This document shows, one piece after another, positions 1 to 64,000 of a stretch of 64,000 bases of DNA. The notes under the pieces were generated by a model. That model saw only the letters and a list, made by a program, of their open reading frames with translations. It was not told where the DNA came from and made no database searches. Made by a program: the position numbers and the translations under genes. Each line of letters opens with the position of its first letter. Within the stretch, counting starts at the first letter, position 1. The DNA is taken from the IMG/VR virus record IMGVR_UViG_3300034104_004920, positions 33,278 through 97,277 of that record; one strand, 5' to 3'. Origin of the DNA: a virus.

Positions 1-1
1 T

Positions 2-619
2 TCTACACTGCTTAATAGTTCATTTAGCGGACGCAGTTATAATTTTTTCCCAAATACTGGGATGACTACTTACACAGTTTATACTGATTTTGTTAATAGT
101 AATAAAATAGAATCTAGGTCTCAAGTAAGTGTTAATATAAATTATTATTTTCAAATTGGGGCAGCAACAACTAACGCCAATTTTTGTTATTTAATAATAG
201 AACCTGAGTGGTACTTTCAAACGATCGAAATCTCAACACTTAATTCATATAGTTCTCCAACGTATGGTTCAAACAGCGTTTTAGCTATACCAAAAGGAGA
301 ACGTTTTATGTCTAGTTGGACATATACTAATCCAGTTGGACAGATAAGAAATTTTTATGAAAGTAATAGTTTTAATTTTGTTCTATCCCCCGCTCTCATA
401 TCTGGAACTACGTTAGTAACTGGTCAAAACAATGAGCAGTACTACACGTGGCCTATACCTGAAGGGCATTTCGGAAGAGTATGGATTAGATTAAAAAGAG
501 TTATAAGATTTTATCCTACAGCCGCTACACTTACCCCTGTAGCTGGAGATACCTCCTCGGTAAGTGCTGGAGACTATCTTGGCAATATTGTATATAACAT
601 AAGAAACACGAGGATTTGA
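2..619 (+). CDS. virion/fibre-like structural protein, 5'-truncated by window edge
   Basis: The frame is open from base 2 with no stop, so the gene begins left of the window; the first internal ATG is at 62. The protein is rich in Asn, Ser, Tyr and Thr, with no helical or enzymatic motif. The stretch VNINYYFQIGAATTNANF resembles VELDYYFKFGAREYNNF in the product at 3290, so the two may be related. Position ahead of a tail-chaperone-like gene and a collagen-like fibre suggests a tail or fibre component. That role is inference. It overlaps the next start by ATGA-type coupling. Confidence 0.7.
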   Translation, partial: STLLNSSFSGRSYNFFPNTGMTTYTVYTDFVNSNKIESRSQVSVNINYYFQIGAATTNANFCYLIIEPEWYFQTIEISTLNSYSSPTYGSNSVLAIPKGERFMSSWTYTNPVGQIRNFYESNSFNFVLSPALISGTTLVTGQNNEQYYTWPIPEGHFGRVWIRLKRVIRFYPTAATLTPVAGDTSSVSAGDYLGNIVYNIRNTRI

Positions 620-981
620 TGAATAAACTCTATGGTATAATTCAAAATAATTATGTTATTACATTTTTGACTTCTGATTCTGTACAAGAGGCTCCGTGGG
701 TAGAATTAAATACCGAGATCTTGGAAACCAAACCGTCGCCAACAGCTAAGTTTAATTACGACCAACAGGTTTGGGAAACATTAAATGTAGACCTTTTAGT
801 ACCTCAATGGTATGTTGTGCGAGAACAAAGAAATCAGCTTTTACAAGAATCTGATTGGACCCAGCTTCCTGATGTGCCGCTAAGTACGAAGGAAAGCTGG
901 GCAACTTATCGCCAACAATTACGCGATGTAACGACCCAACCAGATCCATTCAACATAACTTGGCCGACCGCACCGGCCTAA
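619..981 (+). CDS. tail fibre assembly / tail assembly chaperone-like protein
   Basis: About 120 residues. The C-terminal half reads VREQRNQLLQESDWTQLPDV, followed by an aromatic YRQQLRD segment and a proline-rich FNITWPTAPA end. This arrangement is typical of small phage tail assembly chaperone (XkdW-like/APC) domains that accompany fibre genes. I take the ATG at 619, which overlaps the upstream TGA; a TTG three bases earlier is in frame but unnecessary. It probably helps a neighbouring fibre to fold or assemble. An intrinsic terminator follows directly. Confidence 0.7.
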   Translation: MNKLYGIIQNNYVITFLTSDSVQEAPWVELNTEILETKPSPTAKFNYDQQVWETLNVDLLVPQWYVVREQRNQLLQESDWTQLPDVPLSTKESWATYRQQLRDVTTQPDPFNITWPTAPA

Positions 982-985
982 CAAT

Positions 986-1016
986 AATACCCAGCTTTTG
1001 GCTGGGTATTATTTTG
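986..1016 (+). terminator. intrinsic terminator
   Basis: A 10-bp perfect stem (986-995 with 1001-1010) closes on a 5-nt loop and is followed by a short T-rich tract. It ends the upstream fibre operon just before the promoter at 1019. Confidence 0.85.
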
Positions 1017-1018
1017 AC

Positions 1019-1047
1019 TTGATTATACTTATCCTTTGTGATATAAT
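1019..1047 (+). promoter_or_regulatory. sigma70-type promoter
   Basis: TTGATT (1019-1024), 17 bp, then TATAAT (1042-1047). It sits between a terminator and the RBS (aggag) of the gene at 1092, so it likely starts the fibre/glycosylation operon. Confidence 0.75.
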
Positions 1048-1091
1048 TGTTACTATAAAAAAGCGCACCTATTTTTAATTAGGAGTTTAAT

Positions 1092-1676
1092 ATGACAGCA
1101 CCGACCCGATTAAATTTAAAGATTTATCAGGGCAGTACCTTTAGGCAAATCTTACGTTGGGAAAGTGCTACAAAGGTATATGCGCCTGTAACCTCTATTA
1201 CCAACGCAGCACCAATGGTAATCACAGCCAATGCTCATGGAGCTCCTCAAGGCTGGAGAGTAAAAGTCAGCAATGTTGGTGGAATGAAAGAAGCCAATAA
1301 TTTAGACTACGTAATAGCCACTGGAACGACTACAAATACTGTTACTATAAATAGTGTAAACAGTATTGGTTTCGCTACTTATACTAGCGGAGGCGTATTG
1401 GAGTACAATCAGCCCGTTGATTTAAGTGGTGTAACAGCAAGAATGCAGATCAGACCAAAAGTAGACAGTGACCAAATATTAGACAGTTTGACAACAGAAA
1501 ATAATAAGATTGTTTTAGATAACGTTTTAAAAACTATTACAGTTCAAATAGATGAATCTGTAACTGCGTCGTACTCTTTTAAGAGTGCAGTCTATGATCT
1601 AGAAATAGTTAAGAATAACGATGTTATACCATTTTTAACAGGAACAGTCTTGCTTACTAAAGAGGTAACTAGATGA
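1092..1676 (+). CDS. virion/fibre N-terminal module protein
   Basis: 194 residues, preceded by a strong aggag RBS. The sequence is beta-rich: it opens with LNLKIYQGSTFRQILRW, contains a TTNTVTINSVNS segment and ends in VYDLEIVKNNDVIPFLTGTV. Short proteins of this style commonly lie directly upstream of collagen-like or receptor-binding fibres in phages, where they act as adaptors; here the stop overlaps the ATG of the collagen-like gene (ATGA). I do not recognise a named family with confidence. Confidence 0.6.
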   Translation: MTAPTRLNLKIYQGSTFRQILRWESATKVYAPVTSITNAAPMVITANAHGAPQGWRVKVSNVGGMKEANNLDYVIATGTTTNTVTINSVNSIGFATYTSGGVLEYNQPVDLSGVTARMQIRPKVDSDQILDSLTTENNKIVLDNVLKTITVQIDESVTASYSFKSAVYDLEIVKNNDVIPFLTGTVLLTKEVTR

Positions 1677-3277
1677 CTACGTACACTACTGTAGAAAATG
1701 AAAATGCTCCTAGCTTAGTAGTTGTCGACGATACCAGAGATATTATTGTTGTTACAACTGGTATTGGGCCTCGCGGAGAAACGGGCCCACAAGGTGAGGC
1801 CGGACCTCAAGGTATCCAAGGTATTCAGGGTGAAACAGGACCTCAAGGCGAGACCGGACCTCAAGGCGAGACCGGACCTCAAGGCGAGACCGGATCTCAA
1901 GGTATCCAAGGTCCTCAAGGTATTCAGGGTCCTCAAGGCGAGACCGGATCTCAAGGTATCCAAGGTCCTCAAGGTATCCAAGGTATTCAGGGTGAAACAG
2001 GACCTCAAGGTATCCAAGGTATCCAAGGTGAGACCGGTATGGGATTCACCATAGCCAAAACATATAGCAGTGTGGCATTACTTTTAGCAGACACTAGTCC
2101 TGCTAATATTTTAAGTGGGCAATTTGCTATTATTGATACAGGGGATCCAAACAATACAGATAATAATAGACTGTATTTATGGAACGGGTTATCGTACTCG
2201 TATATAACAGATATCAGTGGTTCTCAAGGTATTCAAGGCGAAACAGGTCCACAAGGTAGTCAAGGTATCCAGGGTATCCAAGGCGAAACAGGTCCACAAG
2301 GTATCCAAGGTATCCAAGGTATCCAAGGTATCCAAGGTGAGACCGGGCCTCAAGGTACGCAAGGTATCCAAGGCGAAACAGGTCCACAAGGTATTCAGGG
2401 CGAAACAGGTCCACAAGGTATTCAAGGCGAAACAGGTCCAATGCCTTGGAACCTGCCGGCTGCACCATACAACAATGGCATATCATATAATATTGGAGCT
2501 GCTGTAACATACAATGGGGGATATTATTATAGATCTGGTAATCCATTAAATCCAGGATATCCACCAACACCTGGTTCAATTAATGAATCTTGGACCCCTG
2601 TTGCCGATCGCGGTGAAACAGGACCTCAGGGTATTCAGGGCATTCAGGGAGAAACAGGTCCTCAAGGTATTCAGGGTCCTCAAGGTGAAACAGGACCTCA
2701 GGGTATTCAGGGCATTCAGGGAGAAACAGGTCCTCAAGGTATTCAGGGTCCTCAAGGCGAAACAGGGCCTCAGGGTCCTCAAGGTATTCAGGGTCCTCAA
2801 GGCGAAACAGGCGACATAGACCTTTTAGAAGTATACAGCGACATACTACCAGGAATAGCATCAATATACGATATAGGAAATCAAGATTTTCCGTGGTATA
2901 GTGCATATTTTCATGATAGTATAAATATTGGTACAAATAAGCTATATGACTTACCTGATGATGCTTTAGCCATATACAGCAGTTCTATAGTAACGAATGC
3001 CGACGTAATTGCAAATTCATTGCTTTTAGACGAGCTTTTTATAAATCAAAATATAATTACGCCATTAAAAACGCCACTATACGGCGAGCCTACTTTAATT
3101 ATACAAGGCAGCTTGGATGTGGTAGGAGATTGGTTAAAAATACCAAACAGCAGCAAAAAAATAGAACAACCGCAGAGCGGGCAGCTAAGAAGCAACACAC
3201 AAAGTTATTCGTATAAAAAAATGAGTACGGGTACTTTTTTTACTTTATCAAATTCAGAACAATACTATTTGCAATAA
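1673..3277 (+). CDS. collagen-like tail fibre protein
   Basis: 534 residues. Three Gly-X-Y blocks (residues about 32-122, 183-255 and 312-381), mostly GPQGIQGIQGETGPQ-type triplets, are separated by short globular segments; a non-repetitive C-terminal domain of about 150 residues follows. Collagen-like triplets form trimeric fibres in phage tails, and the C-terminal part would be the head or attachment domain. The near-identical repeats (1767-2812) make the gene prone to length change by recombination. It lies between the adaptor-like gene and another structural gene. Confident as a fibre; the receptor is unknown. Confidence 0.85.
   Translation: MTTYTTVENENAPSLVVVDDTRDIIVVTTGIGPRGETGPQGEAGPQGIQGIQGETGPQGETGPQGETGPQGETGSQGIQGPQGIQGPQGETGSQGIQGPQGIQGIQGETGPQGIQGIQGETGMGFTIAKTYSSVALLLADTSPANILSGQFAIIDTGDPNNTDNNRLYLWNGLSYSYITDISGSQGIQGETGPQGSQGIQGIQGETGPQGIQGIQGIQGIQGETGPQGTQGIQGETGPQGIQGETGPQGIQGETGPMPWNLPAAPYNNGISYNIGAAVTYNGGYYYRSGNPLNPGYPPTPGSINESWTPVADRGETGPQGIQGIQGETGPQGIQGPQGETGPQGIQGIQGETGPQGIQGPQGETGPQGPQGIQGPQGETGDIDLLEVYSDILPGIASIYDIGNQDFPWYSAYFHDSINIGTNKLYDLPDDALAIYSSSIVTNADVIANSLLLDELFINQNIITPLKTPLYGEPTLIIQGSLDVVGDWLKIPNSSKKIEQPQSGQLRSNTQSYSYKKMSTGTFFTLSNSEQYYLQ
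1767..2812 (+). repeat. three blocks of Gly-X-Y coding tandem repeats
   Basis: Near-identical 9- and 18-bp units (ggtatccaaggtattcag and variants) occur at about 1767-2037, 2220-2436 and 2605-2812 within the collagen-like gene. Unit count is likely to vary between strains. Confidence 0.9.
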
Positions 3278-3289
3278 GGACATGTCACA

Positions 3290-4834
3290 ATGCCATACGT
3301 CAATTTTTTAAGTACAGACAATGATTGTGGAAATCCGGCTAGTAGTATAATGTATACCGAAGGATTTGGTGCAACACATATTACAGCCGGTTCTTTGTCA
3401 TTTCAGGGGACCACAGGAACATCTTCTGCGGGAAACTTTACAGTTTCCAGAGCCTATAAAAATATTTATAGATGGAGAGCTAGCTATTTATTAGTTGAAC
3501 TAGATTACTACTTTAAGTTTGGAGCAAGAGAATATAATAACTTTTTATTGTTAGGAAATGGTTACGTATTGTTTGGCGGTATTGAATTACTTACAAGTTT
3601 TGCCGATTATTTAGAACAAAATGCAGGCCAAAGTGACTACAGTGCTGAATCTTTTTCTAACACTGCTGGAACTGCTTATAACATTAAAAATAATGAGTAC
3701 GCATTATTTGCACCAACTTTGAGTAGTATTACCCTAAGTCAGTACGATAATTATGATTCTCCATATCCTTACTATGTAGAACTAGCTGAATATACAGGAG
3801 TAAAAAGAAAATTAAAATTACGTTGGATTGGACAAAACGGCGGCTATAATACTAATTTTCCAACCCCTTACCAGTATAATAATGCGCCTAACGATGGCGA
3901 ATATTCAAGTGATGCGAATTTAGTTGTAACGTATGAATTTTCCGAAAACGACGCAGTAAAATTAAGCCTAGATCAAAATGAATATGGTACCGCTAACAAT
4001 AGCAGTGTGTATTACCTAACAGGCAGACCGCTTGGATATTTTAACAATGATTTTACAGCTATAGAATCTGGTGAGATTTATAAAAATAAAAATAGTGGTG
4101 TACAAAATACTAGTTTCTTAGACAGTAGTGAATACACATATTCACAAAATTATAGCAGTGTACCCGCTAACAGAGTTTGGACTTTTAGTGGCACACCGAT
4201 TCAAGAATTACTAGAAACTATAGAGCATACAAAAGTAGAAGTTTATGGTTTTGGAAAGAATTCCGCTTGGTCAGAGCTTTCTGTAGGTGGGGCTGCTTAC
4301 AATATATTTCCATATGATAAAACCAACACAAAAAAATTTGCAACGGCACCCTTATCAGACTTAACAGAAAGAGAAGTAACGGGCAATTATATACTAGATA
4401 TAGATATGTCTAGTTATACTAGTAATAAACCTTTAGTTATATCTATTCCTGAATTACCCAACCTAGTTACCGGCCAAGGAAGTTCTAATATTAGATTTAA
4501 TTTTAAAAATCTAGATTTACCAAAGCATTCTGGTATTGTGGTAAAGTGTATTGTAAAATACAATGGCGGTAATTTAAGAGTCTACTTACCCTATATTAAT
4601 GGATATAATCCTTTAATACCCGATTCTTCAACCTATGATGGTATGACGAATCAATATAGTAGCGCTTATGTAAGCATATCTTCTTCGGTACTAAATTACA
4701 CTAGACTATTGGAGTTTTACATTGAAAATGTAGGTGGTATAGAGATAACAGACTACTATAACGTGTCGTATAAGTTTCCAGACGATAATAGTTACAAAGT
4801 AAGTTTTTTTGCTCCTGATTATGTAATTGTATAA
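3290..4834 (+). CDS. large virion/fibre-like structural protein
   Basis: 514 residues, no known motif, very rich in Tyr, Asn and Ser, as in phage beta-structured fibre or spike proteins. Residues about 60-80 (LLVELDYYFKFGAREYN) resemble the truncated protein at the left edge, so it may be a duplicate or diverged receptor-binding protein. An RBS (aagga) precedes the ATG. It follows the collagen-like gene by 12 bp and is probably co-expressed. Role inferred from position and composition. Confidence 0.65.
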   Translation: MPYVNFLSTDNDCGNPASSIMYTEGFGATHITAGSLSFQGTTGTSSAGNFTVSRAYKNIYRWRASYLLVELDYYFKFGAREYNNFLLLGNGYVLFGGIELLTSFADYLEQNAGQSDYSAESFSNTAGTAYNIKNNEYALFAPTLSSITLSQYDNYDSPYPYYVELAEYTGVKRKLKLRWIGQNGGYNTNFPTPYQYNNAPNDGEYSSDANLVVTYEFSENDAVKLSLDQNEYGTANNSSVYYLTGRPLGYFNNDFTAIESGEIYKNKNSGVQNTSFLDSSEYTYSQNYSSVPANRVWTFSGTPIQELLETIEHTKVEVYGFGKNSAWSELSVGGAAYNIFPYDKTNTKKFATAPLSDLTEREVTGNYILDIDMSSYTSNKPLVISIPELPNLVTGQGSSNIRFNFKNLDLPKHSGIVVKCIVKYNGGNLRVYLPYINGYNPLIPDSSTYDGMTNQYSSAYVSISSSVLNYTRLLEFYIENVGGIEITDYYNVSYKFPDDNSYKVSFFAPDYVIV

Positions 4835-4843
4835 GGTTTTATT

Positions 4844-5479
4844 ATGGAATTATACGCAAAACTAAATAATAGGCAAGAAGTTATTCAATTTCCAGTTTTA
4901 TTGCCTTATAAACTGGAAGCCGGACTTGCTAGGTATAATAATCTAGTATTAGTTAGTCAAGATGATAAACCAGAATACGTAGACTGGAAAAAACAATCTG
5001 TCCCAGTAGGTTTAAAAAAATCAATAGACTTTAAAAATCCAAAAAACTTTTTTAAAGCCGTTTATGAAGTAAAATCGGTTGTAGATAATACAACCGATTT
5101 TAAAACAAAACAAAATAAATTTTTAGAAGTTTACAATGAGTATAAAAATACAAACTACAAAGTATTTCAGCAAAAAGTAAAAGATCTAACAGGTGACTAT
5201 AAGCAGGAAGAGTTTGATACTTGGGACCAACAATTGGCTGAGGCAAAAGCCTATATAAGTACTAAAGAAGAAGGATTGCTATTAAAGAATATAAGCAATG
5301 AAAGAGGCATTTCATTACAAAATTTAGTAGATAAAATAATATCTAAATCTAATTCTTATAATTCTACTTATGGAAAATTATTGGGAAAATATAGAAAAAA
5401 CCAAGAAATACTAGACTCAATTGACTTAAAAAATGAAGCTACTTGGGACGGAGTAAACAACTATAATTGGAATTTATGA
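4844..5479 (+). CDS. tail-fibre associated protein with helical C-terminus
   Basis: 211 residues. The N-terminal half is featureless. The C-terminal half (about 110-195) is helical and reads EAKAYISTKEEGLLLKNISN, RGISLQNLVDKIISKSNSY, then YGKLLGKYRKNQ. This pattern (helix, RG-x-L-x-x-L-V-x-K-I-I, then small-x-L-x-G) is common at the C-terminus of phage tail-fibre assembly or tail accessory proteins. The stop overlaps the ATG of the glycosyltransferase gene. Family assignment is tentative. Confidence 0.5.
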   Translation: MELYAKLNNRQEVIQFPVLLPYKLEAGLARYNNLVLVSQDDKPEYVDWKKQSVPVGLKKSIDFKNPKNFFKAVYEVKSVVDNTTDFKTKQNKFLEVYNEYKNTNYKVFQQKVKDLTGDYKQEEFDTWDQQLAEAKAYISTKEEGLLLKNISNERGISLQNLVDKIISKSNSYNSTYGKLLGKYRKNQEILDSIDLKNEATWDGVNNYNWNL

Positions 5480-7029
5480 TACCTAAACAAATTTGGCAAA
5501 CTTGGAAAAGTTTAAAACTACCAGAAGAATTAGAATCTTATGTTAACGGCTGGAAGACTTTAAATAAAGACTACAAACATACTATATCAACAGATATAGT
5601 ATGTAGACAATTAGTTCTGCAGCACTTCGGCCAGAGTGTGGTAGAACTGTACGACAGTCTACCACAATCTATAATGAGAGCTGATTTTTGGAGAATTTTA
5701 GTTTTATATATAAACGGCGGAATTTACTGCGATCTTGACTTAGAAGCTAAAAAACCAATAGAAGATATTATTAATATAAATTGTGATTTAATAGTCGTTA
5801 AAGATTTGGATAATATTGTAAATTTCTTTATAGCAGCTACCCCAAAACATCCGGTATTAAAAATTTGCATAGATTATATGCTAGAAGAAGCTAATAGCAT
5901 ACTAGCGTTAGATACGCAGAGTTTTGGGATGCACAGCTTACACAGAGCTTTCAGAGAATACTATAAAGTAATAGGAACAAACTATCCAAATAATAATGAA
6001 GTACAAACCTTGGATGTAAAACACTTAGAGCAGAAGAATGTACTTATACACCATGCAATAAGTGGTAATCCTAGTACGTATGATTATACCAGTTGGAGAG
6101 ATAGCAATAATTTAATGTTAAAAAATAGAAGTCTCTCTAAAGATATATTATTTTTTACAACATTTAATAAGTCAGGATTTGATCTTTATGGTCAAAGCTG
6201 GATTAAATCTTTTACACAAATATCCAACTATTACCCAAGCATAAAAGCAAAAATATATTACGAAGGCCCAAGTCTGCCTAATATAAGACATCCTAATTTA
6301 GAATGGGTTAATTTTAACACTGCTATACCACACCATAAAACTTGGAAAGCTGATTTTTTAATTAAATCTAAGCATGAAGAATATGTAAAAACAATGACAG
6401 TTAAATTCAGTCATAAAAGTTTTGTAATACAACACGTATTAGATACCTGTAAAAACAATTATCTAATTTGGTTAGATGGTGATTGTATTTTTTTACCTAG
6501 TGATTACACTAATTTTCCTACAAATATTTTGAATAATAAATTTTTAGCTTGTCAAGTGGAGGAAAATTGGGATTTAGATCACATAGAAAGTGGTATTCTT
6601 ATTTTTGATACTACAAATGAAAATACTAAAAAATTTAATGAAATTTTTAAAAATAATTATGTACCACAAACTTTAGTTATAATGGGCCAGCCATATGATG
6701 GATTTGTAATAAGTAAAACACTTATAAATCTAAATGCAGAATATGTTAATTTAAACAGTAATTATGGTTTGGGCGGCATACAGAGTGACCCATCAAGAAC
6801 CTTTCAAAATCCAGAATTAAAGTCAAAATTTATACATAATATAGGATGGACTGGTAAAAATAAGTACGAGTCTTGGGAAAGAGTTTTTAATAATGATCCG
6901 GTGTACACTACTATTAAAAAATTTCTATTTGGAGGCAGTGAGTCAAAGAAAGAAAAACTTACTAATCATGTAGAAAAGTTGAAAAATCTACGGGAAAAAA
7001 GAGATCTGTTCATAAAACAAAATGGATAA
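5476..7029 (+). CDS. two-domain glycosyltransferase (GT32-like N-terminus)
   Basis: 517 residues from the ATG at 5476 (ATGA overlap with the gene before). The first domain begins IPKQIWQTWKS, then SIMRADFWRILVLYINGGIYCDLDLE at about 67-92; RADxxR, GG and the DxD (DLD) are the hallmark of GT32/sugar-binding DxD glycosyltransferases. A second domain from about 225 has YLIWLDGDC near 331-339, another GT-A-type DxD. It would transfer sugars from nucleotide sugars with a divalent metal. Target unknown: either virion fibres encoded just upstream or host surface polymer. Confidence 0.8.
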   Translation: MIPKQIWQTWKSLKLPEELESYVNGWKTLNKDYKHTISTDIVCRQLVLQHFGQSVVELYDSLPQSIMRADFWRILVLYINGGIYCDLDLEAKKPIEDIININCDLIVVKDLDNIVNFFIAATPKHPVLKICIDYMLEEANSILALDTQSFGMHSLHRAFREYYKVIGTNYPNNNEVQTLDVKHLEQKNVLIHHAISGNPSTYDYTSWRDSNNLMLKNRSLSKDILFFTTFNKSGFDLYGQSWIKSFTQISNYYPSIKAKIYYEGPSLPNIRHPNLEWVNFNTAIPHHKTWKADFLIKSKHEEYVKTMTVKFSHKSFVIQHVLDTCKNNYLIWLDGDCIFLPSDYTNFPTNILNNKFLACQVEENWDLDHIESGILIFDTTNENTKKFNEIFKNNYVPQTLVIMGQPYDGFVISKTLINLNAEYVNLNSNYGLGGIQSDPSRTFQNPELKSKFIHNIGWTGKNKYESWERVFNNDPVYTTIKKFLFGGSESKKEKLTNHVEKLKNLREKRDLFIKQNG

Positions 7030-7717
7030 AAATATTTTTCAAATACTTATATGCGACGAACCAGCCTCTAATGATTTCAAATATTCTTTAAAACAAAAAA
7101 TTACTGATGTTTATAGTAATTATAACTACAACCTCTACGATAATGAGGCTATAAGAAATTTTTTATATTCCTTCGACAAAGATATACTTAATGCATATGA
7201 TAATTTATTACCTTATGCATTTAAGGCTGACTTGGCCAGATATTGTTTACTTTATGAATTTGGTGGTTGGTATTTTGATATATCTGTTTTTCCAATTTTT
7301 AAATATACTACAAATAAAACAGGTCTTGTATTTTTTAACACATTTTTTAAGATATTAGAAAATAGTATCATGTATTTTCAATCAAAACATGTACTGCTGG
7401 AAAAAACAATACGTATTTCCGTTGAAAATATTAATAATAAAAACTATGGCACTAGTCCTATAGATATAACTGGTCCTCTAGTATTGACTTCAGCATTTAA
7501 TTCTTTAGGTGCTGCTTCAAAAAGAAGTATTGAATACGGGTTATTTAATCTAGCTGATAAAAATGACATTTCTTCTAATAGACGGTACGACATAAAGAAA
7601 AAAAGATTTTCTAACTATAAAGATTATAAAAATGTTAGTGATATATCGTACTTAGGACTATCTGGAACAAACAATTATGTAGATATGTGGAAAGAGAAGA
7701 GTGTATACAGACAATAA
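7022..7717 (+). CDS. GT32-like glycosyltransferase
   Basis: 231 residues. Contains AFKADLARYCLLYEFGGWYFD at about 61-81, the KADxxRxxxLxxxGGxYxD signature of GT32 enzymes, but the metal-binding DxD is reduced to FDIS. The N-terminus has the usual IFQILICDEPAS strand. It overlaps the preceding gene by 8 bp and the next by 17 bp. The altered DxD may mean weak or altered donor use. Acceptor unknown. Confidence 0.7.
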   Translation: MDKNIFQILICDEPASNDFKYSLKQKITDVYSNYNYNLYDNEAIRNFLYSFDKDILNAYDNLLPYAFKADLARYCLLYEFGGWYFDISVFPIFKYTTNKTGLVFFNTFFKILENSIMYFQSKHVLLEKTIRISVENINNKNYGTSPIDITGPLVLTSAFNSLGAASKRSIEYGLFNLADKNDISSNRRYDIKKKRFSNYKDYKNVSDISYLGLSGTNNYVDMWKEKSVYRQ

Positions 7718-8564
7718 AATAATACCATCAACCTTAAATCCTAGAGTAGAGGATGAAAAGTTTCAAAAAATACCAAAAATCATATATCAGACGTTTAAAT
7801 CAAATATAGTAAGTGATAAAATATATGAAGGTATTGAATCTTATATAAGTTTAAATCCTGATTATAGATACGAATTCTATGATGACGACAGGATGTGTAG
7901 TTATATAGATTCATATAATTGTAGTGATTTTAATTTTAATTTGGAAGAATTAAAAAAGGCATTTTACAACATAGTTCCACCTGCCGGCAAAGCGGATATT
8001 TGGCGATATTTAATCATATATGAGAATGGTGGCATATACACAGATATTGATAGTAAATGTATAAAACCATTTTCATCATACATTAATCCAGATGATGATA
8101 TAGTTACATGTTTAACAGGAATTGCTCATAATTACGACAATCCTACTGTAGTATGGAGACATTTATTTCCGCAATGGTTTTTGATTTATTCACCAAAATG
8201 TTCTATACTAAAGGAAATAATAGAAGAATGCGTAAAAGCAGTAAATACAAAAATTCCAGTGCCTAACTCAGAAGACTGCAAAAATATGTTGGAAAGATAC
8301 ACTGGTGTTTGTTTATCAAATTATGTGTACAGAAAGCTATTTAATTTTAAAGATAAAGATAAAGAGGCAAGATTGCAGCCAAGAGTATACAGCATAAAAC
8401 ATAGTAAAAACAAATATAATTTAGCTATACACGACAGTTTACCAGATATTTTTAACACAGCACTTATCAGTAAAAATTTCGAAAGATTCGAAGATTATAA
8501 AAAGGAATTATTAACAAATAATTCCAATCATTGGTTGAGCTATGATTCAATATTTAAAAGTTGA
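7701..8564 (+). CDS. GT32-family glycosyltransferase
   Basis: 287 residues from a GTG start. Classic order: IPKIIYQTFKS at about 26-36, PAGKADIWRYLIIYENGG at 94-111, then IYTDIDSKC with an intact DID. This is the capsular polysaccharide synthesis/GT32 pattern. Overlap with the previous gene implies translational coupling. Together with its two neighbours it forms a run of three related but non-identical glycosyltransferases. Confidence 0.8.
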   Translation: MYTDNKIIPSTLNPRVEDEKFQKIPKIIYQTFKSNIVSDKIYEGIESYISLNPDYRYEFYDDDRMCSYIDSYNCSDFNFNLEELKKAFYNIVPPAGKADIWRYLIIYENGGIYTDIDSKCIKPFSSYINPDDDIVTCLTGIAHNYDNPTVVWRHLFPQWFLIYSPKCSILKEIIEECVKAVNTKIPVPNSEDCKNMLERYTGVCLSNYVYRKLFNFKDKDKEARLQPRVYSIKHSKNKYNLAIHDSLPDIFNTALISKNFERFEDYKKELLTNNSNHWLSYDSIFKS

Positions 8565-8570
8565 CTTTTA

Positions 8571-9077
8571 ATGATTAATCTTGATAAAAAATATACGGAA
8601 TATATTTTAAATAAAACAGATATATTCCAATATATTCATCCAAATGCGGTATCAGTTTTAGGTTTATTTACTGATTTTTTTATTTTGTACTTTATAAGCT
8701 CACATAACATTGTACTAGCAGGCATAGCAATTTTTATAAGATATTCCTGCGATACATTGGATGGTGGCATAGCAAGAAAATATAAGAAGGTAAGCGATCT
8801 AGGTGGGGCCTTAGATACTATTGCAGATAATACGCTTATATTTGTATTATCTTATTCTATATTGAAATTATACGGCAGTAATTACTCGTTATTAGTATCA
8901 GGCATAATAGTGGCTGCAAACCTGCTGTATATGTACAGAAAAAAAGCTTTGTTACATCATGAGCATTTGCATGATTCACGTAGTCTATGTGCTAAGATTT
9001 ATACCTTTGGTATGAATAATACTTGTATACTGTATGCTTTTATATACTTATGGATAGTTGCACTGATATGCTTTTAA
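8571..9077 (+). CDS. CDP-alcohol phosphatidyltransferase family membrane enzyme
   Basis: 168 residues with several hydrophobic segments. Residues about 61-86 carry the complete family signature D-x2-D-G-x2-A-R-x8-G-x3-D-x3-D (DTLDGGIARKYKK, then GGALDTIAD). Enzymes of this family displace CMP from a CDP-alcohol and transfer the phospho-alcohol to a second alcohol, making phospholipids or polyol phosphodiesters in the membrane. The gene lies between glycosyltransferases and nucleotidyltransferase-like genes that could make its CDP-linked donor. The substrate cannot be read from sequence. Rare in phages. Confidence 0.85.
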   Translation: MINLDKKYTEYILNKTDIFQYIHPNAVSVLGLFTDFFILYFISSHNIVLAGIAIFIRYSCDTLDGGIARKYKKVSDLGGALDTIADNTLIFVLSYSILKLYGSNYSLLVSGIIVAANLLYMYRKKALLHHEHLHDSRSLCAKIYTFGMNNTCILYAFIYLWIVALICF

Positions 9078-9787
9078 ATAAAAAAATAATAATTTGTGCT
9101 GGAGGAGATGGAGGACCAAAGTGGAATAGACATTTAGGCATTTCAAAACACATGATTACAGCATATGGTGAAGCTCTAGTTCACAGAATCCAACGACAGT
9201 TATTAGAATCTGGATTCAACAATATATATGTAGCTTGCTCTTACGAATACAAAGACACCTATCTATTAAAACATATAAAATATATAGAATCGCCAAAATT
9301 ATCTGGTGACTTAGGCGACTACTCATGTGTTTGGCATTATAAAAAATTTTTAGATGTTTATTCTACAACTGTTATATTATTTGCAGATGTTTATTACACA
9401 GATGAATTTATAAACGTTCTAAAGCATGATTCAGGCAATCATTTTAAAATATATGGTAGAAGCGATGCTTCTCATATAACTAAAAATTGGAGGCAAGGAG
9501 AACCATTTGCCATAATTTTAAGTAGTAATGCTGTTAAAAAATACTTTAAATCTTTGAAAGAAGTAATGCTGGTTCTTCCAGATTTTATACAAAAAGGTAA
9601 AGCTATACGAGAAGATATAGGAAAATATACTTATAGAAAATTTGTTGGTATACCATATGAAGCGCCAGGTAATGTAACCGAAGACACACATTGGCACGAA
9701 TGGAACGATTTAACGGATGATTTTGATGATCCAAACGATTGGAAAATAAAATCTGAATTGTTTCCTAATATATTCTACATAAAATGA
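9068..9787 (+). CDS. nucleotidyltransferase-like (GT-A fold) protein
   Basis: 239 residues from ATG 9068, overlapping the previous stop; an upstream in-frame ATG at 9023 would overlap more and is less likely. The N-terminus, KKIIICAGGDGGPKWNRHLG, resembles the Gly-rich NTP-binding loop of sugar-1-phosphate nucleotidyltransferases, and ISKHMITAYGEALVHRIQRQL matches the helix after it. VILFADVYY at about 100 is a plausible metal-binding acidic turn. It might make a CDP- or NDP-linked precursor for the neighbouring transferases. Exact substrate unknown. Confidence 0.6.
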   Translation: MLLNKKIIICAGGDGGPKWNRHLGISKHMITAYGEALVHRIQRQLLESGFNNIYVACSYEYKDTYLLKHIKYIESPKLSGDLGDYSCVWHYKKFLDVYSTTVILFADVYYTDEFINVLKHDSGNHFKIYGRSDASHITKNWRQGEPFAIILSSNAVKKYFKSLKEVMLVLPDFIQKGKAIREDIGKYTYRKFVGIPYEAPGNVTEDTHWHEWNDLTDDFDDPNDWKIKSELFPNIFYIK

Positions 9788-10464
9788 CTCTTGGAAATGT
9801 ACTATTTTTAGGCAGATATAACTGTGAAGTCAGCAATAGTGCTATGCGCTATTTACAAAAACACTGTAATAAACTTGATGTAATATGGTCGAAGGATATG
9901 TCAGAGAGGTTGCCTGAATTTGTAAATAATTGGGAAGGCGATTACATTGTATCTTTTATGAGTTTTTTCATCTTGCCAAAGTCTTTGTTGAATAAAGCAA
10001 AAAAAGATGCTATAAATTTTCACCCAGGACCGCCAAAGTATCGTGGCAGAGGGGCGGCTTCTTTTGCTATATACAATGACGACAGTATATTTGGTGTTAC
10101 CGCGCATCTTATAGACGAATTAATAGACAATGGAAAGATAGTTGCTGTACTAGAGTTTTCCATAGAAGAAGGCGATACTGTTGAAACAATAGTTTACAAG
10201 AGTAGAGAGGCTTTGTATGAATTATTTACCCTAGTGATTGATAGTATATTATTAGATGGTAATTATATACAAAAATCAATTAATAGTTGTATATATCAGT
10301 GGAGTGGTAAACTTAGGTCTATTAAAGAAATAGATAGTTTACGAAAAATTAAACTAGATATTACAAAAAATGAATTGGATAAAATAATAAAAGCCACAGC
10401 TATAGGTACTACTGTACCATACATAGAACTATATGGACATAAGTTTGTATTTAGAGAGACGTGA
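9784..10464 (+). CDS. formyltransferase-family enzyme
   Basis: 226 residues. INFHPGPPKYRGRG at about 77-90 supplies the catalytic Asn-x-His of the methionyl-tRNA/GAR/sugar N-formyltransferase family, and IDNGKIV at about 115 the catalytic Asp; FGVTAHLID is the conserved strand between them. The family moves a formyl group from 10-formyl-THF to an amine. Context points to an amino-sugar rather than tRNA acceptor. The ATG overlaps the stop before it (ATGA). Confidence 0.8.
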   Translation: MTLGNVLFLGRYNCEVSNSAMRYLQKHCNKLDVIWSKDMSERLPEFVNNWEGDYIVSFMSFFILPKSLLNKAKKDAINFHPGPPKYRGRGAASFAIYNDDSIFGVTAHLIDELIDNGKIVAVLEFSIEEGDTVETIVYKSREALYELFTLVIDSILLDGNYIQKSINSCIYQWSGKLRSIKEIDSLRKIKLDITKNELDKIIKATAIGTTVPYIELYGHKFVFRET

Positions 10465-10467
10465 TAT

Positions 10468-11241
10468 ATGGTAAAAGATATCGTTATTGTAACTGGTGGA
10501 TTTGATCCAATACATTCAGGACATATTGCTTATATTCAGGATGCTTCTACCTACGGAAAAGTAGTTGTTGGTGTTAATAGCGACAATTGGCTTGTACGAA
10601 AAAAAGGTAAAGTATTTATGCCGTTTCAAGAGCGTGCAGCTGTAGTACAGAGTATGAGAAATGTTATGTCTGTTATTGACTTCGATGACTCAGACAATTC
10701 AGCCTGTGATGCTATTAACAAAGTACGAAAAATGTACCCACATAACAAAATATTATTTGTGAATGGTGGTGATCGCACAGCAGAAAATATTCCTGAAATG
10801 CGCGTTAATGATACCAATTTAGAATTTATATTTGGAGTTGGTGGTACAAACAAGTTGAATAGTAGCAGCTGGATACTTAAAGAATGGCAAAAGCCTTTAA
10901 AGTTTTCAAAGCCTTGGGGTTACTACACTGTTTTAGACGAAACTAATGCGCATGTAAAAGTAAAAAAATTACATGTTATTCCAAAAGCATCTCTTAGTAT
11001 GCAGAGACATTTTAAAAGAAATGAACTTTGGTTTGTAGCAAACGGAGTAGCGTCGCTAGAACTTTTAGACCAAGATAAAAATAAATATACTCTAACATAC
11101 AATAAGTATGACCGTATAGATATTCCTTTAAACAGTTGGCATAGACTGCATAATGAATCAGAGGATATATTAGAAGTAATAGAAGTACAATACGGCTTGG
11201 AATGTTCCGAGGAGGATATAGAACGAATCTATGCTTTATAA
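10468..11241 (+). CDS. cytidylyltransferase-cupin fusion
   Basis: 257 residues. The N-terminal half (1-130) starts VTGGFDPIHSGHIAYI with the HxGH motif of the glycerol-3-phosphate/heptose cytidylyltransferase family. The C-terminal half (about 145-257) is a mannose-6-phosphate isomerase type II-like cupin: KPWGYYTVLDETNAHVKVKK, then SMQRHFKRNELWFVANGVA. The fusion could activate and then modify or bind a sugar phosphate. It closes the surface cassette. Both domains are clear; the combination is unusual and the substrate unknown. Confidence 0.8.
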   Translation: MVKDIVIVTGGFDPIHSGHIAYIQDASTYGKVVVGVNSDNWLVRKKGKVFMPFQERAAVVQSMRNVMSVIDFDDSDNSACDAINKVRKMYPHNKILFVNGGDRTAENIPEMRVNDTNLEFIFGVGGTNKLNSSSWILKEWQKPLKFSKPWGYYTVLDETNAHVKVKKLHVIPKASLSMQRHFKRNELWFVANGVASLELLDQDKNKYTLTYNKYDRIDIPLNSWHRLHNESEDILEVIEVQYGLECSEEDIERIYAL

Positions 11242-11257
11242 ATAAAGGAGTCCCAAT

Positions 11258-11722
11258 ATGGACCCTATTACTGCAATAGCTATGGCGAGTACTGCATTGG
11301 GTACAATTAAAAGCGCTATTAACACTGGAAAGGAAATTCACGAAGTAACCAGTGAAATAGGCAAATTTTTTGGAGCCGTAACAACCGCAAGGAGTATTCC
11401 AAAAAAGAAAAAGTCTGTTTTTAAAAAGTTATTGGATAGAGGGTCCGTAGAGCAAGAAGCTCTGGAAACAATTGTCAATCAGAAAAAGCTGGAGCAGATG
11501 GAGTCTGAACTACGCGAGTTAATCGTGTATACTTATGGTGTAGAAACCTACAGAGACATGATTATCTTGCGTAGAAAGATAAAACTGGACAGAGAGTTAG
11601 AAGAAAAGAAAGAGCTTTTGAAAAGAAAAGAACTGTTTGAAAACTATATTTATGCAGCCACCATACTTGGATGCGTAGGGGTAATAGCTTGGATAACAAT
11701 CGTAATACTACAAAATATATAA
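11258..11722 (+). CDS. membrane-anchored coiled-coil protein
   Basis: 154 residues after a strong aaaggag RBS. The N-terminus is small-residue rich (DPITAIAMASTALGTIKSAI), the middle is highly charged and coiled-coil prone (LEQMESELRELI, RELEEKKELLKRKELFENY) and the last 22 residues form one transmembrane helix. It precedes the spanin genes by 4 bp, so a role in lysis or virion-membrane interaction is possible. No family recognised. Confidence 0.6.
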   Translation: MDPITAIAMASTALGTIKSAINTGKEIHEVTSEIGKFFGAVTTARSIPKKKKSVFKKLLDRGSVEQEALETIVNQKKLEQMESELRELIVYTYGVETYRDMIILRRKIKLDRELEEKKELLKRKELFENYIYAATILGCVGVIAWITIVILQNI

Positions 11723-11726
11723 AATC

Positions 11727-12194
11727 ATGGAACAAGTATTGTGGATTTTAGGGTTCTTGCCCAAAGCTTTCTGGTTTCTTTTGTTGATAATCTCTTTTTT
11801 AGTGTTGTTATTGAATAGGCTTTTAAATAAAATTCCAGGATTTTATTTGTACAGTGGTTACATAAAAACCGCCTCCGTAATAGCACTGATTGTTTCATCT
11901 TGGTTTATTGGGTACAACTACAATGAAACCAAATGGCAAACAGAAATACAGCAAACAAAACAAAAGATAGAAGTACTGGAACAAAAGAATAAAGACTTGA
12001 GTAACACACTAGAAACCCGTTCTCAAGAAAAGATTGTTGAAATACAAGAAAAAACAAGAAACGTAATAAAGTTTGTAGAAAAGCAAGTGTTCCAAGACAA
12101 AGAAGTAATTAAGTATGTAGAAAGTTGTCCAAAACTGCCAGATGCTGTATTAGAAGCACATAATAGAGCAGCTCACTTGGAGAAGCAAAAATGA
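11727..12194 (+). CDS. inner-membrane spanin subunit (i-spanin, Rz-like)
   Basis: 155 residues: two hydrophobic N-terminal segments (about 5-28 and 46-60), then a long periplasmic coiled coil (TEIQQTKQKIEVLEQKNKD onward). The stop overlaps the start of a small lipoprotein, the usual Rz/Rz1 arrangement. The i-spanin pairs across the periplasm with the lipoprotein to fuse inner and outer membranes at the last step of lysis. Sequence of spanins is poorly conserved, so the call rests on topology and order. Confidence 0.75.
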   Translation: MEQVLWILGFLPKAFWFLLLIISFLVLLLNRLLNKIPGFYLYSGYIKTASVIALIVSSWFIGYNYNETKWQTEIQQTKQKIEVLEQKNKDLSNTLETRSQEKIVEIQEKTRNVIKFVEKQVFQDKEVIKYVESCPKLPDAVLEAHNRAAHLEKQK

Positions 12195-12448
12195 AAATTT
12201 TTGTAGGTTTAGTACTGAGTTTGTTATTAACCGGCTGTTGGAAAACTATTCCCACTTTTCCAACACCTCCGCCTTCAGCCATGGAAAGTTGCCCCGTTTT
12301 AGAAAAAGCAAATGACGCAGATTTAGAGTCTTTTATTAAAACAGTAATAAAAAACTATGAGTCTTATTATTTGTGTAAAAATAAAACAGATACTTGGATA
12401 AAGTGGTATAGTGATACTTCAAAAAACTATAAGGAATCTATTAAATGA
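12191..12448 (+). CDS. outer-membrane spanin lipoprotein (o-spanin, Rz1-like)
   Basis: 85 residues with a signal peptide and lipobox LLLTGC ending at Cys16. The mature part begins with a proline-rich tract (TFPTPPPSA) typical of Rz1. It overlaps the i-spanin by 4 bp and the endolysin by 4 bp. It would be lipidated, sorted to the outer membrane and bind the i-spanin. Confidence 0.8.
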   Translation: MKIFVGLVLSLLLTGCWKTIPTFPTPPPSAMESCPVLEKANDADLESFIKTVIKNYESYYLCKNKTDTWIKWYSDTSKNYKESIK

Positions 12449-13056
12449 TTTCAGAAGATAAATTAAAGGAATTGATTCCTAAAAACAAATATGTCCCTCA
12501 GTGGTCAAAAGCTTTGAATTTAATACTTCCAGACTATGAGATTAATAGTACACTGAGAATTGCTGCATTTTTAGCACAGTGTATTCATGAAAGTGGTGGT
12601 TTTATTTTCTTAACAGAAAACCTAAACTACAAGGCTGAAAGTTTAATGAGAGTATGGCCACGTCATTTCCCTACTTTAGAAATTGCAAAAAGCTATGAGC
12701 GTAATCCACAAAAGATTGCAAATAAGGCGTACGCAAACAGAATGGGTAATGGGGATGAAAACAGTGGCGACGGTTGGCGATACTGCGGACGCGGGTTAAT
12801 TCAATTAACTGGTAAATCAAACTATCAAGCATTTGCAGACTCAATTGAAACATCACTACAAGATATTCCAGAATACCTTCAGACATTCGAAGGGGCGGTT
12901 CAAAGTGCTTGCTGGTTCTGGGAAACAAATAACTTGAATGTGTTAGCTGACAAAAAAGATATTTTGGGATTAACTAAAAAGATCAATGGCGGAACTATTG
13001 GACTAGATGATAGAATAAAACACTACGAACATGCACTCCATGTTTTAGGAGGCTAA
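12445..13056 (+). CDS. endolysin, glycoside hydrolase family 19
   Basis: 203 residues. AAFLAQCIHESGGF at about 40-53 includes the catalytic Glu of GH19 lysozyme/chitinase-like endolysins; GWRYCGRGLIQLTGKSNYQ near 110-128 is the family substrate-binding block, and a second acidic residue lies between them. It cleaves peptidoglycan glycan strands. No signal peptide is visible, so release needs a holin; small membrane proteins follow. Confidence 0.9.
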   Translation: MISEDKLKELIPKNKYVPQWSKALNLILPDYEINSTLRIAAFLAQCIHESGGFIFLTENLNYKAESLMRVWPRHFPTLEIAKSYERNPQKIANKAYANRMGNGDENSGDGWRYCGRGLIQLTGKSNYQAFADSIETSLQDIPEYLQTFEGAVQSACWFWETNNLNVLADKKDILGLTKKINGGTIGLDDRIKHYEHALHVLGG

Positions 13057-13058
13057 TA

Positions 13059-13358
13059 ATGTTAAATGACAAAAAATTGTTTTTGGGATTATTGGCACTA
13101 TTAATAATTCCTATCACGGCATCCTTTATAATGTTTGGAAAAGATCATTTTAGATATCAATGTCAGGATCCAAAAAATTGGAGCTCAGAACAGTGTAAGC
13201 CGCCTATATGTGATGTTACGCGCTCTTGCCCAGAACACGTATTTAAAGGTCAAAGAGATCCGCGATTAGGGCCACCACCACCAGCCGTATTTACCGCACA
13301 GCCCCCAAGCTGTCCTAGTAGTTGTGTTGCAGGAGCACAAGATGGAAAACAAAAATAA
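13059..13358 (+). CDS. small membrane protein, Cys/Pro-rich
   Basis: 99 residues: one N-terminal transmembrane segment (about 7-26) then a Cys- and Pro-rich exported tail with six cysteines and the tract LGPPPPA. Location two bases after the endolysin suggests a lysis accessory or holin/antiholin candidate, but no signature proves it. Confidence 0.55.
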   Translation: MLNDKKLFLGLLALLIIPITASFIMFGKDHFRYQCQDPKNWSSEQCKPPICDVTRSCPEHVFKGQRDPRLGPPPPAVFTAQPPSCPSSCVAGAQDGKQK

Positions 13359-13758
13359 TTTTATGTACACAGAAGAACAACTCATGGCAAGATTAAAGTT
13401 TTTTATAGGTGTATGTCTTGCACTAACACTGTTCGGAATTGTGTTTGTGGTACTGTACAGCATTATATTTGTTGCTCAACCATTGAATGCAATAAGTCCA
13501 ATAGATCAAAAGTTCTTTGAATTGATTGTTCCTATCGCAACTTTTTTGACTGGTACATTGAGCGGTATTATGTTGGCTGGTAATAAAAAAGAAGATCAAG
13601 AAGCAATGTTGAGTGCTCAAAAACTGGCAAACGACAACTTTGCAGAAACAAAAAAGACTATTGCACGAGTTCATGAAGAAAAAAAGGAACCGGCTTTAGG
13701 TCTTCCACAACCACAAGTGTTAAAAGCCCCAGTTCAACCACCACATCCGGAGATTTAA
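13342..13758 (+). CDS. two-TM membrane protein, holin candidate
   Basis: About 139 residues from ATG 13342, inside the end of the gene before; a TTG at 13324 is in frame but lacks support. Two transmembrane helices (about 17-42 and 59-78) are followed by a charged, proline-rich C-terminal tail. Size, topology and place in the lysis block suit a class II-type holin. Function inferred from context only. Confidence 0.55.
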   Translation: MENKNNFMYTEEQLMARLKFFIGVCLALTLFGIVFVVLYSIIFVAQPLNAISPIDQKFFELIVPIATFLTGTLSGIMLAGNKKEDQEAMLSAQKLANDNFAETKKTIARVHEEKKEPALGLPQPQVLKAPVQPPHPEI

Positions 13759-13759
13759 A

Positions 13760-13957
13760 ATGAAAAAAGTTTTTGCACTGTTAGTTTCCTTTAGTTTGTT
13801 GATGCCGGTATATGCGGCAGAAACAAAAGAAGTATGCAAGCCCAAGATGACAAAAGATAACAAAGAGGTTTTGGATAAAAATAAGAAACCTGTTATGGAC
13901 TGCAAAAAAATAAAAGTTCATAAAAAGCATGAAGGAACTCCTGTACCTTCAAAATAA
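13760..13957 (+). CDS. small periplasmic lysine-rich protein
   Basis: 65 residues with a clear signal peptide (KKVFALLVSFSLLMPVYAA, cleavage likely after AxA-like YAA). The mature part is short and very basic with three cysteines. It lies at the end of the lysis block. Function unknown. Confidence 0.6.
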   Translation: MKKVFALLVSFSLLMPVYAAETKEVCKPKMTKDNKEVLDKNKKPVMDCKKIKVHKKHEGTPVPSK

Positions 13958-13980
13958 TCTTTAACTAACCAAGGAATAGC

Positions 13981-14667
13981 ATGGCAGTATCAAGTGGTAA
14001 AAAAGCTAGAAAAGCTCATAACTCGGAAGACTCTTTTTTTGCAACAGAATTTAAAGAAGTCAAACCACTTAATTATATCCAAGAAACATATTTAGATGCT
14101 ATAAAACATAACGATATAGTGTTTGGTGTAGGTAGTGCAGGTACTGGCAAAACCTACATTGCTGCAAATTACGCAGCACATGAACTGTATCACAGAAACA
14201 TAGAAAAAGTAATACTAACACGTCCAAATATTGAAACTGGCAAAGGTCTTGGATTTTTGCCGGGTACATTGGAGGAAAAATATCAGCCGTACTTAGAACC
14301 ATTTGATTCAATATTTTCTAGATCTCTTGGCAAAGGATTTTATGAATACTGCTTGAAGAACAAAAGCATTGAGCCGCGTCCATTAGGCTTTATGAGAGGC
14401 ACTACGTTTGAAAACTGTGTTGTTTTAGTCGACGAGGCTCAAAACTGCACAAAGACCGAACTAAAAATGCTATTGACAAGAGCTGGTAGAAATTGTAAAA
14501 TAATAGTTTCAGGAGACACCGATCAGTGTGATATTGAAAACAGTGGTCTGCAAGACGCAGTAAACCGCCTGAGTCACATAGAAGGAATAGAAGTAGTTCG
14601 CTTCTTAGACTCTGACATTGTTCGTAGCAGACTTTGTAAGAATATAATTATGGCTTATAGGAATTAA
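13981..14667 (+). CDS. phoH: PhoH-like ATPase
   Basis: 228 residues. Walker A GSAGTGKT at about 51-58, Walker B VVLVDEAQN at about 149-157, and SGDTDQCD at about 178 match the PhoH family; ILTRPNIETGKGLGFLPGT is its conserved middle block. PhoH proteins bind and hydrolyse ATP and are linked with RNA metabolism; they are common in large phages. An aagg RBS precedes the ATG. The role in infection is unsettled. Confidence 0.9.
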   Translation: MAVSSGKKARKAHNSEDSFFATEFKEVKPLNYIQETYLDAIKHNDIVFGVGSAGTGKTYIAANYAAHELYHRNIEKVILTRPNIETGKGLGFLPGTLEEKYQPYLEPFDSIFSRSLGKGFYEYCLKNKSIEPRPLGFMRGTTFENCVVLVDEAQNCTKTELKMLLTRAGRNCKIIVSGDTDQCDIENSGLQDAVNRLSHIEGIEVVRFLDSDIVRSRLCKNIIMAYRN

Positions 14668-14668
14668 A

Positions 14669-15439
14669 ATGGAAGAACTAAAAAGTTGCCCTGTTGGTAC
14701 ACTGTACTCAGAGGTAAATCTACAAAATCATATTTTTGCGTTAGAACTTGGTGAGTACGGACCAGCAGACCCTCGTCAGCCCAATACAGAGTTTTGGCAA
14801 AACAAAATGAAAATCTGGGACGTAAATGAGGGCACCGCAATAATGAGAGTTTGCACCAGCTGTCATTTTGCAGATAAAACTGCAGAAATGCAAGACTGCA
14901 TTATTGAAGGACCGGGCGGCGAGTTCAAAGAAAGCGATCTTCCATTGAACCCTGTTTGGGCAGAGATTGATGGATTACCGTACTACTACTGTACCAGATG
15001 GAACATGACAATCAATCCACTGCGTACATGCAACGGTTGGCAACCAGAAGACTGGGAGCCCGACGAAGACGAAGACGAGGAACACTCTAAAAACTACGTC
15101 GAAAAAGCACTTACTTACAAACCTACAACCGGAATGGCAAGTGCAGCGCGCAGAGCATTAAAGTGGAAAGACGAAGGTCAGCGTGGAGGTACACGAGTAG
15201 GATTGGCACGAGCTAATCAGCTTGTGCGCCGTGAAAACCTGAGTGAGAGTACTGTGTTACGTATGTATTCTTTCTTTAGTCGACACGCTGTTGACAAACA
15301 AGCAACAGGATTTAGTAGTGGCGAAGAAGGTTTTCCTAGCCCTGGCCGAGTTGCGTGGGACTTGTGGGGTGGTGACGCTGGCGAGAGTTGGAGCAAAGCC
15401 AAGCGTGATCAAATCATGAGAAGACGAGAAAGCAAGTAA
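14669..15439 (+). CDS. phage structural/maturation-associated domain protein
   Basis: 256 residues in two parts. Residues 1-135 have four spaced cysteines (CTSC, DC, YYYC, RTC) that could bind metal. After an acidic linker (DEDEDEE), the C-terminal 90 residues include GMASAARRALKWK, GGTRVGLARANQLVRRENLS and RMYSFFSRHAVDK...WDLWGGDAGESW. That domain recurs in phage head-maturation and structural polyproteins and is thought to be a DNA- or scaffold-associated module. Last gene before the convergent terminator. Confidence 0.65.
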   Translation: MEELKSCPVGTLYSEVNLQNHIFALELGEYGPADPRQPNTEFWQNKMKIWDVNEGTAIMRVCTSCHFADKTAEMQDCIIEGPGGEFKESDLPLNPVWAEIDGLPYYYCTRWNMTINPLRTCNGWQPEDWEPDEDEDEEHSKNYVEKALTYKPTTGMASAARRALKWKDEGQRGGTRVGLARANQLVRRENLSESTVLRMYSFFSRHAVDKQATGFSSGEEGFPSPGRVAWDLWGGDAGESWSKAKRDQIMRRRESK

Positions 15440-15442
15440 ATA

Positions 15443-15478
15443 AAAAAGCCCGCTTAGTATTATCTAAGCGGGCTTTTT
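15443..15478. terminator. bidirectional intrinsic terminator
   Basis: A long stem (about 15443-15457 with 15464-15478), flanked by A-run on one side and T-run on the other, separates the convergent plus- and minus-strand operons. Confidence 0.9.
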
Positions 15479-15481
15479 GTT

Positions 15482-15691
15482 TTAGTCGTCGTGTTCGTGA
15501 ACAAGGTGTTTGTAGTGTTTCATTGTTAACACAGCACCCTTCTTTTCTTCTGTTAAACGCACAATCTTTTCCATCAATTCGTGCAAGTCTTCGTCTGTTG
15601 CATCTGTTGCGTATTCCATAAGCCGTAGCAGCAGTGGAATATTTAGTTTAACAACATCTTCTGTATCCTGACGTACAATAAATAGCATCAT
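15482..15691 (-). CDS. hypothetical acidic protein
   Basis: 69 residues from the ATG at 15691, which has ggaaag about 10 bases upstream; an earlier in-frame ATG at 15733 would sit inside the gene before it. The sequence (NIPLLLRLMEYATDATDEDL, then EKIVRLTEEKKG) is helical and acidic with a His-rich end. No family recognised. It is the last gene of the minus-strand small virion group. Confidence 0.6.
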   Translation of the reverse strand: MMLFIVRQDTEDVVKLNIPLLLRLMEYATDATDEDLHELMEKIVRLTEEKKGAVLTMKHYKHLVHEHDD

Positions 15692-15707
15692 GATATTCTG
15701 CTTTCCA

Positions 15708-16112
15708 TTAAACTGCGTTCCAATTTGTTCCATTAAATACTAATGTAACACTACCGTCTGTTGCTGCTAAAATTGTATAGCTTGCTGCATTTTCAATCGT
15801 TTCTGCTCCGTTTGGAACAATGGTGATGTCACTTGTTTGGCCGGCTTCTGATTTGATTACAACTGTTCTGCCGTTAGTGCCTGCAGTTAGGTTGATCGTA
15901 ACACCGCCTCCAGCCCCCTGCACGCCCAAATAATAATTTGGAGTAGTACCAGCACTGTCTAATGTATAGGGACTGGCTGCATCAGTAACTGTGTAAACAT
16001 TAACAGTGTCGTTTCCTACACCAGAAATAACACCGTTGGTTACACTGATATTTGTTCCAACTTTAACTACACCGTAGCCTGTAGTTGAGGCTAATGGACT
16101 ATTGAATGCCAT
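15708..16112 (-). CDS. small fibre/virion-like protein
   Basis: 134 residues, Gly/Thr/Val-rich beta structure. The N-terminus TGYGVVKVGTNISVTNGVIS matches the protein at 16437 ([20 protein letters not shown]), and the end TLVFNGTNWNAV matches the ends of the two proteins upstream ([21 protein letters not shown]). The group therefore shares duplicated modules. Tail fibre or head decoration proteins are likely. Confidence 0.6.
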   Translation of the reverse strand: MAFNSPLASTTGYGVVKVGTNISVTNGVISGVGNDTVNVYTVTDAASPYTLDSAGTTPNYYLGVQGAGGGVTINLTAGTNGRTVVIKSEAGQTSDITIVPNGAETIENAASYTILAATDGSVTLVFNGTNWNAV

Positions 16113-16129
16113 GATTTTTTCCTTTAAAG

Positions 16130-16435
16130 TTATCCTGCTATTGTTTTCCAGTTAATGCCGTCATATAATAACAACAATCGGCCGAATTGGGTGTTTATAA
16201 TAGCAAATGCTGCACCATCAATGGTCTTGCCACCAGGTGCTGTGATTGTAATTGGGTTGACTTTGGAATTGCCCGAAAAATCTTTAACGTAATAACTTCT
16301 GCCCTTTTTATCGCCAGAAACTGCTGGTAGTATTATGGACGAACTTGTGGCTACATTACTCAGTATTACCTCGTCATCGGTAGTGATGGTATAAGGAGTT
16401 GTGGTAATTATTTTGGTGTCATAATTTATGGCCAT
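16130..16435 (-). CDS. small fibre/virion-like protein
   Basis: 101 residues. Core PITITAPGGKTIDGA and C-terminal RLLLLYDGINWKTI are shared with its neighbours, a pattern seen in phage surface proteins with a beta-prism fold. Located between two related genes, with 1-bp and 17-bp gaps. No catalytic features. Confidence 0.6.
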   Translation of the reverse strand: MAINYDTKIITTTPYTITTDDEVILSNVATSSSIILPAVSGDKKGRSYYVKDFSGNSKVNPITITAPGGKTIDGAAFAIINTQFGRLLLLYDGINWKTIAG

Positions 16436-16436
16436 T

Positions 16437-16997
16437 TTAGTCTATCCTTGTTACCGTGACTTTGGCAGCATAACCAGTTGGTCGTGTTGGATTAACCTGT
16501 GTAGCAATAGGAGAAAAACCGGTTGTTATATCAGGACTACTCCAGCACATTTGAATATTATCACCAGCTGCTAGTGCTAGTGTAAAATTACCACTTAAAA
16601 ATACAATAGATAACACGTTGGTTAGTTGTAGCTCTTGAGTACTACCAACCACATCTACACCGTTTTTTCTTAACCAAATACTAAGCGTTGCAGTTCCACC
16701 GCTGGTTTTTGTAGTGATCAAATCAAATATTTGAGTGTATGTTCCAGCATTGCTGACAACAATACTGTTGCCACCACCACCAATGCTAACACCATTTGAA
16801 GGACCCAAAGTATCAAAGGTCACGATGTTGATTGCATTAGCAACTGGATTGGACTGAGGTGTGCTGCTGTTAATAAAACCGTAATTGTTAGACCCTGCAG
16901 CTCCAGCACTGATTATTCCATTTGTTACACTTATGCCACTTCCTACTTTTACAACTCCATAGTCTGTGGCACTAGCTATATTCTGATTGTAGCTCAT
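16437..16997 (-). CDS. fibre/virion-like protein
   Basis: 186 residues from ATG 16997, which overlaps the upstream stop (ATGA); a longer ORF start at 17009 lies inside the upstream gene. The N-terminal YGVVKVG module is followed by a TNF/C1q-like beta stretch: [20 protein letters not shown], then [11 protein letters not shown]. Such heads often trimerise at fibre tips. Likely a host-interaction or decoration protein; inferred. Confidence 0.6.
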
Positions 16998-17497
16998 ACC
17001 ACGTTCCATTCTATTCCGTTGTAGATTAAACTAATAGATCCCCAGTCTGTATTTAGAGTATAACTTGGTTGAATATCTATTGTTGAGGACGTTGCAGTTA
17101 TTGTAATAGGATTTGTATTTGCAGCTCCAACACTGTCTTTTATAACAAACACTTTGCCTAAAGTACCTGCAGGTAGGTTTATTGTAACTGCACCATCATA
17201 AATAACGCCTAAAAAGTATTCATCAACAGTGGCGTTGTATGTGGGGTCGTCTATTAAAGTAACAGGAACGTTTGCAAGTGTGCCTGGTGGACCCTGTGGA
17301 CCGGCCGGACCTTGCGGGCCAACTGGTCCTTGAGGACCAGGCGGGCCGGGCGGGCCTGGTTGACCAACAATACTACTGTTAATAAAAATATCAGAATCAT
17401 CAATCAGTGGTAGTGGAGGACACGGCAGCGGCATCAATGGAGGCGGGGGCAACATATACCAAGACGGCATAAATCCTTGACGTTGATTTTGTTGCAT
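16994..17497 (-). CDS. short collagen-like virion protein
   Basis: 167 residues. A proline-rich start ([16 protein letters not shown]) leads into a nine-triplet Gly-Pro-x collagen block ([19 protein letters not shown] onward, about residues 46-73) and the shared beta module ending [12 protein letters not shown]. It is a small counterpart to the plus-strand collagen fibre. First gene of this cluster after the terminator at 17516. Confidence 0.7.
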
Positions 17498-17515
17498 AAT
17501 TATACCTACAATAAA

Positions 17516-17548
17516 AAATCCCCCACAGATCGTGGCTGAGGGGGATTT
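17516..17548 (-). terminator. intrinsic terminator
   Basis: Stem 17516-17524 with 17540-17548 (nine G:C-rich pairs) followed on the minus strand by a T-run. It ends the transcript of the gene at 17559. Confidence 0.85.
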
Positions 17549-17558
17549 TCAACAAATA

Positions 17559-18446
17559 TTAGCGGATGTTAGTATTTGTGTTTGTTGGGTTGGCGGTTAG
17601 TGTGCCGCTTCCAACGTTGATTGCTTCGTTGTTTGAACGAATGTTTTGAGCTAGACCCCACAACACATTGTAGAGCTGACCCCACTGTTGCTGCTGCTGC
17701 TGCTGTTGCTGCATCTGGTTGATGTTGTTTGTTGTTGTAACTTCAACACCACGAGTTGCTGAGCTTGTGTCAAGCTTTGCCTGTAGAGCAATAACTGCTG
17801 CATTAGCATCACTTAGCTGGCGATTTAGCGTGGCCTCATACTGTTGTGTGATTAGAGCACGAGTCTTTTCTCCGTCACTACTAATATCTTTACTCAGCTC
17901 ATAACGGTTTTCCATTACTTGTTGCTGTAGACCATTTAATTGCTGGGCCAGTACCATTGTGCCAGAGCTAACATTGTCCTTTACGCCTTGGATGGCGATT
18001 AGATTAGCGCTCGTGGCCGCATTAACTGCATTAGTTAGTTGACCTGTTTGTGTAGCATTAGAGGTCTCCGTAGTAGCTGTACCAAGAGCAACTGAACGGT
18101 TTATATCGCCAAGTGCTTGCATGATACTCATATTGGCTTGACTCTGTTCAGGCGGGCTTCTTAGAGCTGCACCTTCTGCACCATTTCCGAAAAGATTTCC
18201 GTTGTTGCGTAGAAGGCTTCCGAGGATAAGACCGCCAATTAGTCCGCCTCCGCCAGCGCCGAAAAGACCGTCGCCACCACCGCCACCCATAATCATACTT
18301 GGAGTTAATACTTCTGCCATTTCATTTTCCTTTTCAGTAATTTTATCAGCCAGTTTCTTGTAATAACGCTTAGCTGATTCTTCTAATTTTCTTACATCTG
18401 CTGCTATGCTGTCCATAGTAGCAGGTACAACTGCTTCTTCTGCCAT
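17559..18446 (-). CDS. Gly/Gln-rich virion-associated protein
   Basis: 295 residues from ATG 18446 with an aaggaagg RBS; the ORF is open to 18554 but that start has no RBS and precedes the promoter's start site. A helical N-terminus (IAADVRKLEESAKRYYKKLA), a glycine-rich hydrophobic stretch (GGGGDGLFGAGGGGLIGGLI), a long Ala/Gln/Asn coiled-coil region and a run of nine Gln follow. Similar glycine-loop plus coiled-coil proteins occur as virion proteins in large phages. Function unknown. Confidence 0.6.
   Translation of the reverse strand: MAEEAVVPATMDSIAADVRKLEESAKRYYKKLADKITEKENEMAEVLTPSMIMGGGGGDGLFGAGGGGLIGGLILGSLLRNNGNLFGNGAEGAALRSPPEQSQANMSIMQALGDINRSVALGTATTETSNATQTGQLTNAVNAATSANLIAIQGVKDNVSSGTMVLAQQLNGLQQQVMENRYELSKDISSDGEKTRALITQQYEATLNRQLSDANAAVIALQAKLDTSSATRGVEVTTTNNINQMQQQQQQQQQWGQLYNVLWGLAQNIRSNNEAINVGSGTLTANPTNTNTNIR
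17689..17711 (-). repeat. CAG/CAA trinucleotide repeat (poly-Gln)
   Basis: Tandem ctg/ttg triplets on the plus strand encode the poly-Gln run of the gene at 17559; a potential length-variable tract. Confidence 0.8.
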
Positions 18447-18525
18447 ATTTTCCTTCCTTTGTAAGTTTTGCAGGAAGTTCGTTTTGTTGATTTTTATATT
18501 TGTTATTTTACCACCAACTTTTAGT

Positions 18526-18554
18526 ATTATACTATTTTTGCTGGTAAAAAACAA
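18526..18554 (-). promoter_or_regulatory. sigma70-type promoter
   Basis: On the minus strand TTGTTT (18554-18549), 17 bp, TATAAT (18531-18526). It serves the gene starting at 18446 and lies just after the terminator of the ribonucleotide reductase gene. Confidence 0.8.
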
Positions 18555-18576
18555 TATGTAATTTTTTATGACAATA

Positions 18577-18610
18577 AAAAAAGCCTGCTAAATTTTTAGC
18601 AGGCTTTTTT
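18577..18610 (-). terminator. intrinsic terminator after ribonucleotide reductase
   Basis: Near-perfect A/T-flanked stem (about 18577-18590 with 18595-18608) with T-run on the minus strand; it ends the replication/nucleotide operon. Confidence 0.85.
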
Positions 18611-18611
18611 G

Positions 18612-20636
18612 TTAACGTATTGGACAAGCGCCAGTACTGCAGTCTTGATCTAGCAATTCATCGAAACTATTGCTGGTTTCGATATCTACTGGTAACAACT
18701 TACGAACATATTCTTCATATGCTTCTTTGGTTGTTACTTCTTGAGGCAGATAAGGATACCCTAAATCTTTAGCAGTCTTGCTTGGATCGTTACGGAATAA
18801 GAAACTTACGGCAACATAACTATCCCAGTTTTGGTATAGCCAGTTTACGATTTCTTCTGTTTCATCCACGCTGTAAGAAATTGTACAGCTCACATTTTGT
18901 TGACAGTAATTGTCCATCAACATCTTGTAAACCTCTAACTGCTGAACAGCTGAGTCTAGGTTTACTTCTTTGTTGTCGACTACATCAAACTCTACTCCGT
19001 CGTTTTTAACTGGAAATGTAATCAGTGTAGCACTGTCGTCGTAGGGATGGTTGAAAACATTATAGTTTGCACTACGTAGCTTTTCCACTAGTGGATCGTA
19101 CTTTGAAAAAGCAACATTGTTGAAAATGTACTTTCCAAGTGGCTTGTGCATTCCTTCCAGTGAATCATAGCACTTTGATTGTGTACCTTCTGGCTTCAAA
19201 GCTGTGATATTCTTTGGATAGGACAAGTCCAGTTCTTTAGCCATTTCGTACGCAGCGGCTGTAACAACACGCTCTAAACGTCGATAGTCATAAGCCTTCA
19301 TGTCATTGCGACCGGCTACACCCATCAAGCTAACACCACACAGCCGCAGGTGTTCGTTGTTTAAGTGCCAGCTTTCTTGTAGGATACCGTCTCTGAAATC
19401 TACAACAGTCTGACGGTAATTGGCGCGAGCAATAATTTTTGCTGCACGCAATAACCCCAAGTTGTCGTTTTTGAACTTCAACACATCAATACTGACCAGG
19501 TTGCAGAAGCCCTTATTTGGCAACAAGATCTCTGCACAAGGATTCATTCCAACTGCCCAAGGTGCACGAGCACGAAGTTGTTGGCCGTTGATTAGTCCAG
19601 GCTCACCATTACCACCCTTGTTGATCTTTTCAAACCAAGCAGTTAGTTCTTCGTAGCTGGGCTTTTTCCAGAAAATAATAGAATTATTACTCTGTGCACG
19701 ATGGTTATTGCCGTTTTCCCAAATGTTGTACTTTGCTTCTGCAAAGTCGTAGATCACTGGACTGTGATCATCCAACACAGCAATCTGTGCGCTCCGACGA
19801 GTGCTCAACACAGTACCCAACAGATTTACAATGTCTAAGATGTCGATTTCTGATAGTAATGAATCTGCCTTTGCATTTAAGATTTCATAGACCTTTGTGT
19901 AGGCTTTTGTCAAACCAACATCGCCCTGACTCAACCAGCCGTAGTTCTTTAAACGAACGCCAGGCTTGCGAATCTGTGAAAAGTCCAACACCAGCTTTTG
20001 GGCTGCAAACTTGCCGGCCAACAGTTTGCCAATACTCTTGGCCCATGCCTCAGCTGAGTCTCCGATTCTAATGGTCCAGGTCTTGGTAGTATTGTCCCAA
20101 GTCTCTGTATTGGTTTCGATTCCTTTATCGGTAGAATTATTACTGCGTACAATCTCCAGTTCTGGAATGTACTTTCGGAATCCGGTTAAGGAACCGCTAA
20201 CAGGACGGAAGCCTACTCCACAGCCCTGCAGTAGCAGCCAGAACACATCTACTACGTCGTATACAGTTTCCACATTTGTAAAGCTGCAATTAAACATACT
20301 GGCTTCACGACGACGAGCAATGTCTGTTCCACCCAACCACAGGGTACGACCCGCAACCGCTACCTTGCGATCGTGCAGTAGTGCCTTCAACTCTTGTAGT
20401 TCCGATTCTTCTTTTTCACTTAAAGCCACCCAGTCTTTTGACTCGCGTACAATGTTGTGAAGTGCAACGTCTGGAATTAGGTTGTGTGTTTTTGCTCGTT
20501 CCCACAAAAACCGTTGATGATTTACAACTCGTTCAACAGTTTGAGCCCAAGTCTCAAAAACTGTTCCCTCGTCGTTCAATGGACGGTTGTAGGTTCGTCG
20601 TGTAATTACTTGTGCTCTTGTACTAGGATTATTCAT
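18612..20636 (-). CDS. nrdJ: adenosylcobalamin-dependent ribonucleoside-triphosphate reductase (class II, monomeric)
   Basis: 674 residues, the size of monomeric class II RTPR. ASMFNCSFTN near 115 gives the first redox Cys; GMNPCAEILLPNKGFCNL near 362 holds the radical Cys with the Asn and Glu of the active site; the C-terminus DQDCSTGACPIR provides the CxxxxC pair that shuttles electrons. The enzyme reduces NTPs to dNTPs using coenzyme B12 and needs no oxygen or small subunit. The glutaredoxin at 24620 is a plausible reductant. It implies a B12-containing host. Confidence 0.93.
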   Translation of the reverse strand: MNNPSTRAQVITRRTYNRPLNDEGTVFETWAQTVERVVNHQRFLWERAKTHNLIPDVALHNIVRESKDWVALSEKEESELQELKALLHDRKVAVAGRTLWLGGTDIARRREASMFNCSFTNVETVYDVVDVFWLLLQGCGVGFRPVSGSLTGFRKYIPELEIVRSNNSTDKGIETNTETWDNTTKTWTIRIGDSAEAWAKSIGKLLAGKFAAQKLVLDFSQIRKPGVRLKNYGWLSQGDVGLTKAYTKVYEILNAKADSLLSEIDILDIVNLLGTVLSTRRSAQIAVLDDHSPVIYDFAEAKYNIWENGNNHRAQSNNSIIFWKKPSYEELTAWFEKINKGGNGEPGLINGQQLRARAPWAVGMNPCAEILLPNKGFCNLVSIDVLKFKNDNLGLLRAAKIIARANYRQTVVDFRDGILQESWHLNNEHLRLCGVSLMGVAGRNDMKAYDYRRLERVVTAAAYEMAKELDLSYPKNITALKPEGTQSKCYDSLEGMHKPLGKYIFNNVAFSKYDPLVEKLRSANYNVFNHPYDDSATLITFPVKNDGVEFDVVDNKEVNLDSAVQQLEVYKMLMDNYCQQNVSCTISYSVDETEEIVNWLYQNWDSYVAVSFLFRNDPSKTAKDLGYPYLPQEVTTKEAYEEYVRKLLPVDIETSNSFDELLDQDCSTGACPIR

Positions 20637-20946
20637 TTCTTGGTTTCCACAATTTGCTAAATTTTAATACATTTGGTACGTCTTGTCTTGGACACACCAC
20701 AATACAGCTTTTGACACCATCTAGTGTTTTGCTTTCATGTGCTAAATACACCAGTTCTAAAGCTGCGATCTTCTCAAATTCTTTTTTGTTTACTCTTACA
20801 ACACACTTTTTAAAGGAATTGTTTAGCCACAGATTGTAGTCTAGTATGTCCTTAAAAAGTAAATGCGCACCCAATACTGAGTGCGCAACAAGAGTCGGTG
20901 TTATAAAGTCTGGTACATCTTCTAACACCGCTATGTACAGTTTCAT
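20629..20946 (-). CDS. peptidyl-tRNA hydrolase II-like phage protein
   Basis: 105 residues. DVPDFITPTLVAHSVLGAHL and ESKTLDGVKSCIVVCPRQDV resemble small phage proteins related to the Pth2 fold, where the first block would include the catalytic region. If correct it would free tRNA from peptidyl-tRNA, which fits a phage with tmRNA and many tRNAs. The stop overlaps the RNR start. Assignment moderate. Confidence 0.45.
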   Translation of the reverse strand: MKLYIAVLEDVPDFITPTLVAHSVLGAHLLFKDILDYNLWLNNSFKKCVVRVNKKEFEKIAALELVYLAHESKTLDGVKSCIVVCPRQDVPNVLKFSKLWKPRNE

Positions 20947-21506
20947 TGCTTTCCAGTACTGCCAAATCCGCCAGCACCACGAGCTGTGTTATTCCACTGT
21001 TCTTCTGTGGAATAGTGATCTACTTTTATCATTGTATAGGGAACAGGCATTACAACCAATTGTACTACGCGTTCATTTTTTGGAATTATTACGCCATTTT
21101 CAAATTCGCCCACGTACATCAAGCTGGCCAAAATCTCTCCGCGATAATCAGAGTCGATTACGCCAACAGAATTGGTCATCACAATACTGTTTTTGCTGAG
21201 CGAACTGCGAGGAAATAACAGTCCTACATGGTCTTCTGGAATAATCGCTCTGACCCCAGTACCTACCAGTGTGCGCTTGTTTGGCTTTAAAACAACGTCT
21301 TCTTTAGACCTTAAATCAAATCCAGCACTTCCGTTTGTGCCTTTTTGAGGAATCAAGTCTCCGTGTTCTACTTTTACCACTAGTGGCATATAGGGCTTTG
21401 TAAATCTCATACCAGTACCGCTATCTGCATAACCGCTGTAGTAGTAGGTGTCTTTGTTTGTGTATTTAAACATGCCTTCATTTACACCGTCAAATTTAAT
21501 AGCCAT
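20943..21506 (-). CDS. dut: dUTP diphosphatase
   Basis: 187 residues with all five trimeric dUTPase motifs in order: AGFDLRS (about 61), PRSSLS (about 99), GVIDSDYRGEI (about 115), ERVVQLVV (about 146) and RGAGGFGSTG at the C-terminus. It hydrolyses dUTP to dUMP, which feeds the ThyX encoded at 41357, and keeps uracil out of DNA. About 40 extra N-terminal residues precede the core. Confidence 0.95.
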   Translation of the reverse strand: MAIKFDGVNEGMFKYTNKDTYYYSGYADSGTGMRFTKPYMPLVVKVEHGDLIPQKGTNGSAGFDLRSKEDVVLKPNKRTLVGTGVRAIIPEDHVGLLFPRSSLSKNSIVMTNSVGVIDSDYRGEILASLMYVGEFENGVIIPKNERVVQLVVMPVPYTMIKVDHYSTEEQWNNTARGAGGFGSTGKQ

Positions 21507-22347
21507 TGCTTTTTAATACCTCTTTAATAATGCTGCAGTTTGTTTCGCCCAATGCTTCGTCGCAAAATTCTAACAAATCCATCAGTTTATAGTTGTTTAG
21601 TAGTTGCGCGGCCCCAAAATCGTTAAGATTACTGATATACTTATAACGACTGCTAATGGGCATATTAGCAATAATATCGTAACAAGTTCCGTACTCTTTA
21701 ACAAGAGCTTGCGCTTTCTTAGGACCAATGCCAACAACACCAGGAATGTTGTCACCAGCATCACCCATAAGACACTTGATAGAGATATGGTCATCTGGAT
21801 CGTAGTCATAGTGAGTACTCCAGTTATCCCAAGTGACCTCTTTACGCGTTACGTAAGAGAACCTCATTACATCAGGTCTAATCAACAAATCCCAGTCTTT
21901 ATCGCTAGAGATCAGAACAATATTTTTGAAACCAAACTGCTTTTTGTGCTTTACCACATACGCAGCAATATCGTCGGCTTCACACTTGTCAAACCTAAAA
22001 ACAGGATATTTGTTTTTGTTTTGATAGTCTTCTATTGTTCTGTTGAACTCGTTAAAGAACATTTCAAATGCTTTACGTTCTTCTTCGGTTTGAGTTTCAA
22101 ACTTGTCTTTGCGATTTTGCTTGTAGGTTGGTAGCAGATTCTTTCTGTAGCTGCTGCTACCACTATCACAAGCCAAGATTACTTTGGATGCTTTGTAAGA
22201 CCTTTTTAGACTTTCTACTGTTTTTTGATATTCGTCTAGAAACTCAGCTGCTCCGCTGTGCTTCCAACGAAATCCCAAATTTAAGCAGTCTACAATCATT
22301 ACCGTAGATTCTGCTTCTTGTGTTAAATTGTTAAATGTTTTGCTCAT
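21496..22347 (-). CDS. FLAP/5'-3' exonuclease (RNase H-like)
   Basis: 283 residues of the FEN/PIN superfamily: MIVDCLNLGFRWK near 17 gives the first metal Asp, CEADDIAAYV near 124 the acidic pair, SSDKDWDLLI near 147 more, and GDAGDNIPGVVGIGPKKA near 195 the helix-3-turn-helix DNA-binding motif. T4 RNase H-type enzymes remove RNA primers from lagging-strand fragments. A promoter places the transcript start at or next to the ATG, so it may be leaderless. Confidence 0.9.
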   Translation of the reverse strand: MSKTFNNLTQEAESTVMIVDCLNLGFRWKHSGAAEFLDEYQKTVESLKRSYKASKVILACDSGSSSYRKNLLPTYKQNRKDKFETQTEEERKAFEMFFNEFNRTIEDYQNKNKYPVFRFDKCEADDIAAYVVKHKKQFGFKNIVLISSDKDWDLLIRPDVMRFSYVTRKEVTWDNWSTHYDYDPDDHISIKCLMGDAGDNIPGVVGIGPKKAQALVKEYGTCYDIIANMPISSRYKYISNLNDFGAAQLLNNYKLMDLLEFCDEALGETNCSIIKEVLKSNGY

Positions 22348-22353
22348 TTATAA

Positions 22354-22382
22354 ATTATATAGTATTGTGGTATTTTTATCAA
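22354..22382 (-). promoter_or_regulatory. sigma70-type promoter predicting a leaderless mRNA
   Basis: Minus-strand TTGATA (22382-22377), 17 bp, TATAAT (22359-22354). Only six bases separate the -10 from the ATG at 22347, so transcription should begin at the start codon. Confidence 0.75.
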
Positions 22383-22831
22383 GTCACAAATTTGGGATTT
22401 GTGTGGGTTATCCAGTCTTCTAGTATCGACACAAAAAACTGATGCGGATCTCTGGAAATATAAACAAAGTTATAGTCTACATCAGGAAAGTCTTCAAACC
22501 CAACAAAGATCTTGCTGCGATCGTGTTTGAATAACAACAGTGGCTTTTTATTTACTTGAACGGCCTGTCTAACAGCTTGAGACCACCAATCGATTATAGT
22601 AGGATTTTTACTTGTTAGTATTTCCGACGTCAAATGATCTTCTTTGTAGTGTTTGCATTCTACACAGAATAAGTTGGTAACTCCAGGCACGTATAGATCC
22701 CCCTTTAATAGATGTTTAGGGTCTAGTGCCCCGCTGCCTGGAGTTCTTTGCCAGCCCAAGCCCGTTAGGGCTTTGAGCTTGTCTTTTATTAGTGTTTCTG
22801 CTCTTGAACCTTTGTCTCTGCTGTCAACCAT
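22379..22831 (-). CDS. PD-(D/E)XK nuclease, Holliday-junction-resolvase type
   Basis: 150 residues. RAETLIKDKL near 10, GWQRTPGSGA near 26, GDLYV near 44 and FCVECKHYKE near 55 form the E...GSG...D...ExK core of Hjc/archaeal-type resolvases and related nucleases. It could resolve recombination intermediates or trim DNA before packaging. It overlaps the Rad50-like gene by 8 bp, consistent with a recombination role. Confidence 0.8.
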   Translation of the reverse strand: MVDSRDKGSRAETLIKDKLKALTGLGWQRTPGSGALDPKHLLKGDLYVPGVTNLFCVECKHYKEDHLTSEILTSKNPTIIDWWSQAVRQAVQVNKKPLLLFKHDRSKIFVGFEDFPDVDYNFVYISRDPHQFFVSILEDWITHTNPKFVT

Positions 22832-24623
22832 TCTCTATCCTTGATATATTCTTTGTTTTTACAACATGAATCTTTTCTAACAAAGGATGAGAAAATCCGT
22901 GAGAGATAATAAAAGTGTTCAAGTAAGGTTCTTGTAACAACACTTCTATTAGCTTTTCTTTGCCTTCTAGGTCTAGATTCTCAATTGTTTCGTCTAAAAT
23001 CAACACATTGATTCGTGTATTGCTAATGCCCTGCATCAATTTGCGAATTCCCAACAGTGCAGCTGCATTTACTCGTGCACGCTCACCACTGCTTAACGCA
23101 GTCATTTCTATGTCTTTGCCGTTGTCTGTTACTACAACGTTCAATTTGTCACTGTCGTTGATTTTAAAGCTGAGCTGAAACCTTCCATCACTCAATGTAC
23201 TCAAGTAACGGTTGATTAAGTCTTCTAAGTCTTTTACCAAACACTCTATCTTGTACGCAATCAATCCAGTACTGCTAAAAGTTTTTGTTAAAACGCCGAT
23301 TTTGGAGATTTTATCTTCTAACAGCTTTTTGGACTCAAACAGTTCCAACAACTCTTTGTTGTGTTCTACTAGCTGTTCTTTTATTAACACCACTCTTGCA
23401 TTGTGAGCCAATACTTCGTTGTTTGTTTTTGTGGCTACTGCAATAGAGGCTTCAATATCTTTTATTTTGGCACTATTGACAGCTATTTCTTTTTCTAGTT
23501 CTTTTTGATCTGTTGTTGTCTTTTCCATTGTTGGATCGTACAGATTGTAGTATTCTTCATACTGCTTTTTAGAACGCTCTTTACGTTCCCACTCTGAAAC
23601 GTCCTTGTAAAAACTAGAAATAACTTCTTCAAGAATTTTGGACTTGTTTAGTCCGGTCTCACAGATTTCATTGTGTTCTTGTACCAGTTCGTTGATCTTG
23701 GTCTGATCAATCTTCTGCAAACAGGTCGGACAAGAAGACCCTAACTTGTTCATTTTTAGTATAAAAGCAGAACTGTCTTTTACTGCTTTATCGTGTTCTG
23801 CTTTTTCAGTAATCAGTGTGTTGACTAGTAGCTTCGGCTTTTCACCCGGTAGTTCAACAATTATGGAATCTAATAACTCTTTGTATTTGTTGTTTTGAAC
23901 TACACGCTTGTTGAGCTTTTCTAAGTTTCTCAGCCTGTCCAACAATACAGCATTCTTTTCTTCCAAGTCTTTTGGGTAATTCAACACCTCTACTAACGCT
24001 TTTTGTTCTTGTGGCTCTTTGGAGTACTTTTTGATCAAACTATCTGTTGTGTTTATTTTGGTGTTTATAACAGCCAGGTTCTTGTCTAGACTCTTTAATT
24101 CTTCTTTAAAGTACTCGCCAATCTCAACGTACTTGTTCAAATTCAACAAATCAATCAAGAACTTTTTGCGATTTGTGTCAGTTGCTGTTAAAAACTCTAA
24201 ACTTGCAGCACTGCTTTGGTATACAATCTGACAAAACGTTTTGTGATCGTATCCTATCAAACCCTCTATTGCTTTAAATGTGGCCGTTGCAGTGTGGCTA
24301 GAAATGTCTGCGTTATCTTTTAACAACACAACTGTTTGAGTAGCGCCTCTAACAGTTTTTATGTTGTAAACACTGTTGTCTTTTTCAAACTCCAGTTCAA
24401 TAGAGTACGTCTTTGCTTTGGAGTTGCGGTTTAAGATATCGGCTTTTTTAATGTTTTTGCTGTTTTTGTTGTACAACACTTCTTCTAGTATAAGTGCTAT
24501 ACTACTCTTTCCGTGGCCGTTAAATCCTACAATCTGCGTTAAGGGGCTGTTATCAAAATTAATAGAGTTATTTTCTCCATAAGAAAAAACATTGCTCCAA
24601 CTCATCTTTTTTAGTTTAATCAT
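22824..24623 (-). CDS. SbcC/Rad50-like recombination ATPase (T4 gp46-like)
   Basis: 599 residues: Walker A GFNGHGKSS near 34, long coiled coils, a zinc hook SSCPTCLQKI near 296, ABC signature SSGERARVNA near 510 and Walker B NVLILDETIENLD near 541. With the Mre11-like protein at 24852 it forms the nuclease complex that resects DNA ends for recombination-dependent replication. A glutaredoxin gene sits between the two subunits. Confidence 0.92.
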   Translation of the reverse strand: MIKLKKMSWSNVFSYGENNSINFDNSPLTQIVGFNGHGKSSIALILEEVLYNKNSKNIKKADILNRNSKAKTYSIELEFEKDNSVYNIKTVRGATQTVVLLKDNADISSHTATATFKAIEGLIGYDHKTFCQIVYQSSAASLEFLTATDTNRKKFLIDLLNLNKYVEIGEYFKEELKSLDKNLAVINTKINTTDSLIKKYSKEPQEQKALVEVLNYPKDLEEKNAVLLDRLRNLEKLNKRVVQNNKYKELLDSIIVELPGEKPKLLVNTLITEKAEHDKAVKDSSAFILKMNKLGSSCPTCLQKIDQTKINELVQEHNEICETGLNKSKILEEVISSFYKDVSEWERKERSKKQYEEYYNLYDPTMEKTTTDQKELEKEIAVNSAKIKDIEASIAVATKTNNEVLAHNARVVLIKEQLVEHNKELLELFESKKLLEDKISKIGVLTKTFSSTGLIAYKIECLVKDLEDLINRYLSTLSDGRFQLSFKINDSDKLNVVVTDNGKDIEMTALSSGERARVNAAALLGIRKLMQGISNTRINVLILDETIENLDLEGKEKLIEVLLQEPYLNTFIISHGFSHPLLEKIHVVKTKNISRIENG

Positions 24624-24868
24624 TTCTTAGTCATAAAGTAAAGTTCTAGCCCTCCAAGACCACCAACGTGTTCGCCTTCAATAAAAATCTGAGGCACACT
24701 TCGTGCATTTGGTAGTACCTCAAACAAATCTTTTTTAGTCCAAGTGCTTTCGCCGATCAGTCTGTAGTCTACCACATAGTTCATGCTTTCTAATATTGCT
24801 TTTGCTTTTTTGCATGCAACACAGTTTGTTTGACCCCAAACTACAGCGGTTTTACCATTTTGATTCAT
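24620..24868 (-). CDS. glutaredoxin/thioredoxin-like protein
   Basis: 82 residues: strand AVVWGQTNCVACKKAKAIL with the redox motif CVAC near 16-19, cis-Pro block SVPQIFIEGEHVGG near 56-69. The family donates electrons to ribonucleotide reductase, present at 18612. ATG overlaps the stop of the Mre11-like gene region (24852). Confidence 0.88.
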   Translation of the reverse strand: MNQNGKTAVVWGQTNCVACKKAKAILESMNYVVDYRLIGESTWTKKDLFEVLPNARSVPQIFIEGEHVGGLGGLELYFMTKK

Positions 24869-25817
24869 GATTTTTAAACTCCTCTATTACAGAACCCACA
24901 ACTTCTTCGTTTAATCCAAGTGCGTATGTTAAGTACTCCTCCACTTCTTGTTGCAGTGTCATATTGGAGTCTAAAATAAGTGTTAGGTCATTTACTGTTT
25001 TTACTAACTTTTTGTCTACGAGTTCGCTGTCTTCTATGTTTATCAACTCAGAAAGATTGCCTTCTACTTCATAAACAACATGATCAAAAGTACCTGGCGT
25101 CATTTCTTCACCGGCTCTAACCGTTTTACGAATTAATTGAGGTAAATTCAATTTGTGCCAAGTATGTGTTAAGTCCTCTGTGTCTAACACTACTACACCA
25201 GTTTCTATGGTATTACGGTGAAAGCTTGTAGAAAGTGGACTACCGGGATAGACAATATTACGCTGACTATTACTATAACTGTGTAGATCGCCGGCAAGAA
25301 CCACCTGCCATCTGGAGAAAATATCGAGATCAACTTCTGCTTTAACATGGGGCGGAATATCTCCTCGGACATGAGTACACAATATACGATTGTGTAGGCT
25401 GTGAAAAGCGTTGTCTTGCTCTTTTTCGTATTCCTTTAACTTGTTGTAAGGAATAATATCGATTGGTAGAACTGGATGTGACCAGTAGTCGTCTACGACT
25501 GTCACTAATTTATTGACTTTGTTTGTGACCGCTTTTAGGCTGGTCAAGAATGTTGTGTTCTTTTTAACAGCTTCGTGATTTCCGCTGTAGATAAAAGTAG
25601 GAACCTTGCAACTGGCAACAAAATTAAAGTAGATTTCTAACTCGTCCATGTTGGGCAGTTTGTCGAATACATCACCACCAACAATAAACAAGTCACAACC
25701 TTCTTGCAAGTCCCATAGCTGATCCAACAACATTTCGTAGCGGTTTAGGGTCCAGGTAACTGGAACATTCTTTTGACCGATCTTTATGTGTATGTCTGCT
25801 GTGAATAGTAATTTCAT
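24852..25817 (-). CDS. SbcD/Mre11-like nuclease (T4 gp47-like)
   Basis: 321 residues of calcineurin-like phosphoesterase: LLFTADIHIKIG (metal D/H) at the start, VGGDVFDKLP near 46, YSGNHEAV near 77, CTHVRGD near 150 and LAGDLHSYS near 175. Partner of the ATPase at 22824. It opens an operon following a terminator and probably makes recombination substrates. Confidence 0.92.
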   Translation of the reverse strand: MKLLFTADIHIKIGQKNVPVTWTLNRYEMLLDQLWDLQEGCDLFIVGGDVFDKLPNMDELEIYFNFVASCKVPTFIYSGNHEAVKKNTTFLTSLKAVTNKVNKLVTVVDDYWSHPVLPIDIIPYNKLKEYEKEQDNAFHSLHNRILCTHVRGDIPPHVKAEVDLDIFSRWQVVLAGDLHSYSNSQRNIVYPGSPLSTSFHRNTIETGVVVLDTEDLTHTWHKLNLPQLIRKTVRAGEEMTPGTFDHVVYEVEGNLSELINIEDSELVDKKLVKTVNDLTLILDSNMTLQQEVEEYLTYALGLNEEVVGSVIEEFKNHESKW

Positions 25818-25829
25818 AGTTTTTATAGT

Positions 25830-25867
25830 AAAAGAAGCCCCTAGGCTTTAGGCTTAGGGGCTTCTTT
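25830..25867 (-). terminator. intrinsic terminator after ssDNA-binding protein gene
   Basis: Stem about 25832-25846 with 25852-25866, GC-rich with T-tail on the minus strand; separates the ssb gene from the gp47-like gene and may set a higher level for the former. Confidence 0.85.
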
Positions 25868-25869
25868 GT

Positions 25870-26505
25870 TTATAGATCTTTGACTGATTCTTTGTCTACT
25901 GTTGCAGGAACTTCTTCGTCCGCACCACTAGCAAACTTTTCTAGAAGTGCTAGTACGTCGTCGGGTGTTGGACGTGGATACTTTGCGTCAATGTTTTCCG
26001 CTGCGTCCGCAAGAGCTTGTTCGTCCTTTGACAGAGCCCTGCGCTTGCACTTCAAAACTGCAAGAGTGTATTCTACATTGAAAGGTAGAGGGCCAGTCTT
26101 GGCTCGCTTGAATACTACGTCCCAACCAGTATCGTAATCAGTAGGATCGCCCAGGTCTTCTGCAGCAGTTAGAATCTGCTCGAACAGCTTCTTTTTAAGA
26201 TTCAATACCTTGACCTTGCCGTCCTTTGGATCAATACAGTTGATGCTGTAAGACCAAGAGCACTTGGCTTCTGGATAAAACGTTGGTACGTGATCTGTTT
26301 CTTTGTTTGTGAACTTTTCCTTGTCACGATCAAAAGCCAAGCACTCTACGGGAATATCCTTGTTGTTGCTTCCCTTTAGCCAGTAAACATACCGTGGCAG
26401 TACTCCGCCAATTAGTCGTACTACGTTCTCGCCGTCTTTGTACTCGTATGCTTCTACTGACTTCTTTACTGCCTTGCCTTTTGTTTCGTTAAACTTTAGT
26501 GCCAT
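25870..26505 (-). CDS. single-stranded DNA-binding protein (gp32-like)
   Basis: 211 residues. ENVVRLIGGVLPRYVYWLKG, a CLAFDRDKEKF segment and a Cys/aromatic block CSWSYSINCIDP suit an OB-fold binder; the end (SGADEEVPATVDKESVKDL) is the acidic tail used for protein contacts. A cgagga RBS precedes ATG and an intrinsic terminator follows, as expected for an abundant protein. Called from context and layout; sequence similarity to T4 gp32 is weak by eye. Confidence 0.7.
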   Translation of the reverse strand: MALKFNETKGKAVKKSVEAYEYKDGENVVRLIGGVLPRYVYWLKGSNNKDIPVECLAFDRDKEKFTNKETDHVPTFYPEAKCSWSYSINCIDPKDGKVKVLNLKKKLFEQILTAAEDLGDPTDYDTGWDVVFKRAKTGPLPFNVEYTLAVLKCKRRALSKDEQALADAAENIDAKYPRPTPDDVLALLEKFASGADEEVPATVDKESVKDL

Positions 26506-26887
26506 GATCTTCCTCGTGTTTAAACTTTATTTGTTTGTTGGTGATTGTTAGTAACGGATTGTTTTTTATGTTTTGTATATTTAAATCCGGAAAAAAACTT
26601 AAATCTAAGTATTTTATCTTGTAGGTTCTATACAGTAACAGATCGCGACGTCCTGCTAGTTTAATGTATTGTACTATGTCTGAGAGTTTGCGATCTGTAC
26701 TATATAAAACCGGATTCGGATTTAAAATAAAACTATTTCCTGCAAGTGACTTTGTTAGTGGCTTGTATTTTTCTTTCTTGGGTACTACTATTGTTTTTTC
26801 GTGATGATACTTTAACAGTTTTAAAAACTTTTCATCATTGTTTTCAGCTTCTTGCTCTAGAAGACTCAAATTAAAAAATAAAGCCAT
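26489..26887 (-). CDS. hypothetical replication-region protein
   Basis: 132 residues from ATG 26887 (RBS gaggcg); the ORF extends to 26935 but that part overlaps the promoter. Basic, with short helical and beta segments (FFNLSLLEQEAENNDEKFLK; LNPNPVLYSTDRKLSD). Overlaps the ssb start by 17 bp. No family recognised. Confidence 0.6.
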   Translation of the reverse strand: MALFFNLSLLEQEAENNDEKFLKLLKYHHEKTIVVPKKEKYKPLTKSLAGNSFILNPNPVLYSTDRKLSDIVQYIKLAGRRDLLLYRTYKIKYLDLSFFPDLNIQNIKNNPLLTITNKQIKFKHEEDHGTKV

Positions 26888-26906
26888 ATTCGCCTCAAGA
26901 ACAACT

Positions 26907-26935
26907 ATTATAGCACTTTGGCTATGTTGTTGCAA
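26907..26935 (-). promoter_or_regulatory. strong sigma70-type promoter for ssb operon
   Basis: Minus-strand TTGCAA (26935-26930), 17 bp, TATAAT (26912-26907), preceded by the A/T-rich box AAATTTAGAC that recurs upstream of other promoters here. Confidence 0.85.
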
Positions 26936-26944
26936 GTCTAAATT

Positions 26945-27247
26945 TTAGTTAGGTTTGTTATTATTGCTAACAACTGGTTTACTGTAATAATAGGTTAGTT
27001 TTTCCCATAGTTTTACTAAACCAGGAGTATAGAGATCTACTATTAATGCGAAAATATTTATTACGGGCATAAAAGAAGCAACAAGCCTCAATACTACGTC
27101 ACCCCACGTGAGTTTGACAACGTAGTAGTCTAAGTTTTCTCTGCCTTTATCTCGCTTATAATCTTGGTAGGTTTTGTAAGTATAACCAATCAAACACAGT
27201 ATTGTTGGTAACACATACACTAGTAGTATTATATTAGAGTTGGTCAA
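26945..27247 (-). CDS. small two-TM membrane protein
   Basis: 100 residues: TM at about 6-25 and about 50-70, with a basic cytoplasmic loop (KTYQDYKRDKGREN). Overlaps the helicase gene by 14 bp. Function unknown; a superinfection or membrane role is possible but not shown. Confidence 0.6.
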   Translation of the reverse strand: MTNSNIILLVYVLPTILCLIGYTYKTYQDYKRDKGRENLDYYVVKLTWGDVVLRLVASFMPVINIFALIVDLYTPGLVKLWEKLTYYYSKPVVSNNNKPN

Positions 27248-28550
27248 TTTTCCATCCTTTGCTCAAGTAAAATCCCATCTTTATAGCCTGTTGTTTCTTT
27301 TCTGCAGGACTATTGAAGTGTAAATCAATAACTACGGGATCTTGTTTGTCTTCGTGCATTCTCATTACTCGTCCAATGATCTGCTCTAAGTTTACTAGGT
27401 TAGAGCTTGGTACAGGTAGAATAACGCAACTCAAACGGTTAATTGAAATCCCTTCTGAGAATATCTGACGCGATCCAGCAATACACAACACTTCGCCGTT
27501 GTTGACTTTTTCTGCGATTTGCTGTCGTTCTTCAAAAGAGGTTTTGCCTGTAACAAGCGCGCAATCTTCACCAAGTTTTTCCTTTAAGTTTTCTAGAAAT
27601 TCTACTCTATCAGCAATAACTAAAACACTGTGTTTTTGAAGGATTTGTGCTCTAGCTACACCGGCTACAAAGTTTTGATAGTCCTCATCGTACAATAATT
27701 CGTTTATTTTTTCAACCCAAGTTTTTGAACTACTCAACCGTAATCCTGTGTTCAATATTTTAACTGTGGGGTTCAACGTATTGCTTTGTGGTGGACGAAT
27801 TACTTTTGTTCCAAAAAAGTCTTTGAACAAAACGTGCTTTTTGTCTTTTCGTTCCATTGTTCCACTCAATGCAATTCTATAACGAGAATACATAGAGTCT
27901 AAAAACTCGTGAAACGTTTCAGCTGGAACGTGGTGTGCTTCGTCTAAAATAATGGTTCCAAACTCTTTTTGAATTTGTGGAACCATTTTAATAGCAGTTT
28001 GAATGTTTGCTATAACAATAAAATGATCTTCAATATCAAACACACCGCTGCCAATGATGCCAGGCTTCATTCCAAATAGCTTTTCTACTTCTGTAGCCCA
28101 CTGATCTCGTAGGAAAGTATTGTGAGTTAAGACCAGTGTTTTTTGTTCTAGCTTTTTAGCAATGTGCAGTGCAGTAAAGGTCTTGCCCCAGCCTACTAGG
28201 GCATTAATAAAGCAAGTGTCGTTTACTTCTTCATACACAGGAGTTTGTGTGTCACGCAGTTCCAGCAGTGTTTTAGGAAACGGAACTTCGTTTTTTACTC
28301 GCTTGTCTACTATTAAGTAGTCTTGTGGAATCAAGTCTGTTCGACCTTGTGGAATGCTGATTACGTCACCTGGTAGTAGCTTGTAGTTTTTAATAATTTC
28401 TAGTCTTTTTGTTTTGCTAGTTTTTGCACTTCCGCCAATGTTGTGTTCTATTACATAAGTGAGTTCACTCATTATGAAATTTTTGTACTCGCGGTCTTTG
28501 CACTTAAAGTATATTCGATTGCTTATGATTGCTTTGTTTTGTTCTGTCAT
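27234..28550 (-). CDS. SF2 DNA helicase, UvsW-like
   Basis: 438 residues: Walker A GWGKTFTALHIAKKL near 119, DEAH box IILDEAHHVPAETF near 199, motif III ALSGTMERKD near 228 and motif VI IIGRVMRMHED near 389. This is the T4 UvsW/RAD25-like family that rewinds R-loops and branch-migrates recombination structures. Sits between polymerase-side genes and ssb. Confidence 0.9.
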   Translation of the reverse strand: MTEQNKAIISNRIYFKCKDREYKNFIMSELTYVIEHNIGGSAKTSKTKRLEIIKNYKLLPGDVISIPQGRTDLIPQDYLIVDKRVKNEVPFPKTLLELRDTQTPVYEEVNDTCFINALVGWGKTFTALHIAKKLEQKTLVLTHNTFLRDQWATEVEKLFGMKPGIIGSGVFDIEDHFIVIANIQTAIKMVPQIQKEFGTIILDEAHHVPAETFHEFLDSMYSRYRIALSGTMERKDKKHVLFKDFFGTKVIRPPQSNTLNPTVKILNTGLRLSSSKTWVEKINELLYDEDYQNFVAGVARAQILQKHSVLVIADRVEFLENLKEKLGEDCALVTGKTSFEERQQIAEKVNNGEVLCIAGSRQIFSEGISINRLSCVILPVPSSNLVNLEQIIGRVMRMHEDKQDPVVIDLHFNSPAEKKQQAIKMGFYLSKGWKIDQL

Positions 28551-29068
28551 ACTGCTCTTACTGTGTCGTCGTACTTTTTATCGAACATTCCGTACAACAC
28601 TGTGCCTTCTGGAAGAAGTAAAATTCCTGCCCATTTTTGGTCTTCGGTTGGCGCGTACAAAGTTTTAAATCTTGTTACCATGCCTTCCACTTCAATCAAC
28701 ACACCTGCACTGTGTTGTATTACTTTTTTTATCTTTTTGAACACCAGTGGCACACGTCTTGTCTTTTTATAGTTAAAGACCTTGCCATTGCTGTCTATAA
28801 ACCAAGTGTTGCCTTTGCTTATCTTGATGAGATCGCCTACAAAATATACCCCATATTTTATATTGTACAACATATCGCCAGACTTAAAAACTTGTAGCCT
28901 TCTTTCTGCAAGAGTGTTTCCTGGTTTGTTTTTATCGTCAATGATCTTTATTATGTTGACGTCGTCTTCCAGGTTCTTTTTTCTGTACAAAAAGAAGGTT
29001 ACATTGTTTTCAGTAATGGGTTCTTTACCTAACAGATATGCCGGAAAAGCTATATCTGCTAGATTCAT
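28547..29068 (-). CDS. hypothetical protein, replication operon
   Basis: 173 residues; beta-rich with many short charged turns (YNIKYGVYFVGDLIKISKGN; RVPLVFKKIKKVIQHSAG). Overlaps both neighbours (polymerase and helicase) by 4 bp, so it is translated with them. No recognised domain. Confidence 0.65.
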   Translation of the reverse strand: MNLADIAFPAYLLGKEPITENNVTFFLYRKKNLEDDVNIIKIIDDKNKPGNTLAERRLQVFKSGDMLYNIKYGVYFVGDLIKISKGNTWFIDSNGKVFNYKKTRRVPLVFKKIKKVIQHSAGVLIEVEGMVTRFKTLYAPTEDQKWAGILLLPEGTVLYGMFDKKYDDTVRAV

Positions 29069-31353
29069 TTTTTAGTCAACAATTCACCATTTTTTACTTC
29101 GTAGTATTCGTCGTACTTTCCAAAGCTGTAATCGGTTCCCACATCTTGATCTACACCAATTGGAGTGTTTGGAATACTGCAGCCTCGATCGCGCTGAGTA
29201 GAAGCCTTTAAAACTTCACAGTAACGCTCAACGTGTTCGTCTTTTACTAGTGCAACAATGGAGTCGTGTACTAGCATAAAGATTTTAGCATCCAGCTTCA
29301 AACGATTGATTTCGTCTTGAGCGTCCATTGCACCCAATAAGTTGATATCACTACAAACACTCTGAACTTCGGCATTGATTCCGCTTCTTACTTCGTGCGA
29401 AGCAATGCCCTTGTCTGCTGAAAACACATTTTCCAATCGTCGTTTACGACCAAAGAAACTGTATGTATAGCCGTTGGTTTCAATAAACTCTTTGCGAGCT
29501 TTCAACCAGCTTTTTAGCTTATTGAATCGTGTAAAGTAGCTGTCAATATCGTCTTGAGCCTGCGATATTGGATAGTTTTCGCCTGTGGCTTTTGTAACGC
29601 TCTCTGATACCTTTTTGGCACCTGAACCGTATAAAATCCCGAAACTAATAGCTTTTGCACTCTGCCGCATGTTGCTATACAGTTTCTTGACGTCTTCTAC
29701 ACTGCACGGTAAATTGAATACCATTTTTGCAATACTAGAGTGAAAGTCTCCTTTGGAAACAAACACACTCTGCAAGTTCTTATCTCCACTCAATACAGCT
29801 GCATAATACATTTCACCTGTTTGAAGGTCTTGTGAAACTATTTTGTAGCCGTCTGGGGCAACGATGCATCCTTTGATAATGGGATCATCACGAGGAATCT
29901 GTTGCGCATTAAACTTACCACTTGAAGATAAGCGCCCACTTGTGGTAAAAATAAGATTGAAATTTGTACGAATTCGCCCATCGCGGTCTAGTTCTGGTAG
30001 GATTTTAGAAACATAGCTAGATTGAATCTTGGCCAGTTGACGAACCTGCAGGATTTGGGCAGGCAGTGGATGTTGTTCACTAAGTTCTTCGAGTACTTCG
30101 GCATCTGTTGATAGGGCTCCGGTTTTTGTGAGCTTGCCCGTTGGTGAAAGTCCCACATAGTCGAATAAAACAGTTCGTAGTTGTTGAACTGAGTTGGGAT
30201 TGAAGATTTTGTTACTGTCTTGTTCAAAACGTTTTACCTCATCAAACTCGTAGATTTTGTTTTTTGCAGCTTGGATCTTTTCGTCCAAGTAAGTCATTGC
30301 AGACTCTAAACGAGACTTGCTCATTGGAATACCCACTTCTTCCATTTCCATTAAAAAGTGAGTTCCGCGAACTAGTAGGTTTTTGTATACCCAAGACAGT
30401 TTTGTGTTCTTTTCAATGAGTGGAAGAAACTTTTGATGTAATTCCCAAGTTACGCCAGTATCTTTTGCAGCATAAATTTTGATAATGTCAAACGGGATCA
30501 AGTCGTAAGTAAAGTCTTCTTCTTTGATTCCGTGCTTTCTGCAATAGTCCTTTTTAAAGGTCTCCAACGGAGAATCATAGTCTCCGTAGTCTGTGTACTT
30601 CAACGCCAAGTCTTTTAGACTGTGAGAACTGTTTTCGTCCAACACATAATGCTGAAGCATTGTGTCGTGTGTTCTAGACTTGTTGAAGTTTAAGGAAATA
30701 TGGTAGCGCAACATTTTGAAGTCAAACTTCATGTTGTGCATTACTGCTTCATACTTGTCTGAGATTTGTTGCAGTACTTCTAAATGGCGTTCGTCTAGAA
30801 TATCTGTGAGGATGTATCTGCCCTGCTTTGGCTTGTATGTCATGCTAATACCCAACACATAGCCGTCTCGAGGGTATAACGCAGTGGTTTCTGTGTCCCA
30901 CGCCACATGAGTGGTATTGCTGTTCAATACTTCATAAAAGTATTCCAATGCCTGCTCTGCATTGTCGATGCCATCAAAGTCTCCGATCGATACTGGTTTA
31001 ACATCACCAGACACATACTCATGAATCTTTTTTAGTGCTCTTTCAAAGTCTGGCTTGCCTTCTGGCTTGAATACCAGCATGCTGGGGTTTGTTAAACAAA
31101 CGTACTTGTCGTTTGTTAATGTACCCTGATAGTTTGTAACACTTGTAATCTTTGCGTACTCTTTTGCAGGCTCTGAGCCTACCAGTATAATCAAGTCGTA
31201 CGGTTCCAACAGTTTAGGGTCTAGGTCTACGTCTTTCTTTAGTAGCTTTTGAATGGGAACGCTACTCATGTGAAAAACATCAAACTCAAACTCAAAGTAC
31301 TTTTTGTAGTCTGCTCGTGACGGTGCTTTATCAATTACTGCTATCTTTTTCAT
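29065..31353 (-). CDS. polA: DNA polymerase, family A with 3'-5' exonuclease
   Basis: 762 residues. Exonuclease motif I AWDTETTALYP near 150 and later acidic motifs give a proofreading domain. In the polymerase domain, SQDLQTGEMYYAAV near 503 is motif A (the usual DYSQIELR is altered but the metal Asp and Glu remain), RQSAKAISFGILYGSG near 562 is the O-helix with Phe, and MLVHDSI near 693 is motif C. The N-terminal 130 residues are phage-specific. Main replicase; overlaps the primase gene. Confidence 0.93.
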   Translation of the reverse strand: MKKIAVIDKAPSRADYKKYFEFEFDVFHMSSVPIQKLLKKDVDLDPKLLEPYDLIILVGSEPAKEYAKITSVTNYQGTLTNDKYVCLTNPSMLVFKPEGKPDFERALKKIHEYVSGDVKPVSIGDFDGIDNAEQALEYFYEVLNSNTTHVAWDTETTALYPRDGYVLGISMTYKPKQGRYILTDILDERHLEVLQQISDKYEAVMHNMKFDFKMLRYHISLNFNKSRTHDTMLQHYVLDENSSHSLKDLALKYTDYGDYDSPLETFKKDYCRKHGIKEEDFTYDLIPFDIIKIYAAKDTGVTWELHQKFLPLIEKNTKLSWVYKNLLVRGTHFLMEMEEVGIPMSKSRLESAMTYLDEKIQAAKNKIYEFDEVKRFEQDSNKIFNPNSVQQLRTVLFDYVGLSPTGKLTKTGALSTDAEVLEELSEQHPLPAQILQVRQLAKIQSSYVSKILPELDRDGRIRTNFNLIFTTSGRLSSSGKFNAQQIPRDDPIIKGCIVAPDGYKIVSQDLQTGEMYYAAVLSGDKNLQSVFVSKGDFHSSIAKMVFNLPCSVEDVKKLYSNMRQSAKAISFGILYGSGAKKVSESVTKATGENYPISQAQDDIDSYFTRFNKLKSWLKARKEFIETNGYTYSFFGRKRRLENVFSADKGIASHEVRSGINAEVQSVCSDINLLGAMDAQDEINRLKLDAKIFMLVHDSIVALVKDEHVERYCEVLKASTQRDRGCSIPNTPIGVDQDVGTDYSFGKYDEYYEVKNGELLTKK

Positions 31354-32200
31354 TAATCCATTCCTTTATGCTGTTAACGTATTCTTGCGACAAATCGCCA
31401 GGGTCTTGAGTTTCTTCCAACACTATTTTTTCAACCAAATAGTTGCATTCTTGAAGAATGGGCTCTAGCTTTTCCATTGCTTTTTGACCAGGCTCATCGC
31501 CGTCGTACATTAAGTAGATTTTGTTTATTCCTTGTGTTTTTAGACTTAATAGCTTTAATTGTGCGTCTTCAAAAAGTGTGTTTGTGCCAAAAGTACAAGC
31601 AACATTCTTTAAGCCTTTGTCGTACAAGTTCAGCATATCAAATATGCCTTCTACTAACACAACACTCTTTGCGTCTTCAAATACTTCTGGATAGATGGGC
31701 AGTCTTACACCAGATGGATAGTTTAAGTATCTAGGATTTCCACTACTCAACATGTGTCTGCCAACAAACACCTGTGTCTTATTTCTCAAGTCTTTTATTG
31801 GGAACCAAATTCTGTCCTGAAGTTTTTCATCACCGGTTGTAGTGCAAAACGCATCAAAGTGCTTTAGTGTTGCTGTACTTATTCCTCTAAAGGGCTTTGT
31901 TATTGGAACTTGTCGCTCTGGAAACTCAACACCGTTCATGCTAATATTTAGGCTTTCTAGCTTCTTTTTTAGTTTTGCTATTTTAACACTGTATGGTGTT
32001 GTTGTTATTCCAAAATACTTGAATATGTTTGTTTTAAACCCACAACTAAAGCAGTGTGCTATTCCACTGCTTTTGTCGATTCTAAAGCTGGGGTTTCTGT
32101 CGTCATGATCTGGGTTTAAACAATGCGTAACCCAGTCTTGACCACTGCTTGTGGCTGGTATGTTGTTCTTTTGTAAAAGCTGTAGTACTGGGTCTGACAT
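31331..32200 (-). CDS. DnaG-type DNA primase
   Basis: 289 residues: zinc-binding CHC2 domain (HCLNPDHDDRNPSFRI, then HCFSCGF, residues 25-57), a linker, and a TOPRIM domain (VVLVEGIFDMLN near 183; IYLMYDGDEPGQKAME near 221). Shorter than bacterial DnaG and without a helicase-binding tail. It makes RNA primers and lies next to the helicase gene. Confidence 0.92.
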   Translation of the reverse strand: MSDPVLQLLQKNNIPATSSGQDWVTHCLNPDHDDRNPSFRIDKSSGIAHCFSCGFKTNIFKYFGITTTPYSVKIAKLKKKLESLNISMNGVEFPERQVPITKPFRGISTATLKHFDAFCTTTGDEKLQDRIWFPIKDLRNKTQVFVGRHMLSSGNPRYLNYPSGVRLPIYPEVFEDAKSVVLVEGIFDMLNLYDKGLKNVACTFGTNTLFEDAQLKLLSLKTQGINKIYLMYDGDEPGQKAMEKLEPILQECNYLVEKIVLEETQDPGDLSQEYVNSIKEWINEKDSSN

Positions 32201-32201
32201 T

Positions 32202-33578
32202 TTATAAATTCCAAGGTATGTCGCTGCTGCTATCGTCTACTTCTTTTGTCTTTTTTGCTTTTTTGATCGTTTCTTTCTTCTCTGGAGCATCAATAGAATT
32301 AGGACTAATTCTCAAAGTTTCCCAATTTATAGGAGAAGTTATTGTAAGCTCGCTCGCACCTCTGATTTTTGTAGTGCTAAAAGTAAGTGCGGCTTTTTCT
32401 TTGTCATGGGCTTCCATTACCAGTGCAATGTCTGCTGCATCCAAGATGCCTTTGGCAAATCTTGCTTCGCCACTTGCATCTATTTGATAAGGAGAAACCA
32501 TTACTATTTCGTACTTTCGTGCCAAGTTTTTGAGTTTTTTACTGATTTCTATCTGAGGCTGCCAGTCGTATTGACTAGCACCTTCTATTACAATTTGGTT
32601 TAAGTAGTCTACAACACAAACAGTAAACTTGTCTCCAAACTTAGATTTCAGCTTTCCTAAGTGCAAATCTAAGCTGGTAATGGTAAGAGCTCTGTCGTCA
32701 ATAATAATCATTTGATTATCTTGATTCAGTGCTTTTTCTCGTACCAGTCTGTTTTCAAAGCGATAACGATCTCGAGTTCTACGAAACTCGTCGACCAAGT
32801 CATCTGCGTCTTGAAACATGCCTGCTCGTGCTTTTACCAGTTTTAACAAGTCTTCTTCAGTTAGTTTGTTTTGCTTGATGGCCTGATGGTTTACGTCGGC
32901 CAGAATACTCATGTTTCGTTCTAGTACTTCTTTTGCTGTCATTTCAATTGTGAATATAACAGCAGTGTTTCCGTTTTCGTACTGATTTACAAGAATATTA
33001 CTACTACAAATAGATTTGCCACTGCCTCTTTTGCCGCCTATCAAGATCAGTTCTTGTCGTGCAACACCACTCAGTGCTGCATCAAAACTATTATTGAATC
33101 CAAGAAACACTCTGTCTCGTGCAAGGTCTTCTGGATTTGTAAACAGCAGTATGTCTGACATATTGTAGACCCCTTCGGTTGTTAGGGTCTTGTCTTCCAG
33201 GGTCAGTACAATGCTGCTCAAATTGTCTTTTATTTCCTGACTGTCGTATACAGGTAATTTGTCGATAAACTTGTCTAATAGCTTTATGGCCTCATTTTGT
33301 GTATACTGATCAATCAAGGCATTTAGTGCAACTTCTGCACTAATGTCTTCGTTTGTTGCTAGTTTTACGGTTGCCAGCGTTCTAAGTGCTGGGCCTTCTC
33401 GTAGTGTTAGCTCTAATTCGTCGAAACTTGGAATGTTACTGTAGTTATCGTAGTACTTAGAAATAGCACTATATAAACTGCTAAAGGCTGGGTCCAAAAA
33501 GGCGAGTTTTAGCCTAGACCAAATATCCAAGTTTCTTTCTACTAGCAGTTTATTTAGTACAATAGCACTACAATCCAT
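32202..33578 (-). CDS. replicative helicase, DnaB-like
   Basis: 458 residues: an N-terminal helical domain, then Walker A LIGGKRGSGKSICSSN near 174, VIFTIEM near 205, Walker B-like FTVCVVDYLNQIVIEG near 318 and a DnaB-type motif after it (MVSPYQIDASGEARFAKG). RecA-fold hexameric helicase for the fork, co-transcribed with primase and polymerase. Confidence 0.9.
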   Translation of the reverse strand: MDCSAIVLNKLLVERNLDIWSRLKLAFLDPAFSSLYSAISKYYDNYSNIPSFDELELTLREGPALRTLATVKLATNEDISAEVALNALIDQYTQNEAIKLLDKFIDKLPVYDSQEIKDNLSSIVLTLEDKTLTTEGVYNMSDILLFTNPEDLARDRVFLGFNNSFDAALSGVARQELILIGGKRGSGKSICSSNILVNQYENGNTAVIFTIEMTAKEVLERNMSILADVNHQAIKQNKLTEEDLLKLVKARAGMFQDADDLVDEFRRTRDRYRFENRLVREKALNQDNQMIIIDDRALTITSLDLHLGKLKSKFGDKFTVCVVDYLNQIVIEGASQYDWQPQIEISKKLKNLARKYEIVMVSPYQIDASGEARFAKGILDAADIALVMEAHDKEKAALTFSTTKIRGASELTITSPINWETLRISPNSIDAPEKKETIKKAKKTKEVDDSSSDIPWNL

Positions 33579-33877
33579 TAGGTCACTCTTGATTCATTGT
33601 CTATGATAACTTGATTAAGTATTTCCTCAACTTTTGCTAGTATGTCGTTTCTCAACTCTTTTATTTCATGCTGATAAAACGCTTTTTTATCAAAAATAAT
33701 ACTTAACTGCTTGTGTGTTATTAACTGCTGAATGCCAAAATAAATGGCATCGTACGCTATCCAGCTTTCCGGCGTTATTTCTACTGTTACATTTTTGCCG
33801 TAATTGTGCTGTGCTTGGCGCACGATTTCCTCCACAGTCAGGCTGTCGAGGTCGTGATATGATATGTTTACCTTCAT
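33578..33877 (-). CDS. hypothetical protein upstream of helicase
   Basis: 99 residues. Its stop overlaps the helicase ATG and its start overlaps the previous gene (ATGA). VEEIVRQAQHNYGKNVTVEI suggests an alpha/beta fold. Place beside DnaB-like gene hints at a loader or replication accessory, which is unproven. Confidence 0.6.
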   Translation of the reverse strand: MKVNISYHDLDSLTVEEIVRQAQHNYGKNVTVEITPESWIAYDAIYFGIQQLITHKQLSIIFDKKAFYQHEIKELRNDILAKVEEILNQVIIDNESRVT

Positions 33878-34137
33878 TTATATTTTTGTTCCAAAGCCTC
33901 AAGCTGGGCCAGTTCTACTAATTCTTTTTTGTGTTTCTCTTTTAAGTCGATCAGCTCTTTTTCTTGATTTACAAACAGCTTTAGTCTCTTGTTGGTGTAC
34001 CCCAGGCTTAGACCACGATGTGCAAGATTGTATTCTGGAGAATACAGCTTCCAGTCTGTTCCCACTACGCCGGCCCGGATTTTGAATTCTGACCAGCTCT
34101 TCTCGTCGTCGTAAATAGCACTGATTGATGAACCCAT
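33874..34137 (-). CDS. hypothetical protein with C-terminal coiled coil
   Basis: 87 residues; LFVNQEKELIDLKEKHKKEL then EALEQKYK is a clear charged coiled coil; the N-terminus contains AIYDDEKSWSEFKIR. Translationally coupled with the gene at 33578. Function unknown. Confidence 0.6.
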   Translation of the reverse strand: MGSSISAIYDDEKSWSEFKIRAGVVGTDWKLYSPEYNLAHRGLSLGYTNKRLKLFVNQEKELIDLKEKHKKELVELAQLEALEQKYK

Positions 34138-34153
34138 ATTATTTCCTCAGAAC

Positions 34154-34192
34154 AAAAAGGCATAGAGCTTTTTAGTTCTCTATGCCTTTATT
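34154..34192 (-). terminator. intrinsic terminator
   Basis: Stem 34156-34167 with 34178-34189, twelve pairs, T-rich 3' end on the minus strand, between the HTH gene at 34208 and the helicase operon. Confidence 0.85.
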
Positions 34193-34207
34193 TATACAAT
34201 CTGTATA

Positions 34208-34954
34208 TTACTCAGCAGATTTGGCTTCTGCTTTTGCCTTCTTGGCAGCACCATCATAGTCTGCTACCTTGATACCACGGCGAGTCAGCATTGTCTTGAT
34301 GCCGCGCTCGGTCTTGTCTACAGCCTGTGCGATCTGTGTAACAGTCATGGTATTGATCTTGTCGCCAAGTTGAGCAACTGGATCTGGCTGTGCATTGCTG
34401 TGTGAAGTCTTTTGAGCGGGGATCTTTGAGATCTGGCCGTTGCGAGTAAGGCTGAGTGCCTTTCCGCGAACTGAGGCAATGGTCTTTCCAAGAGCGTCTG
34501 CAATGTCTTCGATAAACTTGCCAGACTCTGCCATCTTTACGAAAACAGCTTCTTCTTGTTCTGAATAAGACTTGGCAGCCTCTACCTTTTCAGCTGGCTT
34601 GACCATGCCGGTAAGTTCCATGCTCAAGATCTTGCCCTGAATTTCCTTGGCAGAGAACTTGCCTTCCAGGAACACTTCTGAGATTTGCTTGTAGGTCATT
34701 GTGCCTGAGTTTTGCTCAACAAAACGTGCAAGGCTTTGTGCTTCTTGGTCTGAGAAGCGTGAGACCTTTACCTTAGCCAGTGAGGCTACTTCACGGTCTA
34801 GCTGACGTAGCTTTGATGCTACTGAACGGGTAGATACACCTAGTTGTTCTGCTGCGGCTTCTACGGTTTCGGGACTGACTGGAGACTCGTTTCCTACTGC
34901 GGCTAGTAGAGTTTGAACTGCTTCGTCTGACCACTTCTTGGTTTTTTCTGTCAT
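34208..34954 (-). CDS. multi-HTH DNA-binding protein
   Basis: 248 residues with three or four similar helix-turn-helix units: AAEQLGVSTRSVASKLRQLD, YKQISEVFLEGKFSAKEIQGKI, IADALGKTIASVRGKALSL and IAQAVDKTERGIKTMLTRRG. This is the SANT/sigma-region-4-like HTH style shared with smaller proteins in this window (38344, 38998, 61091, 63472). The C-terminus is Ala/Lys-rich. A terminator follows. Likely an abundant DNA-binding or regulatory protein; role inferred. Confidence 0.7.
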   Translation of the reverse strand: MTEKTKKWSDEAVQTLLAAVGNESPVSPETVEAAAEQLGVSTRSVASKLRQLDREVASLAKVKVSRFSDQEAQSLARFVEQNSGTMTYKQISEVFLEGKFSAKEIQGKILSMELTGMVKPAEKVEAAKSYSEQEEAVFVKMAESGKFIEDIADALGKTIASVRGKALSLTRNGQISKIPAQKTSHSNAQPDPVAQLGDKINTMTVTQIAQAVDKTERGIKTMLTRRGIKVADYDGAAKKAKAEAKSAE

Positions 34955-34955
34955 T

Positions 34956-35711
34956 TTAGATTTCTTTCTTTAAAAATTTGTCGAGGTTACTGATGATTGT
35001 TATGCCATAACTGTCTGCTTTTTGTCTTTTTGTGCTGTTATCGTTTGCTTCGTCTACCAAATAGTCAAGCGACTTTGTGACAGACTCTACTACTTTATAA
35101 CCGCCTTCTTCTAGAGCTTTTTGTGCTAGTGCTTTTGTTTTGAAGGTTTTTAGCTTGCCAGTGATGCATACTGTGGCCAAATATTCTTTGGCCTGTTGCT
35201 TTGATGCAGAAGTCCAGGAAAATGGCAAAAATTCCTGAAGCTCTGCTAGTTCTGAGTTGATCCAAGCCATAAGGTTTTGTGTAGCCTTATCGCCTAGTCC
35301 AGCTTCTTTACATTTGGTTTCGGTTATCTCACTTACATGATTTACTGCACCTGAAATCTTCTCACTTGCCGTAGACCCGATAAGTGGAATAGAAAAGCTC
35401 TGTAGCACTACGCTGAGCTTTGCAGACTTTGACAATTCTATTTCTTGAAAGAGTTTTTCTGCAAGCCTTGCACTGCCAAGAGCAATTTCTACTTCTTTTT
35501 GATCTAGAAAGTAAATTTCAGTGATATCGTTGAGTGATAGTTTTTCAAGTGTTTTTGGGCCCATGCCCTTAATACCAATTGTTTTACAAAAATGTTCAAT
35601 CTTTTTGAACACTTGAGCATCGCACAGGGGGTTGCGGCAAAACAATTGTTCATTGATTGTTTCAAGGGTATAGTTGCAGCAGGGGCAATTATTTGGTATG
35701 GTAATTTGCAT
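34956..35711 (-). CDS. ligA: NAD+-dependent DNA ligase, C-terminal subunit (zinc finger, HhH, BRCT)
   Basis: 251 residues equivalent to the last third of LigA: four-Cys zinc finger (CPCCNYTLETINEQLFCRNPLC), helix-hairpin-helix region starting GIKGMGPKTLEKL, and a BRCT domain (ATVCITGKLKTF, then VVESVTKSLDYLVDEANDN). It has no adenylation domain; that is encoded separately at 37097. The two would assemble into one ligase. Strong promoter 26 bp upstream. Confidence 0.88.
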   Translation of the reverse strand: MQITIPNNCPCCNYTLETINEQLFCRNPLCDAQVFKKIEHFCKTIGIKGMGPKTLEKLSLNDITEIYFLDQKEVEIALGSARLAEKLFQEIELSKSAKLSVVLQSFSIPLIGSTASEKISGAVNHVSEITETKCKEAGLGDKATQNLMAWINSELAELQEFLPFSWTSASKQQAKEYLATVCITGKLKTFKTKALAQKALEEGGYKVVESVTKSLDYLVDEANDNSTKRQKADSYGITIISNLDKFLKKEI

Positions 35712-35736
35712 GGGTCTTTAACTAATCAAGAACACT

Positions 35737-35765
35737 ATTATAGCCTAAAAGATACCGTCGTACAA
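35737..35765 (-). promoter_or_regulatory. sigma70-type promoter for ligase C-terminal gene
   Basis: Minus-strand TTGTAC (35765-35760), 17 bp, TATAAT (35742-35737); ATG at 35711. Confidence 0.75.
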
Positions 35766-35767
35766 CA

Positions 35768-35839
35768 TTAAATTTTTAATGCTCGACGTAGCCAATTCTT
35801 GCTTTTTGGTTGAAAGTGGACAGTTACTGTGTCAATCAT
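35768..35839 (-). CDS. possible small basic peptide
   Basis: 23 codons starting at an ATG that overlaps the stop of the gene at 35832; product MIDTVTVHFQPKSKNWLRRA plus LKI. It lies over the next promoter's -35. Coupled start is the only support. Confidence 0.3.
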   Translation of the reverse strand: MIDTVTVHFQPKSKNWLRRALKI

Positions 35840-36008
35840 ACAGCCACTCCCTGGTAATACGTCTCATGGTTTTAAGATAGTCCAGCAATATCTGATTTTC
35901 TTTGTAGATATGCTCCAAAGCGTCTGCAGCTTGTTCAATCAAATCTGGATTTGCTCCGGTCTCGGGTACTGCCCTCAGTTGTTGTACAATGTCTTTTACG
36001 TTAAACAT
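35832..36008 (-). CDS. small hypothetical protein
   Basis: 58 residues, helical and acidic-to-basic (VKDIVQQLRAVPETGANPDL; EHIYKENQILLDYLKTMRRI). ATG overlaps the end of the gene at 36001. Typical small accessory phage protein without known function. Confidence 0.55.
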   Translation of the reverse strand: MFNVKDIVQQLRAVPETGANPDLIEQAADALEHIYKENQILLDYLKTMRRITREWLYD

Positions 36009-36609
36009 AGTTCTTTTCCTTTAGCCTGGCCTCAATTGCACGGACAATGTCTGCCCAATCACCGCCCTCAAGACCATCGTCAAAAATCTGTACAATTTCC
36101 TCATTAGTCAGACTCACCCACTCGACTCGAGGTGGAACGGTGTAGACCACATCACCCTTGCGTACAGAAGTGCTTTTAAAGTGGCAAATGTCTCCCAGTT
36201 TGCCAGTGATCTTGTAGGCCGACGGATCTTGTTGTTCTTGAGCCCACGTCCCGCAGTGAATGCATCGGTACTGCCCAGGTTTCATGCCTCCGGTTCGGAA
36301 CCATTCGTGGTTGTGCGAAATTGCCGCCGGTTCCTGCGCCAGCGCGAGCTTGTGCATCGTCCAGTCCCGAATCCACACCCGCAGGAACTCTCGGGCAGAC
36401 TGGCGGGCACCAGGAGCTGCGCCTAGGCCGTCCAGAATCGCGTTCAGTTGGGCAACGCTCGGCTCTGGGCTGTACCCCTGATCTGGTTGCTCCAACACTG
36501 CGTCTAAGGCGATAAGGGCTTCGGACCAGTTGTCACATCTGCCGCGATAGGCAAAGTCTTCCAATGCCTTTATGGCTTTTTCTAATACTGCTTCGTCAAC
36601 CGTCTTCAT
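36001..36609 (-). CDS. GC-rich hypothetical protein, recent acquisition candidate
   Basis: 202 residues from ATG 36609, coupled to the upstream stop; the longer ORF to 36687 lies inside its neighbour. The C-terminal RVEWVSLTNEEIVQIFDDG is a motif common in hypothetical proteins of proteobacterial phages, and the middle has a CIHC/CH pair. The sequence is clearly richer in G+C and rare codons than flanking genes, which suggests transfer from another phage lineage. Confidence 0.6.
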   Translation of the reverse strand: MKTVDEAVLEKAIKALEDFAYRGRCDNWSEALIALDAVLEQPDQGYSPEPSVAQLNAILDGLGAAPGARQSAREFLRVWIRDWTMHKLALAQEPAAISHNHEWFRTGGMKPGQYRCIHCGTWAQEQQDPSAYKITGKLGDICHFKSTSVRKGDVVYTVPPRVEWVSLTNEEIVQIFDDGLEGGDWADIVRAIEARLKEKNYV

Positions 36610-36949
36610 TTTTGTACTTTTTCCACAGTGCTTCATGCAACTCAGTCCAGTATTCCATGTCCATTGCAGTTGGTTCGTATGTTTCATCGAACACTATGTC
36701 GTTTGCAATTTGCAGTTTAATAGTTTTTCGTGCTTCAATGCGTAGCAGGGTCTGCAGTTGTGGAAGACTCCAGTTGATGTTGTCGTACAGCTCCTGGGCT
36801 TTTTCAGATACCTTTGGATCTAATGCAATTTCTGTCTCCATTTGTATTAGATCGTTTAGTGCCTTGACTGGGTCCTCATCATGTGAAGGGTTGTAGATGT
36901 GCAGACTCACCAAACGATCAATGACAGCATCTTTCCAATTATTGTTCAT
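36596..36949 (-). CDS. hypothetical acidic helical protein
   Basis: 117 residues, helical (KALNDLIQMETEIALDPKVS; WSLPQLQTLLRIEARKTIKL), acidic C-terminus (KKYKNEDG). Overlaps neighbours on both sides. No family recognised. Confidence 0.6.
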   Translation of the reverse strand: MNNNWKDAVIDRLVSLHIYNPSHDEDPVKALNDLIQMETEIALDPKVSEKAQELYDNINWSLPQLQTLLRIEARKTIKLQIANDIVFDETYEPTAMDMEYWTELHEALWKKYKNEDG

Positions 36950-37100
36950 GTTTATTTAGTTTGTATTGTAGACGTGCTGCTATAGCTGCCCACATTGCTA
37001 CGCTTAGTTGTGATGTCGCCAAAGCCCAATGTTGGTCGGCAAGCGACATTCCGCACAACACCAAGTTCAAAGCACATATTGCTAGTGATAATACTATCAT
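36939..37100 (-). CDS. small membrane protein
   Basis: 53 residues, mostly hydrophobic (MIVLSLAICALNLVLCGMSL; AMWAAIAARLQY) with two likely membrane segments. The ATG overlaps the ligase stop (ATGA) and the end overlaps the next gene. Small size but well coupled. Confidence 0.5.
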   Translation of the reverse strand: MIVLSLAICALNLVLCGMSLADQHWALATSQLSVAMWAAIAARLQYKLNKHEQ

Positions 37101-38044
37101 ACTTTGTACACAATCTCAGGAATGATTTCGCCTGCTCGACGAATGCCTACTACATCACCAATACACAACTCCAGTGCTTTGATAAAGCCAGGATTGTTCA
37201 ACGTGGCTCGGCTCACTGTTGCATCGCCTACCATAACGGGTTCCAAGATGGCTACAGGAGTTACTTTGCCTGTCTTGCCAACTTGCCATTCCACGTCCAG
37301 CAACACAGTCTCAACACACTCCTGACGAGTCTTCAACGCATAAGCACCACGAGGATGCTTGCTGGTGTGCCCCAGCTCATCAAAGCGTTCATTGTTGTCT
37401 ACACGAAATACCAAACCATCAGTGGGATAGATCTTTTCCAGGTGGTTATCAAACACAGTAGAAAAGCCCACTGCACTCAGTGTGTTCATGTCTTGAGTGA
37501 AGGTTTCGGTTAGATATGGATACACACCATATGCAAAAAACTCAACACTGCGAGTTTTCCACTCTGACAAGTCACTCAAGTTCAAGCTGCCTGCTGCATA
37601 GTTGCGAGCATTCTCAATGTGACTCGGAGCACACACTTCTCCAGTGATCTGAACTGTGTGACCCCAGAAGTCTGGAATCTTGACAGGAACCAGACGAGCT
37701 ACCTTGTCTGTTACATCACGACCGTTCACACCATCGCCTCGGGTGAGTGCACGAACAAAATTGCCGTTTACGTATAACACACTGATTGCTGCACCATCCA
37801 GCTTTACAGTGACTGCAATGTTCTTTTCGTTGTGCAGTGGGCTGGGCTTGTTTGAGTCTTCGTAGTGCTTTTGAAGACTGTACATTTGATACATATGGGC
37901 TTGTGAGTCACCCCACTCACTGCTACCTACTTTGTTGTAGTTTGAGATAGCCGCCAGTCGATCAAACTGTTCGTCAGAGATGATGGGCACACCGTTGTAA
38001 TATTGACGGCTGCACTCGTCTAGATAGTTGTGTAGTGTTTTCAT
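37097..38044 (-). CDS. ligA: NAD+-dependent DNA ligase, N-terminal subunit (adenylation and OB)
   Basis: 315 residues. VKLDGAAISVLYVNG near 79 is the KxDG motif with the AMP-accepting Lys; ALTRGDGVNGRDVT near 98, ITGEVCAPS near 133 and TDGLVFRV near 208 are LigA nucleotidyltransferase motifs, and the end (GDATVSRATLNN, then GDVVGIRRAGEIIPEI) is the OB fold. The NAD-binding Ia domain is reduced. Needs the C-terminal subunit at 34956. Its ATG sits 7 bp from a -10 box. Confidence 0.9.
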   Translation of the reverse strand: MKTLHNYLDECSRQYYNGVPIISDEQFDRLAAISNYNKVGSSEWGDSQAHMYQMYSLQKHYEDSNKPSPLHNEKNIAVTVKLDGAAISVLYVNGNFVRALTRGDGVNGRDVTDKVARLVPVKIPDFWGHTVQITGEVCAPSHIENARNYAAGSLNLSDLSEWKTRSVEFFAYGVYPYLTETFTQDMNTLSAVGFSTVFDNHLEKIYPTDGLVFRVDNNERFDELGHTSKHPRGAYALKTRQECVETVLLDVEWQVGKTGKVTPVAILEPVMVGDATVSRATLNNPGFIKALELCIGDVVGIRRAGEIIPEIVYKV

Positions 38045-38051
38045 AGTATCT

Positions 38052-38080
38052 ATTATACAACAATAATTGATTAAATTCTA
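38052..38080 (-). promoter_or_regulatory. sigma70-type promoter predicting a leaderless mRNA
   Basis: Minus-strand TAGAAT (38080-38075), 17 bp, TATAAT (38057-38052); the ligase ATG at 38044 follows after 7 bases. Confidence 0.6.
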
Positions 38081-38344
38081 GTCTTTAATTCTAGAACTAA
38101 TATGCTGTTTGATTGAATCCCACCCTTCACTCTTGCTTAACACATCCAACAATCCGTCTAAAATATTATAAGTATTTTGAATAGTTGCTGGAATACTTGC
38201 CCCTTCTTTGCTTGGATGGTAGTCACCGTCATAGGTTAAAAAATATTTTCGAAGGTGTATATACTCCACGTCCCTAAACGTACTGTACGTTAGTCTGTAT
38301 TGATAGCCTTTTTCTTCATTTTCATAAATTGTTTTTTCGTACAT
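38078..38344 (-). CDS. PC4-like ssDNA-binding transcription cofactor
   Basis: 88 residues. VEYIHLRKYFLTYDGDYHPSKEGASIP matches the PC4/p15 core (xxIRKYFxxxDGxxxPxKxGxxL) in order, followed by a helix (TYNILDGLLDVLSKSEGW). Phage PC4-like proteins bind ssDNA and act in replication or transcription. Assignment from the motif alone. Confidence 0.55.
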   Translation of the reverse strand: MYEKTIYENEEKGYQYRLTYSTFRDVEYIHLRKYFLTYDGDYHPSKEGASIPATIQNTYNILDGLLDVLSKSEGWDSIKQHISSRIKD

Positions 38345-38952
38345 TAGGTTATTCCGTATTCTTTTAAGTGTTGTAGGCTTGCTAGCTCAGATGCTGGCTG
38401 CAGTGCATATTGTTGCCAACGATCGCTAACTAGCCAGATTCGGTAAACCTTTTCTAGGCGGTGTGGAACTTCTGCTTCGATTGTGCAAAGGCTGTCGTAT
38501 CGTGCACTGTAAACTTTTTCTCCAATGGAAAATTGTGTTCTTACACAATCTTCTGGAATGAGTTCTGGTTTAAAGTAGTCGTGCTTTCGCTGACGGCGAG
38601 GAATGTTGTAGGTGTTCAATACTTGGGTTACAAAAGTTGAGGGTCTGTGAAGAGACTCGCTTATCTTTTCTACCGACTCTCCGTTGAGATAGTATTTTGC
38701 AATATAACTGATCTCGTCTTTTGTTGCAGGCATACCGCGCTTTTGAGCCCTCAGCCGCTTGTCTCTTTCCTGACTTTCACGATGCTTTTCAATGATCTTG
38801 TCTAAGCGAGTGGTATTGTAGGCAATGTTCAGGATTTCACAAGCTGCTTTTTTGGTGATGGGTGGCACAGCACTCAACAGCTTTAACACCCTTTCAATGT
38901 TATTTGAATCCAGCTTTTCATTTTCACCATTCTTTGTTTTCTTGTTAGCCAT
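38344..38952 (-). CDS. HTH DNA-binding protein
   Basis: 202 residues. Two helix-turn-helix segments: ITKKAACEILNIAYNTTRLD near 33 and VEKISESLHRPSTFVTQVLNTY near 97; a basic linker (RAQKRGMPATKDE) and a beta C-terminus follow. Related in style to the HTH proteins at 34208, 38998, 61091 and 63472. Probable regulator. A terminator lies upstream at 38974. Confidence 0.6.
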   Translation of the reverse strand: MANKKTKNGENEKLDSNNIERVLKLLSAVPPITKKAACEILNIAYNTTRLDKIIEKHRESQERDKRLRAQKRGMPATKDEISYIAKYYLNGESVEKISESLHRPSTFVTQVLNTYNIPRRQRKHDYFKPELIPEDCVRTQFSIGEKVYSARYDSLCTIEAEVPHRLEKVYRIWLVSDRWQQYALQPASELASLQHLKEYGIT

Positions 38953-38973
38953 ATATGATCTCCTGAAAAAATT

Positions 38974-38996
38974 AAAGCGGCACGAGGCCGCTTTTT
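38974..38996 (-). terminator. intrinsic terminator
   Basis: Stem 38974-38981 with 38987-38994, 5-nt loop, followed on the minus strand by a T-run; ends the transcript of the gene at 38998. Confidence 0.85.
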
Positions 38997-38997
38997 A

Positions 38998-39360
38998 TTA
39001 GCTGATTACTTCTGCTAGATACAGTGCAGCTTTGCCGGTGAGCTTGTCAAGAATGTCGTCATCGACTTCCTTGCCACGACCACGAATAGCTTCCTTCAGT
39101 GCGGCAATGGCTGCTTCCTTTGACACACGCTTAGTGCCCTCTGAGCCAGTTCCGGACTTTTTGGTAGTTGTAGTACCAGCTGTGGCTGCTTCCTTTTTTA
39201 CATATACTCCTGCTTGAACAAGAATCATACGTACACCGTTTGCACTCTGCTCATACTCTTGAGCAAGTTCTTGTACAATTTCCAGTGAGTTTTCTGCTGT
39301 GGGATTTGCTGCTTGATATGCTTCGATTACGGTTTGCTTTAGTTCTTCAGTCCATGCCAT
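38998..39360 (-). CDS. small HTH-type DNA-binding protein
   Basis: 120 residues. An N-terminal HTH (IVQELAQEYEQSANGVRMIL, then VQAGVYVKKE) shares the 'R-x-x-L-x-x-x-GVY-x-KK' feature with the proteins at 61091 and 63472; a Thr/Gly linker leads to a C-terminal helical domain (DDILDKLTGKAALYLAEVI). An RBS (aaagga) is present. Likely chromatin- or transcription-related. Confidence 0.65.
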   Translation of the reverse strand: MAWTEELKQTVIEAYQAANPTAENSLEIVQELAQEYEQSANGVRMILVQAGVYVKKEAATAGTTTTKKSGTGSEGTKRVSKEAAIAALKEAIRGRGKEVDDDILDKLTGKAALYLAEVIS

Positions 39361-39372
39361 GATTGTTTTCCT

Positions 39373-39639
39373 TTAGTGATGTGTTGTGGTTGATTTGGGA
39401 TAGCCGTGAGTAATAAGTTCTTCTTCTAACAACTTGTCGTACATTGCTTCGTAACACAACAGCATTTCATAGAATGTTGCTGTTGGTACGATACTTTGTG
39501 GTAGTTCTTCTATTGATAGATTATTTGTGATTGCTACATTTTCTATTTGATCTTTGAATTGTAATACTCGCTCCAAGTTTTGAAATAACAGCCTGTTATC
39601 CCAAAAACGAAACTTTCTTTGCGATTTCGTTACACTCAT
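39373..39639 (-). CDS. hypothetical helical protein
   Basis: 88 residues (NLERVLQFKDQIENVAITNN; FYEMLLCYEAMYDKLLEEEL). Its ATG is overlapped by a consensus -10 box, so a transcript from that promoter would start inside the gene; either an upstream transcript is used or the promoter is fortuitous. Function unknown. Confidence 0.55.
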   Translation of the reverse strand: MSVTKSQRKFRFWDNRLLFQNLERVLQFKDQIENVAITNNLSIEELPQSIVPTATFYEMLLCYEAMYDKLLEEELITHGYPKSTTTHH

Positions 39640-39666
39640 TATAGATTCTTTTCACAAGTTATTCAA
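39638..39666 (-). promoter_or_regulatory. sigma70-type promoter overlapping a start codon
   Basis: Minus-strand TTGAAT (39666-39661), 17 bp, TATAAT (39643-39638); the last two bases of the -10 are the AT of the ATG at 39639. Confidence 0.6.
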
Positions 39667-39680
39667 CATAAAAATTTCTC

Positions 39681-39767
39681 ACCATATCTATAACCACAAA
39701 GGACTCGAACCTCATTTCTAGAATAGTTCCAAACTACCAGAGCGACTGGCTGTGGTTATAGATATGG
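39681..39767 (-). ncRNA. inverted-repeat-closed tRNA-like RNA element
   Basis: A perfect 17-bp inverted repeat (39681-39697 with 39751-39767) closes a 53-nt loop that carries a T-arm-like GGTTCGAGTCC, a CCAG/CTGG mini-stem and a TAGTT/AACTA pair. The 5' arm starts with the CCA end of the tRNA-Thr gene, so the two overlap by three bases. It is not a normal tRNA: the anticodon arm cannot be placed. Confidence 0.6.
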
Positions 39768-39839
39768 TGCCGCATGAGGGATTCGAACTCTCGACCTACC
39801 GCTTACAAGGCGGTTGCTCTACCACTGAGCTAAAACGGC
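39765..39839 (-). tRNA. tRNA-Thr (TGT)
   Basis: 75 nt including encoded CCA. Acceptor GCCGTTT/..GCGGC, D arm AGCTCAGTGGTAGAGC, anticodon loop CTTGTAA, T arm AGTTCGAATCCCT-type. Confidence 0.95.
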
Positions 39840-39841
39840 GG

Positions 39842-39950
39842 CGGCACGACAGCCCATCCTGTTTTCGTCGTGCACTGAGGCGGGTTCGCAATTGCGGGGT
39901 GTACAGGCCCGCCCAAGACAGCCACCACGTACATTACTGCAGAGGTGGTG
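39842..39950 (-). ncRNA. structured RNA spacer with three hairpins
   Basis: Between tRNA-Thr and the next inverted repeat: stems GCACGAC/GTCGTGC (39843-39872), GGCGGG/CCCGCC (39880-39914) and CCACCAC/GTGGTGG (39922-39951). No ORF. Presumably part of the tmRNA-tRNA precursor. Confidence 0.55.
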
Positions 39951-40037
39951 GGCATTTTATTAGGGTAGCAAGTGGTACGATAACCGTCGCAAGTGCTTAC
40001 TCGACGTACATCACATGAGCTACCCTAATAAAATGCC
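39951..40037 (-). ncRNA. inverted-repeat-closed RNA element next to tmRNA
   Basis: Perfect 19-bp inverted repeat (39951-39969 with 40019-40037) enclosing 49 nt with inner stems GTACG/CGTAC and CGTCG/CGACG. Its 5' arm overlaps the 3' hairpin of the tmRNA gene. Confidence 0.6.
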
Positions 40038-40065
40038 ACGTGATTTGATAACAAGGACACGTGGC
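40035..40065 (-). terminator. tmRNA 3' hairpin/terminator
   Basis: 8-bp stem GCCACGTG (40058-40065 with 40035-40042) followed on the minus strand by ATTTTATT. Confidence 0.7.
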
Positions 40066-40089
40066 GAAAACCCTGGCTCAGCTAGTTTT

Positions 40090-40122
40090 TCAGGCTGCTA
40101 GAGCAAATACCTCATCGTTGGC
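40090..40122 (-). CDS. tmRNA tag peptide ANDEVFALAA
   Basis: Ten codons and TGA inside the tmRNA coding piece. The end -ALAA is the usual ClpXP/ClpAP degradation signal; the start ANDE matches known proteobacterial tags. Confidence 0.92.
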   Translation of the reverse strand, partial: ANDEVFALAA

Positions 40123-40376
40123 ATTTATTTTTGTTTTGCTGTTTCGGCCAGGAAACTCCCAACCCTACGGCTTTCGCATTGCCGAGCTGTCCATTTCGTT
40201 ACTCATTGCCCCGTCGAAACCAGGTCAGGCCCATCAAAAGCATACTAAGCGCACACGCAAACTCCTACAACTTCCGTCATCTAAGCTTGAGGCCTTAAGG
40301 TGTTAAGTATGCTTTTGGTGGACCTGGGCGGAATCGAACCGCCGTCCGGAACACTTTTCTCTCTACTTCATACAGC

Positions 40377-40411
40377 CATATTTAATTTTTCAGATATACT
40401 CTGAAAAATTA
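40377..40411 (-). terminator. hairpin between protein gene and tmRNA acceptor piece
   Basis: AATTTTTCAGA pairs with TCTGAAAAATT across the stop of the gene at 40390. It lacks a T-run, so it may be a processing stem rather than a terminator. Confidence 0.45.
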
Positions 40412-40662
40412 ATCTTCATGCGTTCTGGAACGAACTCACGATAGTTATTTACCACGTCATATTCTTGGTAAATCTTCATTAGAGCAGCTTGAAACTCCTC
40501 CAGTGCTTTGTTGTACGCTGCGGCAAACTGTGCTTGTTCATCAGCCTCCAGTTCGCTAACATCAATGCAGGCCATTTTGTCAGTTGGATTGTTGAGCACA
40601 AGAGCTTCACGGTTAGAAACCTTGTTATTACGATCCACATATTCAAAGTCAATGAACTTCAA
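40390..40662 (-). CDS. hypothetical protein upstream of tmRNA
   Basis: 90 residues from a TTG start with ggag eight bases upstream, downstream of a consensus promoter. Alpha/beta: FIDFEYVDRNNKVSNREALV then acidic helix ELEADEQAQFAAAYNKALEE. Probably on the same transcript as the tmRNA. Function unknown. Confidence 0.65.
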   Translation of the reverse strand: MKFIDFEYVDRNNKVSNREALVLNNPTDKMACIDVSELEADEQAQFAAAYNKALEEFQAALMKIYQEYDVVNNYREFVPERMKINFSEYI

Positions 40663-40687
40663 GACACTCTCCGTTGTTTAAAAATCT

Positions 40688-40716
40688 ATTATAGCCCTAT
40701 AAACAAAAACATTCAA
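40688..40716 (-). promoter_or_regulatory. sigma70-type promoter for the tmRNA-tRNA operon
   Basis: Minus-strand TTGAAT (40716-40711), 17 bp, TATAAT (40693-40688). Confidence 0.8.
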
Positions 40717-40717
40717 A

Positions 40718-40984
40718 TCAATATTTTTGTTCTGTGATTAAACTGACATACAAACGATTCTTAAATTTTTCACTCAATTTTGGAACCAACACACTCCAGA
40801 TCAAGATTGGAGCTAACACAAAGCCGCCGATTAGTAACGAAAAAGTGGCCATTCTCCAGTTTCGTGCCACCATTGTTTCTGGTTCTGTGATGCGAACTTC
40901 TTTAATAACTGGCCAAAAAAGCTCGTACATTGCAGACAGTGCTGTTGTGATACAGAACAAACAGTAATATCCAAACAGTTCCAT
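40718..40984 (-). CDS. two-TM membrane protein
   Basis: 88 residues: N-terminal hydrophobic segment (YYCLFCITTALSAMYELFW) and a second one near 50-70 (FSLLIGGFVLAPILIWSVLV). Coupled to the gene at 40984. Function unknown. Confidence 0.6.
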   Translation of the reverse strand: MELFGYYCLFCITTALSAMYELFWPVIKEVRITEPETMVARNWRMATFSLLIGGFVLAPILIWSVLVPKLSEKFKNRLYVSLITEQKY

Positions 40985-41367
40985 TACACAAACCTCGCAC
41001 GCAAGCCAATTTGAAACATGGTCTTTGTGTTCAAGTCGGGCTGTGTCTTTGTCTTGCTGTACGGACCAGGCATCAACAATGCAGCAGCACTGATCTTTTC
41101 GTTGCTGTGGAAGATGTCACGATCTACACGACCTCTAAAAGTCTTGAACAGTTCAGCAATACGAATCTGAGTGTGTGACCATTGTGGAGTCTTTGGAATC
41201 TTGCGGCGATAAACAATGTTGTTTACAGCCTTTTCAGCCACTTTATCTTCTGGAAAACGTTTTAGATGGCGTGCAATCTTCTTCAATCGGTTAGATTCCC
41301 ACCGCTTTAGGGTCTTGTAGTTATTTGCTTGTGCTGTCTTGCTGTTACCGCCGCTCTTATTGCTCAA
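40984..41367 (-). CDS. hypothetical basic protein
   Basis: 127 residues, Lys/Arg-rich (TLKRWESNRLKKIARHLKRF; NNIVYRRKIPKTPQWSHTQI), consistent with nucleic-acid binding. Overlaps the ThyX stop by 11 bp. No family recognised. Confidence 0.6.
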   Translation of the reverse strand: MSNKSGGNSKTAQANNYKTLKRWESNRLKKIARHLKRFPEDKVAEKAVNNIVYRRKIPKTPQWSHTQIRIAELFKTFRGRVDRDIFHSNEKISAAALLMPGPYSKTKTQPDLNTKTMFQIGLRARFV

Positions 41368-42031
41368 TGTGTTCTCCGATAAAAAATTCTTTTAGTGATG
41401 GAAAGTGTTCAACCAGCTGGTCACGACAGCTAAAAGCAACCTGACGATGCTCTTTTTGTGTTCCGGCTTCACACCGAAGTTCGCAGTAGTGAATCCAGCT
41501 ACGCAGAGTGCCGCTCATGTACAACCGGCTCATTGTTAAACCTTCTGGTAGAACGGCACGAGCTTGTTCTTTTGCAATACCGTTACTAATGGCCCAGTCG
41601 TACGTTTGCTTTGCTTTGCGTACTACGTCTTGTTGCAGTTCTTTCCACAGATCTTGCAGTTCAGTATCGCTGGTTTCAATACTGTTTTGACGGTTTTTAT
41701 TGTCTTGCAGTCGCGCTTCTTTAAACTCAAAACCCAGCTCGTCTACAACAGCATATCGCTGAGAAAACTCCTGAAATGAAAAGCTGCGGTGTCGTAGGAT
41801 CTGACGTGCAATGTCACGAGTTGTATTGATTTCCATTACAACACTCACCATTTCAAATGGCGACCAGTGCTTGTTTTTAGCCAGGTATTTTAACAGCTTT
41901 GAGGCTGTTGAGGTATTGTGTTGGTTACTTGGATTGCTGACTCGTGCTGTGTAGGCAACCAAGTCTTCTGCACTGGACAGGTCTAACTCAAGAGGTTTTG
42001 TGATACCAATAATTTTGGCAATGTGCATCAA
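41357..42031 (-). CDS. thyX: FAD-dependent thymidylate synthase
   Basis: 224 residues with the diagnostic ThyX motif RHRSFSFQEFSQRY at about 79-92 and a downstream RSWIHYCELRCEAGTQKEHR block. It makes dTMP from dUMP with methylene-THF and FADH2. With dUTPase and RNR it completes a pyrimidine deoxynucleotide route. Overlaps the next upstream gene by 4 bp. Confidence 0.95.
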   Translation of the reverse strand: MMHIAKIIGITKPLELDLSSAEDLVAYTARVSNPSNQHNTSTASKLLKYLAKNKHWSPFEMVSVVMEINTTRDIARQILRHRSFSFQEFSQRYAVVDELGFEFKEARLQDNKNRQNSIETSDTELQDLWKELQQDVVRKAKQTYDWAISNGIAKEQARAVLPEGLTMSRLYMSGTLRSWIHYCELRCEAGTQKEHRQVAFSCRDQLVEHFPSLKEFFIGEHIEQ

Positions 42032-42312
42032 AACTCCGAAGTTGATGGAGTATCAAAACTGTTCTGTGCTACTTTTTGTGCGTTGTAGACTTGTTCTACA
42101 TCAAACATTAAGTCACCCAGTTCTGTTAAAACCTCAACTGGAAGCGGCATTACGCGACCGCACGTGTCGCGAATAACAAACTCGTCGTTGTCTGTGTATT
42201 GGACCTCAAACCAGTAGTGATTTACACCATCACTAAACACTGGAAAATCGTCGTCTTGTTGTAGGTCGTGAATTTTTGTGTTGATCTTTCCGATATACTT
42301 TGATAGATTCAT
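42028..42312 (-). CDS. hypothetical acidic protein
   Basis: 94 residues; HYWFEVQYTDNDEFVIRDTC and VEVLTELGDLMFDVEQVYNA. Starts right after an ATCAAA repeat. Coupled to thyX. Function unknown. Confidence 0.6.
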   Translation of the reverse strand: MNLSKYIGKINTKIHDLQQDDDFPVFSDGVNHYWFEVQYTDNDEFVIRDTCGRVMPLPVEVLTELGDLMFDVEQVYNAQKVAQNSFDTPSTSEF

Positions 42313-42333
42313 TTTGATTTTGATTTTGATTTG
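42313..42333 (-). repeat. short tandem hexamer repeat
   Basis: On the minus strand (ATCAAA) is repeated about three times immediately ahead of the ATG at 42312, where an RBS would be expected; length change here could tune translation. Confidence 0.7.
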
Positions 42334-42343
42334 TGTTGTTGAT

Positions 42344-42418
42344 TGGCGGTCCTGACGGGAATCGAACCCGTGTCACCGGCGTGACAGGCCGGCATAATAA
42401 CCGTTATACTACAGAACC
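42344..42418 (-). tRNA. tRNA-Asp (GTC)
   Basis: 75 nt, CCA encoded. Anticodon loop CTGTCAC on a CCGGC/GCCGG stem; T arm GGGTTCGATTCCC. Its 5' end overlaps the stop of the small ORF at 42404. Confidence 0.95.
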
Positions 42419-42574
42419 TTTGATTTCGCCATTATTGTAAGCGTGTAGAAACTCTTTGTTGTATTGCTCAACAGAGCATCCAGTTGAGTTTATAACAAAC
42501 TGCTCCAGTTGAAGGTCTTTAAAGCCGTAGCTCATGCCTTCTAGAATTGCTGCAAAGATAAAGTAATTGTTCAT
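42404..42574 (-). CDS. small hypothetical protein overlapping tRNA-Asp
   Basis: 56 residues beginning MNNYFIFAAILEGMSYGFKD. Helical. The last codons and stop lie within the 5' end of tRNA-Asp, so tRNA processing would cut the message at its very end. Start follows the stop of the gene at 42577 by two bases. Confidence 0.5.
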   Translation of the reverse strand: MNNYFIFAAILEGMSYGFKDLQLEQFVINSTGCSVEQYNKEFLHAYNNGEIKGSVV

Positions 42575-42576
42575 AT

Positions 42577-42738
42577 TTACTTAGCTAATAGTTTTACTTG
42601 GACGCAGGTGGCTTCTTGGTATTTTACTGCTTGCTGCATTCTAACACAGCTGGCTAGGTCTTCTACTGGAGGCCCGAACACAGTTGGTTTACCACCAGAA
42701 CTAATTACCAATACCCACACCAGTACAAAAGTTGTCAT
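42577..42738 (-). CDS. small exported/membrane peptide
   Basis: 53 residues: MTTFVLVWVLVISSGG is a signal or TM segment; the rest has two Cys (SCVRMQQAVKYQEATC), which may form a disulfide in the periplasm. It lies between tRNA-Phe and the gene at 42404. Confidence 0.5.
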   Translation of the reverse strand: MTTFVLVWVLVISSGGKPTVFGPPVEDLASCVRMQQAVKYQEATCVQVKLLAK

Positions 42739-42745
42739 ATTTATT

Positions 42746-42821
42746 TGGCCCCCACTCTTAGATTCGAACTAAGCACGCCAGGCTCTTCAGGCCTGCGCTC
42801 TACCAACTGAGCTAAATGGGG
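42746..42821 (-). tRNA. tRNA-Phe (GAA)
   Basis: 76 nt with CCA. Loop CTGAAGA on CAGGC/GCCTG stem; acceptor CCCCATT/AGTGGGG. The ORF at 42812 ends inside its 5' acceptor strand. Confidence 0.95.
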
Positions 42822-43093
42822 ATAGAAGATACAAAACCTTCGCCTTCTGCTACAACACACATAATGTTATTGTCTGTTAAAACAAAAGTCCAGGTTTTAG
42901 TTGTTTTGTTCAAAAACAAACCGTATACAATCTCCTTTTTTTGTGACATCCAAACTGGAGATTCTTTGTACTTGGTTTGTAGTGCGTTAACTACTACATC
43001 GTGCTTGTCGCACTGTAGTGTGCTGTTTATTGTGACGGGATCAGCATATGCTAGATTTGCTGATAGTGCAAGCATTAAAAATGCTTTTTTCAT
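42812..43093 (-). CDS. periplasmic small protein
   Basis: 93 residues with a signal peptide (KKAFLMLALSANLAYADP, cleavage likely after AYA) and two Cys in the mature part. Beta-rich ending VLTDNNIMCVVAEGEG. The stop codon lies in the acceptor stem of tRNA-Phe. Function unknown. Confidence 0.6.
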   Translation of the reverse strand: MKKAFLMLALSANLAYADPVTINSTLQCDKHDVVVNALQTKYKESPVWMSQKKEIVYGLFLNKTTKTWTFVLTDNNIMCVVAEGEGFVSSIPI

Positions 43094-43102
43094 ATAATCC
43101 TT

Positions 43103-43177
43103 TGGTACATCCTGTAAGAATTGAACTCACGACCCTTTCCGTGTAAAGGAAACGCTCTACCACTGAGCTAAGGATGC
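43103..43177 (-). tRNA. tRNA-Val (TAC)
   Basis: 75 nt with CCA. Loop TTTACAC on TTTCC/GGAAA; D arm AGCTCAGTGGTAGAGC. Confidence 0.95.
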
Positions 43178-43178
43178 A

Positions 43179-43257
43179 TGGAGCGGGTAGGGAGAGTCGA
43201 ACTCCGCGTTAATCAGCTTGGAAGGCTGCTCCTGGCCCCTTCAGGTAGTCTACCCGC
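43179..43257 (-). tRNA. tRNA-Gly (TCC)
   Basis: 79 nt with CCA. Acceptor GCGGGTA/TACCCGC, loop CTTCCAA on CAGC/GCTG; the D loop is larger than usual (ACTACCTGAAGGGGCCAGG). Confidence 0.88.
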
Positions 43258-43347
43258 AGTTTTAGTTTGATACTACTACACAACTAACAAAATTGTGTTT
43301 TGAAATACCCCATACAATGAAGCTGGGCTTGTGTGGTGTTAGTACAA

Positions 43348-43587
43348 TCACAGTTGATGTACACCAGCACTGACGTCTTGATCTTCCAAGTAGGCAAGCA
43401 GAGTGTCTACTGCTTCGTCGTATTCCATGTTGGATACATCTGGTACAGTATCCATGTGGAAGTCTTCATCTTCCAAGAAGCCCAGAATTGCATCTACACC
43501 AGAAATGCAGTCGTCGTACACTTCGATTTGAACTTTACCGTCAATGTGATGATAAGCTGCAATTACAAAACTGTAAAGAGGTTCCAT
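43348..43587 (-). CDS. hypothetical acidic protein
   Basis: 79 residues, strongly acidic (DDCISGVDAILGFLEDEDFH; EYDEAVDTLLAYLEDQD). RBS aagga. Downstream of a promoter at 43619. Possible inhibitor or DNA mimic by charge alone; no evidence beyond composition. The 90 bases after it to tRNA-Gly hold nothing visible. Confidence 0.6.
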   Translation of the reverse strand: MEPLYSFVIAAYHHIDGKVQIEVYDDCISGVDAILGFLEDEDFHMDTVPDVSNMEYDEAVDTLLAYLEDQDVSAGVHQL

Positions 43588-43618
43588 TTGTTTGTTCCTT
43601 TGTTAGCGTTAAAAGAAT

Positions 43619-43647
43619 ATTTTACTTCAAAAACACAACACACTCAA
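43619..43647 (-). promoter_or_regulatory. sigma70-type promoter
   Basis: Minus-strand TTGAGT (43647-43642), 17 bp, TAAAAT (43624-43619), directly after the tRNA-Ser CCA end. Confidence 0.6.
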
Positions 43648-43661
43648 GATTAAAATTTTAT

Positions 43662-43754
43662 TGGAGGAAGCGGTGAGACTCGAACTCACACACCTTTTTC
43701 AAGGCCTTCTGTTTTCAAGACAGTTGCCGCTAGTCCAACTCGGCTAACGCTTCC
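43662..43754 (-). tRNA. tRNA-Ser (TGA)
   Basis: 93 nt, class II with a long variable arm (GGCCTTGAAAAAGGTG); loop CTTGAAA; CCA encoded. Confidence 0.95.
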
Positions 43755-43758
43755 TTTT

Positions 43759-44316
43759 TTATTTATTTGCTAATGGATTGTCGAGTGCTTTCTTTATTTT
43801 TTCATCCATTTCTTTTGACATTTTTCTAAGATCTTGATCAGTTTCACGATCTAGTTTATTCATTTCCATTCTTACAGATTTCATTTCTTGATCTACGTCG
43901 CGTTGACTTTGTTTTGCACTTCTTTCAACGTTATCTACAACGCCTTCTAGTCTGCGAATATCTGTTTTTAGATCGTTTTTAATGTTGTTTGTGTAGTCTG
44001 TGGCTTGGGCTACATTAGTCTCTATGCCATCTAGTTTTTTGTCTAGTACACTTAACTTTTCAGTTATAGCAGTTAGGTCTGGGGTAACATATTCTGCTAT
44101 TTTCTTTTTCATGTTTTGATAGTCTTTGTAGACCTCAAAAGCCCCATATAATCCGCCTAAAATACTACTTGCAAGTGTAAAAGCTACCATTAGTTTAGCT
44201 GGCGTAAACTCATATCCGCCAATACTGATTACAGTATCTTTGCTTGCGTATTTTTTGGCCGTTTTTTCAAGTTGTTCTATTTTTTGATCAAGATCTTTTG
44301 TCTCCGCCATTATCAA
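43759..44316 (-). CDS. membrane-anchored coiled-coil protein
   Basis: 185 residues: a TM helix near 47-65 (LMVAFTLASSILGGLYGAF), then a continuous coiled coil to the C-terminus (LDKKLDGIETNVAQATDYTN onward). Coupled by ATGA to the secreted protein at 44313. Suggests an envelope-spanning structure with its neighbours. Confidence 0.6.
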   Translation of the reverse strand: MIMAETKDLDQKIEQLEKTAKKYASKDTVISIGGYEFTPAKLMVAFTLASSILGGLYGAFEVYKDYQNMKKKIAEYVTPDLTAITEKLSVLDKKLDGIETNVAQATDYTNNIKNDLKTDIRRLEGVVDNVERSAKQSQRDVDQEMKSVRMEMNKLDRETDQDLRKMSKEMDEKIKKALDNPLANK

Positions 44317-45539
44317 TCTCCACGCCTGAACTGTATATCTACTAGTTCCTGCCAGCGGTTTTCTTGTGCGCCACCTAGTGTTCTTTGTGCGCTTCTGTTG
44401 TCGATTGTTCTTTGATTTCTATATACCTCTCGTACTGGATAAAAAGGAATGTCTTTTAAGACCAAAGCACTGTAGTTTGAAAAGCCAGTTGGTATAACCT
44501 GAAAAGCACTAACCTCTGGTCCGCCTACAATTTCTTGCGGTGAATTAACCGCCAGTGGTTGTTGTTTTTCTGTTGTTTGAGTAGGTTTAGGTGCAACATT
44601 CTGTATTAAAACTACTGGATTTTCTTTTTGTTCTTGTACTACTACTTCTTGCTGAACAACCACTCTAGTATTTTCTGTTACCCTGCTTGCTACCACATTT
44701 TGTTGCGTTGCGCGCTGCAGTGCTGTTGGTACAATCTCTGTGGCTTCTACTGCAGTGGTTCTACCACAAATCTGTGGGTTTGTACTACAATTCTTTTCTA
44801 AAAGTGCTCTGGAGTATCCGGGGCACTGTGTGCTGTATAGTGGGTCTAAGTTACATTGTTGAGACAAATAGGCAGCATTGTAGTTTTTACAAGAAACATT
44901 GTATACTGGGTTAAAGTCGCACTGCTGTAGTGGATCGTAGTAGTAACTAAAATCTTTTAGCTCTGTGTTATTTCCATAGCTTCTAAACCAGTTTTTATAT
45001 TCATATTTACTTAAGTCACCGCTGTAACCTATTGTAACTGGCTGGCGAGATAACGACACAGAGTTGTATCTAAACTCAAAACTGTTGTTATTCCACAACT
45101 GTACTTCAAAGCTGTTTTTTCTAACAGGATTACGATATTCCATCATATCGTACCAGCCTATTACTACATTGTCGGTCCCCAGTCTTATATAAGGACTTTT
45201 GTTGTTAGACACTAAGTCTGTCCAAAGTGGAAACAATGTGTAATTGTACTGAGAATCCAGGTTTTTATTTAATACCTGCGGCCAATACCCGGGCCTTATG
45301 TTTTCATTAAAACTAACAATGCCATTGGTATTTACTGCAACAGTATTAAAATTTCTTCCGAAAAACTGAAAGCTAAAAGGCAGTGTTATAGGACCACTGG
45401 TACCCTCGTCACTTAAGTTGAGTGGCGTTCCTGTTTTTCGTATGTCTAATAGTGGATTAGTGCTGTGAAAAGTCTGAGCACTAGAACAGCCAACCCATGA
45501 TCCTAGTAAACAAGCCAGGACTGTTACTTGTTTTTTCAT
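44313..45539 (-). CDS. secreted Cys-rich protein with nidogen-like N-terminal domain
   Basis: 408 residues. Signal peptide (VTVLACLLGSWVGCSSAQ, with a lipobox-like VGC). Residues about 35-190 (LPFSFQFFGRNFNTVAVNTN, GIVSFN, TLFPLWTDL) have a beta-sandwich pattern like NIDO/PEP-CTERM exported domains. About 205-262 has Cys repeats of the form C-x-x-(N/D)P-x-Y-x-x-x-C-x-x-Y. The C-terminal third is low-complexity. Exported to the periplasm or outer membrane; purpose in a phage unclear. Confidence 0.6.
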   Translation of the reverse strand: MKKQVTVLACLLGSWVGCSSAQTFHSTNPLLDIRKTGTPLNLSDEGTSGPITLPFSFQFFGRNFNTVAVNTNGIVSFNENIRPGYWPQVLNKNLDSQYNYTLFPLWTDLVSNNKSPYIRLGTDNVVIGWYDMMEYRNPVRKNSFEVQLWNNNSFEFRYNSVSLSRQPVTIGYSGDLSKYEYKNWFRSYGNNTELKDFSYYYDPLQQCDFNPVYNVSCKNYNAAYLSQQCNLDPLYSTQCPGYSRALLEKNCSTNPQICGRTTAVEATEIVPTALQRATQQNVVASRVTENTRVVVQQEVVVQEQKENPVVLIQNVAPKPTQTTEKQQPLAVNSPQEIVGGPEVSAFQVIPTGFSNYSALVLKDIPFYPVREVYRNQRTIDNRSAQRTLGGAQENRWQELVDIQFRRGD

Positions 45540-46119
45540 TTTGTGTGTCCTTGTTCAAGACTGGTTTTTGATGTGGATTGTTAGTCCACAAGACCTTGGC
45601 TTGGTCGCCTATTTTTCCATCATACGGACAAGGAGTGCCTGCTTCCCACATGGCATCAAACACTCGTCTGTCTTGACACAACAGTGTAACAGCTGCCACT
45701 TTCATTCCCATGTCGAATAGCGTTTTGCTCAGCTTTAGTCGTTCACAGTTTAGATCTCGCACAGTACTACCACTGCTCAATCCCAACACCTGAGTTTGCA
45801 TTGCACCGCCTGTTCCTGTAGCGCATAAATCTGGGTTACCGCCACTCATCATGCTTGGCGCAACAGCCGTTGGCGGAGGCTGGATTATTTTTTGCACAGT
45901 ATCGTTTTTGTTGGTACTTTCTTGTACAACACTGCTTTGATTTATATTTGTATTTGTGCTGGTAGTATTTCCGTTATTTGTGCTAGTAATAACACTAGTA
46001 GTTGTATTTGTAGTATTTGTATTTGTGTCTAACAGACTCTTATTGTCGTAGACGGTTTGCCCAAACACATAAAAGCTGCTAATGCAAAGCATTGCAGCTA
46101 CAATTTTTGTCTTTAACAT
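45481..46119 (-). CDS. secreted Asn/Thr-rich protein
   Basis: 212 residues from ATG 46119 (RBS ggagc); the longer ORF to 46167 lies in tRNA-Trp. Signal peptide (KIVAAMLCISSFYVFGQ), a low-complexity Asn/Thr linker (residues about 30-70), then a conserved-looking Cys-containing domain (LNCERLKLSKTLFDM, LLCQDRRVFDAMW). Its end overlaps the next gene by 59 bp. With the genes at 44313 and 43759 it forms an exported module. Confidence 0.6.
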   Translation of the reverse strand: MLKTKIVAAMLCISSFYVFGQTVYDNKSLLDTNTNTTNTTTSVITSTNNGNTTSTNTNINQSSVVQESTNKNDTVQKIIQPPPTAVAPSMMSGGNPDLCATGTGGAMQTQVLGLSSGSTVRDLNCERLKLSKTLFDMGMKVAAVTLLCQDRRVFDAMWEAGTPCPYDGKIGDQAKVLWTNNPHQKPVLNKDTQNEKTSNSPGLFTRIMGWLF

Positions 46120-46132
46120 TACTGCTCCTAAT

Positions 46133-46207
46133 TGGGTTCCCATTACGGACTCGAACCGCAACTCCAAGGTTTTGGAGACCTGGCGACTACCACTATCTTA
46201 ATGGGAA
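46133..46207 (-). tRNA. tRNA-Trp (CCA)
   Basis: 75 nt with encoded CCA. Loop CTCCAAA on AGGT/ACCT; acceptor TTCCCAT/ATGGGAA; discriminator base C is unusual. Confidence 0.92.
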
Positions 46208-46384
46208 TCAGACAATCAATTCGCTATACTGTGGAAAAAATAAACTGGTCTTGTGTACCCAACTTATAACTCTTGCATTGGTTCTAGGGTCGTGATACAC
46301 TATTTGATAGGTGTCGCTAAATCTGTTTAAGATTTCACACCCAACTGTTAGTCCACTAGGAGTTTTATATATTACTTCAGGCAT
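46208..46384 (-). CDS. small hypothetical protein
   Basis: 58 residues, MPEVIYKTPSGLTVGCEILN then a beta-rich DTYQIVYHDPRTNARVIS. It overlaps the rubredoxin gene by 8 bp and ends one base before tRNA-Trp. Function unknown. Confidence 0.5.
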   Translation of the reverse strand: MPEVIYKTPSGLTVGCEILNRFSDTYQIVYHDPRTNARVISWVHKTSLFFPQYSELIV

Positions 46385-46535
46385 ATCTGTTTAGTTCAAT
46401 TTGTACAAACTCTTCTTTTGCTGAACCGCAGTGTGGACAGTTCCAGTACTTGGGTAGTTGTTCCCAGCTCATGCCTGTATCTTCTTCGTCGTATAAATAC
46501 TCACACACTGTACACACCCAATTGTGGTTTTCCAT
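46377..46535 (-). CDS. rubredoxin
   Basis: 52 residues, the normal rubredoxin length, from ATG 46535 with aagga RBS. Two Cys pairs: VCTVCEYLYD near 7-16 and NCPHCGSAK near 32-40, spaced as required for one Fe(Cys)4 centre, plus the aromatic WEQLP. A one-electron carrier; the partner may be an oxidoreductase of the host or phage. Confidence 0.88.
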   Translation of the reverse strand: MENHNWVCTVCEYLYDEEDTGMSWEQLPKYWNCPHCGSAKEEFVQIELNRYA

Positions 46536-46552
46536 TTTAAATTCCTTTTTGT

Positions 46553-46630
46553 TGGAACACAGGGTGAGATTCGAACTCACGAATCAACGGGTTTGCAATC
46601 CGCGCCATTGGACCGCTCTGGTACCTGTGT
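46553..46630 (-). tRNA. tRNA-Cys (GCA)
   Basis: 78 nt, CCA encoded. Loop TTGCAAA, acceptor ACACAGG/CCTGTGT, T arm GAGTTCGAATCTC. Confidence 0.93.
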
Positions 46631-46640
46631 ATTAATTATT

Positions 46641-46729
46641 TGGCGGAAGTAGTAGGACTCGAACCTACGCGCCCCTATTAAGGACGACAGTTTAGCAAAC
46701 TGCTGGTTTAACCACTCACCCATACTTCC
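46641..46729 (-). tRNA. tRNA-Ser (GCT)
   Basis: 89 nt class II; loop TTGCTAA on CAGT/ACTG; variable arm GTCCTTAATAGGGGC; CCA encoded. Confidence 0.94.
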
Positions 46730-46875
46730 TTAGTAAAAGACTCTAGAATGTGTTTAAGAGAATGCACTTCTCTCCAAAACTGGAACCACACCAACCACGA
46801 TATGGTATTTTGGATACTGTTTCACCGTTCTAGATCGGCTGCTGGTAAGGCACTTTGTCTCACATCTTTTACTAA
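46730..46875 (-). ncRNA. inverted-repeat-closed RNA between tRNA-Asn and tRNA-Ser
   Basis: Perfect 11-bp repeat (46730-46740 with 46865-46875) whose 3' arm directly abuts the first base of tRNA-Ser and whose 5' arm begins five bases after the CCA of tRNA-Asn. Inside are TCTAGAA/TTCTAGA and AGAGAA/TTCTCT stems. tRNA end-processing would release it as a free RNA of about 150 nt. Confidence 0.6.
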
Positions 46876-46880
46876 AGAAC

Positions 46881-46955
46881 TGGCTCCCCCGGGATGGATC
46901 GAACATCCGACCAATTGATTAACAGTCAACTGCTCTACCGCTGAGCTACAGGGGA
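46881..46955 (-). tRNA. tRNA-Asn (GTT)
   Basis: 75 nt, CCA encoded. Loop CTGTTAA on GTTGA/TCAAT; acceptor TCCCCTG/CGGGGGA. Confidence 0.95.
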
Positions 46956-46960
46956 ATATT

Positions 46961-47146
46961 TTATGGTCTACTGTGGATTATATAGTCTTTTACAACATCT
47001 GGATCTACATCCCACTGTTGTAGTGGAGTGAGCAATCCAAAAGCTACGTTTGGTGAATTCCACCAGTTGTCGCACAACAGCTTACTGCCTAAAATATAGT
47101 ACACTGCGAGCTGATATACTGAAGGAATTTGTGTTATAGTTGTCAT
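46961..47146 (-). CDS. hypothetical protein
   Basis: 61 residues from ATG 47146, coupled (ATGA) to the deaminase stop. VYQLAVYYILGSKLLCDNWW and WDVDPDVVKDYIIHSR. Aromatic-rich. Unknown family. Confidence 0.55.
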   Translation of the reverse strand: MTTITQIPSVYQLAVYYILGSKLLCDNWWNSPNVAFGLLTPLQQWDVDPDVVKDYIIHSRP

Positions 47147-47451
47147 GTGTGGTCTACAATTTTGATGCCGGCGGCAGAGATGGCACTGCAACAGATACTA
47201 CACGGCTTTGCTGGGGCCGGAGAACCGTCTTCCAAGAACCGAAAAATCTTCATGCTATGTGCTTTAGATAAGTCTTTACACAAAGTAATAGCATGGACTT
47301 CGGCATGAAGATACATTTTGTACGGTTCTCCGGTTTTAACAGCGTGATGAGCCTGAAGTGGATGTGTTTTGACGTAACTGTTTTTACCAATGCTCAACAC
47401 ACGTCCACGACGGTCATAGATTATTGCAGTGATCTTGTATTGCTTCGACAT
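47143..47451 (-). CDS. cytidine/deoxycytidylate deaminase-like enzyme
   Basis: 102 residues. HAEVHAI near 50 (zinc His and catalytic Glu) and KPCSICCSAI near 81 (PCxxC zinc ligands) are the deaminase core; short for the family. If it acts on dCMP it would feed dUMP to ThyX. A promoter leaves only seven bases before the ATG, so its mRNA is probably leaderless. Confidence 0.82.
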   Translation of the reverse strand: MSKQYKITAIIYDRRGRVLSIGKNSYVKTHPLQAHHAVKTGEPYKMYLHAEVHAITLCKDLSKAHSMKIFRFLEDGSPAPAKPCSICCSAISAAGIKIVDHT

Positions 47452-47458
47452 AGACTAT

Positions 47459-47487
47459 ATTATAGCCTAGTGTGCGTTGTTTTTCAA
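47459..47487 (-). promoter_or_regulatory. sigma70-type promoter predicting a leaderless mRNA
   Basis: Minus-strand TTGAAA (47487-47482), 17 bp, TATAAT (47464-47459); ATG at 47451. The -35 overlaps the upstream A/T box (CTCAGACTTGAAA). Confidence 0.8.
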
Positions 47488-47658
47488 GTCTGAGTTTTTG
47501 ACTTCTTTTGTGCAACTATCACAGGAGTTGTCAAACTCTTTATTTTCTCGTGCGTGAACGGCACGTTCTGCTGCTTTGCAAGCCTCCAGTGTGTCAAACA
47601 CACAACGGCCCTTTTCACCATACTTGTACTTGTTGTTATTGCATTTATAGCACGGCAT
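47467..47658 (-). CDS. small zinc-binding protein
   Basis: 63 residues with PCYKCNNNKYKYGEKGRC and DNSCDSC: five or six Cys in CxxC pairs, suggesting one zinc site. Overlaps the metallophosphoesterase end. Function unknown. Confidence 0.55.
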   Translation of the reverse strand: MPCYKCNNNKYKYGEKGRCVFDTLEACKAAERAVHARENKEFDNSCDSCTKEVKNSDLKNNAH

Positions 47659-48169
47659 GTTCTAGTTCTTTCTTTAAAGAGTTCCACTCCACTGGAACGT
47701 AGTCAACACACTCCACACTTACATTGTAGTATTTTGGGTGTGTGTTGCCACTGCTATCCAACACTCGGCGATGATGTAGATGACCGTGAATGTTGTATTT
47801 CCAACGGTAAAGATTGCTTTCATGCACTGGAATGTGTGACAGCAAACAATCTTCTAAGACATGGTAACCACGAATGTCATCAAAGTAGGGCACATAGTCG
47901 TTCAGCTTGAAAATGTCGTGGTTGCCCTTGATTAACACTTTGCGGCCGTTTAAACGACTTAAAATCTTCAATGCTTTGCGGTTGATGACCACATCGCCTA
48001 GATGATAGACACGATCTTTGGGCGACACCACAGAATTCCAATTCTTCACCAAATCCTCGTCCATGGAGTCCGCGTTATTCCAGGGGCGTAGTTTTGTGTT
48101 GTCGTCTCGCAAAAAGTTACACACACCTTGGTGGCCAAAGTGTGTGTCTGAGATCAAAAAGGTTTTCAT
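47645..48169 (-). CDS. metallophosphoesterase
   Basis: 174 residues of calcineurin-like phosphoesterase: LISDTHFGHQGV at the N-terminus, YHLGDVVIN near 56, LIKGNHDIF near 80, LLSHIPVHE near 110 and NIHGHLHHRRV near 125. Two-metal enzyme; phage and bacterial relatives hydrolyse phosphodiesters or nucleotides. Substrate unknown. Overlaps the next upstream gene by 4 bp. Confidence 0.85.
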   Translation of the reverse strand: MKTFLISDTHFGHQGVCNFLRDDNTKLRPWNNADSMDEDLVKNWNSVVSPKDRVYHLGDVVINRKALKILSRLNGRKVLIKGNHDIFKLNDYVPYFDDIRGYHVLEDCLLSHIPVHESNLYRWKYNIHGHLHHRRVLDSSGNTHPKYYNVSVECVDYVPVEWNSLKKELEHAVL

Positions 48170-48531
48170 GACTTATTCAAGTAAAAGTCTGTTGCTGCCG
48201 CAGCCGGATTTTCAACACCACAGTGTGCTGCAAAATGTTCTAACAATTCGCGTTCGTGTGATGCGTCGTAGATCGAATTGTGGATTGCCAAGTACCCTGC
48301 ATCTTGTGCAGCTGCATAGGCTTCGGGTCCGAAACCAAAGATTTCATACAACACATAACGATATGTTCCGCCGTCCTCAATCTCACCTTTGTAAATTCGG
48401 CGTGAGACTGCACAAAAAGCAGCCAACTGCTGTGAAGGTGTTAACGAATTCCAATAGGCCTCTTGTTCATTTTCGAGTTCTTTCATGGCCTCTGTATAAA
48501 GTCTGGAAAGGTTGTCGAATTCTGCGTTCAT
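48166..48531 (-). CDS. hypothetical helical protein
   Basis: 121 residues from ATG 48531 (ATGA coupling). EAMKELENEQEAYWNSLTPS, FGFGPEAYAAAQDAGYLAIH. Alanine/aromatic-rich helices. No family recognised. Confidence 0.6.
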   Translation of the reverse strand: MNAEFDNLSRLYTEAMKELENEQEAYWNSLTPSQQLAAFCAVSRRIYKGEIEDGGTYRYVLYEIFGFGPEAYAAAQDAGYLAIHNSIYDASHERELLEHFAAHCGVENPAAAATDFYLNKS

Positions 48532-48848
48532 ACCAGTGTGCTCCAGTCTGTTGTGTGTGGTAGGACTTCTACTTTTGAACCAGCTGCTACTGCGCCCTTG
48601 ATTAGGAATTCCAGCTGAGAAACACCCCAACTACTTAAACCATAGGATTGAAGATTACACAAGTACTGAGACCCACTGTTACCGTGAAATAACACGCACC
48701 CATCACTCACTTCGAGAGACGCAATACCTGAGTTCAACTGCCAGTTATTGCCTCCCATGTAGCCACCATACCAAACTCCAAAAACTTTGTAGACAGTTTT
48801 GTTTTCTGTTTCAATCTTCAGGACAACCCAGCGATCTGGAATATTCAT
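48528..48848 (-). CDS. hypothetical protein
   Basis: 106 residues from ATG 48848 (RBS gagga); the longer ORF enters the tRNA-like gene. Beta-rich: DRWVVLKIETENKTVYKVFG, GYMGGNNWQLNSGIASLEVS. This pattern is common in small phage hypothetical proteins. Function unknown. Confidence 0.6.
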   Translation of the reverse strand: MNIPDRWVVLKIETENKTVYKVFGVWYGGYMGGNNWQLNSGIASLEVSDGCVLFHGNSGSQYLCNLQSYGLSSWGVSQLEFLIKGAVAAGSKVEVLPHTTDWSTLV

Positions 48849-48863
48849 TTTTTCCTCTGTTAG

Positions 48864-48966
48864 TGGTAGGAGAGGTGGGAATCGAACCCACATTACTCCG
48901 CCTTATCTAGACGGTGCTCTACGAGTTTATAAGGCTCGCCCTTAGGCCAATATTAGCAACTCTCCC
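48864..48966 (-). tRNA. aberrant tRNA-Ile-like gene (GAT) with enlarged D arm
   Basis: 103 nt with canonical acceptor (GGGAGAG/CTCTCCT), T arm (GTGGG TTCGATT CCCAC) and encoded CCA. The anticodon stem CCGTC/GGCGG holds TAGATAA (A at position 33 instead of U). The segment between acceptor and anticodon arm is about 45 nt instead of 19, with a TAAGG/CCTTA hairpin. A normal tRNA-Ile lies 220 bp upstream, so this may be a decayed or repurposed copy. Confidence 0.65.
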
Positions 48967-49055
48967 ATAAGTTAGCATACATTAAAATATCCTTCAGTAA
49001 TTGCAATACTATCTCCCGTTTGCATCGGGCGGAATATTTGTATGCTAACTTATGG
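48965..49055 (-). ncRNA. inverted-repeat-closed RNA element
   Basis: Perfect 16-bp repeat (48965-48980 with 49040-49055). Its 3' arm includes the first two bases of the aberrant tRNA. Inner stems CCCG/CGGG and AAATATTCC/GGATATTT. No ORF. Confidence 0.6.
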
Positions 49056-49057
49056 AA

Positions 49058-49180
49058 AGAAAGCGGTCTACTATTACACGCTGGTTACACTGTCCAGTCG
49101 TTACCGTTACGCTAGTGAGGCATCCTAGTCGCCAGTAATAGCATTATAGGTTCAGCAGAATTATCCTGCAACCGCTTTCT
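49058..49180 (-). ncRNA. inverted-repeat-closed multibranched RNA element
   Basis: 10-bp outer stem (49058-49067 with 49171-49180), inner CTATTAC/GTAATAG stem and a GCAGGATAATTCTGC hairpin. It starts five bases after the CCA of tRNA-Ile (GAT) and runs into the element at 48965. Confidence 0.6.
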
Positions 49181-49184
49181 TGTC

Positions 49185-49260
49185 TGGTAGGAAAGAGTGG
49201 GATCGAACCACTGACCTATGCTTTATCAAAACATTGCTCTACCAACTGAGCTACTTTCCC
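49185..49260 (-). tRNA. tRNA-Ile (GAT)
   Basis: 76 nt, CCA encoded. Loop TTGATAA on ATGTT/AGCAT; D arm AGCTCAGTTGGTAGAGC. Confidence 0.95.
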
Positions 49261-49269
49261 TTAGTTCTG

Positions 49270-49341
49270 CAGGGGATGATGGACTCGAACCACCGAATGC
49301 TTGAATCAAAATCAAGAGCCTTACCGCTTGGCCAATCCCCT
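49270..49341 (-). tRNA. tRNA-Gln (TTG)
   Basis: 72 nt without a full CCA (GCA follows), so the host must add the tail. Loop TTTTGAT on CTTGA/TCAAG; acceptor AGGGGAT/ATCCCCT. Confidence 0.93.
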
Positions 49342-49552
49342 ATAGAATTCGTATTTCGTCGATGCGGTTCCAGGCAATCCAAGCTGTACTGCAGGTGCTT
49401 TCAATGTATTTTAGATCACGAATGCTGCAGTATGGACCGCCAATGATTTTGAAATCTTTTCCAGCCCTCCAGTCTGATAATGCTTCTTCTGCAGAATCGT
49501 AAATCTTTCCGTAACTCGGAAGAAGTACCATTGGTCCCATTGCAAAGTTCAT
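49340..49552 (-). CDS. small hypothetical protein
   Basis: 70 residues: GKIYDSAEEALSDWRAGKDF and IRDLKYIESTCSTAW. The stop overlaps the first base of tRNA-Gln. This 'DWxxGKDFKI' type is common among small phage proteins. Unknown role; coupled to the gene at 49549. Confidence 0.6.
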   Translation of the reverse strand: MNFAMGPMVLLPSYGKIYDSAEEALSDWRAGKDFKIIGGPYCSIRDLKYIESTCSTAWIAWNRIDEIRIL

Positions 49553-49851
49553 AGATCTTCAATCTTTGTTAAGGTCTTTACTTTGTGACCAACAATGGTA
49601 TCTGTTGGTTCGTACTTGTCGCCGGTTTTCTGGTATACCCTGATCAATGCACCGGGATCTTCTGGTGTGCCGGTGATTTTGAAACTAGAGCCTGGAATTT
49701 GTTCTTCTCCGGAGTTAATGATTTTGGTGATCTTGCCGCGAGCAGTACCTCCGCTCGAATTCCAGCTAACGCTGTCTCCTCGTTTAACACTACCGGGTTT
49801 TGCTTTTTCTAGCAGTTCTACTACTGCTTTGTAGAAGGTGGAAGCACTCAT
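49549..49851 (-). CDS. TUDOR-like (DUF2945/hypervirulence-associated type) protein
   Basis: 100 residues. The core KRGDSVSWNSSGGTARGKIT with later GDKYEPTDTIVGHKV matches the small SH3/Tudor-like domain of the DUF2945 type. Helical N-terminus (TFYKAVVELLEKAKPG). Function of the family is not established. Confidence 0.6.
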   Translation of the reverse strand: MSASTFYKAVVELLEKAKPGSVKRGDSVSWNSSGGTARGKITKIINSGEEQIPGSSFKITGTPEDPGALIRVYQKTGDKYEPTDTIVGHKVKTLTKIEDL

Positions 49852-49871
49852 AAGTGTCCTTTATGTGGTTT

Positions 49872-49947
49872 TGGTGGAACGTGCGGGGTTCGAACCCACG
49901 ACCAATAGATTAAAAGTCTACTGCTCTACCAACTGAGCTAACGTTCC
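49872..49947 (-). tRNA. tRNA-Lys (TTT)
   Basis: 76 nt, CCA encoded. Loop CTTTTAA on GTAGA/TCTAT; acceptor GGAACGT/ACGTTCC. Confidence 0.95.
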
Positions 49948-49959
49948 ATTTAAAACATT

Positions 49960-49988
49960 ATTATAGATGAATAGAGCAAAGATATCAA
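49960..49988 (-). promoter_or_regulatory. sigma70-type promoter for tRNA-Lys operon
   Basis: Minus-strand TTGATA (49988-49983), 17 bp, TATAAT (49965-49960), 13 bp ahead of mature tRNA-Lys. Confidence 0.8.
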
Positions 49989-49999
49989 ATCTGAAATTT

Positions 50000-50206
50000 T
50001 CAACGATTGAATACGTGACTGAAAATCCAAGTTAGCAAACTAATCAATCCGCTTCCAAGCGCAATAATGCCCCAGCGAAGTGCCGAGTCACGATCACGTT
50101 GTAGTTGTGCTAAAATATTCTTTTCTTCTTGTAGTTCTTTTTCTAGTAATTCTACTTTTTGCTCTAGTCTTGCAAGAGCTACTGCTTTTTCAATTTCATC
50201 AGCCAT
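50000..50206 (-). CDS. coiled-coil protein with C-terminal TM anchor
   Basis: 68 residues from ATG 50206 (RBS ggagg). ARLEQKVELLEKELQEEKNI coiled coil then a TM helix (WGIIALGSGLISLLTWIFSH). The same plan is seen in small phage haemolysin XhlA-like proteins. Function unproven. Confidence 0.6.
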   Translation of the reverse strand: MADEIEKAVALARLEQKVELLEKELQEEKNILAQLQRDRDSALRWGIIALGSGLISLLTWIFSHVFNR

Positions 50207-50265
50207 AGCGGCCTCCCGTCTAATACATATCTCCAAAATTCAAGCTAGTAGCCCTCCTATAAAAA

Positions 50266-50341
50266 TGGTGGAGGATATCGGACTCGAACCGATGACTCCC
50301 TGCTTGCAAAGCAGGTGCTCTCCCAGCTGAGCTAATCCCCC
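50266..50341 (-). tRNA. tRNA-Ala (TGC)
   Basis: 76 nt, CCA encoded. Loop TTTGCAA on CCTGC/GCAGG. The acceptor shows a G at position 3 against the T-strand, consistent with alanine identity. Confidence 0.95.
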
Positions 50342-50348
50342 ATAATAA

Positions 50349-50376
50349 CTTTGATATGGCTGACGCCATATCAAAA
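50349..50376 (-). ncRNA. 11-bp processing hairpin between tRNA-Pro and tRNA-Ala
   Basis: Perfect stem TTTGATATGGC/GCCATATCAAA with TGAC loop and no T-run; likely a precursor processing stem. Confidence 0.55.
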
Positions 50377-50381
50377 CTATT

Positions 50382-50461
50382 TGGTCTGAGTGAGAGGATT
50401 CGAACCTCTGGCCTCCGAGTTCCAAGCTCGGCCGTCTAACCTGGCTGACAATACACTCAGA
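50382..50461 (-). tRNA. tRNA-Pro (TGG)
   Basis: 80 nt, CCA encoded. Loop CTTGGAA on CCGAG/CTCGG; acceptor TCTGAGT/ACTCAGA. Confidence 0.94.
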
Positions 50462-50666
50462 TTGTTTTGTTCTTACAACAGTCCTCAAAAGTTTCGAATA
50501 GTGTTTCAAACTTCAACTGGTATAAGCTGTGAATTCCAGTCAACAGGTTCACAATCTCGTCTTTACTCAAGTCGCGTTCCAAAATGGCTTCGTTGATTAG
50601 CTCTACATCATCAACAACATTCCAGCAGTGAAGAATTTCTTGTTCTAGGTCAAATCGTGTTTTCAT
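50457..50666 (-). CDS. small hypothetical protein
   Basis: 69 residues from ATG 50666; the longer ORF runs through two tRNAs. Acidic and helical (FDLEQEILHCWNVVDDVELI; LKFETLFETFEDCC). Its stop overlaps the 5' end of tRNA-Pro. Confidence 0.55.
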   Translation of the reverse strand: MKTRFDLEQEILHCWNVVDDVELINEAILERDLSKDEIVNLLTGIHSLYQLKFETLFETFEDCCKNKTI

Positions 50667-50683
50667 AGTGATGTGGTGTGGGT

Positions 50684-50759
50684 TGGTGGAAATAGTTAGA
50701 TTCGAACTAACGACCAATGCCGTATGAAGACACTGCTCTACCTGCTGAGCTATATTTCC
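50684..50759 (-). tRNA. tRNA-Met (CAT), elongator-like
   Basis: 76 nt, CCA encoded. Loop TTCATAC, fully paired acceptor GGAAATA/TATTTCC. Confidence 0.9.
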
Positions 50760-50760
50760 G

Positions 50761-50836
50761 TGGTTGCGGTGCCCTGGAGTCGAACCAGGTTTCTCTGGCT
50801 TATGAGGCCAGCGGATTGCCATCTTCCTCGCCCGCT
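50761..50836 (-). tRNA. tRNA with CAT anticodon, initiator-like
   Basis: About 76 nt ending CGCAACCA as in initiator tRNAs; position 1 is probably unpaired and the acceptor has a bulged A. Loop CTCATAA on CTGGC/GCCAG. It could be tRNA-fMet or a lysidine-modified tRNA-Ile2; sequence alone does not decide. Confidence 0.75.
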
Positions 50837-50845
50837 GTTATAATC

Positions 50846-51040
50846 TCAAACGTAGATGTCAACAGATCCCATGAGGTATTGGTATACTTTTGTAGGATCT
50901 GTATTCCATAATTCTTGCGGTGTGGCTTTTAGAGTTGTGTTGTGTTTGTACCACCAACTATCTCTATATTCTTTTCCTACTAGGGCAGTTACTAACATAA
51001 CACAACGTTTTCTCATTATTTCTTCACTTAAATCGTACAT
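50846..51040 (-). CDS. small hypothetical protein
   Basis: 64 residues from ATG 51040 (an ATG at 51055 is also in frame). CVMLVTALVGKEYRDSWWYK, then LKATPQELWNTDPTKVYQYL, which has a faint resemblance to the Xre/MbcA/ParS toxin-binding tail. That likeness is too weak to name it. Confidence 0.5.
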   Translation of the reverse strand: MYDLSEEIMRKRCVMLVTALVGKEYRDSWWYKHNTTLKATPQELWNTDPTKVYQYLMGSVDIYV

Positions 51041-51212
51041 CAAACAGAACTCCAATAATTATTGCAAAAATAGAAATCATTGCTGTTGATATACTAAACA
51101 GTAGTACTAAAAATATAATACTAACAATAATCTTACCAGTAATAGTTATGAGGTTTCTTTTTAAGGTCTGGAATGTCAAATTCTTCCAGATCTGATACTC
51201 TGGCAGCTTCAT
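51024..51212 (-). CDS. small membrane protein
   Basis: 62 residues; after a polar start there is one long hydrophobic segment (IIVSIIFLVLLFSISTAMIS then IFAIIIGVLF). Overlaps both neighbours in other frames. Function unknown. Confidence 0.5.
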   Translation of the reverse strand: MKLPEYQIWKNLTFQTLKRNLITITGKIIVSIIFLVLLFSISTAMISIFAIIIGVLFDVRFK

Positions 51213-51468
51213 GTTCTAAGAGATGGTAGTACCGTCGTGTGGGCCGGTTCATTGTTAATCGTGTCCACCATGACGGAGTAGCCATCCAATGGTATTCTAG
51301 ATCCAATTCTTTTCGCTTTTTAGGCTTTAAACCTGGAAGCTCTTTGTACCAGTAGCGCGTCTTTTCATTTTCATTTAAATACGCTACCTTTTCAATATTA
51401 TAATTATAGTCGTATACATCGCGAGGTTTGCGGTGTTTGACTGGAACATCTTTGTGTGTTCTACTCAT
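51133..51468 (-). CDS. hypothetical basic protein
   Basis: 111 residues from ATG 51468 with aggagg RBS; the extension to 51507 lies in tRNA-Leu. Arg/Lys/Tyr-rich (HKDVPVKHRKPRDVYDYNYN; WWTRLTMNRPTRRYYHLLEH). Unknown. Confidence 0.55.
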   Translation of the reverse strand: MSRTHKDVPVKHRKPRDVYDYNYNIEKVAYLNENEKTRYWYKELPGLKPKKRKELDLEYHWMATPSWWTRLTMNRPTRRYYHLLEHEAARVSDLEEFDIPDLKKKPHNYYW

Positions 51469-51477
51469 AATACCTCC

Positions 51478-51554
51478 TGGTGCCCAAGGCGAGACTCGAA
51501 CTCGCAAAATTTGGCTTCTAAAACCAACACGTATACCAATTCCATCACTTGGGC
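51478..51554 (-). tRNA. tRNA-Leu (TAG)
   Basis: 77 nt with a short variable region, CCA encoded. Loop TTTAGAA; acceptor GCCCAAG/CTTGGGC. Confidence 0.92.
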
Positions 51555-51562
51555 TGTTTGAC

Positions 51563-51639
51563 TGGTACCCTCGAAGGGACTCGAACCCTTAAAATTTGGA
51601 TTTTGAATCCAACACGTATACCTATTCCGTCACAAGGGC
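51563..51639 (-). tRNA. tRNA-Leu (CAA)
   Basis: 77 nt, sister of the preceding gene in backbone (GGTATACGTGTTGG shared). Loop TTCAAAA on TTGGA/TCCAA; CCA encoded. Confidence 0.93.
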
Positions 51640-51640
51640 T

Positions 51641-51871
51641 TTAAAAGATTGTTACTGCATTAAACTTGTTGTAGTTGTGTTCGTCTTCGTTGTTCCACCA
51701 ACCAAGTGATTCGTGAGCGCCTACCCACGACCGTCCCTTGTTGTAGTTTTCCAACAAAATCAGTTCTGAAATGCCAATAACATTTTTATAGCCGCCTTCG
51801 TAACCACTGACGACTACTTCTAAATCAGGTTCGTAATCTTTCAACAGATTGATGAGTTCGTAGACTTTCAT
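51641..51871 (-). CDS. small acidic hypothetical protein
   Basis: 76 residues: VYELINLLKDYEPDLEVVVS opens as in a common small phage protein family with this N-terminus and an acidic, Asn-rich end (NNEDEHNYNKF). Stop two bases before tRNA-Leu(CAA). Function unknown. Confidence 0.6.
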   Translation of the reverse strand: MKVYELINLLKDYEPDLEVVVSGYEGGYKNVIGISELILLENYNKGRSWVGAHESLGWWNNEDEHNYNKFNAVTIF

Positions 51872-52065
51872 AGGTTTGCTTTGTATTGTTTGATTGCGTC
51901 AGCATCGACAGATGCGTAGACACGGAACTTGTCGCGTCCTACTGTGTCGTAGAACTCGTTATACATTTTTTCTAGGCTTTCGACTTGCTCTGCGGTCAGC
52001 AGACTGCAATGCACAAAGCGGTCAAGAGCCACATCTATCAAAAACTGTTTAGAATAGCCTGCCAT
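51868..52065 (-). CDS. small hypothetical protein
   Basis: 65 residues from ATG 52065 (RBS gagga), 15 bases after the predicted transcript start. Helical: LIDVALDRFVHCSLLTAEQV, ESLEKMYNEFYDT. Coupled to the gene at 51641. Confidence 0.6.
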   Translation of the reverse strand: MAGYSKQFLIDVALDRFVHCSLLTAEQVESLEKMYNEFYDTVGRDKFRVYASVDADAIKQYKANL

Positions 52066-52087
52066 AGTATTCCTCATCAAAGAAACT

Positions 52088-52116
52088 ATTATACAGGCTA
52101 TGATTAAACAATTCAA
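52088..52116 (-). promoter_or_regulatory. sigma70-type promoter
   Basis: Minus-strand TTGAAT (52116-52111), 17 bp, TATAAT (52093-52088). Confidence 0.8.
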
Positions 52117-52118
52117 TC

Positions 52119-52925
52119 TTAGATTTCTACAGTCTTCAACCTGAAAGTCTTAGCCAGACTTTCGTATCCAATGTACCCACGAGGATTGCACACTACTCGT
52201 GTGTTTCCAATATTGTAGTCATGCGGATCGTGGGTGTGTCCGTGAAACCACAGTGGCACATTGTTGAAGCCTAGGATATCTTCTTCCAGGTTGTTGTAGT
52301 ATGCCCAGTTAACAGAGTCGTTTGCTGGGTAGCGTGGGTGTTTACTCAGTGAGCTAGGACCATGATGAGTAACAACTACTACGGGCAGGTCTGTGTTTTT
52401 CACAAAACCCATTAGTGCGTTCTTGCTGTGTACATGCCGACTAACACTATCTTTTGCTTTCAGTTTTCTGTACGTGCCACTATCATAGGTGATCTTGGCG
52501 TAGTCGTTCATGGAATATTCAATATCCATCATTGTGAGTGGATCCATGTTGTTCATGTCTGTCCACAGAGTACAACCGTAGAATTCTACGCCATTTACTC
52601 TTAGATGATTGTCTTCCAAAAAGTACACGTTGTTGTAGTTGTCAACAGTCCAGTCACGTAGAACGTCTAGGGTCTTGTTCCACTTGTAATTGTAAAACTC
52701 GTGGTTTCCTGCCACGTAGATCACAGTGTCAAACTCTTTACTGGCTTGATCAAAGAACTTCTTTGTTGCCAAATACGTTTCATGGTATGGGCCTTCAGAG
52801 CTGGCCCTCAGAGCTCGTGCAAGTGTGATGTCTCCTGCACAGACCAGTACGTCTGCATCGTGTGTATTGATCAAGTCCAGTTCACCAAATTCAAGGTGAA
52901 CATCACTGCAAATTGAGATCTTCAT
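52119..52925 (-). CDS. metallophosphoesterase
   Basis: 268 residues: ISICSDVHLEFGEL, LVCAGDITLA near 30, YVAGNHEFYNY near 71, VVVTHHGPSS near 184 and LWFHGHTHDPHDY near 223 form the complete two-metal core. Distinct in sequence from the shorter enzyme at 47645. Substrate unknown; possibly nucleic acid or nucleotide. Confidence 0.88.
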   Translation of the reverse strand: MKISICSDVHLEFGELDLINTHDADVLVCAGDITLARALRASSEGPYHETYLATKKFFDQASKEFDTVIYVAGNHEFYNYKWNKTLDVLRDWTVDNYNNVYFLEDNHLRVNGVEFYGCTLWTDMNNMDPLTMMDIEYSMNDYAKITYDSGTYRKLKAKDSVSRHVHSKNALMGFVKNTDLPVVVVTHHGPSSLSKHPRYPANDSVNWAYYNNLEEDILGFNNVPLWFHGHTHDPHDYNIGNTRVVCNPRGYIGYESLAKTFRLKTVEI

Positions 52926-53109
52926 TTTTTACTTCTTCAGCGGGTGTGTTATTGCTTCTGGTCAATCCTTCGATTACCTGTTGAAGCGTTACAATAGCTC
53001 TTGCTGCTTGTAGCTCCAAACTGGTTGGAGGGGTGTGACCCACCAACACTTCGTCTTTGTAAACAGGTTTTGGATTGTTTAATAGTTGTACTAGAATGTT
53101 ATAGTTCAT
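52903..53109 (-). CDS. hypothetical protein starting on a tRNA 3' end
   Basis: 68 residues. The only early ATG (53109) shares its first base with the terminal A of the tRNA-Arg CCA, so no separate leader or RBS exists. Contents: ILVQLLNNPKPVYKDEVLVG and LQAARAIVTLQQVIEGLTRS. Translation could rely on the unprocessed precursor. Function unknown. Confidence 0.5.
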   Translation of the reverse strand: MNYNILVQLLNNPKPVYKDEVLVGHTPPTSLELQAARAIVTLQQVIEGLTRSNNTPAEEVKNEDLNLQ

Positions 53110-53293
53110 GGCCGGGCGTGCAGGAATCGAACCCACATTCAGAGCTTAGAAGACTCCTGTATTCTCCATTATACGAACGCCCGGTTTGTGGTTTATTATA
53201 ACTTTTTTCATTGGCTGGTTCAACATCATAATCAATGATGTCATAGTATTCTGGTTTTAAGATAACCAGCTTTTCCCAAGTATCTTTATTCAT
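53099..53293 (-). CDS. doubtful ORF overlapping tRNA-Arg
   Basis: 64 codons coupled to the UV endonuclease stop (MNKDTWEKLVILKPEYYDII) but its second half is the tRNA-Arg sequence read through. If real, only the first 36 residues are independent coding. Confidence 0.3.
   Translation of the reverse strand: MNKDTWEKLVILKPEYYDIIDYDVEPANEKSYNKPQTGRSYNGEYRSLLSSECGFDSCTPGHEL
53109..53184 (-). tRNA. tRNA-Arg (TCT)
   Basis: 76 nt, CCA encoded. Loop CTTCTAA on GGAGT/GCTCT; acceptor CCGGGCG/CGCCCGG. Confidence 0.95.
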
Positions 53294-54281
53294 GATTCAT
53301 TTCAACACAGAATTTATTATGGGCCAAGTTTTTGGTCTTAGACTCCAGCATGATATCGTGTGTGTTGGAGAAGCTGTAAGCCCAACGATTACATGAACGA
53401 TTCCAGTAGTAGTCACTGTGCGCGCGCAATTGAGTTTTTGTAAACCCGTTGTTGATCAACAGATCTAGTTCTGGAAGGTCGGACTCGCTCCACACATCAC
53501 TCAACACTTCTTCTCGTGAGACTGAATAGTGGATCACAGGACGTACACCACGCCAACTATCTATCAGTTTCAACACTCGAGTATCGTCTGGTTCGATATA
53601 CTCGCCTGTACGAATCCAGTGATGATGAATGTCTAAGACCAGTGCACAATGATCTATTAATTCCAAGCTGGACTCCAACCCCCACTTGAACTCGTCGTTT
53701 TCGATTGTGATGACGTTTTTAGCCGTACTGCTCAGCTTTTTCAACACACTTTTAATACCGTCTGGGCCCAGCTGACCGCCGATGTGTACGTTGCACTTGA
53801 AGTCTTGAAAACTTTGACCATAACCCATCATTCGGATCATGTCGCAGTGGTATTCAAACTCCATGACGGAGTTTGAGACAACGCCTGGATTGTTGGATGC
53901 CAACACACAAAACTGACCAGGATGGAAACTCAGGCGAACGTCAAGAGAACGGGCTAACTCACCAATCTTTTGAAACTCCCTCACCAAGATCTGTTGGACG
54001 GATGGTTGACAATAAAACCAGAACCAGTCGTCGTGAGTGTAGGCTGGTAGTACATCGCTTGAAATCCGTAGCATTCGGTGACTTGGCGAACGGCCCCCCA
54101 CCCACTTTACCTGCTGAAGTAGTGCGTTTAGATTGTGAGTGATTAGAGCGTGCAACTTTGATTCTGCAGCCTGCTTTGTGGCGTTATTCAACCACGTAAT
54201 AGTGGTAGTCTTGATGTTCGGTACTGGTACATCCTCGAACTTGCAAGCAAAGCCTACTCGATTGATATTTTGATTGAACAT
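53286..54281 (-). CDS. uvsE: UV damage endonuclease (UvdE/UvsE)
   Basis: 331 residues of TIM-barrel UVDE: N-terminal INRVGFACK, MLRISSDVLPAYTHD near 69, RLSFHPGQFCVLAS near 113, CNVHIGGQLG near 163, ITIENDEFKWG near 192 and LVLDIHHHW near 212 supply the His/Glu/Asp metal ligands. It nicks DNA 5' to UV photoproducts and starts excision repair. Phage copies help in sunlit water. Full length. Confidence 0.92.
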   Translation of the reverse strand: MFNQNINRVGFACKFEDVPVPNIKTTTITWLNNATKQAAESKLHALITHNLNALLQQVKWVGGRSPSHRMLRISSDVLPAYTHDDWFWFYCQPSVQQILVREFQKIGELARSLDVRLSFHPGQFCVLASNNPGVVSNSVMEFEYHCDMIRMMGYGQSFQDFKCNVHIGGQLGPDGIKSVLKKLSSTAKNVITIENDEFKWGLESSLELIDHCALVLDIHHHWIRTGEYIEPDDTRVLKLIDSWRGVRPVIHYSVSREEVLSDVWSESDLPELDLLINNGFTKTQLRAHSDYYWNRSCNRWAYSFSNTHDIMLESKTKNLAHNKFCVEMNHE

Positions 54282-54282
54282 T

Positions 54283-54507
54283 TTAATAAGGCCTCAAATT
54301 CATCCAGTGATCTTCGTTTTCGTCTTCTGGAATACTGTCTACAATCCATCTTTCCAGTTCAGATATACGACCTCCAAGCTGGAGCGTTTGCAGCTCGATA
54401 TTGTGTTCTAGTGGACAAGGTATCAGGTCTCTAGCATTGAATATTTGTGCATTATGTACAATCAGTCTTTTTGGTTTAAAATTTAGTTTATTGAATGGCT
54501 TGCTCAT
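54283..54507 (-). CDS. small hypothetical protein
   Basis: 74 residues: NKLNFKPKRLIVHNAQIFNA, LQTLQLGGRISELERWIVDS. The ATG is six bases from a -10 box, so probably leaderless. Unknown function. Confidence 0.55.
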   Translation of the reverse strand: MSKPFNKLNFKPKRLIVHNAQIFNARDLIPCPLEHNIELQTLQLGGRISELERWIVDSIPEDENEDHWMNLRPY

Positions 54508-54513
54508 GTGTCT

Positions 54514-54542
54514 ATTATAATAGACTAAAAAACTAAAATCAA
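54514..54542 (-). promoter_or_regulatory. sigma70-type promoter predicting a leaderless mRNA
   Basis: Minus-strand TTGATT (54542-54537), 17 bp, TATAAT (54519-54514); ATG at 54507. Confidence 0.75.
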
Positions 54543-54543
54543 G

Positions 54544-55140
54544 TCAGGGATTGTGTAAGTAAAATGCTTTGCTAAAACCGAGTGGAGTAATACTGCGTAG
54601 TTCTTTTGTTTTTTCTGATTTGCCGCCCAGCTTCATGATGGGTGAGTTACCTAAAAGAGGGTATACTGGTTTTTTGACAGGAACATTGAAAACCCCCCAC
54701 AATCCAGTACGCTTGTTATATGCCTCCGATGTTGGGTCGTCTAAGTACCCAGCATAATCACAAGGATTAAAGTAGTACGGCTTTTTTAGGCCTGGAAATA
54801 ATGTATTCAATCGTCCAACTGGATTTTCTAAACACCACCAGACCGGCTTGTAATAGTCTACAAACTCAAACACTTTGTTGACCAATGACACGCTGTAGTC
54901 TGTGCGCCCGTCCAAATCCTTCGCCTTCCAATACTGAGCACCACTGCTTGCAAAGTCTGTGCAGGGAGGAGCTGCCAATATTCCGTGTACACTTTCCAGT
55001 CCCAACTCGCTTGGTACTAGGTCTAATACGTCTATGCCCAATTTTAAGTCAAACCTGTAAACATCATAGCCGGAATTTTTGTAATAACTACTCCAGTTTC
55101 CGCTGTGGTCAAAAAGAGATATTATTGTTTTACAATCCAT
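54544..55140 (-). CDS. small cytosine-C5 DNA methyltransferase-like protein
   Basis: 198 residues. IISLFDHSGNWSSYYKNSGY stands for the SAM-binding motif I, AAPPCTDFASSGAQYW near 57 is the catalytic PC motif, and WWCLENPVGR near 103 the ENV-like motif. Much shorter than a complete C5 methylase and without a clear target-recognition domain, as in several phage enzymes. It may methylate phage DNA against restriction, or act on a different cytosine modification. Confidence 0.7.
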   Translation of the reverse strand: MDCKTIISLFDHSGNWSSYYKNSGYDVYRFDLKLGIDVLDLVPSELGLESVHGILAAPPCTDFASSGAQYWKAKDLDGRTDYSVSLVNKVFEFVDYYKPVWWCLENPVGRLNTLFPGLKKPYYFNPCDYAGYLDDPTSEAYNKRTGLWGVFNVPVKKPVYPLLGNSPIMKLGGKSEKTKELRSITPLGFSKAFYLHNP

Positions 55141-55336
55141 AAAATCGCTTACACACTTTGCAGATTGGATTGGAGTCTAAATCTAATACCAATTCACTAC
55201 TCTTATACCAGATACTACAGCTGCTGCATGTTTCCAAGGTGTTCAGTGGAGCGTCTTCGACTGGTATGTTGAATTCTTTGCAGGCCTCTAAAAGGCTTAT
55301 TTTTCTGCGATAGATACTGTTTTCAAAACTGTTCAT
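55130..55336 (-). CDS. small zinc-binding protein
   Basis: 68 residues; ETCSSCSIW and NPICKVCKRFYG form a four-Cys zinc ribbon after a helical N-terminus (ISLLEACKEFNI). Overlaps the methylase start. Unknown role. Confidence 0.6.
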   Translation of the reverse strand: MNSFENSIYRRKISLLEACKEFNIPVEDAPLNTLETCSSCSIWYKSSELVLDLDSNPICKVCKRFYGL

Positions 55337-55674
55337 CTTATTTTTCTGTCGTCATTGGTATAAATATCCTTGTGTTGGATGTAATACAAAAGAAAGATTA
55401 GGTTACACACAGCGTGTGCTAAGTGGCTTTCGCCTGTTTCAGGATCCAGATCACGTCCTCGAGTCCACTCAAAGATGTGGCGCAGAGTGGCTGAAATTAC
55501 TCGTGTGTACTTAAAACCTGATCCCTCACTCCAGTTCCAGGCTGAGTACTTCTGACTACCGAAGTGTAACACTCGTACCACAGGCTCCAGGGCTTCCATT
55601 GGGATCAAACTCCAGTCCAGTTTGGAGCTGTCGTGTTTGACTGGAGATATTTGTTTTGTTAGGTTATCATTCAT
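55333..55674 (-). CDS. dATP/dGTP diphosphohydrolase-type domain protein
   Basis: 113 residues: KHDSSKLDWSLIPMEALEPV, FGSQKYSAWNW, SATLRHIFEWTRGRDLDPE, ETGESHLAHAVCNLIFLLYY. The H-x-x-x-W, D, E and H pattern on helices is that of the phage dATP/dGTP diphosphohydrolase N-terminal family (MazG-like all-alpha NTP pyrophosphatases). It would adjust dNTP pools. A structured leader precedes it. Confidence 0.7.
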   Translation of the reverse strand: MNDNLTKQISPVKHDSSKLDWSLIPMEALEPVVRVLHFGSQKYSAWNWSEGSGFKYTRVISATLRHIFEWTRGRDLDPETGESHLAHAVCNLIFLLYYIQHKDIYTNDDRKIR

Positions 55675-55684
55675 TTATAGTAAA

Positions 55685-55909
55685 AATTAGAGGGCCCGGT
55701 ACTTCCCCGGGCAAAAAGAACGGTACCTTTCTTTTAAGCACGATTACCCTGTGCTTCTAGTATAAAACGCAGATATAACACAATTTCTGCAAATAACTGC
55801 CGTGCGGGTTTTGTAGAGGTTTGTGTAGTATTTCTACGCTTGCGAACGGCTTAGGGACTATTTTTTTGCTTCTTGGCTACTCGCCTGTTAGAGGTAAATG
55901 CCAAAACCT
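55685..55909 (-). ncRNA. structured leader or small RNA
   Basis: About 225 nt without an ORF, ending just before the ATG at 55674. Stems: GCCCGG/CCGGGC (55694-55712) with a crossing GGTAC/GTACC pair, AGCAC/GTGCT, GCAGA/TCTGC, GTAGA/TCTAC inside GCCGT/ACGGC, and AGAGGT/ACCTCT. Could be a cis-regulatory RNA for the gene at 55333 or an independent RNA. Confidence 0.5.
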
Positions 55910-56092
55910 CTAGTGGTATTCTTTTTTGGGCTGCAGTAGTGCGGCCGTTTTGGGCTTTAAAACTTTAAACAACTCTAGTGTTAGTGCTGGAGGGTCCAGG
56001 TTCTTTTCTTGGAAGTAACGATTGTAGACTGGTAATAGTTCGTTTACAATGCATTCTTCTAAAATGACAACATAGGGTTCTTTAAAATTCAT
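55910..56092 (-). CDS. small hypothetical protein
   Basis: 60 residues from ATG 56092 (RBS ggaga), 15 bases after the predicted transcript start; the upstream ORF extension precedes the promoter's start site. ILEECIVNELLPVYNRYFQE, acidic then basic end. Unknown. Confidence 0.6.
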   Translation of the reverse strand: MNFKEPYVVILEECIVNELLPVYNRYFQEKNLDPPALTLELFKVLKPKTAALLQPKKEYH

Positions 56093-56114
56093 GTGGAGTC
56101 TCCAACAAAACAAC

Positions 56115-56143
56115 ATTATAACATAGGGATATTGTTGTTTCAA
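56115..56143 (-). promoter_or_regulatory. sigma70-type promoter
   Basis: Minus-strand TTGAAA (56143-56138), 17 bp, TATAAT (56120-56115), directly after the terminator of the large RNA. Confidence 0.8.
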
Positions 56144-56164
56144 ACGCAAATTTTAAAGTGGTAT

Positions 56165-56195
56165 AAAAACAAAAAGCCCACGAAAGTGGGCTTTG
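56165..56195 (-). terminator. intrinsic terminator of the large RNA
   Basis: Stem 56173-56181 with 56186-56194 on a four-base loop, then TTTTTGTTTTT on the minus strand. Confidence 0.9.
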
Positions 56196-57048
56196 TTGCT
56201 GGATTTCTTTCTCCAGCGAGAATCCTAGTAACAGCTAGGGTCCAGTTTAAGGTTTTTTGTTCTGATAGGTTAGACTTCCTAACAACACAGTTATCATCAC
56301 ACTGTATTGTGGTAGCAGTTTAAGCACTCTGCACAAACTCCAAGGAGTGTTCTGTTAAATCTCCCTGATATGCGCCTGTGGGATTATGCGGACCCACATT
56401 CCAGCATTATCTGTTGGTCTTAGTTAGAAGAAGGCGACTGTATTTCAAACGGTTCTTTCCGTACAGTGTTATAGCACACTGTTTCGCTCTGATGCAATAG
56501 AGACTATTGCTACTCCCAAGAAGAGGTACCGATGAAGCTGGTACGGACTAACAATACTAAAAATTGTTGCTGCTATCTTGACTAGTAGTCGTACCACTTC
56601 TTGAATGATCACGGCGTATTTTTGTGTGCCTACAAAAATACCTAGCCTGAATCAAACTCAGTGGGCTCTGAGGTTTCATCGTAACAGACAACGCCAACAG
56701 GCATTGCTGGTTTTAGTATTATTGGTTGTATTGTCTTGTTATGGACAACAATAACCCTATTGTCGTTTGCTTTTAACGATGTCTACTTATACAAGGGCAG
56801 TGGCCACTGCTGATCTTGCTTTCGTTACAGTGATAGTGACCAAGGACTTAACCCTGACCACTGGACATCAACTCGTGTAGGACGTTGATCACCGGAGCCT
56901 ACATTGATAGTGCATTAGCCTGGTGAACACAGGCTTTTTCCAAAACAATACAACTAATAATACTACTAGAGGGCTGTGGCTCGGAGTATACTTTTCCCAC
57001 AATTAAGACGTATGGCAGATTACCGCCACCGCTGTCGCCCCATATTAG
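56165..57048 (-). ncRNA. large highly structured RNA of about 880 nt (GOLLD/ROOL-like candidate)
   Basis: Bounded by its own promoter (57055-57083) and terminator (56165-56195), with no credible ORF. At least fifteen local hairpins are visible: GCTGGA/TCCAGC (56197), CCTAG/CTAGG (56224), ACTCC/GGAGT (56337), GTGGG/CCCAC (56378), ACAGTGT/ACACTGT (56463), CAATAG/CTATTG (56495), GTACC/GGTAC (56526), AACAAT/ATTGTT (56551), GTATTTTTGT/ACAAAAATAC (56616), CTCAG/CTGAG (56658), ATCAAC/GTTGAT (56868), AGCCTG/CAGGCT (56917). Size, density of structure and position beside phage tRNAs suit the giant ornate RNA classes. The exact class is not shown. Confidence 0.7.
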
Positions 57049-57054
57049 ACAACT

Positions 57055-57083
57055 ATTATAGTACTTTTAATAGTATCAAACAA
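57055..57083 (-). promoter_or_regulatory. sigma70-type promoter of the large RNA
   Basis: Minus-strand TTGTTT (57083-57078), 17 bp, TATAAT (57060-57055), preceded by AAATTTAGAC. Confidence 0.85.
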
Positions 57084-57098
57084 GTCTAAATTTTTATA

Positions 57099-57195
57099 CC
57101 ATAGTTCAACACACTAGCGGCGTGATAAGATCAGAGCCATCTCGTTTAAAGGTTGCTATTACTGAGCAAACCTCCACTAATGTGTTGAACTATGG
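57099..57195 (-). ncRNA. long-stem RNA element, copy 1
   Basis: 22-bp stem with G:U pairs (57099-57120 with 57174-57195) enclosing two hairpins with 7-nt loops (AGGTT-TGCT/AGCA-ACCT, AGAT/ATCT). Confidence 0.7.
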
Positions 57196-57266
57196 CGGCA
57201 GTGTTGCTGCCTCAGGAATCCCGGCCCTCAGTGCTAAGAGAACACCTACATGCCACCCTACTCTTA

Positions 57267-57336
57267 CCATAGTTCAACACACTTCCCAACCTAACCCGGG
57301 ATGCTGTTTGTACATTAGAAATGTGTTGAACTATGG
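57267..57336 (-). ncRNA. long-stem RNA element, copy 2
   Basis: Same outer stem sequence as copy 1 over 15 bp, extended to 19 bp (57267-57285 with 57318-57336); shorter, different interior containing CTAA/TTAG. Confidence 0.7.
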
Positions 57337-57530
57337 CAACGCCCCCTAAAGCGTAGCATAGTGTCTTGTACCAGGACGACGATCCCGCTGTATCTTAATA
57401 GAGGATAGTACTATTCTACAGCGGCATAGTACTATTTTTCGCCTTGTTGCACTGTACAATCTAGGGAATGATTGTACGTCGTGTGGCACCTCAGCTCGAG
57501 GGTTCATAAGAACCTCGGTGTTATGGTAGC

Positions 57531-57671
57531 AGGGTTCGAACCTGCAGTTGAATAGTCTGTCGCACTAGCTATTCTGGTCAGGTTTTGCCATGAGTGCGAG
57601 TCCTGCATCTTAATGCAGACGACTGTCCGTATAGGCTTTTCCTCGACCGTGTTCTCCGATTTTCACCATAC
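57531..57671 (-). ncRNA. tRNA-like RNA with T arm and long interior
   Basis: A perfect T arm GCAGG TTCGAAC CCTGC is followed by TACCATA, which pairs with TATGGTA 125 nt upstream, as an acceptor stem would. The interior (about 110 nt) holds TGCAT/ATGCA and GAATAG/CTATTC hairpins, not a normal cloverleaf. No CCA. Confidence 0.5.
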
Positions 57672-57857
57672 CATAGTTGTCCAGACCCGAGTGGAGACGT
57701 CTGAACCTTTCTATCTCATTCCACCATTAGACCCGTTAACTAGAGGTCAGCTAGATCCAAGATAAAGTGGAGTACTTGGACGTTTGTGTTGATCCACTAT
57801 CAGACCATTTGAACCTAGCGGTCGGCTAGGGTTTGAGTACAAGAGTTATGATTTTTA

Positions 57858-57966
57858 CCATATTTCAACACACTGCTGCGGCCGCAGACTACCGAGTACA
57901 TAACGCACGGAGGAGCAACCCTTGCCGATCTGCTGTACTGACTCGTCACAATGTGCTGAAATATAG
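57858..57966 (-). ncRNA. long-stem RNA element, copy 3
   Basis: Outer stem 57858-57874 with 57950-57966, in which one G:C pair of copies 1-2 is replaced by T:A and one A:U by G:U. Interior with TGC/GCA, GCAA/TTGC and CGAGT..GTACA/TGTACTCG stems. Confidence 0.7.
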
Positions 57967-57974
57967 CGACCCTT

Positions 57975-58072
57975 TGTAGGCAGGATTCGAACCTGCAAGT
58001 GGCTTCTACCACCACCGGCCCCAATGCGGGCCTATGTTTACCAGTTTCCATCACTACGGGTCCTCGGAGTCA
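57975..58072 (-). ncRNA. tRNA-like RNA, class II-like, non-canonical
   Basis: T arm GCAGG TTCGAAT CCTGC, variable-arm-like GTGG/CCAC, anticodon-like stem GGCC/GGCC, and an acceptor split as GACCC+GTAG against CTAC+AAA+GGGTC with a bulge. No CCA and no clear anticodon; may be a decayed tRNA-Leu or a mimic. Confidence 0.45.
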
Positions 58073-58109
58073 TGACTTCCGAGTATGGTTGAGGGTAGCT
58101 ACTCCTCTA

Positions 58110-58182
58110 CCATATTTCAACACACTGCTGAACAATCGTCAGTCTTCCTAAACAATCGTTAGGATCAATGTGCTGAAATATG
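58110..58182 (-). ncRNA. long-stem RNA element, copy 4
   Basis: Outer stem 58110-58126 with 58166-58182 (same T:A version as copy 3). Inside, two hairpins, TCCTAA/TTAGGA and CTGA/TCAG, carry the identical 7-nt loop CGATTGT. Confidence 0.75.
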
Positions 58183-58266
58183 CCCCCAACTCGTCAATTT
58201 AGGGTAGGGCTTCAACAGCTCATCAAGGAACAAATCCCACTGTTTACAAGCCGTTGCCATGATATT

Positions 58267-58295
58267 ATTATAATATGTTTAGAACATCATTTCAA
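58267..58295 (-). promoter_or_regulatory. sigma70-type promoter for the long-stem RNA cluster
   Basis: Minus-strand TTGAAA (58295-58290), 17 bp, TATAAT (58272-58267), between tRNA-Tyr and the RNA elements. Confidence 0.8.
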
Positions 58296-58309
58296 ATTCA
58301 ATTTTTTAC

Positions 58310-58396
58310 TGGTGGAAGCGGTAGGAATCGAACCTACGGTGTTTCTCTTGTCACTGATTTACAGTCAGCTGCCTTCGCCGCTCAGCACACACTTCC
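58310..58396 (-). tRNA. tRNA-Tyr (GTA)
   Basis: 87 nt class II; loop CTGTAAA on GCTGA/TCAGT; CCA encoded. Confidence 0.95.
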
Positions 58397-58399
58397 GTT

Positions 58400-58484
58400 T
58401 GGTACCCTCGGCCGGACTCGAACCGGCATGATGTTACTCGAGAGATTTTAAGTCTCTTGTGTCTACCGTTTCCACCACAAGGGC
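58400..58484 (-). tRNA. tRNA-Leu (TAA)
   Basis: 85 nt class II; loop CTTAAAA on AGAGA/TCTCT; acceptor GCCCTTG/CGAGGGT; CCA encoded. Confidence 0.95.
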
Positions 58485-58492
58485 AATGATAC

Positions 58493-58568
58493 TGGTACCT
58501 CTAGGGGGAGTCGAACCCCTCGTTTCCGCCTTGAAAGGGCAGCGTCCTAACCATTAGACGATAGAGGC
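58493..58568 (-). tRNA. tRNA-Glu (TTC)
   Basis: 76 nt; loop CTTTCAA on CTGCC/GGCGG; acceptor GCCTCTA/TAGAGGT; CCA encoded. First tRNA after the promoter at 58605. Confidence 0.95.
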
Positions 58569-58604
58569 AAAGTTGTTGAGTTTATATTGTTCAACAGAGG
58601 ATCT

Positions 58605-58633
58605 ATTATACAGGGTTAACCATTTCAAAACAA
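58605..58633 (-). promoter_or_regulatory. sigma70-type promoter for tRNA-Glu/Leu/Tyr
   Basis: Minus-strand TTGTTT (58633-58628), 17 bp, TATAAT (58610-58605), with AATTTTGAAG upstream. Confidence 0.85.
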
Positions 58634-58780
58634 CTTCAAAATTGTTAACCCTGTACAACAGGGGCTGAAACTATAACCAAACAGAGCAACGACTTCTGCT
58701 GGAGTATAGCTTGTCGAAGCTCTACAGTACGCTAATGACTTTATGACTATAACCCAAGTTGTTATCTTGTAGTCAGTCAT
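58625..58780 (-). CDS. small hypothetical protein
   Basis: 51 residues from ATG 58780 (weak gaagg RBS), downstream of a promoter at 58827: TDYKITTWVIVIKSLAYCRA, then TPAEVVALFGYSFSPCC. The region also folds (TTATGACTA/TAGTCATAA), so an RNA role is an alternative. Confidence 0.45.
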   Translation of the reverse strand: MTDYKITTWVIVIKSLAYCRASTSYTPAEVVALFGYSFSPCCTGLTILKLF

Positions 58781-58826
58781 AATGGGCCTTCGTCGAACAG
58801 CAGTTACTTCTATCAACAGAACACAT

Positions 58827-58855
58827 ATTATGACACAAAAAAGCACTCAAAACAA
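58827..58855 (-). promoter_or_regulatory. sigma70-type promoter
   Basis: Minus-strand TTGTTT (58855-58850), 17 bp, CATAAT (58832-58827), with AATTTTGAAC directly upstream. Confidence 0.7.
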
Positions 58856-58872
58856 GTTCAAAATTGTTCGTT

Positions 58873-59115
58873 TTATGCTCTGCGATTCCACTTGTCAATG
58901 CATTCTTCACGAGTGTCGGCATTGACTTGTGCGTCACATCCGCCACTTGTTTCTACGCAAAACATGCTATAACAACGCTGTTCTGGAGGAACAACTAGAG
59001 CACTGCAATACGACTTGAGTCCGCTCTTTCTAAGCACCCAGCCGATGCCGTTAGGATAAATGGTGTCTGGATCGCTCATGTCTACTTCATGGCCGCAAAA
59101 AGGACAGGGTTTCAT
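58873..59115 (-). CDS. Lar-like (restriction alleviation type) zinc protein
   Basis: 80 residues. KPCPFCGHEVDM at the start and the end TREECIDKWNRRA are the Lar/phage zinc-ribbon pattern; two further Cys lie between (MFCVETSGGC). Lar modulates type I restriction in Rac prophage, but most phage relatives are untested. ATG coupled to the gene at 59112. Confidence 0.7.
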   Translation of the reverse strand: MKPCPFCGHEVDMSDPDTIYPNGIGWVLRKSGLKSYCSALVVPPEQRCYSMFCVETSGGCDAQVNADTREECIDKWNRRA

Positions 59116-59342
59116 TGTGTTAGTCCAAAATGTTTTTTGATTGCCACTTGAGTTACTGATGCTGGAACATCATCGCCCATATAAGTATTATTACGAATTG
59201 CGTTATGGGATTCTAGCTGAATGATATCTACGCACTCCCGAACAATCAACTTAGTTAACCTTTCAGAATCCTCAATATTCCAACGCATATTTTCGCTTTC
59301 AGATACGACCTTATTGTGAAGTTCTTTAATCCTTTCGTTCAT
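59112..59342 (-). CDS. small paralogous phage protein, MNxRIxEL family
   Basis: 76 residues: NERIKELHNKV start, middle LTKLIVRECVDIIQLE and C-terminal IKKHFGLTQ. These three blocks recur in the products at 59339, 59563, 60026 and 60782. Function of this widespread phage family is unknown. Confidence 0.65.
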   Translation of the reverse strand: MNERIKELHNKVVSESENMRWNIEDSERLTKLIVRECVDIIQLESHNAIRNNTYMGDDVPASVTQVAIKKHFGLTQ

Positions 59343-59566
59343 TCTTCAACTCCGAAATGTTTTCTAATCAAGTCTGATGATTGGTATGGTTCCGCTTTGT
59401 TAGCAATACCCGCACATTCTCCAACAATCAACTCGGCGAACTTTTCTTCAAACTTAACTTCAAGTTCATTATGTTCCATGTAATAGCCGTAATGCTTACA
59501 GTCTGCCACATAGTCACGAGCATATTGCCTAGCCTGATCAGCAAGTTCACGAATTCGTTTATTCAT
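59339..59566 (-). CDS. small paralogous phage protein, MNxRIxEL family
   Basis: 75 residues: NKRIRELADQARQYARDYVA, FAELIVGECAGIANK and LIRKHFGVEE. The most typical member of the array. Stop and start overlap neighbours by 4 bp. Confidence 0.7.
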   Translation of the reverse strand: MNKRIRELADQARQYARDYVADCKHYGYYMEHNELEVKFEEKFAELIVGECAGIANKAEPYQSSDLIRKHFGVEE

Positions 59567-59781
59567 GGGCAGACCTCAAATTTGTTCTTGATGCCGTCAA
59601 TTATAACACGACAACACCAGGAAATGTCTTCATTTTCATAATTTGTTACACCCATTAGAGCAATCTCTGCAACGCAGTCTTGGACGACCATCTCAGTGTA
59701 TCTCTCTAGATACTTGTTATCTGCGGCGACATACTGAGTCATACCAGAATCTTCCGCAAGTTTATGAATTCGTTCGTTCAC
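59563..59781 (-). CDS. small paralogous phage protein, diverged
   Basis: 72 residues: NERIHKLAEDSGMTQYVAAD and YTEMVVQDCVAEIALMG keep the first two blocks; the end (IKNKFEVCP) is a diverged version of the HFGV block. Confidence 0.65.
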   Translation of the reverse strand: MNERIHKLAEDSGMTQYVAADNKYLERYTEMVVQDCVAEIALMGVTNYENEDISWCCRVIIDGIKNKFEVCP

Positions 59782-60026
59782 AGGCTTACTCCTTTGGAAA
59801 GATTTGCCAGTCGGCGTTGCTCATTGCTTGCTTGGTGTTCTGCCTTGCGACGTTCCTTCAATGCTCGTTCACGGAAGTCCTTTTCAAACTGTACATCGTT
59901 GAACACAGTTTGTTGCGGCACACCATACACCTCAGCAACAGCCAACACAGCAGGCCATTCATTATACCGCAGCCGATCCTCTGAATTATCAACCAGCCAT
60001 TGAATCATTTCTTCATAGATTTTCAT
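59778..60026 (-). CDS. hypothetical protein within paralog array
   Basis: 82 residues, unrelated to its neighbours: MIQWLVDNSEDRLRYNEWPA, AVAEVYGVPQQTVFNDVQFE (HTH-like) then a basic helix RERALKERRKAEHQA. Coupled at both ends. Possible DNA or RNA binder. Confidence 0.55.
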   Translation of the reverse strand: MKIYEEMIQWLVDNSEDRLRYNEWPAVLAVAEVYGVPQQTVFNDVQFEKDFRERALKERRKAEHQASNEQRRLANLSKGVSL

Positions 60027-60226
60027 TATTTGACTCCGAAATGTTCTAAAATTTCAGCACCAATGTTTTTATTGCCATTGTATTCACAACGAGTAGCAAT
60101 TACGGCACATTTAGTAACAATCAACTCGGCAAACTTTTCTTTTGAAAAATGATAGCACTCGAAAAGATTTTCATCTTTAAACGGTATCATTGCCTGTTCG
60201 GCAAGCTCTAGTACTCGTGAGTTCAT
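60026..60226 (-). CDS. small paralogous phage protein, MNxRIxEL family
   Basis: 66 residues: NSRVLELAEQAMIPFKDE, KFAELIVTKCAVIATRCE, ILEHFGVK, all three family blocks. Confidence 0.7.
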   Translation of the reverse strand: MNSRVLELAEQAMIPFKDENLFECYHFSKEKFAELIVTKCAVIATRCEYNGNKNIGAEILEHFGVK

Positions 60227-60227
60227 C

Positions 60228-60425
60228 TTAGTACCTTTTTACGAAAATTTCGTGATTACAGGGCGGACACTTGATAAAGTTAACTAACTCACGAGTACCA
60301 TCGTAATCAACTACAGACCGTTCTTGAATATCTGCTGGTACATAATTCAGCGTTGAACCACAGCTAGGACAAATGACTTCTTTAACCACACTTGGATGCG
60401 GTACGGTGCTTACTGCTGTTACCAT
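60228..60425 (-). CDS. zinc-ribbon protein
   Basis: 65 residues with CPSCGSTLNYV and CPPCNHEIFVKRY, two CxxC knuckles about 37 residues apart. Probably a single zinc ribbon. Role unknown. Confidence 0.6.
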   Translation of the reverse strand: MVTAVSTVPHPSVVKEVICPSCGSTLNYVPADIQERSVVDYDGTRELVNFIKCPPCNHEIFVKRY

Positions 60426-60461
60426 TATTCAATCCCGGCCCAACTCAAAACAAGTCTAAAT

Positions 60462-60785
60462 TTATTTGTTTTCTACAAGAGTTGCTGCAGCTTCAACCAC
60501 CACGTAGCGAACCACCTCATAGGGGTCGTCGTGAAGACCACGACGAGCAGCCAAGGTTTTTAAACACTGCTTAAAGAAACGATAAAATCCAAAGGAGACC
60601 ATACACACCACTGCCAGCCTGAACGCATCGCCGTCAGACGTGAGTGGGTTCCATAAAAAATAAACATCGTCACCCTCACCGTGAGAGATGCCGGTTCCCC
60701 ACGAAGTGTTCTCAACAAAGCGCGGATTTTTAAGCCCTGCTGCCTTCGCGGCACCCTCCAATAACGACTGGATCTTGCTGTTCAT
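60462..60785 (-). CDS. hypothetical protein
   Basis: 107 residues from ATG 60785, coupled to the gene at 60782. N-terminus NSKIQSLLEGAAKAAGLKNP is a loose match to the paralog family; the rest (HGEGDDVYFLWNPLTSDGDA, AARRGLHDDPYEVVRYVVVE) is different and more GC-rich. Function unknown. Confidence 0.55.
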   Translation of the reverse strand: MNSKIQSLLEGAAKAAGLKNPRFVENTSWGTGISHGEGDDVYFLWNPLTSDGDAFRLAVVCMVSFGFYRFFKQCLKTLAARRGLHDDPYEVVRYVVVEAAATLVENK

Positions 60786-61039
60786 TGTTCTACTCCAAAA
60801 CCGCGATCTAGGTTGAACTGGTCTTGAATACTCCACACACAGCTACGAACTCCATCATGCCAAGTGTTGCCAACAATCCACCTATCGCCTGGATCGCTTG
60901 CAGCTTGGATACACTTTTTAATGATGACTTCAGCGAACTGTTCAAAAACTTCTTCGCCTACAACATACAAACCATCGCTTCGTTGATTCATACGGGTCAT
61001 GCCAGCACTGATGGCAAGTTCTTTAATCTTTTGATTCAT
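60782..61039 (-). CDS. small paralogous phage protein, MNxRIxEL family
   Basis: 85 residues: NQKIKELAISAGMTRMNQRS, FAEVIIKKCIQAASD and a final GFGVEQ block, with an insertion GDRWIVGNTWHDGVRSC. First gene of the array after the HTH gene. Confidence 0.65.
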   Translation of the reverse strand: MNQKIKELAISAGMTRMNQRSDGLYVVGEEVFEQFAEVIIKKCIQAASDPGDRWIVGNTWHDGVRSCVWSIQDQFNLDRGFGVEQ

Positions 61040-61090
61040 CTTGGTCTTCTAGTGTTTAAAAGACTATTTTAAGCTAAAAAAGAAGTGCGT

Positions 61091-61381
61091 TCAACATCGA
61101 ATTTTTGTGATTGAAGAGTACAGCAGCATGAGTTGTTCGTGGGTGCAATTTTTTAGTGAGTCTAAGGAATCTGGTGTCAAGTTCAATTCTTCGCAGATTT
61201 TGATGATGACCTCGTCTTTCTTTAATCGCTTGGTTTCTTTTTTATATACACCTTCTTTTCCCAGTTTTACAGCAATGCTGCGAGGGGTACGGCTTAACAA
61301 AAAACCAATATTCTCTATACTCATTCCGGAGTTGTATAATTCTAATAGTTTATTTGTTGTTGTTGAATCCCAATAGTTCAT
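61091..61381 (-). CDS. small HTH DNA-binding protein
   Basis: 96 residues: TTTNKLLELYNSGMSIENIG then FLLSRTPRSIAVKLGKEGVY and KKETKR, an HTH with recognition helix RSIAVKL. The C-terminal part (LNLTPDSLDSLKNCTHEQLM) matches EDLEKIESLEKCNKRVLQLL in its plus-strand paralog at 63472. Divergent promoter region follows. Confidence 0.7.
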   Translation of the reverse strand: MNYWDSTTTNKLLELYNSGMSIENIGFLLSRTPRSIAVKLGKEGVYKKETKRLKKDEVIIKICEELNLTPDSLDSLKNCTHEQLMLLYSSITKIRC

Positions 61382-61403
61382 ATATACCTCCGAAAATTAA
61401 GAG

Positions 61404-61432
61404 TTGTTTTGTGTGATCTTTTGTACTATAAT
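61404..61432 (+). promoter_or_regulatory. sigma70-type promoter
   Basis: TTGTTT (61404-61409), 17 bp, TATAAT (61427-61432), for the plus-strand genes from 61458. Confidence 0.8.
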
Positions 61433-61457
61433 AATCTTTTAAACAAGGAAAAACTCA

Positions 61458-61652
61458 ATGTTTTGCATCAAGTGCGGCGATGACGTCAATCCAAAGCGTG
61501 TAGCCTTGGGTTACAAGACGTGTTTGAGTTGTGGTGAAACACTTGCCAAACAGTACAAACACTGTATTGTTCCTCTTCATAAGTCCAATTATCAACCCAT
61601 CACAGACCTGAGCCTGTTGAAAGGCATCAATTCAAAAGTATGTCCCGTCTAA
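61458..61652 (+). CDS. small zinc-ribbon protein
   Basis: 64 residues: MFCIKCGDDVNPKRVALGYK then CLSCGETLAKQ. Two CxxC separated by about 18 residues, a DksA/TraR-like ribbon frequently seen in phages. RBS caagga. Confidence 0.65.
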   Translation: MFCIKCGDDVNPKRVALGYKTCLSCGETLAKQYKHCIVPLHKSNYQPITDLSLLKGINSKVCPV

Positions 61653-61828
61653 AAGACATTTTAACACAACTGGGATTCTATAAACAAGGTGATTTTTATT
61701 GTAGTAGAACGCATGACTGCTACAGTGTGATTCACGAATCCCATGTTGAAGTCATGGAGAAGTACCTTGAAAACAAAATGTTTGTTCAAGGCAGCAGTCT
61801 TGTGTATCATCCTCCTGTGGATCCCTAA
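61640..61828 (+). CDS. small hypothetical protein
   Basis: 62 residues: LKDILTQLGFYKQGDFYCSR, VIHESHVEVMEKYLENK. Overlaps both neighbours in other frames. Unknown. Confidence 0.5.
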   Translation: MSRLKDILTQLGFYKQGDFYCSRTHDCYSVIHESHVEVMEKYLENKMFVQGSSLVYHPPVDP

Positions 61829-62231
61829 CGAAACTCACTACACTGATAAAAAAGGGGTGGTATGTCTTGCACAAGCACTGTACCACGAAGCCCGAGGCGA
61901 GAGCTTGAAGGGCAAGTTGTGGGTTGCTAAAGTGGTCTTTAATCGTGGAGACGACCTCTGCCGTGTAATATATCAACCACACCAGTTTCCTTGGACGACT
62001 GGAAAGGTTACATATGATCGCTACCACTACAACCTAGCCCAGGTCATCATCCGCAACCCACACTTGTTACCACATACCCGTGCTACCCACTTTCATAACC
62101 TAACGGTCGATCCAGGCTGGCACGATTTAGAGTACATCACCACAATCAAAAACCATAAATTTTATGCAAAAAAAGCAAGTTCATCCAGAAGTAAGAAACC
62201 AGGCTCTAAAAAAGCTCAAACAAGAAGATGA
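61743..62231 (+). CDS. SleB/CwlJ-type cell wall hydrolase
   Basis: 162 residues. An N-terminal hydrophobic anchor (CLFKAAVLCIILLWIP) precedes the hydrolase_2 core: VVCLAQALYHEARGES near 41 with catalytic Glu, KLWVAKVVFNR, and VIYQPHQFPWT near 81. Lys/Ser-rich basic tail. It would cut peptidoglycan from the periplasmic side and is distinct from the GH19 endolysin. Its first 28 codons overlap the gene before, so the start is less certain. Confidence 0.75.
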   Translation: MLKSWRSTLKTKCLFKAAVLCIILLWIPNETHYTDKKGVVCLAQALYHEARGESLKGKLWVAKVVFNRGDDLCRVIYQPHQFPWTTGKVTYDRYHYNLAQVIIRNPHLLPHTRATHFHNLTVDPGWHDLEYITTIKNHKFYAKKASSSRSKKPGSKKAQTRR

Positions 62232-62307
62232 GGTGTTGGAGCCGTTGGTGAGCTTTTTAAAGCCTAGCCGAGTCAAAACTAGAAAGGCCCATAAACACAA
62301 ACACTAG
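62164..62307 (+). CDS. small basic peptide
   Basis: 47 codons out of frame with and overlapping the hydrolase end: VHPEVRNQALKKLKQEDEVL, then KTRKAHKHKH. Stop is followed after one base by the next ATG. Possible only from its position between coupled genes. Confidence 0.4.
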   Translation: MQKKQVHPEVRNQALKKLKQEDEVLEPLVSFLKPSRVKTRKAHKHKH

Positions 62308-62308
62308 C

Positions 62309-62485
62309 ATGGGCTTTTTTCCTCAACCACCCAATCATAATTTTTACTTTTTATTTGAGTACCAAAAACTACAAGAAGACTTGTTCTATATTGTGGGGAT
62401 TGCACACGAGGTAACCCGAGGTCACAGCGACCCACAAACTGCTCTGAGTTCCATTATGTCTGTCTTAGACGAGTACTTATACTAA
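62309..62485 (+). CDS. small hypothetical protein
   Basis: 58 residues: MGFFPQPPNHNFYFLFEYQK, LFYIVGIAHEVTRGHSD, SSIMSVLDEYLY. The ATG lies in the 3' arm of a GCCCAT/ATGGGC hairpin with a T-run, which could act as an attenuator over its own start codon. A clear terminator follows. Confidence 0.5.
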   Translation: MGFFPQPPNHNFYFLFEYQKLQEDLFYIVGIAHEVTRGHSDPQTALSSIMSVLDEYLY

Positions 62486-62488
62486 CCC

Positions 62489-62515
62489 AGACCGGCCCGT
62501 GAGCCGGTCTTTTTG
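62489..62515 (+). terminator. intrinsic terminator
   Basis: Stem 62489-62496 with 62503-62510, then TTTTTGTTG. Confidence 0.88.
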
Positions 62516-62559
62516 TTGTGTTCAACGCCCTTAAAACACCCCCCTCATAAAAAATACAC

Positions 62560-62588
62560 TTGTTTTTCGGTAAAATTCATGATACAAT
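62560..62588 (+). promoter_or_regulatory. sigma70-type promoter for a small RNA
   Basis: TTGTTT (62560-62565), 17 bp, TACAAT (62583-62588). Confidence 0.75.
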
Positions 62589-62594
62589 AGTTGT

Positions 62595-62735
62595 ATCTCA
62601 ACAGAGATAAGACAACAGCGCATCAGCGCGAAGGTTTTGAGTTCAAAACCTCGCCGCGGGAGGGACCCCACAGGGAGGGCACCGCGGGCACGAGCTCTCG
62701 AAACCGTCACGCTGATGCATGCGGTTGTATAATGA
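62595..62735 (+). ncRNA. small multibranched structured RNA
   Basis: Starts at the predicted transcript start. 5' hairpin TTGT-ATCTC/GAGAT-ACAA (62592-62615), long-range stem GCATCAGCG (62620-62628) with CGCTGATGC (62711-62719), enclosing AGGTTTTGA/TCAAAACCT (62633-62652), a G/C-rich CCGCGG/CCGCGG stem-loop, and CGAG/CTCG. No ORF or RBS; about 110 bases of A/T-rich DNA follow before the gene at 62848. Confidence 0.6.
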
Positions 62736-62847
62736 TCAAATAGGGGAAGTATTTTTTTATATTTTTTTAAAATTTTGATGGCTAAAAGAACACTGATGAA
62801 ATCCCATATTTAAAACAAAAAAGAAAAGAAGCAAAGTTTTCGCAAAA

Positions 62848-63471
62848 ATGAAGAAAAACATTTTACAAGTTGCGCCGGCCGATCTGGTTTCCTCACAATT
62901 CTGGCAAACCAACCACAGCTGGATCTGGAATCAAGCCACTGCAGTTTTAGCTCAAATACCACCAGTCCGTGGTCATAACCGTTATAACTCGGTAGCAACT
63001 CTGGAACGTATTCAAAGAGACCCTCTAGCCCGTCAAGTCCTCAACGTCTTTACGACCAGCCCTCGCTCACAGTACATAAAAAATCAGACCCTCGTTCCTC
63101 AGTTTAACCAAAGCGTGCCATTAGTCTTGATGGCATATAAACGTTACTACAACGTGTGTTACCACAGCTGGGATGATGACGTCTGTTCATTATTAGAGTT
63201 CGACCATCAACTAGTATTAAAAAATCAACACCACGTACTGCCGTGTGTTAAGACTTTAGACTGGAGTACTTTTCCCACCAGAGACCTCTCAGGTTACTGC
63301 AGTTTAGGGTCATGGAGTAGTGGTGTCATTGGAAGACTAGATCGGTTAAGCAAACACATATACCTACAAACCTGGCTCTGGCACCACACTAAAATTACTC
63401 CATACTCAATCCAAAGCCTAGAAGACTGGGACCACAGACACACAACACTACACACCTCAGACATATTTTAA
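62848..63471 (+). CDS. hypothetical protein
   Basis: 207 residues, unusually rich in His, Trp and Tyr (NHSWIWNQATAVLAQIPPVR; LQTWLWHHTKITPYSIQSLE). Two short Cys/His clusters might bind metal. Codon use is more GC-rich than the neighbours. RBS weak (aaaaga). No family recognised; its stop abuts the HTH gene at 63472. Confidence 0.6.
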   Translation: MKKNILQVAPADLVSSQFWQTNHSWIWNQATAVLAQIPPVRGHNRYNSVATLERIQRDPLARQVLNVFTTSPRSQYIKNQTLVPQFNQSVPLVLMAYKRYYNVCYHSWDDDVCSLLEFDHQLVLKNQHHVLPCVKTLDWSTFPTRDLSGYCSLGSWSSGVIGRLDRLSKHIYLQTWLWHHTKITPYSIQSLEDWDHRHTTLHTSDIF

Positions 63472-63768
63472 ATGAACTACACACCAGAAATAACAGAAGA
63501 AATTGTTAAGTCTTACAAGGCCGGACAAACTGTTCATGACCTTGCACTTCACTACAAAGTGCCTCCGCGCAGCATTATAGCCAAGCTGTCGCAGCTGGGG
63601 GTCTATAGCAAAAAAATTTACCTTTCCAAAACGGGGGAGGTGCCAATCAAAAAAGAGCAGCTTGTGGAGCAGATTGCAGTGCTCATTGGTGAGGACTTAG
63701 AGAAAATAGAAAGTCTTGAAAAGTGCAATAAAAGAGTGTTACAACTATTAATCACTCACTTAAGTTGA
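63472..63768 (+). CDS. small HTH DNA-binding protein
   Basis: 98 residues: ITEEIVKSYKAGQTVHDLAL, HYKVPPRSIIAKLSQLGVYS then KKIYLSKTG. Clear paralog of the product at 61091 on the other strand (shared RSI-x-x-KL and GVY-x-KK). Likely sequence-specific DNA binder. Intrinsic terminator follows directly. Confidence 0.7.
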   Translation: MNYTPEITEEIVKSYKAGQTVHDLALHYKVPPRSIIAKLSQLGVYSKKIYLSKTGEVPIKKEQLVEQIAVLIGEDLEKIESLEKCNKRVLQLLITHLS

Positions 63769-63806
63769 AAAAAGCCCCAATAAGTCACCTTATTGGGGCT
63801 TTTTGT
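63769..63806 (+). terminator. intrinsic terminator
   Basis: Stem about 63769-63784 with 63789-63804, A-run and T-run flanks. Confidence 0.9.
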
Positions 63807-63812
63807 TTTTCT

Positions 63813-63903
63813 TGACCCTAAACCGTACCGGGCTTGTGTGGGCTGGGGGTGGTTGGTGTGGGTTTGGTGTGGGTTTGGTACGGTTTGACTCAGCTTAGGG
63901 TCA
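63813..63903. repeat. inverted repeat enclosing a G-rich, quadruplex-prone loop
   Basis: TGACCCTAA + ACCGTACC (63813-63829) are mirrored as GGTACGGT (63877-63884) and TTAGGGTCA (63895-63903). The 47-nt loop has at least five GGG runs and two TGGGTTTGGTG direct repeats on the plus strand. Confidence 0.8.
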
Positions 63904-63920
63904 GTTGTGTAAAACTGATC

Positions 63921-63950
63921 TTGACTCAATAAGGTTTTGCACTGTATAAT
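63921..63950 (+). promoter_or_regulatory. sigma70-type promoter
   Basis: TTGACT (63921-63926), 18 bp, TATAAT (63945-63950); drives a transcript leaving the window. Confidence 0.8.
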
Positions 63951-64000
63951 GTGGGCGCAGAACGGGGGGTGTGATTTTTTAGAGATTTTGCACTGGCGCA

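Follow-up and report, generated by a model that had tools for sequence, protein, structure and literature searches.

The 64,000-nt stretch of viral DNA analysed here (the window; bases 33278-97277 of a 97,277-base IMG/VR virus record) contains a permuted two-piece tmRNA gene of the betaproteobacterial type, situated among the arrayed tRNA genes of a T5-like phage that looks lytic. We judge it very probable (roughly 0.85) that this gene is functional and that its product acts through host factors in trans-translation. The anatomy of the gene, its conservation in relatives, the covariation of its helices, the constraint on its tag and the finding of no phage SmpB support this reading directly; processing, charging, trans-translation and a benefit during infection are the parts of it that we infer.

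Identity and anatomy of the gene

A sequence-only reading of this DNA had proposed a phage-encoded, permuted two-piece tmRNA with the tag ANDEVFALAA, and both the permuted mode of ARAGORN and two Rfam covariance models confirmed it. ARAGORN called a tmRNA* with that tag at 39999-40408; RF04321 (tmRNA_permuted) matched 40090-40377 with 131.5 bits (E 1.7e-25; curated cut-off 47 bits), and RF01850 (beta_tmRNA) matched 40016-40425 with 114.2 bits (curated cut-off 84 bits). The one-piece model RF00023 had no match in the window, and the acceptor half is placed before the coding piece. The interval first proposed for the gene, 40030-40383, identified the right locus but was slightly short, as the coding piece continues on its 3′ side to approximately 40016. 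The features are as follows.

39999..40425, minus strand: complete permuted two-piece tmRNA gene, betaproteobacterial type (ARAGORN, RF04321 and RF01850)
40316..40377, minus strand: acceptor piece (sequence, Rfam alignment and covariation)
40377-40372, minus strand: P2 strand of the acceptor piece, GGCUGU
40353-40347, minus strand: P2a strand of the acceptor piece
40343-40327, minus strand: T arm of the acceptor piece, GGCGG/CCGCC, with loop UUCGAUU
40326-40320, minus strand: acceptor strand CAGGUCC, followed by A and then by the encoded CCA at 40318-40316
40233..40315, minus strand: intervening spacer of 83 nt with paired ends AAAGCAUACU/AGUAUGCUUU, presumably removed in maturation
40016..40232, minus strand: coding (mRNA-like) piece, which also contains UGGUUUCGAC (sequence, Rfam and covariation)
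40232-40226, minus strand: 5′ start of the coding piece, GGGCCUG
40213-40207, minus strand: P2a partner in the coding piece
40190-40185, minus strand: P2 partner in the coding piece
40090..40122, minus strand: tag frame, ANDEVFALAA-stop (ARAGORN; third-position-biased divergence in viral tmRNAs)
40035..40065, minus strand: post-tag helix GCCACGUG/CACGUGGC with a beta-type loop, UCCUUGUUAUCAAAU (RF01850 alignment and covariation)

The structural details of the original proposal also held. The CCA-bearing acceptor piece lies upstream of the coding piece on the minus strand, CAGGUCC and GGGCCUG form an acceptor stem with seven of seven pairs, G3:U70 among them, and the predicted 10-codon tag ending in ALAA-stop is present at 40122-40090, encoded as GCC AAC GAT GAG GTA TTT GCT CTA GCA GCC TGA. 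A tag-less tmRNA of the DS6A type was considered and ruled out, because the gene has this tag.

Two further structures lie close to the gene. A perfect 19-bp inverted repeat (39951-39969/40019-40037, with a 49-nt loop) overlaps the tmRNA 3′ region and reaches downstream of it; it was not seen in the more distant aligned relatives, and beyond it more hairpin-like sequence extends as far as the tRNA-Thr gene. A perfect 13-bp hairpin (TTAATTTTTCAGA) is located at 40382-40412, immediately 5′ of the acceptor piece, where the upstream ORF ends.

Phage context

ARAGORN called 23 tRNAs in the window, all on the minus strand and together serving 19 amino acids; none of these calls was named as a tRNA for His, and the first 33 kb of the record contain no tRNA genes. 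Two odd tRNA-like genes were seen at 48867-48966 and 57972-58060, one being a tRNA with a long variable arm that was found by Rfam only, the other having an anticodon that ARAGORN could not read.

By gene content and similarity, the phage is assigned to the T5-like group (Demerecviridae and relatives). Its DNA polymerase is 49% identical over 98% to those of T5-group phages, its TerL is 48% identical to those of Vibrio phages with genomes of 113-118 kb, and other T5-like genes in the record encode an SbcC/SbcD-like nuclease (D12/D13), a primase, a DnaB-type helicase, SSB and ribonucleotide reductase; genes for an NAD-dependent ligase and ThyX are also present. The nearest cultured T5-like phages share no more than about 48-50% identity with it in DNA polymerase and TerL. 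No close cultured relative or host emerged, the best matches of polymerase, SbcC and TerL all being below 50%; the ThyX gene near the tmRNA is closest to that of phage Melnitz, but at 56% this match is too weak to name a host. SmpB was not found in 27 phage records, the window's included, nor was a Phage_integrase domain found in the window's record, and with neither detected the tmRNA would need the SmpB of its host.

Conservation in relatives

Relatives gathered by their DNA polymerase comprised 80 viral loci, and 50 of the corresponding records were searched with RF04321. The first search gave matches above the cut-off in 23 of the 50. Two interrupted genes, described below, occupy the same place in the relatives G010 and G007; that of G010 scored above the cut-off in a permissive scan (72.3 bits), and that of G007 fell just under it (46.5 versus 47 bits). 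In 25 relatives and in the window, the tmRNA shares the strand of the polymerase gene and precedes it by 6.9-14.2 kb. Most relative records without a match stop short of the expected position. One of them, G041, has 20.8 kb available upstream of the polymerase and seems truly to lack the gene, and two others (G015 and G018) may also lack it. The subtype of 18 relative loci was beta_tmRNA in 16, alpha_tmRNA in one (L300) and assigned by the merged model only in one (L299).

When the window's gene was aligned with those of 16 relatives (17 phage genes in all), 92.1% of cells formed standard pairs, compared with 40-49% when the alignment was slid. Two-sided changes occurred in 31 of 47 pairs versus 16.1 in shuffles, the covariation score was 0.405, compared with 0.152 for shuffles and no more than 0.099 after sliding, and compensatory changes were found in every helix. 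The G3:U70 pair was invariant (17/17). Post-tag helices 8 and 9 covary, with 70-80% of their cells paired. In several phage tmRNAs, L287 and L294 among them, the structured region that separates P2 from the tag is missing, which suggests that this part of the coding piece may be dispensable.

These patterns bear on whether the gene could be a passenger or pseudogene without function, taken from a host when, for instance, a prophage was excised imprecisely. In favour of such a capture, integration often takes place at tmRNA genes and the subtype is a bacterial (beta) one; however, the gene keeps a fixed position across divergent phages, every helix carries compensatory changes, the divergence of the tag is biased to third positions and the record has no detected integrase domain. 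We regard a passenger as very improbable.

The tag peptide

The 59 distinct ten-residue viral tags that we collected are invariant at A1, N2, A9 and A10, and ALAA is their dominant ending. Pairwise differences outside codons 4-6 numbered 1646, 614 and 6277 at codon positions 1, 2 and 3, respectively, and because they concentrate on third positions the tag is very probably read as protein. Base-pair covariation and this third-position-biased evolution of the tag together indicate a functional tmRNA gene.

Selection on the tag frame also weighs on the idea that the phage RNA is a decoy, occupying SmpB or AlaRS and thereby blocking trans-translation in the host. Phage tmRNA-like inhibitors do exist, an inhibitory tmRNA consisting of the tRNA-like domain only having been reported in mycobacteriophage DS6A (PMC4131195, PMC11915505), and the phage records examined here yielded no SmpB of their own. 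Nevertheless, these genes have kept their tag frame, its resume-codon context and the ALAA at its C terminus, with mostly synonymous divergence, and because the tag frame is under selection an inhibitory role appears decidedly improbable.

The exact tag ANDEVFALAA looks phage-specific, because ANDEVFALA was found in a tmRNA-like context on 77 viral contigs, whereas a scan of 84,980 species genomes for ANDEVFALAA ending in TAA or TGA, the two stops covered, found it in one genome only, in a collection from which the host species is possibly missing. The sole occurrence is on a 6.7-kb contig of a Flavobacteriales metagenome-assembled genome (MAG), which has three permuted tmRNA matches above the cut-off, each on a separate contig; these are probably phage contigs binned with the MAG. 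The tag was carried by 25 of 132 distinct viral tmRNAs, a sample enriched for ANDEVFALAA by one tag-based search, and a count of 60 ANDEVFALAA calls among viral tmRNAs is inflated because that search had selected the tag.

Such a distribution could reflect tag-swapping, in which the main effect of the tag is to make host adaptors and proteases treat rescued proteins differently, sparing or redirecting them. The frequency of ANDEVFALAA in the (enriched) viral sample against its single occurrence in species genomes fits this idea, as does the free variation at tag codons 4 and 5. Most phage tags, however, keep both the AND start and the ALAA end that is read by ClpX, which favours ordinary degradation, and we consider tag-swapping unlikely. 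The near-absence of ANDEVFALAA from bacteria makes phage-specific protein tagging during infection directly measurable.

The spacer and folding of the precursor

The acceptor piece and spacer fold as a single long arm (z -3.87), and 0 of 200 dinucleotide shuffles folded as well. The spacer had been described as 83 nt with self-pairing ends, and we found 10 consecutive bases paired, a result reached in 0 of 100 shuffles. Across 100 distinct permuted viral tmRNAs, spacer end pairing averaged 10.2 compared with 5.2 in shuffled spacers, so that a spacer hairpin is a general feature of these genes, and the spacer-end helices 5 and 6 covary among relatives. Such a precursor hairpin would fit a scheme in which RNase P cuts where the coding piece begins and tRNA 3′-end enzymes cut at the CCA. 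The maturation route described for two-piece tmRNAs relies on tRNA-processing enzymes for cleavage (PMC11915505).

Nuclease genes inside the spacer of relatives

Some relatives show that the spacer, a segment presumably lost during maturation, can house nuclease genes. The T5-like relative G010 (L303; IMGVR_UViG_3300007177_000075) has a 577-nt tmRNA spacer filled by an ORF for an HNH endonuclease of 181-183 residues (phrog_2255, E 1.1e-27), whose stop codon falls within the opening seven bases of the coding piece. Around this ORF, the acceptor stem GGGGUAG/CUACUCC including G3:U70, the terminal stem of the spacer and the tag ANDSEYRLAA are intact. Another T5-like relative, G007 (L302; IMGVR_UViG_3300021440_000035), has a 579-nt spacer with an HNH ORF, the protein being 49% identical to that of G010; here the HNH frame does not stop at the spacer but enters the coding piece of the tmRNA. 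The tag of this gene reads ANDSEFRLAA, and its T loop is degenerate.

A different nuclease occupies the spacer in marine phages represented by three assemblies (L175, at 4449-5085, L134 and L188), in which the genes neighbouring the tmRNA are T4-like and the tag is ANDEVFALAA. Their 455-nt spacer is tightly filled by a 146-residue ORF of the SNase (staphylococcal nuclease-like) family (PF00565, E 2.6e-12; phrog_452, E 2e-34). Between L175 and L188 this ORF has seven synonymous and zero non-synonymous codon differences, and the compared flanking parts of the tmRNA are unchanged.

Among the roughly 133 distinct permuted tmRNAs from viruses that we examined, approximately three carry such an interruption. 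Rfam detected no intron in the nuclease-interrupted tmRNAs, and ARAGORN called none of them, a practical warning that interrupted tmRNAs escape this program. A search combining an HNH motif with the tmRNA D-loop pattern gave six viral matches, four of which had no tmRNA and were dismissed as chance. We found no published report of nuclease genes in a permuted tmRNA spacer, in a search that had most subscription journals outside its reach. The closest described arrangement is the group I intron-bearing tmRNA with genes for LAGLIDADG homing endonucleases (PMC11915505), which resembles those of G007 and G010 in having an endonuclease gene in a segment missing from the mature RNA (presumed for G007 and G010). 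In that case, however, a self-splicing intron interrupts the T loop of one-piece genes, whereas in G007 and G010 the nuclease gene is in the spacer of a permuted gene with no detected intron.

On balance, we lean somewhat towards the view that the phage permuted tmRNA spacer is a recurrent home for nuclease genes. As processing of the tRNA type would discard it, the spacer would behave like an intron that needs no splicing, and possibly mobile genes could reside within an RNA gene that is otherwise intact. The spacer nucleases may be homing elements, and their presence in relatives suggests that mobile genes have found a safe harbour of a new kind.

Proposed function

We favour an active auxiliary tmRNA, in the transcript of which the spacer would form a hairpin beside the acceptor stem and then be removed by host RNase P and tRNA 3′-processing enzymes. 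The resulting acceptor and coding pieces would stay joined via the acceptor stem, P2a and P2, be charged by host AlaRS through G3:U70 and be loaded onto stalled ribosomes by host SmpB. ANDEVFALAA would then be added, and the tagged protein delivered to host proteases of the ClpXP type. It is plausible, as the sequence-only reading had suggested, that the phage tmRNA redirects ribosome rescue and proteolysis during infection.

T5-type phages destroy host DNA early. Together with the more than 20 phage tRNAs, the tmRNA would most likely sustain translation while host DNA and mRNA are destroyed. It would belong to a translation kit that the phage brings along, and would release ribosomes trapped on damaged mRNAs.

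Comparison with known systems

The kind of tmRNA described here is not new, because phage permuted tmRNAs have already been published (PMC9004378, PMC11915505). A survey of 18,146 phage genomes yielded 133 unique phage tmRNA structures, of which 53 were two-piece, and Melnitz is among the reported cases (PMC9004378); the tmRNA database holds 79 phage tmRNAs of all forms (PMC11915505). Our own pattern scan of viral sequences for the permuted tmRNA signature matched at least 120 stretches. A plasmid search for bacterial two-piece tmRNAs found only 42-nt acceptor fragments, in Cupriavidus. The window's gene is a further phage two-piece tmRNA. The ribosome-rescue RNAs listed for phages are still few, and this gene extends them by a beta-type, syntenically conserved example from an uncultured T5-like clade.

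With the tmRNAs of the Methylophilales phage Melnitz and pelagimyophage (PMC9004378), it shares a phage-encoded, permuted two-piece form found mostly in aquatic phages, and presumably the use of host factors. Melnitz, however, is a myophage that has a glutamine riboswitch and a tmRNA of alphaproteobacterial type, whereas the window belongs to a T5-like phage whose tmRNA is of beta type and lies within a large tRNA array; Rfam found no riboswitch in the window. The betaproteobacterial two-piece tmRNA (RF01850) has the same piece order, acceptor and P2 helices and AND tag start, and a similar post-tag helix with a UCCUUGUUA-CAAA-like loop. In contrast to RF01850, the window's spacer is longer (83 nt) and has a strong terminal stem, the terminal hairpin is different, and the tag was not found in sequenced bacteria, the one MAG contig excepted.

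The Stenotrophomonas phage vB_SmaS-DLP_6 (KU682439.2) likewise has a beta-type permuted tmRNA within a phage tRNA array, but it is a 168-kb phage of a gammaproteobacterium and its tag is ANDDSFAPMAIAA. Its tmRNA (L002:2975-3318) is unannotated as such, and a hypothetical protein is annotated across part of it.

Follow-up and report, generated by a model that had tools for sequence, protein, structure and literature searches.

A large structured RNA gene in a phage tRNA island represents a modular and apparently undescribed RNA family

To our knowledge, giant structured RNAs of bacteria and phages fall into no more than a handful of classes, two of which proved to be RNA-only cages. GOLLD assembles as a 14-mer cage, and its expression rises at lysis. 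It is a giant RNA of phages and prophages, present in lake DNA, whose gene neighbours those of tRNAs; some copies have a tRNA embedded in them, and the RNA consists of a conserved and a variable part (PMC12286853). ROOL is another large ornate RNA of phages and prophages that lies near tRNA islands (PMC12286853). The locus described here occupies a comparable setting. The window (the whole 64,000-nt stretch of DNA that was analysed) is part of a 97-kb IMG/VR contig whose viral DNA polymerase shares ~49% identity with its counterparts in the T5 group. The RNA gene sits in an island that holds over 20 tRNA genes together with one for tmRNA, which confirms the phage tRNA-island context recognized in an earlier sequence-only reading. 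The tmRNA (39999-40425, minus strand) is permuted and of the betaproteobacterial type, and this type together with its predicted tag, ANDEVFALAA, indicates a betaproteobacterial host.

The same reading had proposed an ORF-free unit of ~880 nt between a consensus promoter with 17-bp spacing and a strong intrinsic terminator, and each of these features was recovered. The computational evidence shows one non-coding RNA gene of ~883 nt on the minus strand, with a promoter and a terminator of its own, and the longest stop-to-stop frame on the sense strand has 60 codons. Transcription probably starts at ~57048, ~7 nt past the -10 box. The gene comprises the following features.

57055-57083, minus strand: sigma-70-type promoter, with the -35 box TTGTTT at 57083-57078, a 17-nt spacer and the -10 box TATAAT at 57060-57055; its position and type are kept in relatives.
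56166-57048, minus strand: the whole RNA, ~883 nt, defined by promoter, terminator, frames of at most 60 codons and a full-length 96% copy at locus L004.
56969-57043, minus strand: leader A, a three-way junction of GGGC/GCCC, GAC/GUC with a side hairpin, a UUAAU joint and a UGUGG/CCACA hairpin.
56716-56961, minus strand: module B, a 245-nt unit closed by a 21-pair helix; 28 of 57 pairs are compensatory in a nine-sequence alignment (A4).
56797-56810, minus strand: palindromic hairpin GCAGUGGCCACUGC within module B, with a self-complementary GGCC loop, a candidate kissing-loop contact.
56449-56462, minus strand: core hairpin ACGG-AAAGAA-CCGU with a conserved AAAGAA loop; all four pairs show compensatory change among 20 sequences.
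56423-56445, minus strand: core motif C, AAAUACAG...UCUUCUAAC; the pattern of AAAGAA hairpin plus motif C occurs in 35 viral contigs.
56378-56397, minus strand: core hairpin D, GUGGG...CCCAC; five pairs, 100% of cells paired, four pairs with compensatory change.
56163-56194, minus strand: intrinsic terminator, a nine-pair stem at 56194-56173 followed by a T tract to ~56163.

The folding energy (MFE) of the RNA was 5.6 SD better than that of dinucleotide shuffles. Since the effect was equal on either strand, the strand was assigned from the promoter, the terminator and the homologues. One homologue, L004, is a near copy of the entire window RNA with 96% identity and 37 differences. Just 8 of the 37 fall in paired columns, though 546 of 946 columns (58%) are paired; folding the two copies together gives a consensus of 273 pairs, three of which are compensatory, with both sides changed. 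The copies also differ by 1-nt indels that would disrupt any reading frame. The sparing of paired columns, the compensatory pairs and the indels favour an RNA and disfavour coding. A protein-coding region or a decayed gene is scarcely conceivable, given these indels, the short frames and the compensatory changes, and we found nothing in its support. Covariation in the leader, module B and the core demonstrates the gene and its folded elements, so that the expectation of a structured RNA with covarying homologues, as opposed to coding conservation, was borne out. The feature almost certainly represents a real class of structured non-coding RNA.

The window RNA had been suggested to be a GOLLD- or ROOL-like giant RNA, or else a new class, and comparison with the Rfam models of GOLLD, ROOL, HEARO and OLE had been proposed as a check. 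That comparison was run and none of the four matched. A search of Rfam 15 at gathering thresholds gave zero matches in the window RNA, and cmscan of 55600-58300 against 4227 Rfam families, with E up to 5, returned a few sub-threshold chance matches only, with no match to the HEARO or OLE models. For GOLLD (RF02032, a 416-position model of the conserved part), the best hit in the 97-kb contig had an E value of 9.7 over 13 positions, with none at E≤0.01. The same search found GOLLD in three other records (G040, G041 and G046) at 190-226 bits, so the test was valid. GOLLD was also absent above threshold from the records that carry the leader, where a 68-nt stretch of G037 (E 0.008) fell far below the cut-off. 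ROOL (RF03087) had no match in the window by cmscan or in 46 related records, the latter search being one without a positive-control match.

Thus, the likeness to GOLLD and ROOL stands for size and setting, and membership in either family does not. At 883 nt, the window RNA exceeds ~800 nt and lies in a freshwater phage island of more than 20 tRNA genes, like GOLLD; ROOL shares the size and the tRNA-island niche. The internal tRNA is a further resemblance to GOLLD that is found in relatives (tRNA-Glu in 17 of 54) and not in the window member. In contrast to GOLLD, this class has the 5′ leader as its universally conserved part and includes members with a hammerhead core, and no sequence or structure match is detectable; moreover, GOLLD itself occurs in other phages that have module B alone. 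The absence of an Rfam match and the possession of a covarying leader and core of its own favour the alternative, a new class.

The class was assembled from the leader outward. When long non-coding gaps at syntenic loci were compared all-vs-all, two further loci (L005 and L006) proved similar to the window RNA in its 5′ part, including the promoter. A pattern, CTTAATTG...CCGAG...CAGCCC, was then scanned over 2.9 million viral contigs. It fixes few paired bases, leaving free the GGG strand, the 5′ side of P2 and most of P3. This gave 68 stretches and, among the matches listed, each distinct one has the unsearched GGG(C/T)G strand, correctly placed. A scan of the same contigs with the other, non-overlapping half of the leader, GGTGACAGCGG...CGTCTTAATTG, returned 48 stretches, all 48 of them already found by the first. 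One candidate, L153, was dropped as a chance pattern match that lacked the GGG strand in a coding-looking context. The pattern GGTGACAGCGG...CGTCTTAATTG had zero matches in 84,980 bacterial and archaeal genomes (GTDB), plain nucleotide similarity search of cultured-phage records gave merely chance or tRNA matches, and no description of the class was found in the open-access literature. The class appears to be an undescribed phage RNA family. Its members come mainly from T5-like freshwater phages; where related records bear a polymerase, it is 59-76% identical to that of the window, except in G002 (99%).

The leader folds as a three-way junction in 47 distinct sequences. P1 is GGGY/GCCC. P2, GAC/GUC in the window, switches as a block to GUC/GAC, GUA/UAC, GGAA/UUCC or GAAC/GUUC, and P3 switches from UGUGG/CCACA to UGACA/UGUCA, UGUUG/CAACA or UGUAG/CUACA. 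The UUAAU joint is invariant while the side hairpin varies in sequence, and the same invariance holds for CCGAG, the other non-palindromic joint. In an alignment of 55 model matches, 660 of 660 cells (100%) are standard pairs; this alignment was fitted to the structure, and direct parsing of the sequences was likewise free of mispairs. The 55 sequences hold 44 compensatory cells, compared with a mean of 4.5 after shuffling and 0-6 in slid registers. The window leader scores 77.7 bits (E 2e-17) against the leader model R1, the window being among the model's 47 training sequences. Across 46 related records the model detects the leader in 26, nearly always once per record, and one contig has a leader at both ends. 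Second, weaker copies of the three-way junction (25-30 bits) lie near the first in L275, L290, L295, L296 and L298, which suggests a repeated domain.

An exact TATAAT occurs within 60 nt upstream of 38 of 45 leaders, mostly with TTGA at 17-nt spacing. From this conserved promoter, the leader would start ~8-15 nt past the transcription start. Such a position recalls the put RNA of phage HK022, an antitermination RNA of two simple hairpins in early coding transcripts. By analogy, the leader could be a cis-acting element, folded within the first 100 nt, that modifies or protects RNA polymerase and so keeps Rho from truncating long transcripts of untranslated RNA and tRNAs, with the body as cargo; in a milder form, P1 would bury the 5′ end and shield the transcript from decay. 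The leader is indeed the sole part common to nearly all members, and the bodies that follow it are very different and include tRNA-Glu (L327). Position at the start of a phage transcript is, however, the only feature of put that fits: here a three-way junction heads a non-coding RNA, and transcription stops at a strong terminator of the ordinary kind. The core and module B covary on their own, which shows that selection acts on the body at the RNA level. Weaker leader-like copies within the RNA of some members, and a single leader per genome despite dozens of tRNA genes, also speak against a cis-acting role, which we regard as unlikely.

In the core, the AAAGAA-loop hairpin is followed by AAAUACAG..UCUUCUAAC and by hairpin D, an order kept in 20 members including the window. 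Eight of its nine pairs are compensatory, with 35 double-change cells in the 20 sequences compared with 9.2 after shuffling. A scan of viral contigs for the core alone gave 35 contigs, 17 of which are new loci. In eight of the 17 (L338, L341, L344, L345, L349 and L350-L352) the leader model scores above 20 bits, and in all of the eight except L349 the leader directly precedes the core in the same orientation. L006 failed the AAAGAA-loop test (AAAGAG), and motif C is present there nonetheless. The 3′ parts of members are strongly divergent, with at least two core types, and some members (e.g. L018 and L287) have a different 3′ domain after the leader. When the first four relatives were aligned globally, leader and core alone came out reliably, so we claim no full-length consensus structure. 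Class membership is thus given computationally by the three-way-junction leader directly after the start, and, for a large subgroup to which the window RNA belongs, by the AAAGAA-hairpin/AAAUACAG core. Between leader and core the body is modular, with module B in the window phage and tRNA-Glu and/or a hammerhead-ribozyme core in others. These compensatory changes, together with those in module B, are the outcome of the homologue collection and covariation check that had been proposed.

An initial loose pattern for module B was swamped by matches in coding sequence, and a tightened pattern was used. It revealed stand-alone copies between tRNA genes (L158, L160, L176, L179, L189, L205, L224/225/241 and L271), which often abut the CCA end of a tRNA. 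The nine aligned sequences contain 62 double-change cells compared with 20 after shuffling. Three carriers of module B (L160, L179 and L189) have genuine GOLLD RNA too. Phages with GOLLD include L160, L179, L189 (minus strand) and G046; in L179, a GOLLD region and a promoter-like sequence directly follow the stand-alone module B. Within module B, GUUAAAAGCAAACGAC at 56762-56777 is invariant and looks like the part of tmRNA around the resume codon, with GCAAACGAC encoding Ala-Asn-Asp as in tmRNA tags. Module B was for this reason considered as a tmRNA fragment; the idea was set aside, as there is neither a tag-like frame nor Rfam support.

A smaller element, module E, occurs twice beside the gene, at 57099-57196 (97 bp) and 57267-57336 (70 bp), with terminal inverted repeats of ~17 bp (CCATAGTTCAACACA...TGTGTTGAACTATGG). 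Similar elements of 70-135 bp are found in the tRNA islands of several phages, and a copy in L205 matches the window copy at 95/97 positions, so these elements seem to move between phages. This identity, the long terminal inverted repeats of modules B and E, and the recurrence of both between tRNA genes of different phages would fit palindromic mobile units of DNA, whose complementarity serves transposition or recombination. That reading accounts only for the mobility of modules. The leader has no terminal inverted repeats and, as a three-way junction, keeps a fixed place at the start of transcription, its invariant joints UUAAU and CCGAG are non-palindromic, and the core retains its AAAGAA loop. 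Inverted-repeat DNA elements are therefore a very improbable explanation of the locus.

The bodies of relatives contain two elements of recognizable type. Seventeen of 54 members have an embedded tRNA, a tRNA-Glu every time, which in L327 starts ~10 nt after the leader. A CUGANGA...CGAAA hammerhead core is present in the first 1.2 kb of 39 of the 54, often a few nt after the tRNA-Glu. In 19 of 54 the strict hammerhead fold, with helices I-III and a UH cleavage site, is complete, compared with 0 in 20 rounds of dinucleotide shuffles. The CUGANGA-helix II-GAAA arrangement and full fold resemble the type I hammerhead (RF00163/RF00008); it differs in that the predicted helix I of the relatives has just 3-4 pairs, and Rfam hammerhead models stay below threshold, the best at 22.9 bits (E 0.39) in L151. 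We strongly predict a ribozyme in these relatives. In L308, whose RNA has 683 nt, the hammerhead core lies ~165-265 nt past the leader start (2469), and it is also seen in L329, L273, L275, L277 and others. In L285 and L295 a promoter immediately precedes the hammerhead, so leader and core can be separate transcripts. The window RNA, L004, L005 and L006 contain neither a tRNA nor a hammerhead core.

The frequent placement of the hammerhead core just downstream of tRNA-Glu raises the idea of a carrier transcript, from which hammerhead and host RNases free the tRNA and leave the remainder as a by-product. This is improbable, because the window and most members lack a tRNA, yet their leader and core covary. 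The embedded tRNA-Glu has also to be weighed as a sign of a decoy or counter-defence RNA that mimics or shelters tRNA and so absorbs or evades anticodon nucleases and other RNA-targeting defences. An island of more than 20 tRNAs with a tmRNA would suit such a role, and phage tRNAs can overcome defence systems (PMC11555353). However, the window RNA has no tRNA, and neither Rfam nor ARAGORN detects tRNA mimicry in it; we consider a decoy distinctly unlikely.

The self-complementary loops point towards another role. GGCC stays in most copies of module B while the stem varies, and in relatives hairpins with a GGCC loop and differing stems (e.g. GUCUCGGCCGAGAC and GAUUCGGCCGAAUC) recur at ~150 nt from the 5′ end of the RNA. 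GGCC-centred palindromes number 16 in the class compared with 1.75 in mononucleotide shuffles, a count that includes related members and so is not one of independent events. In GOLLD and OLE, the assemblies are joined by symmetric kissing loops (PMC12286853), and this, with the recurrence of GGCC loops, is the reason for proposing a scaffold. By analogy with GOLLD and ROOL, a free-standing scaffold function is put forward as the most likely role, at slightly less than even odds.

In the proposed mechanism, the RNA would act as RNA and in trans. Produced abundantly in infected cells, it would fold compactly behind its leader, and copies might associate through their self-complementary GGCC hairpin loops and other contacts. 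The resulting RNA-only particle could hold or shelter products of the tRNA island, such as the tRNA-Glu of relatives, or other components of translation. The hammerhead of relatives would sever the core from the portion with leader and tRNA. Our best overall explanation, a non-coding RNA gene of a modular class with a scaffold role in trans, has a probability of about one half. It draws on covariation in three separate elements (leader, module B and core) and on the presence of mostly one leader per genome in phages with related DNA polymerases. Counting against it, the GGCC hairpin is found in differing domains (module B in the window, the body after the leader in relatives), many members have no obvious one, and there are at least two core types. 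More speculatively, giant RNA particles of phages might exist in a third kind with no relation to either GOLLD or ROOL. Its modular RNAs would self-assemble through symmetric GGCC loops and exchange modules such as module B between phages like cassettes, and relatives would carry their own tRNA-Glu and a hammerhead that separates tRNA and leader from the core.

The class is independent of GOLLD and ROOL yet fills their genomic niche; it is common among T5-like phages of fresh water and seems to be missing from Rfam and from phages in culture. This implies that phage tRNA islands repeatedly evolve giant RNAs. The hammerhead and tRNA-Glu embedded in relatives offer direct handles on the function of the RNA.

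Other sequences in the window were noted in passing. On the minus strand, two tRNA-like sequences score poorly: one at 57500-57660 has a T-arm-like stretch near 57525-57545, identified by eye, and one at 57972-58060 is called by ARAGORN with an unusable anticodon; both are possibly decayed tRNAs. Elsewhere, at 1673-3277 and 7701-11241, a gene for a collagen-like repeat protein adjoins a cassette of glycosyltransferase- and nucleotidyltransferase-like genes, as judged by eye.
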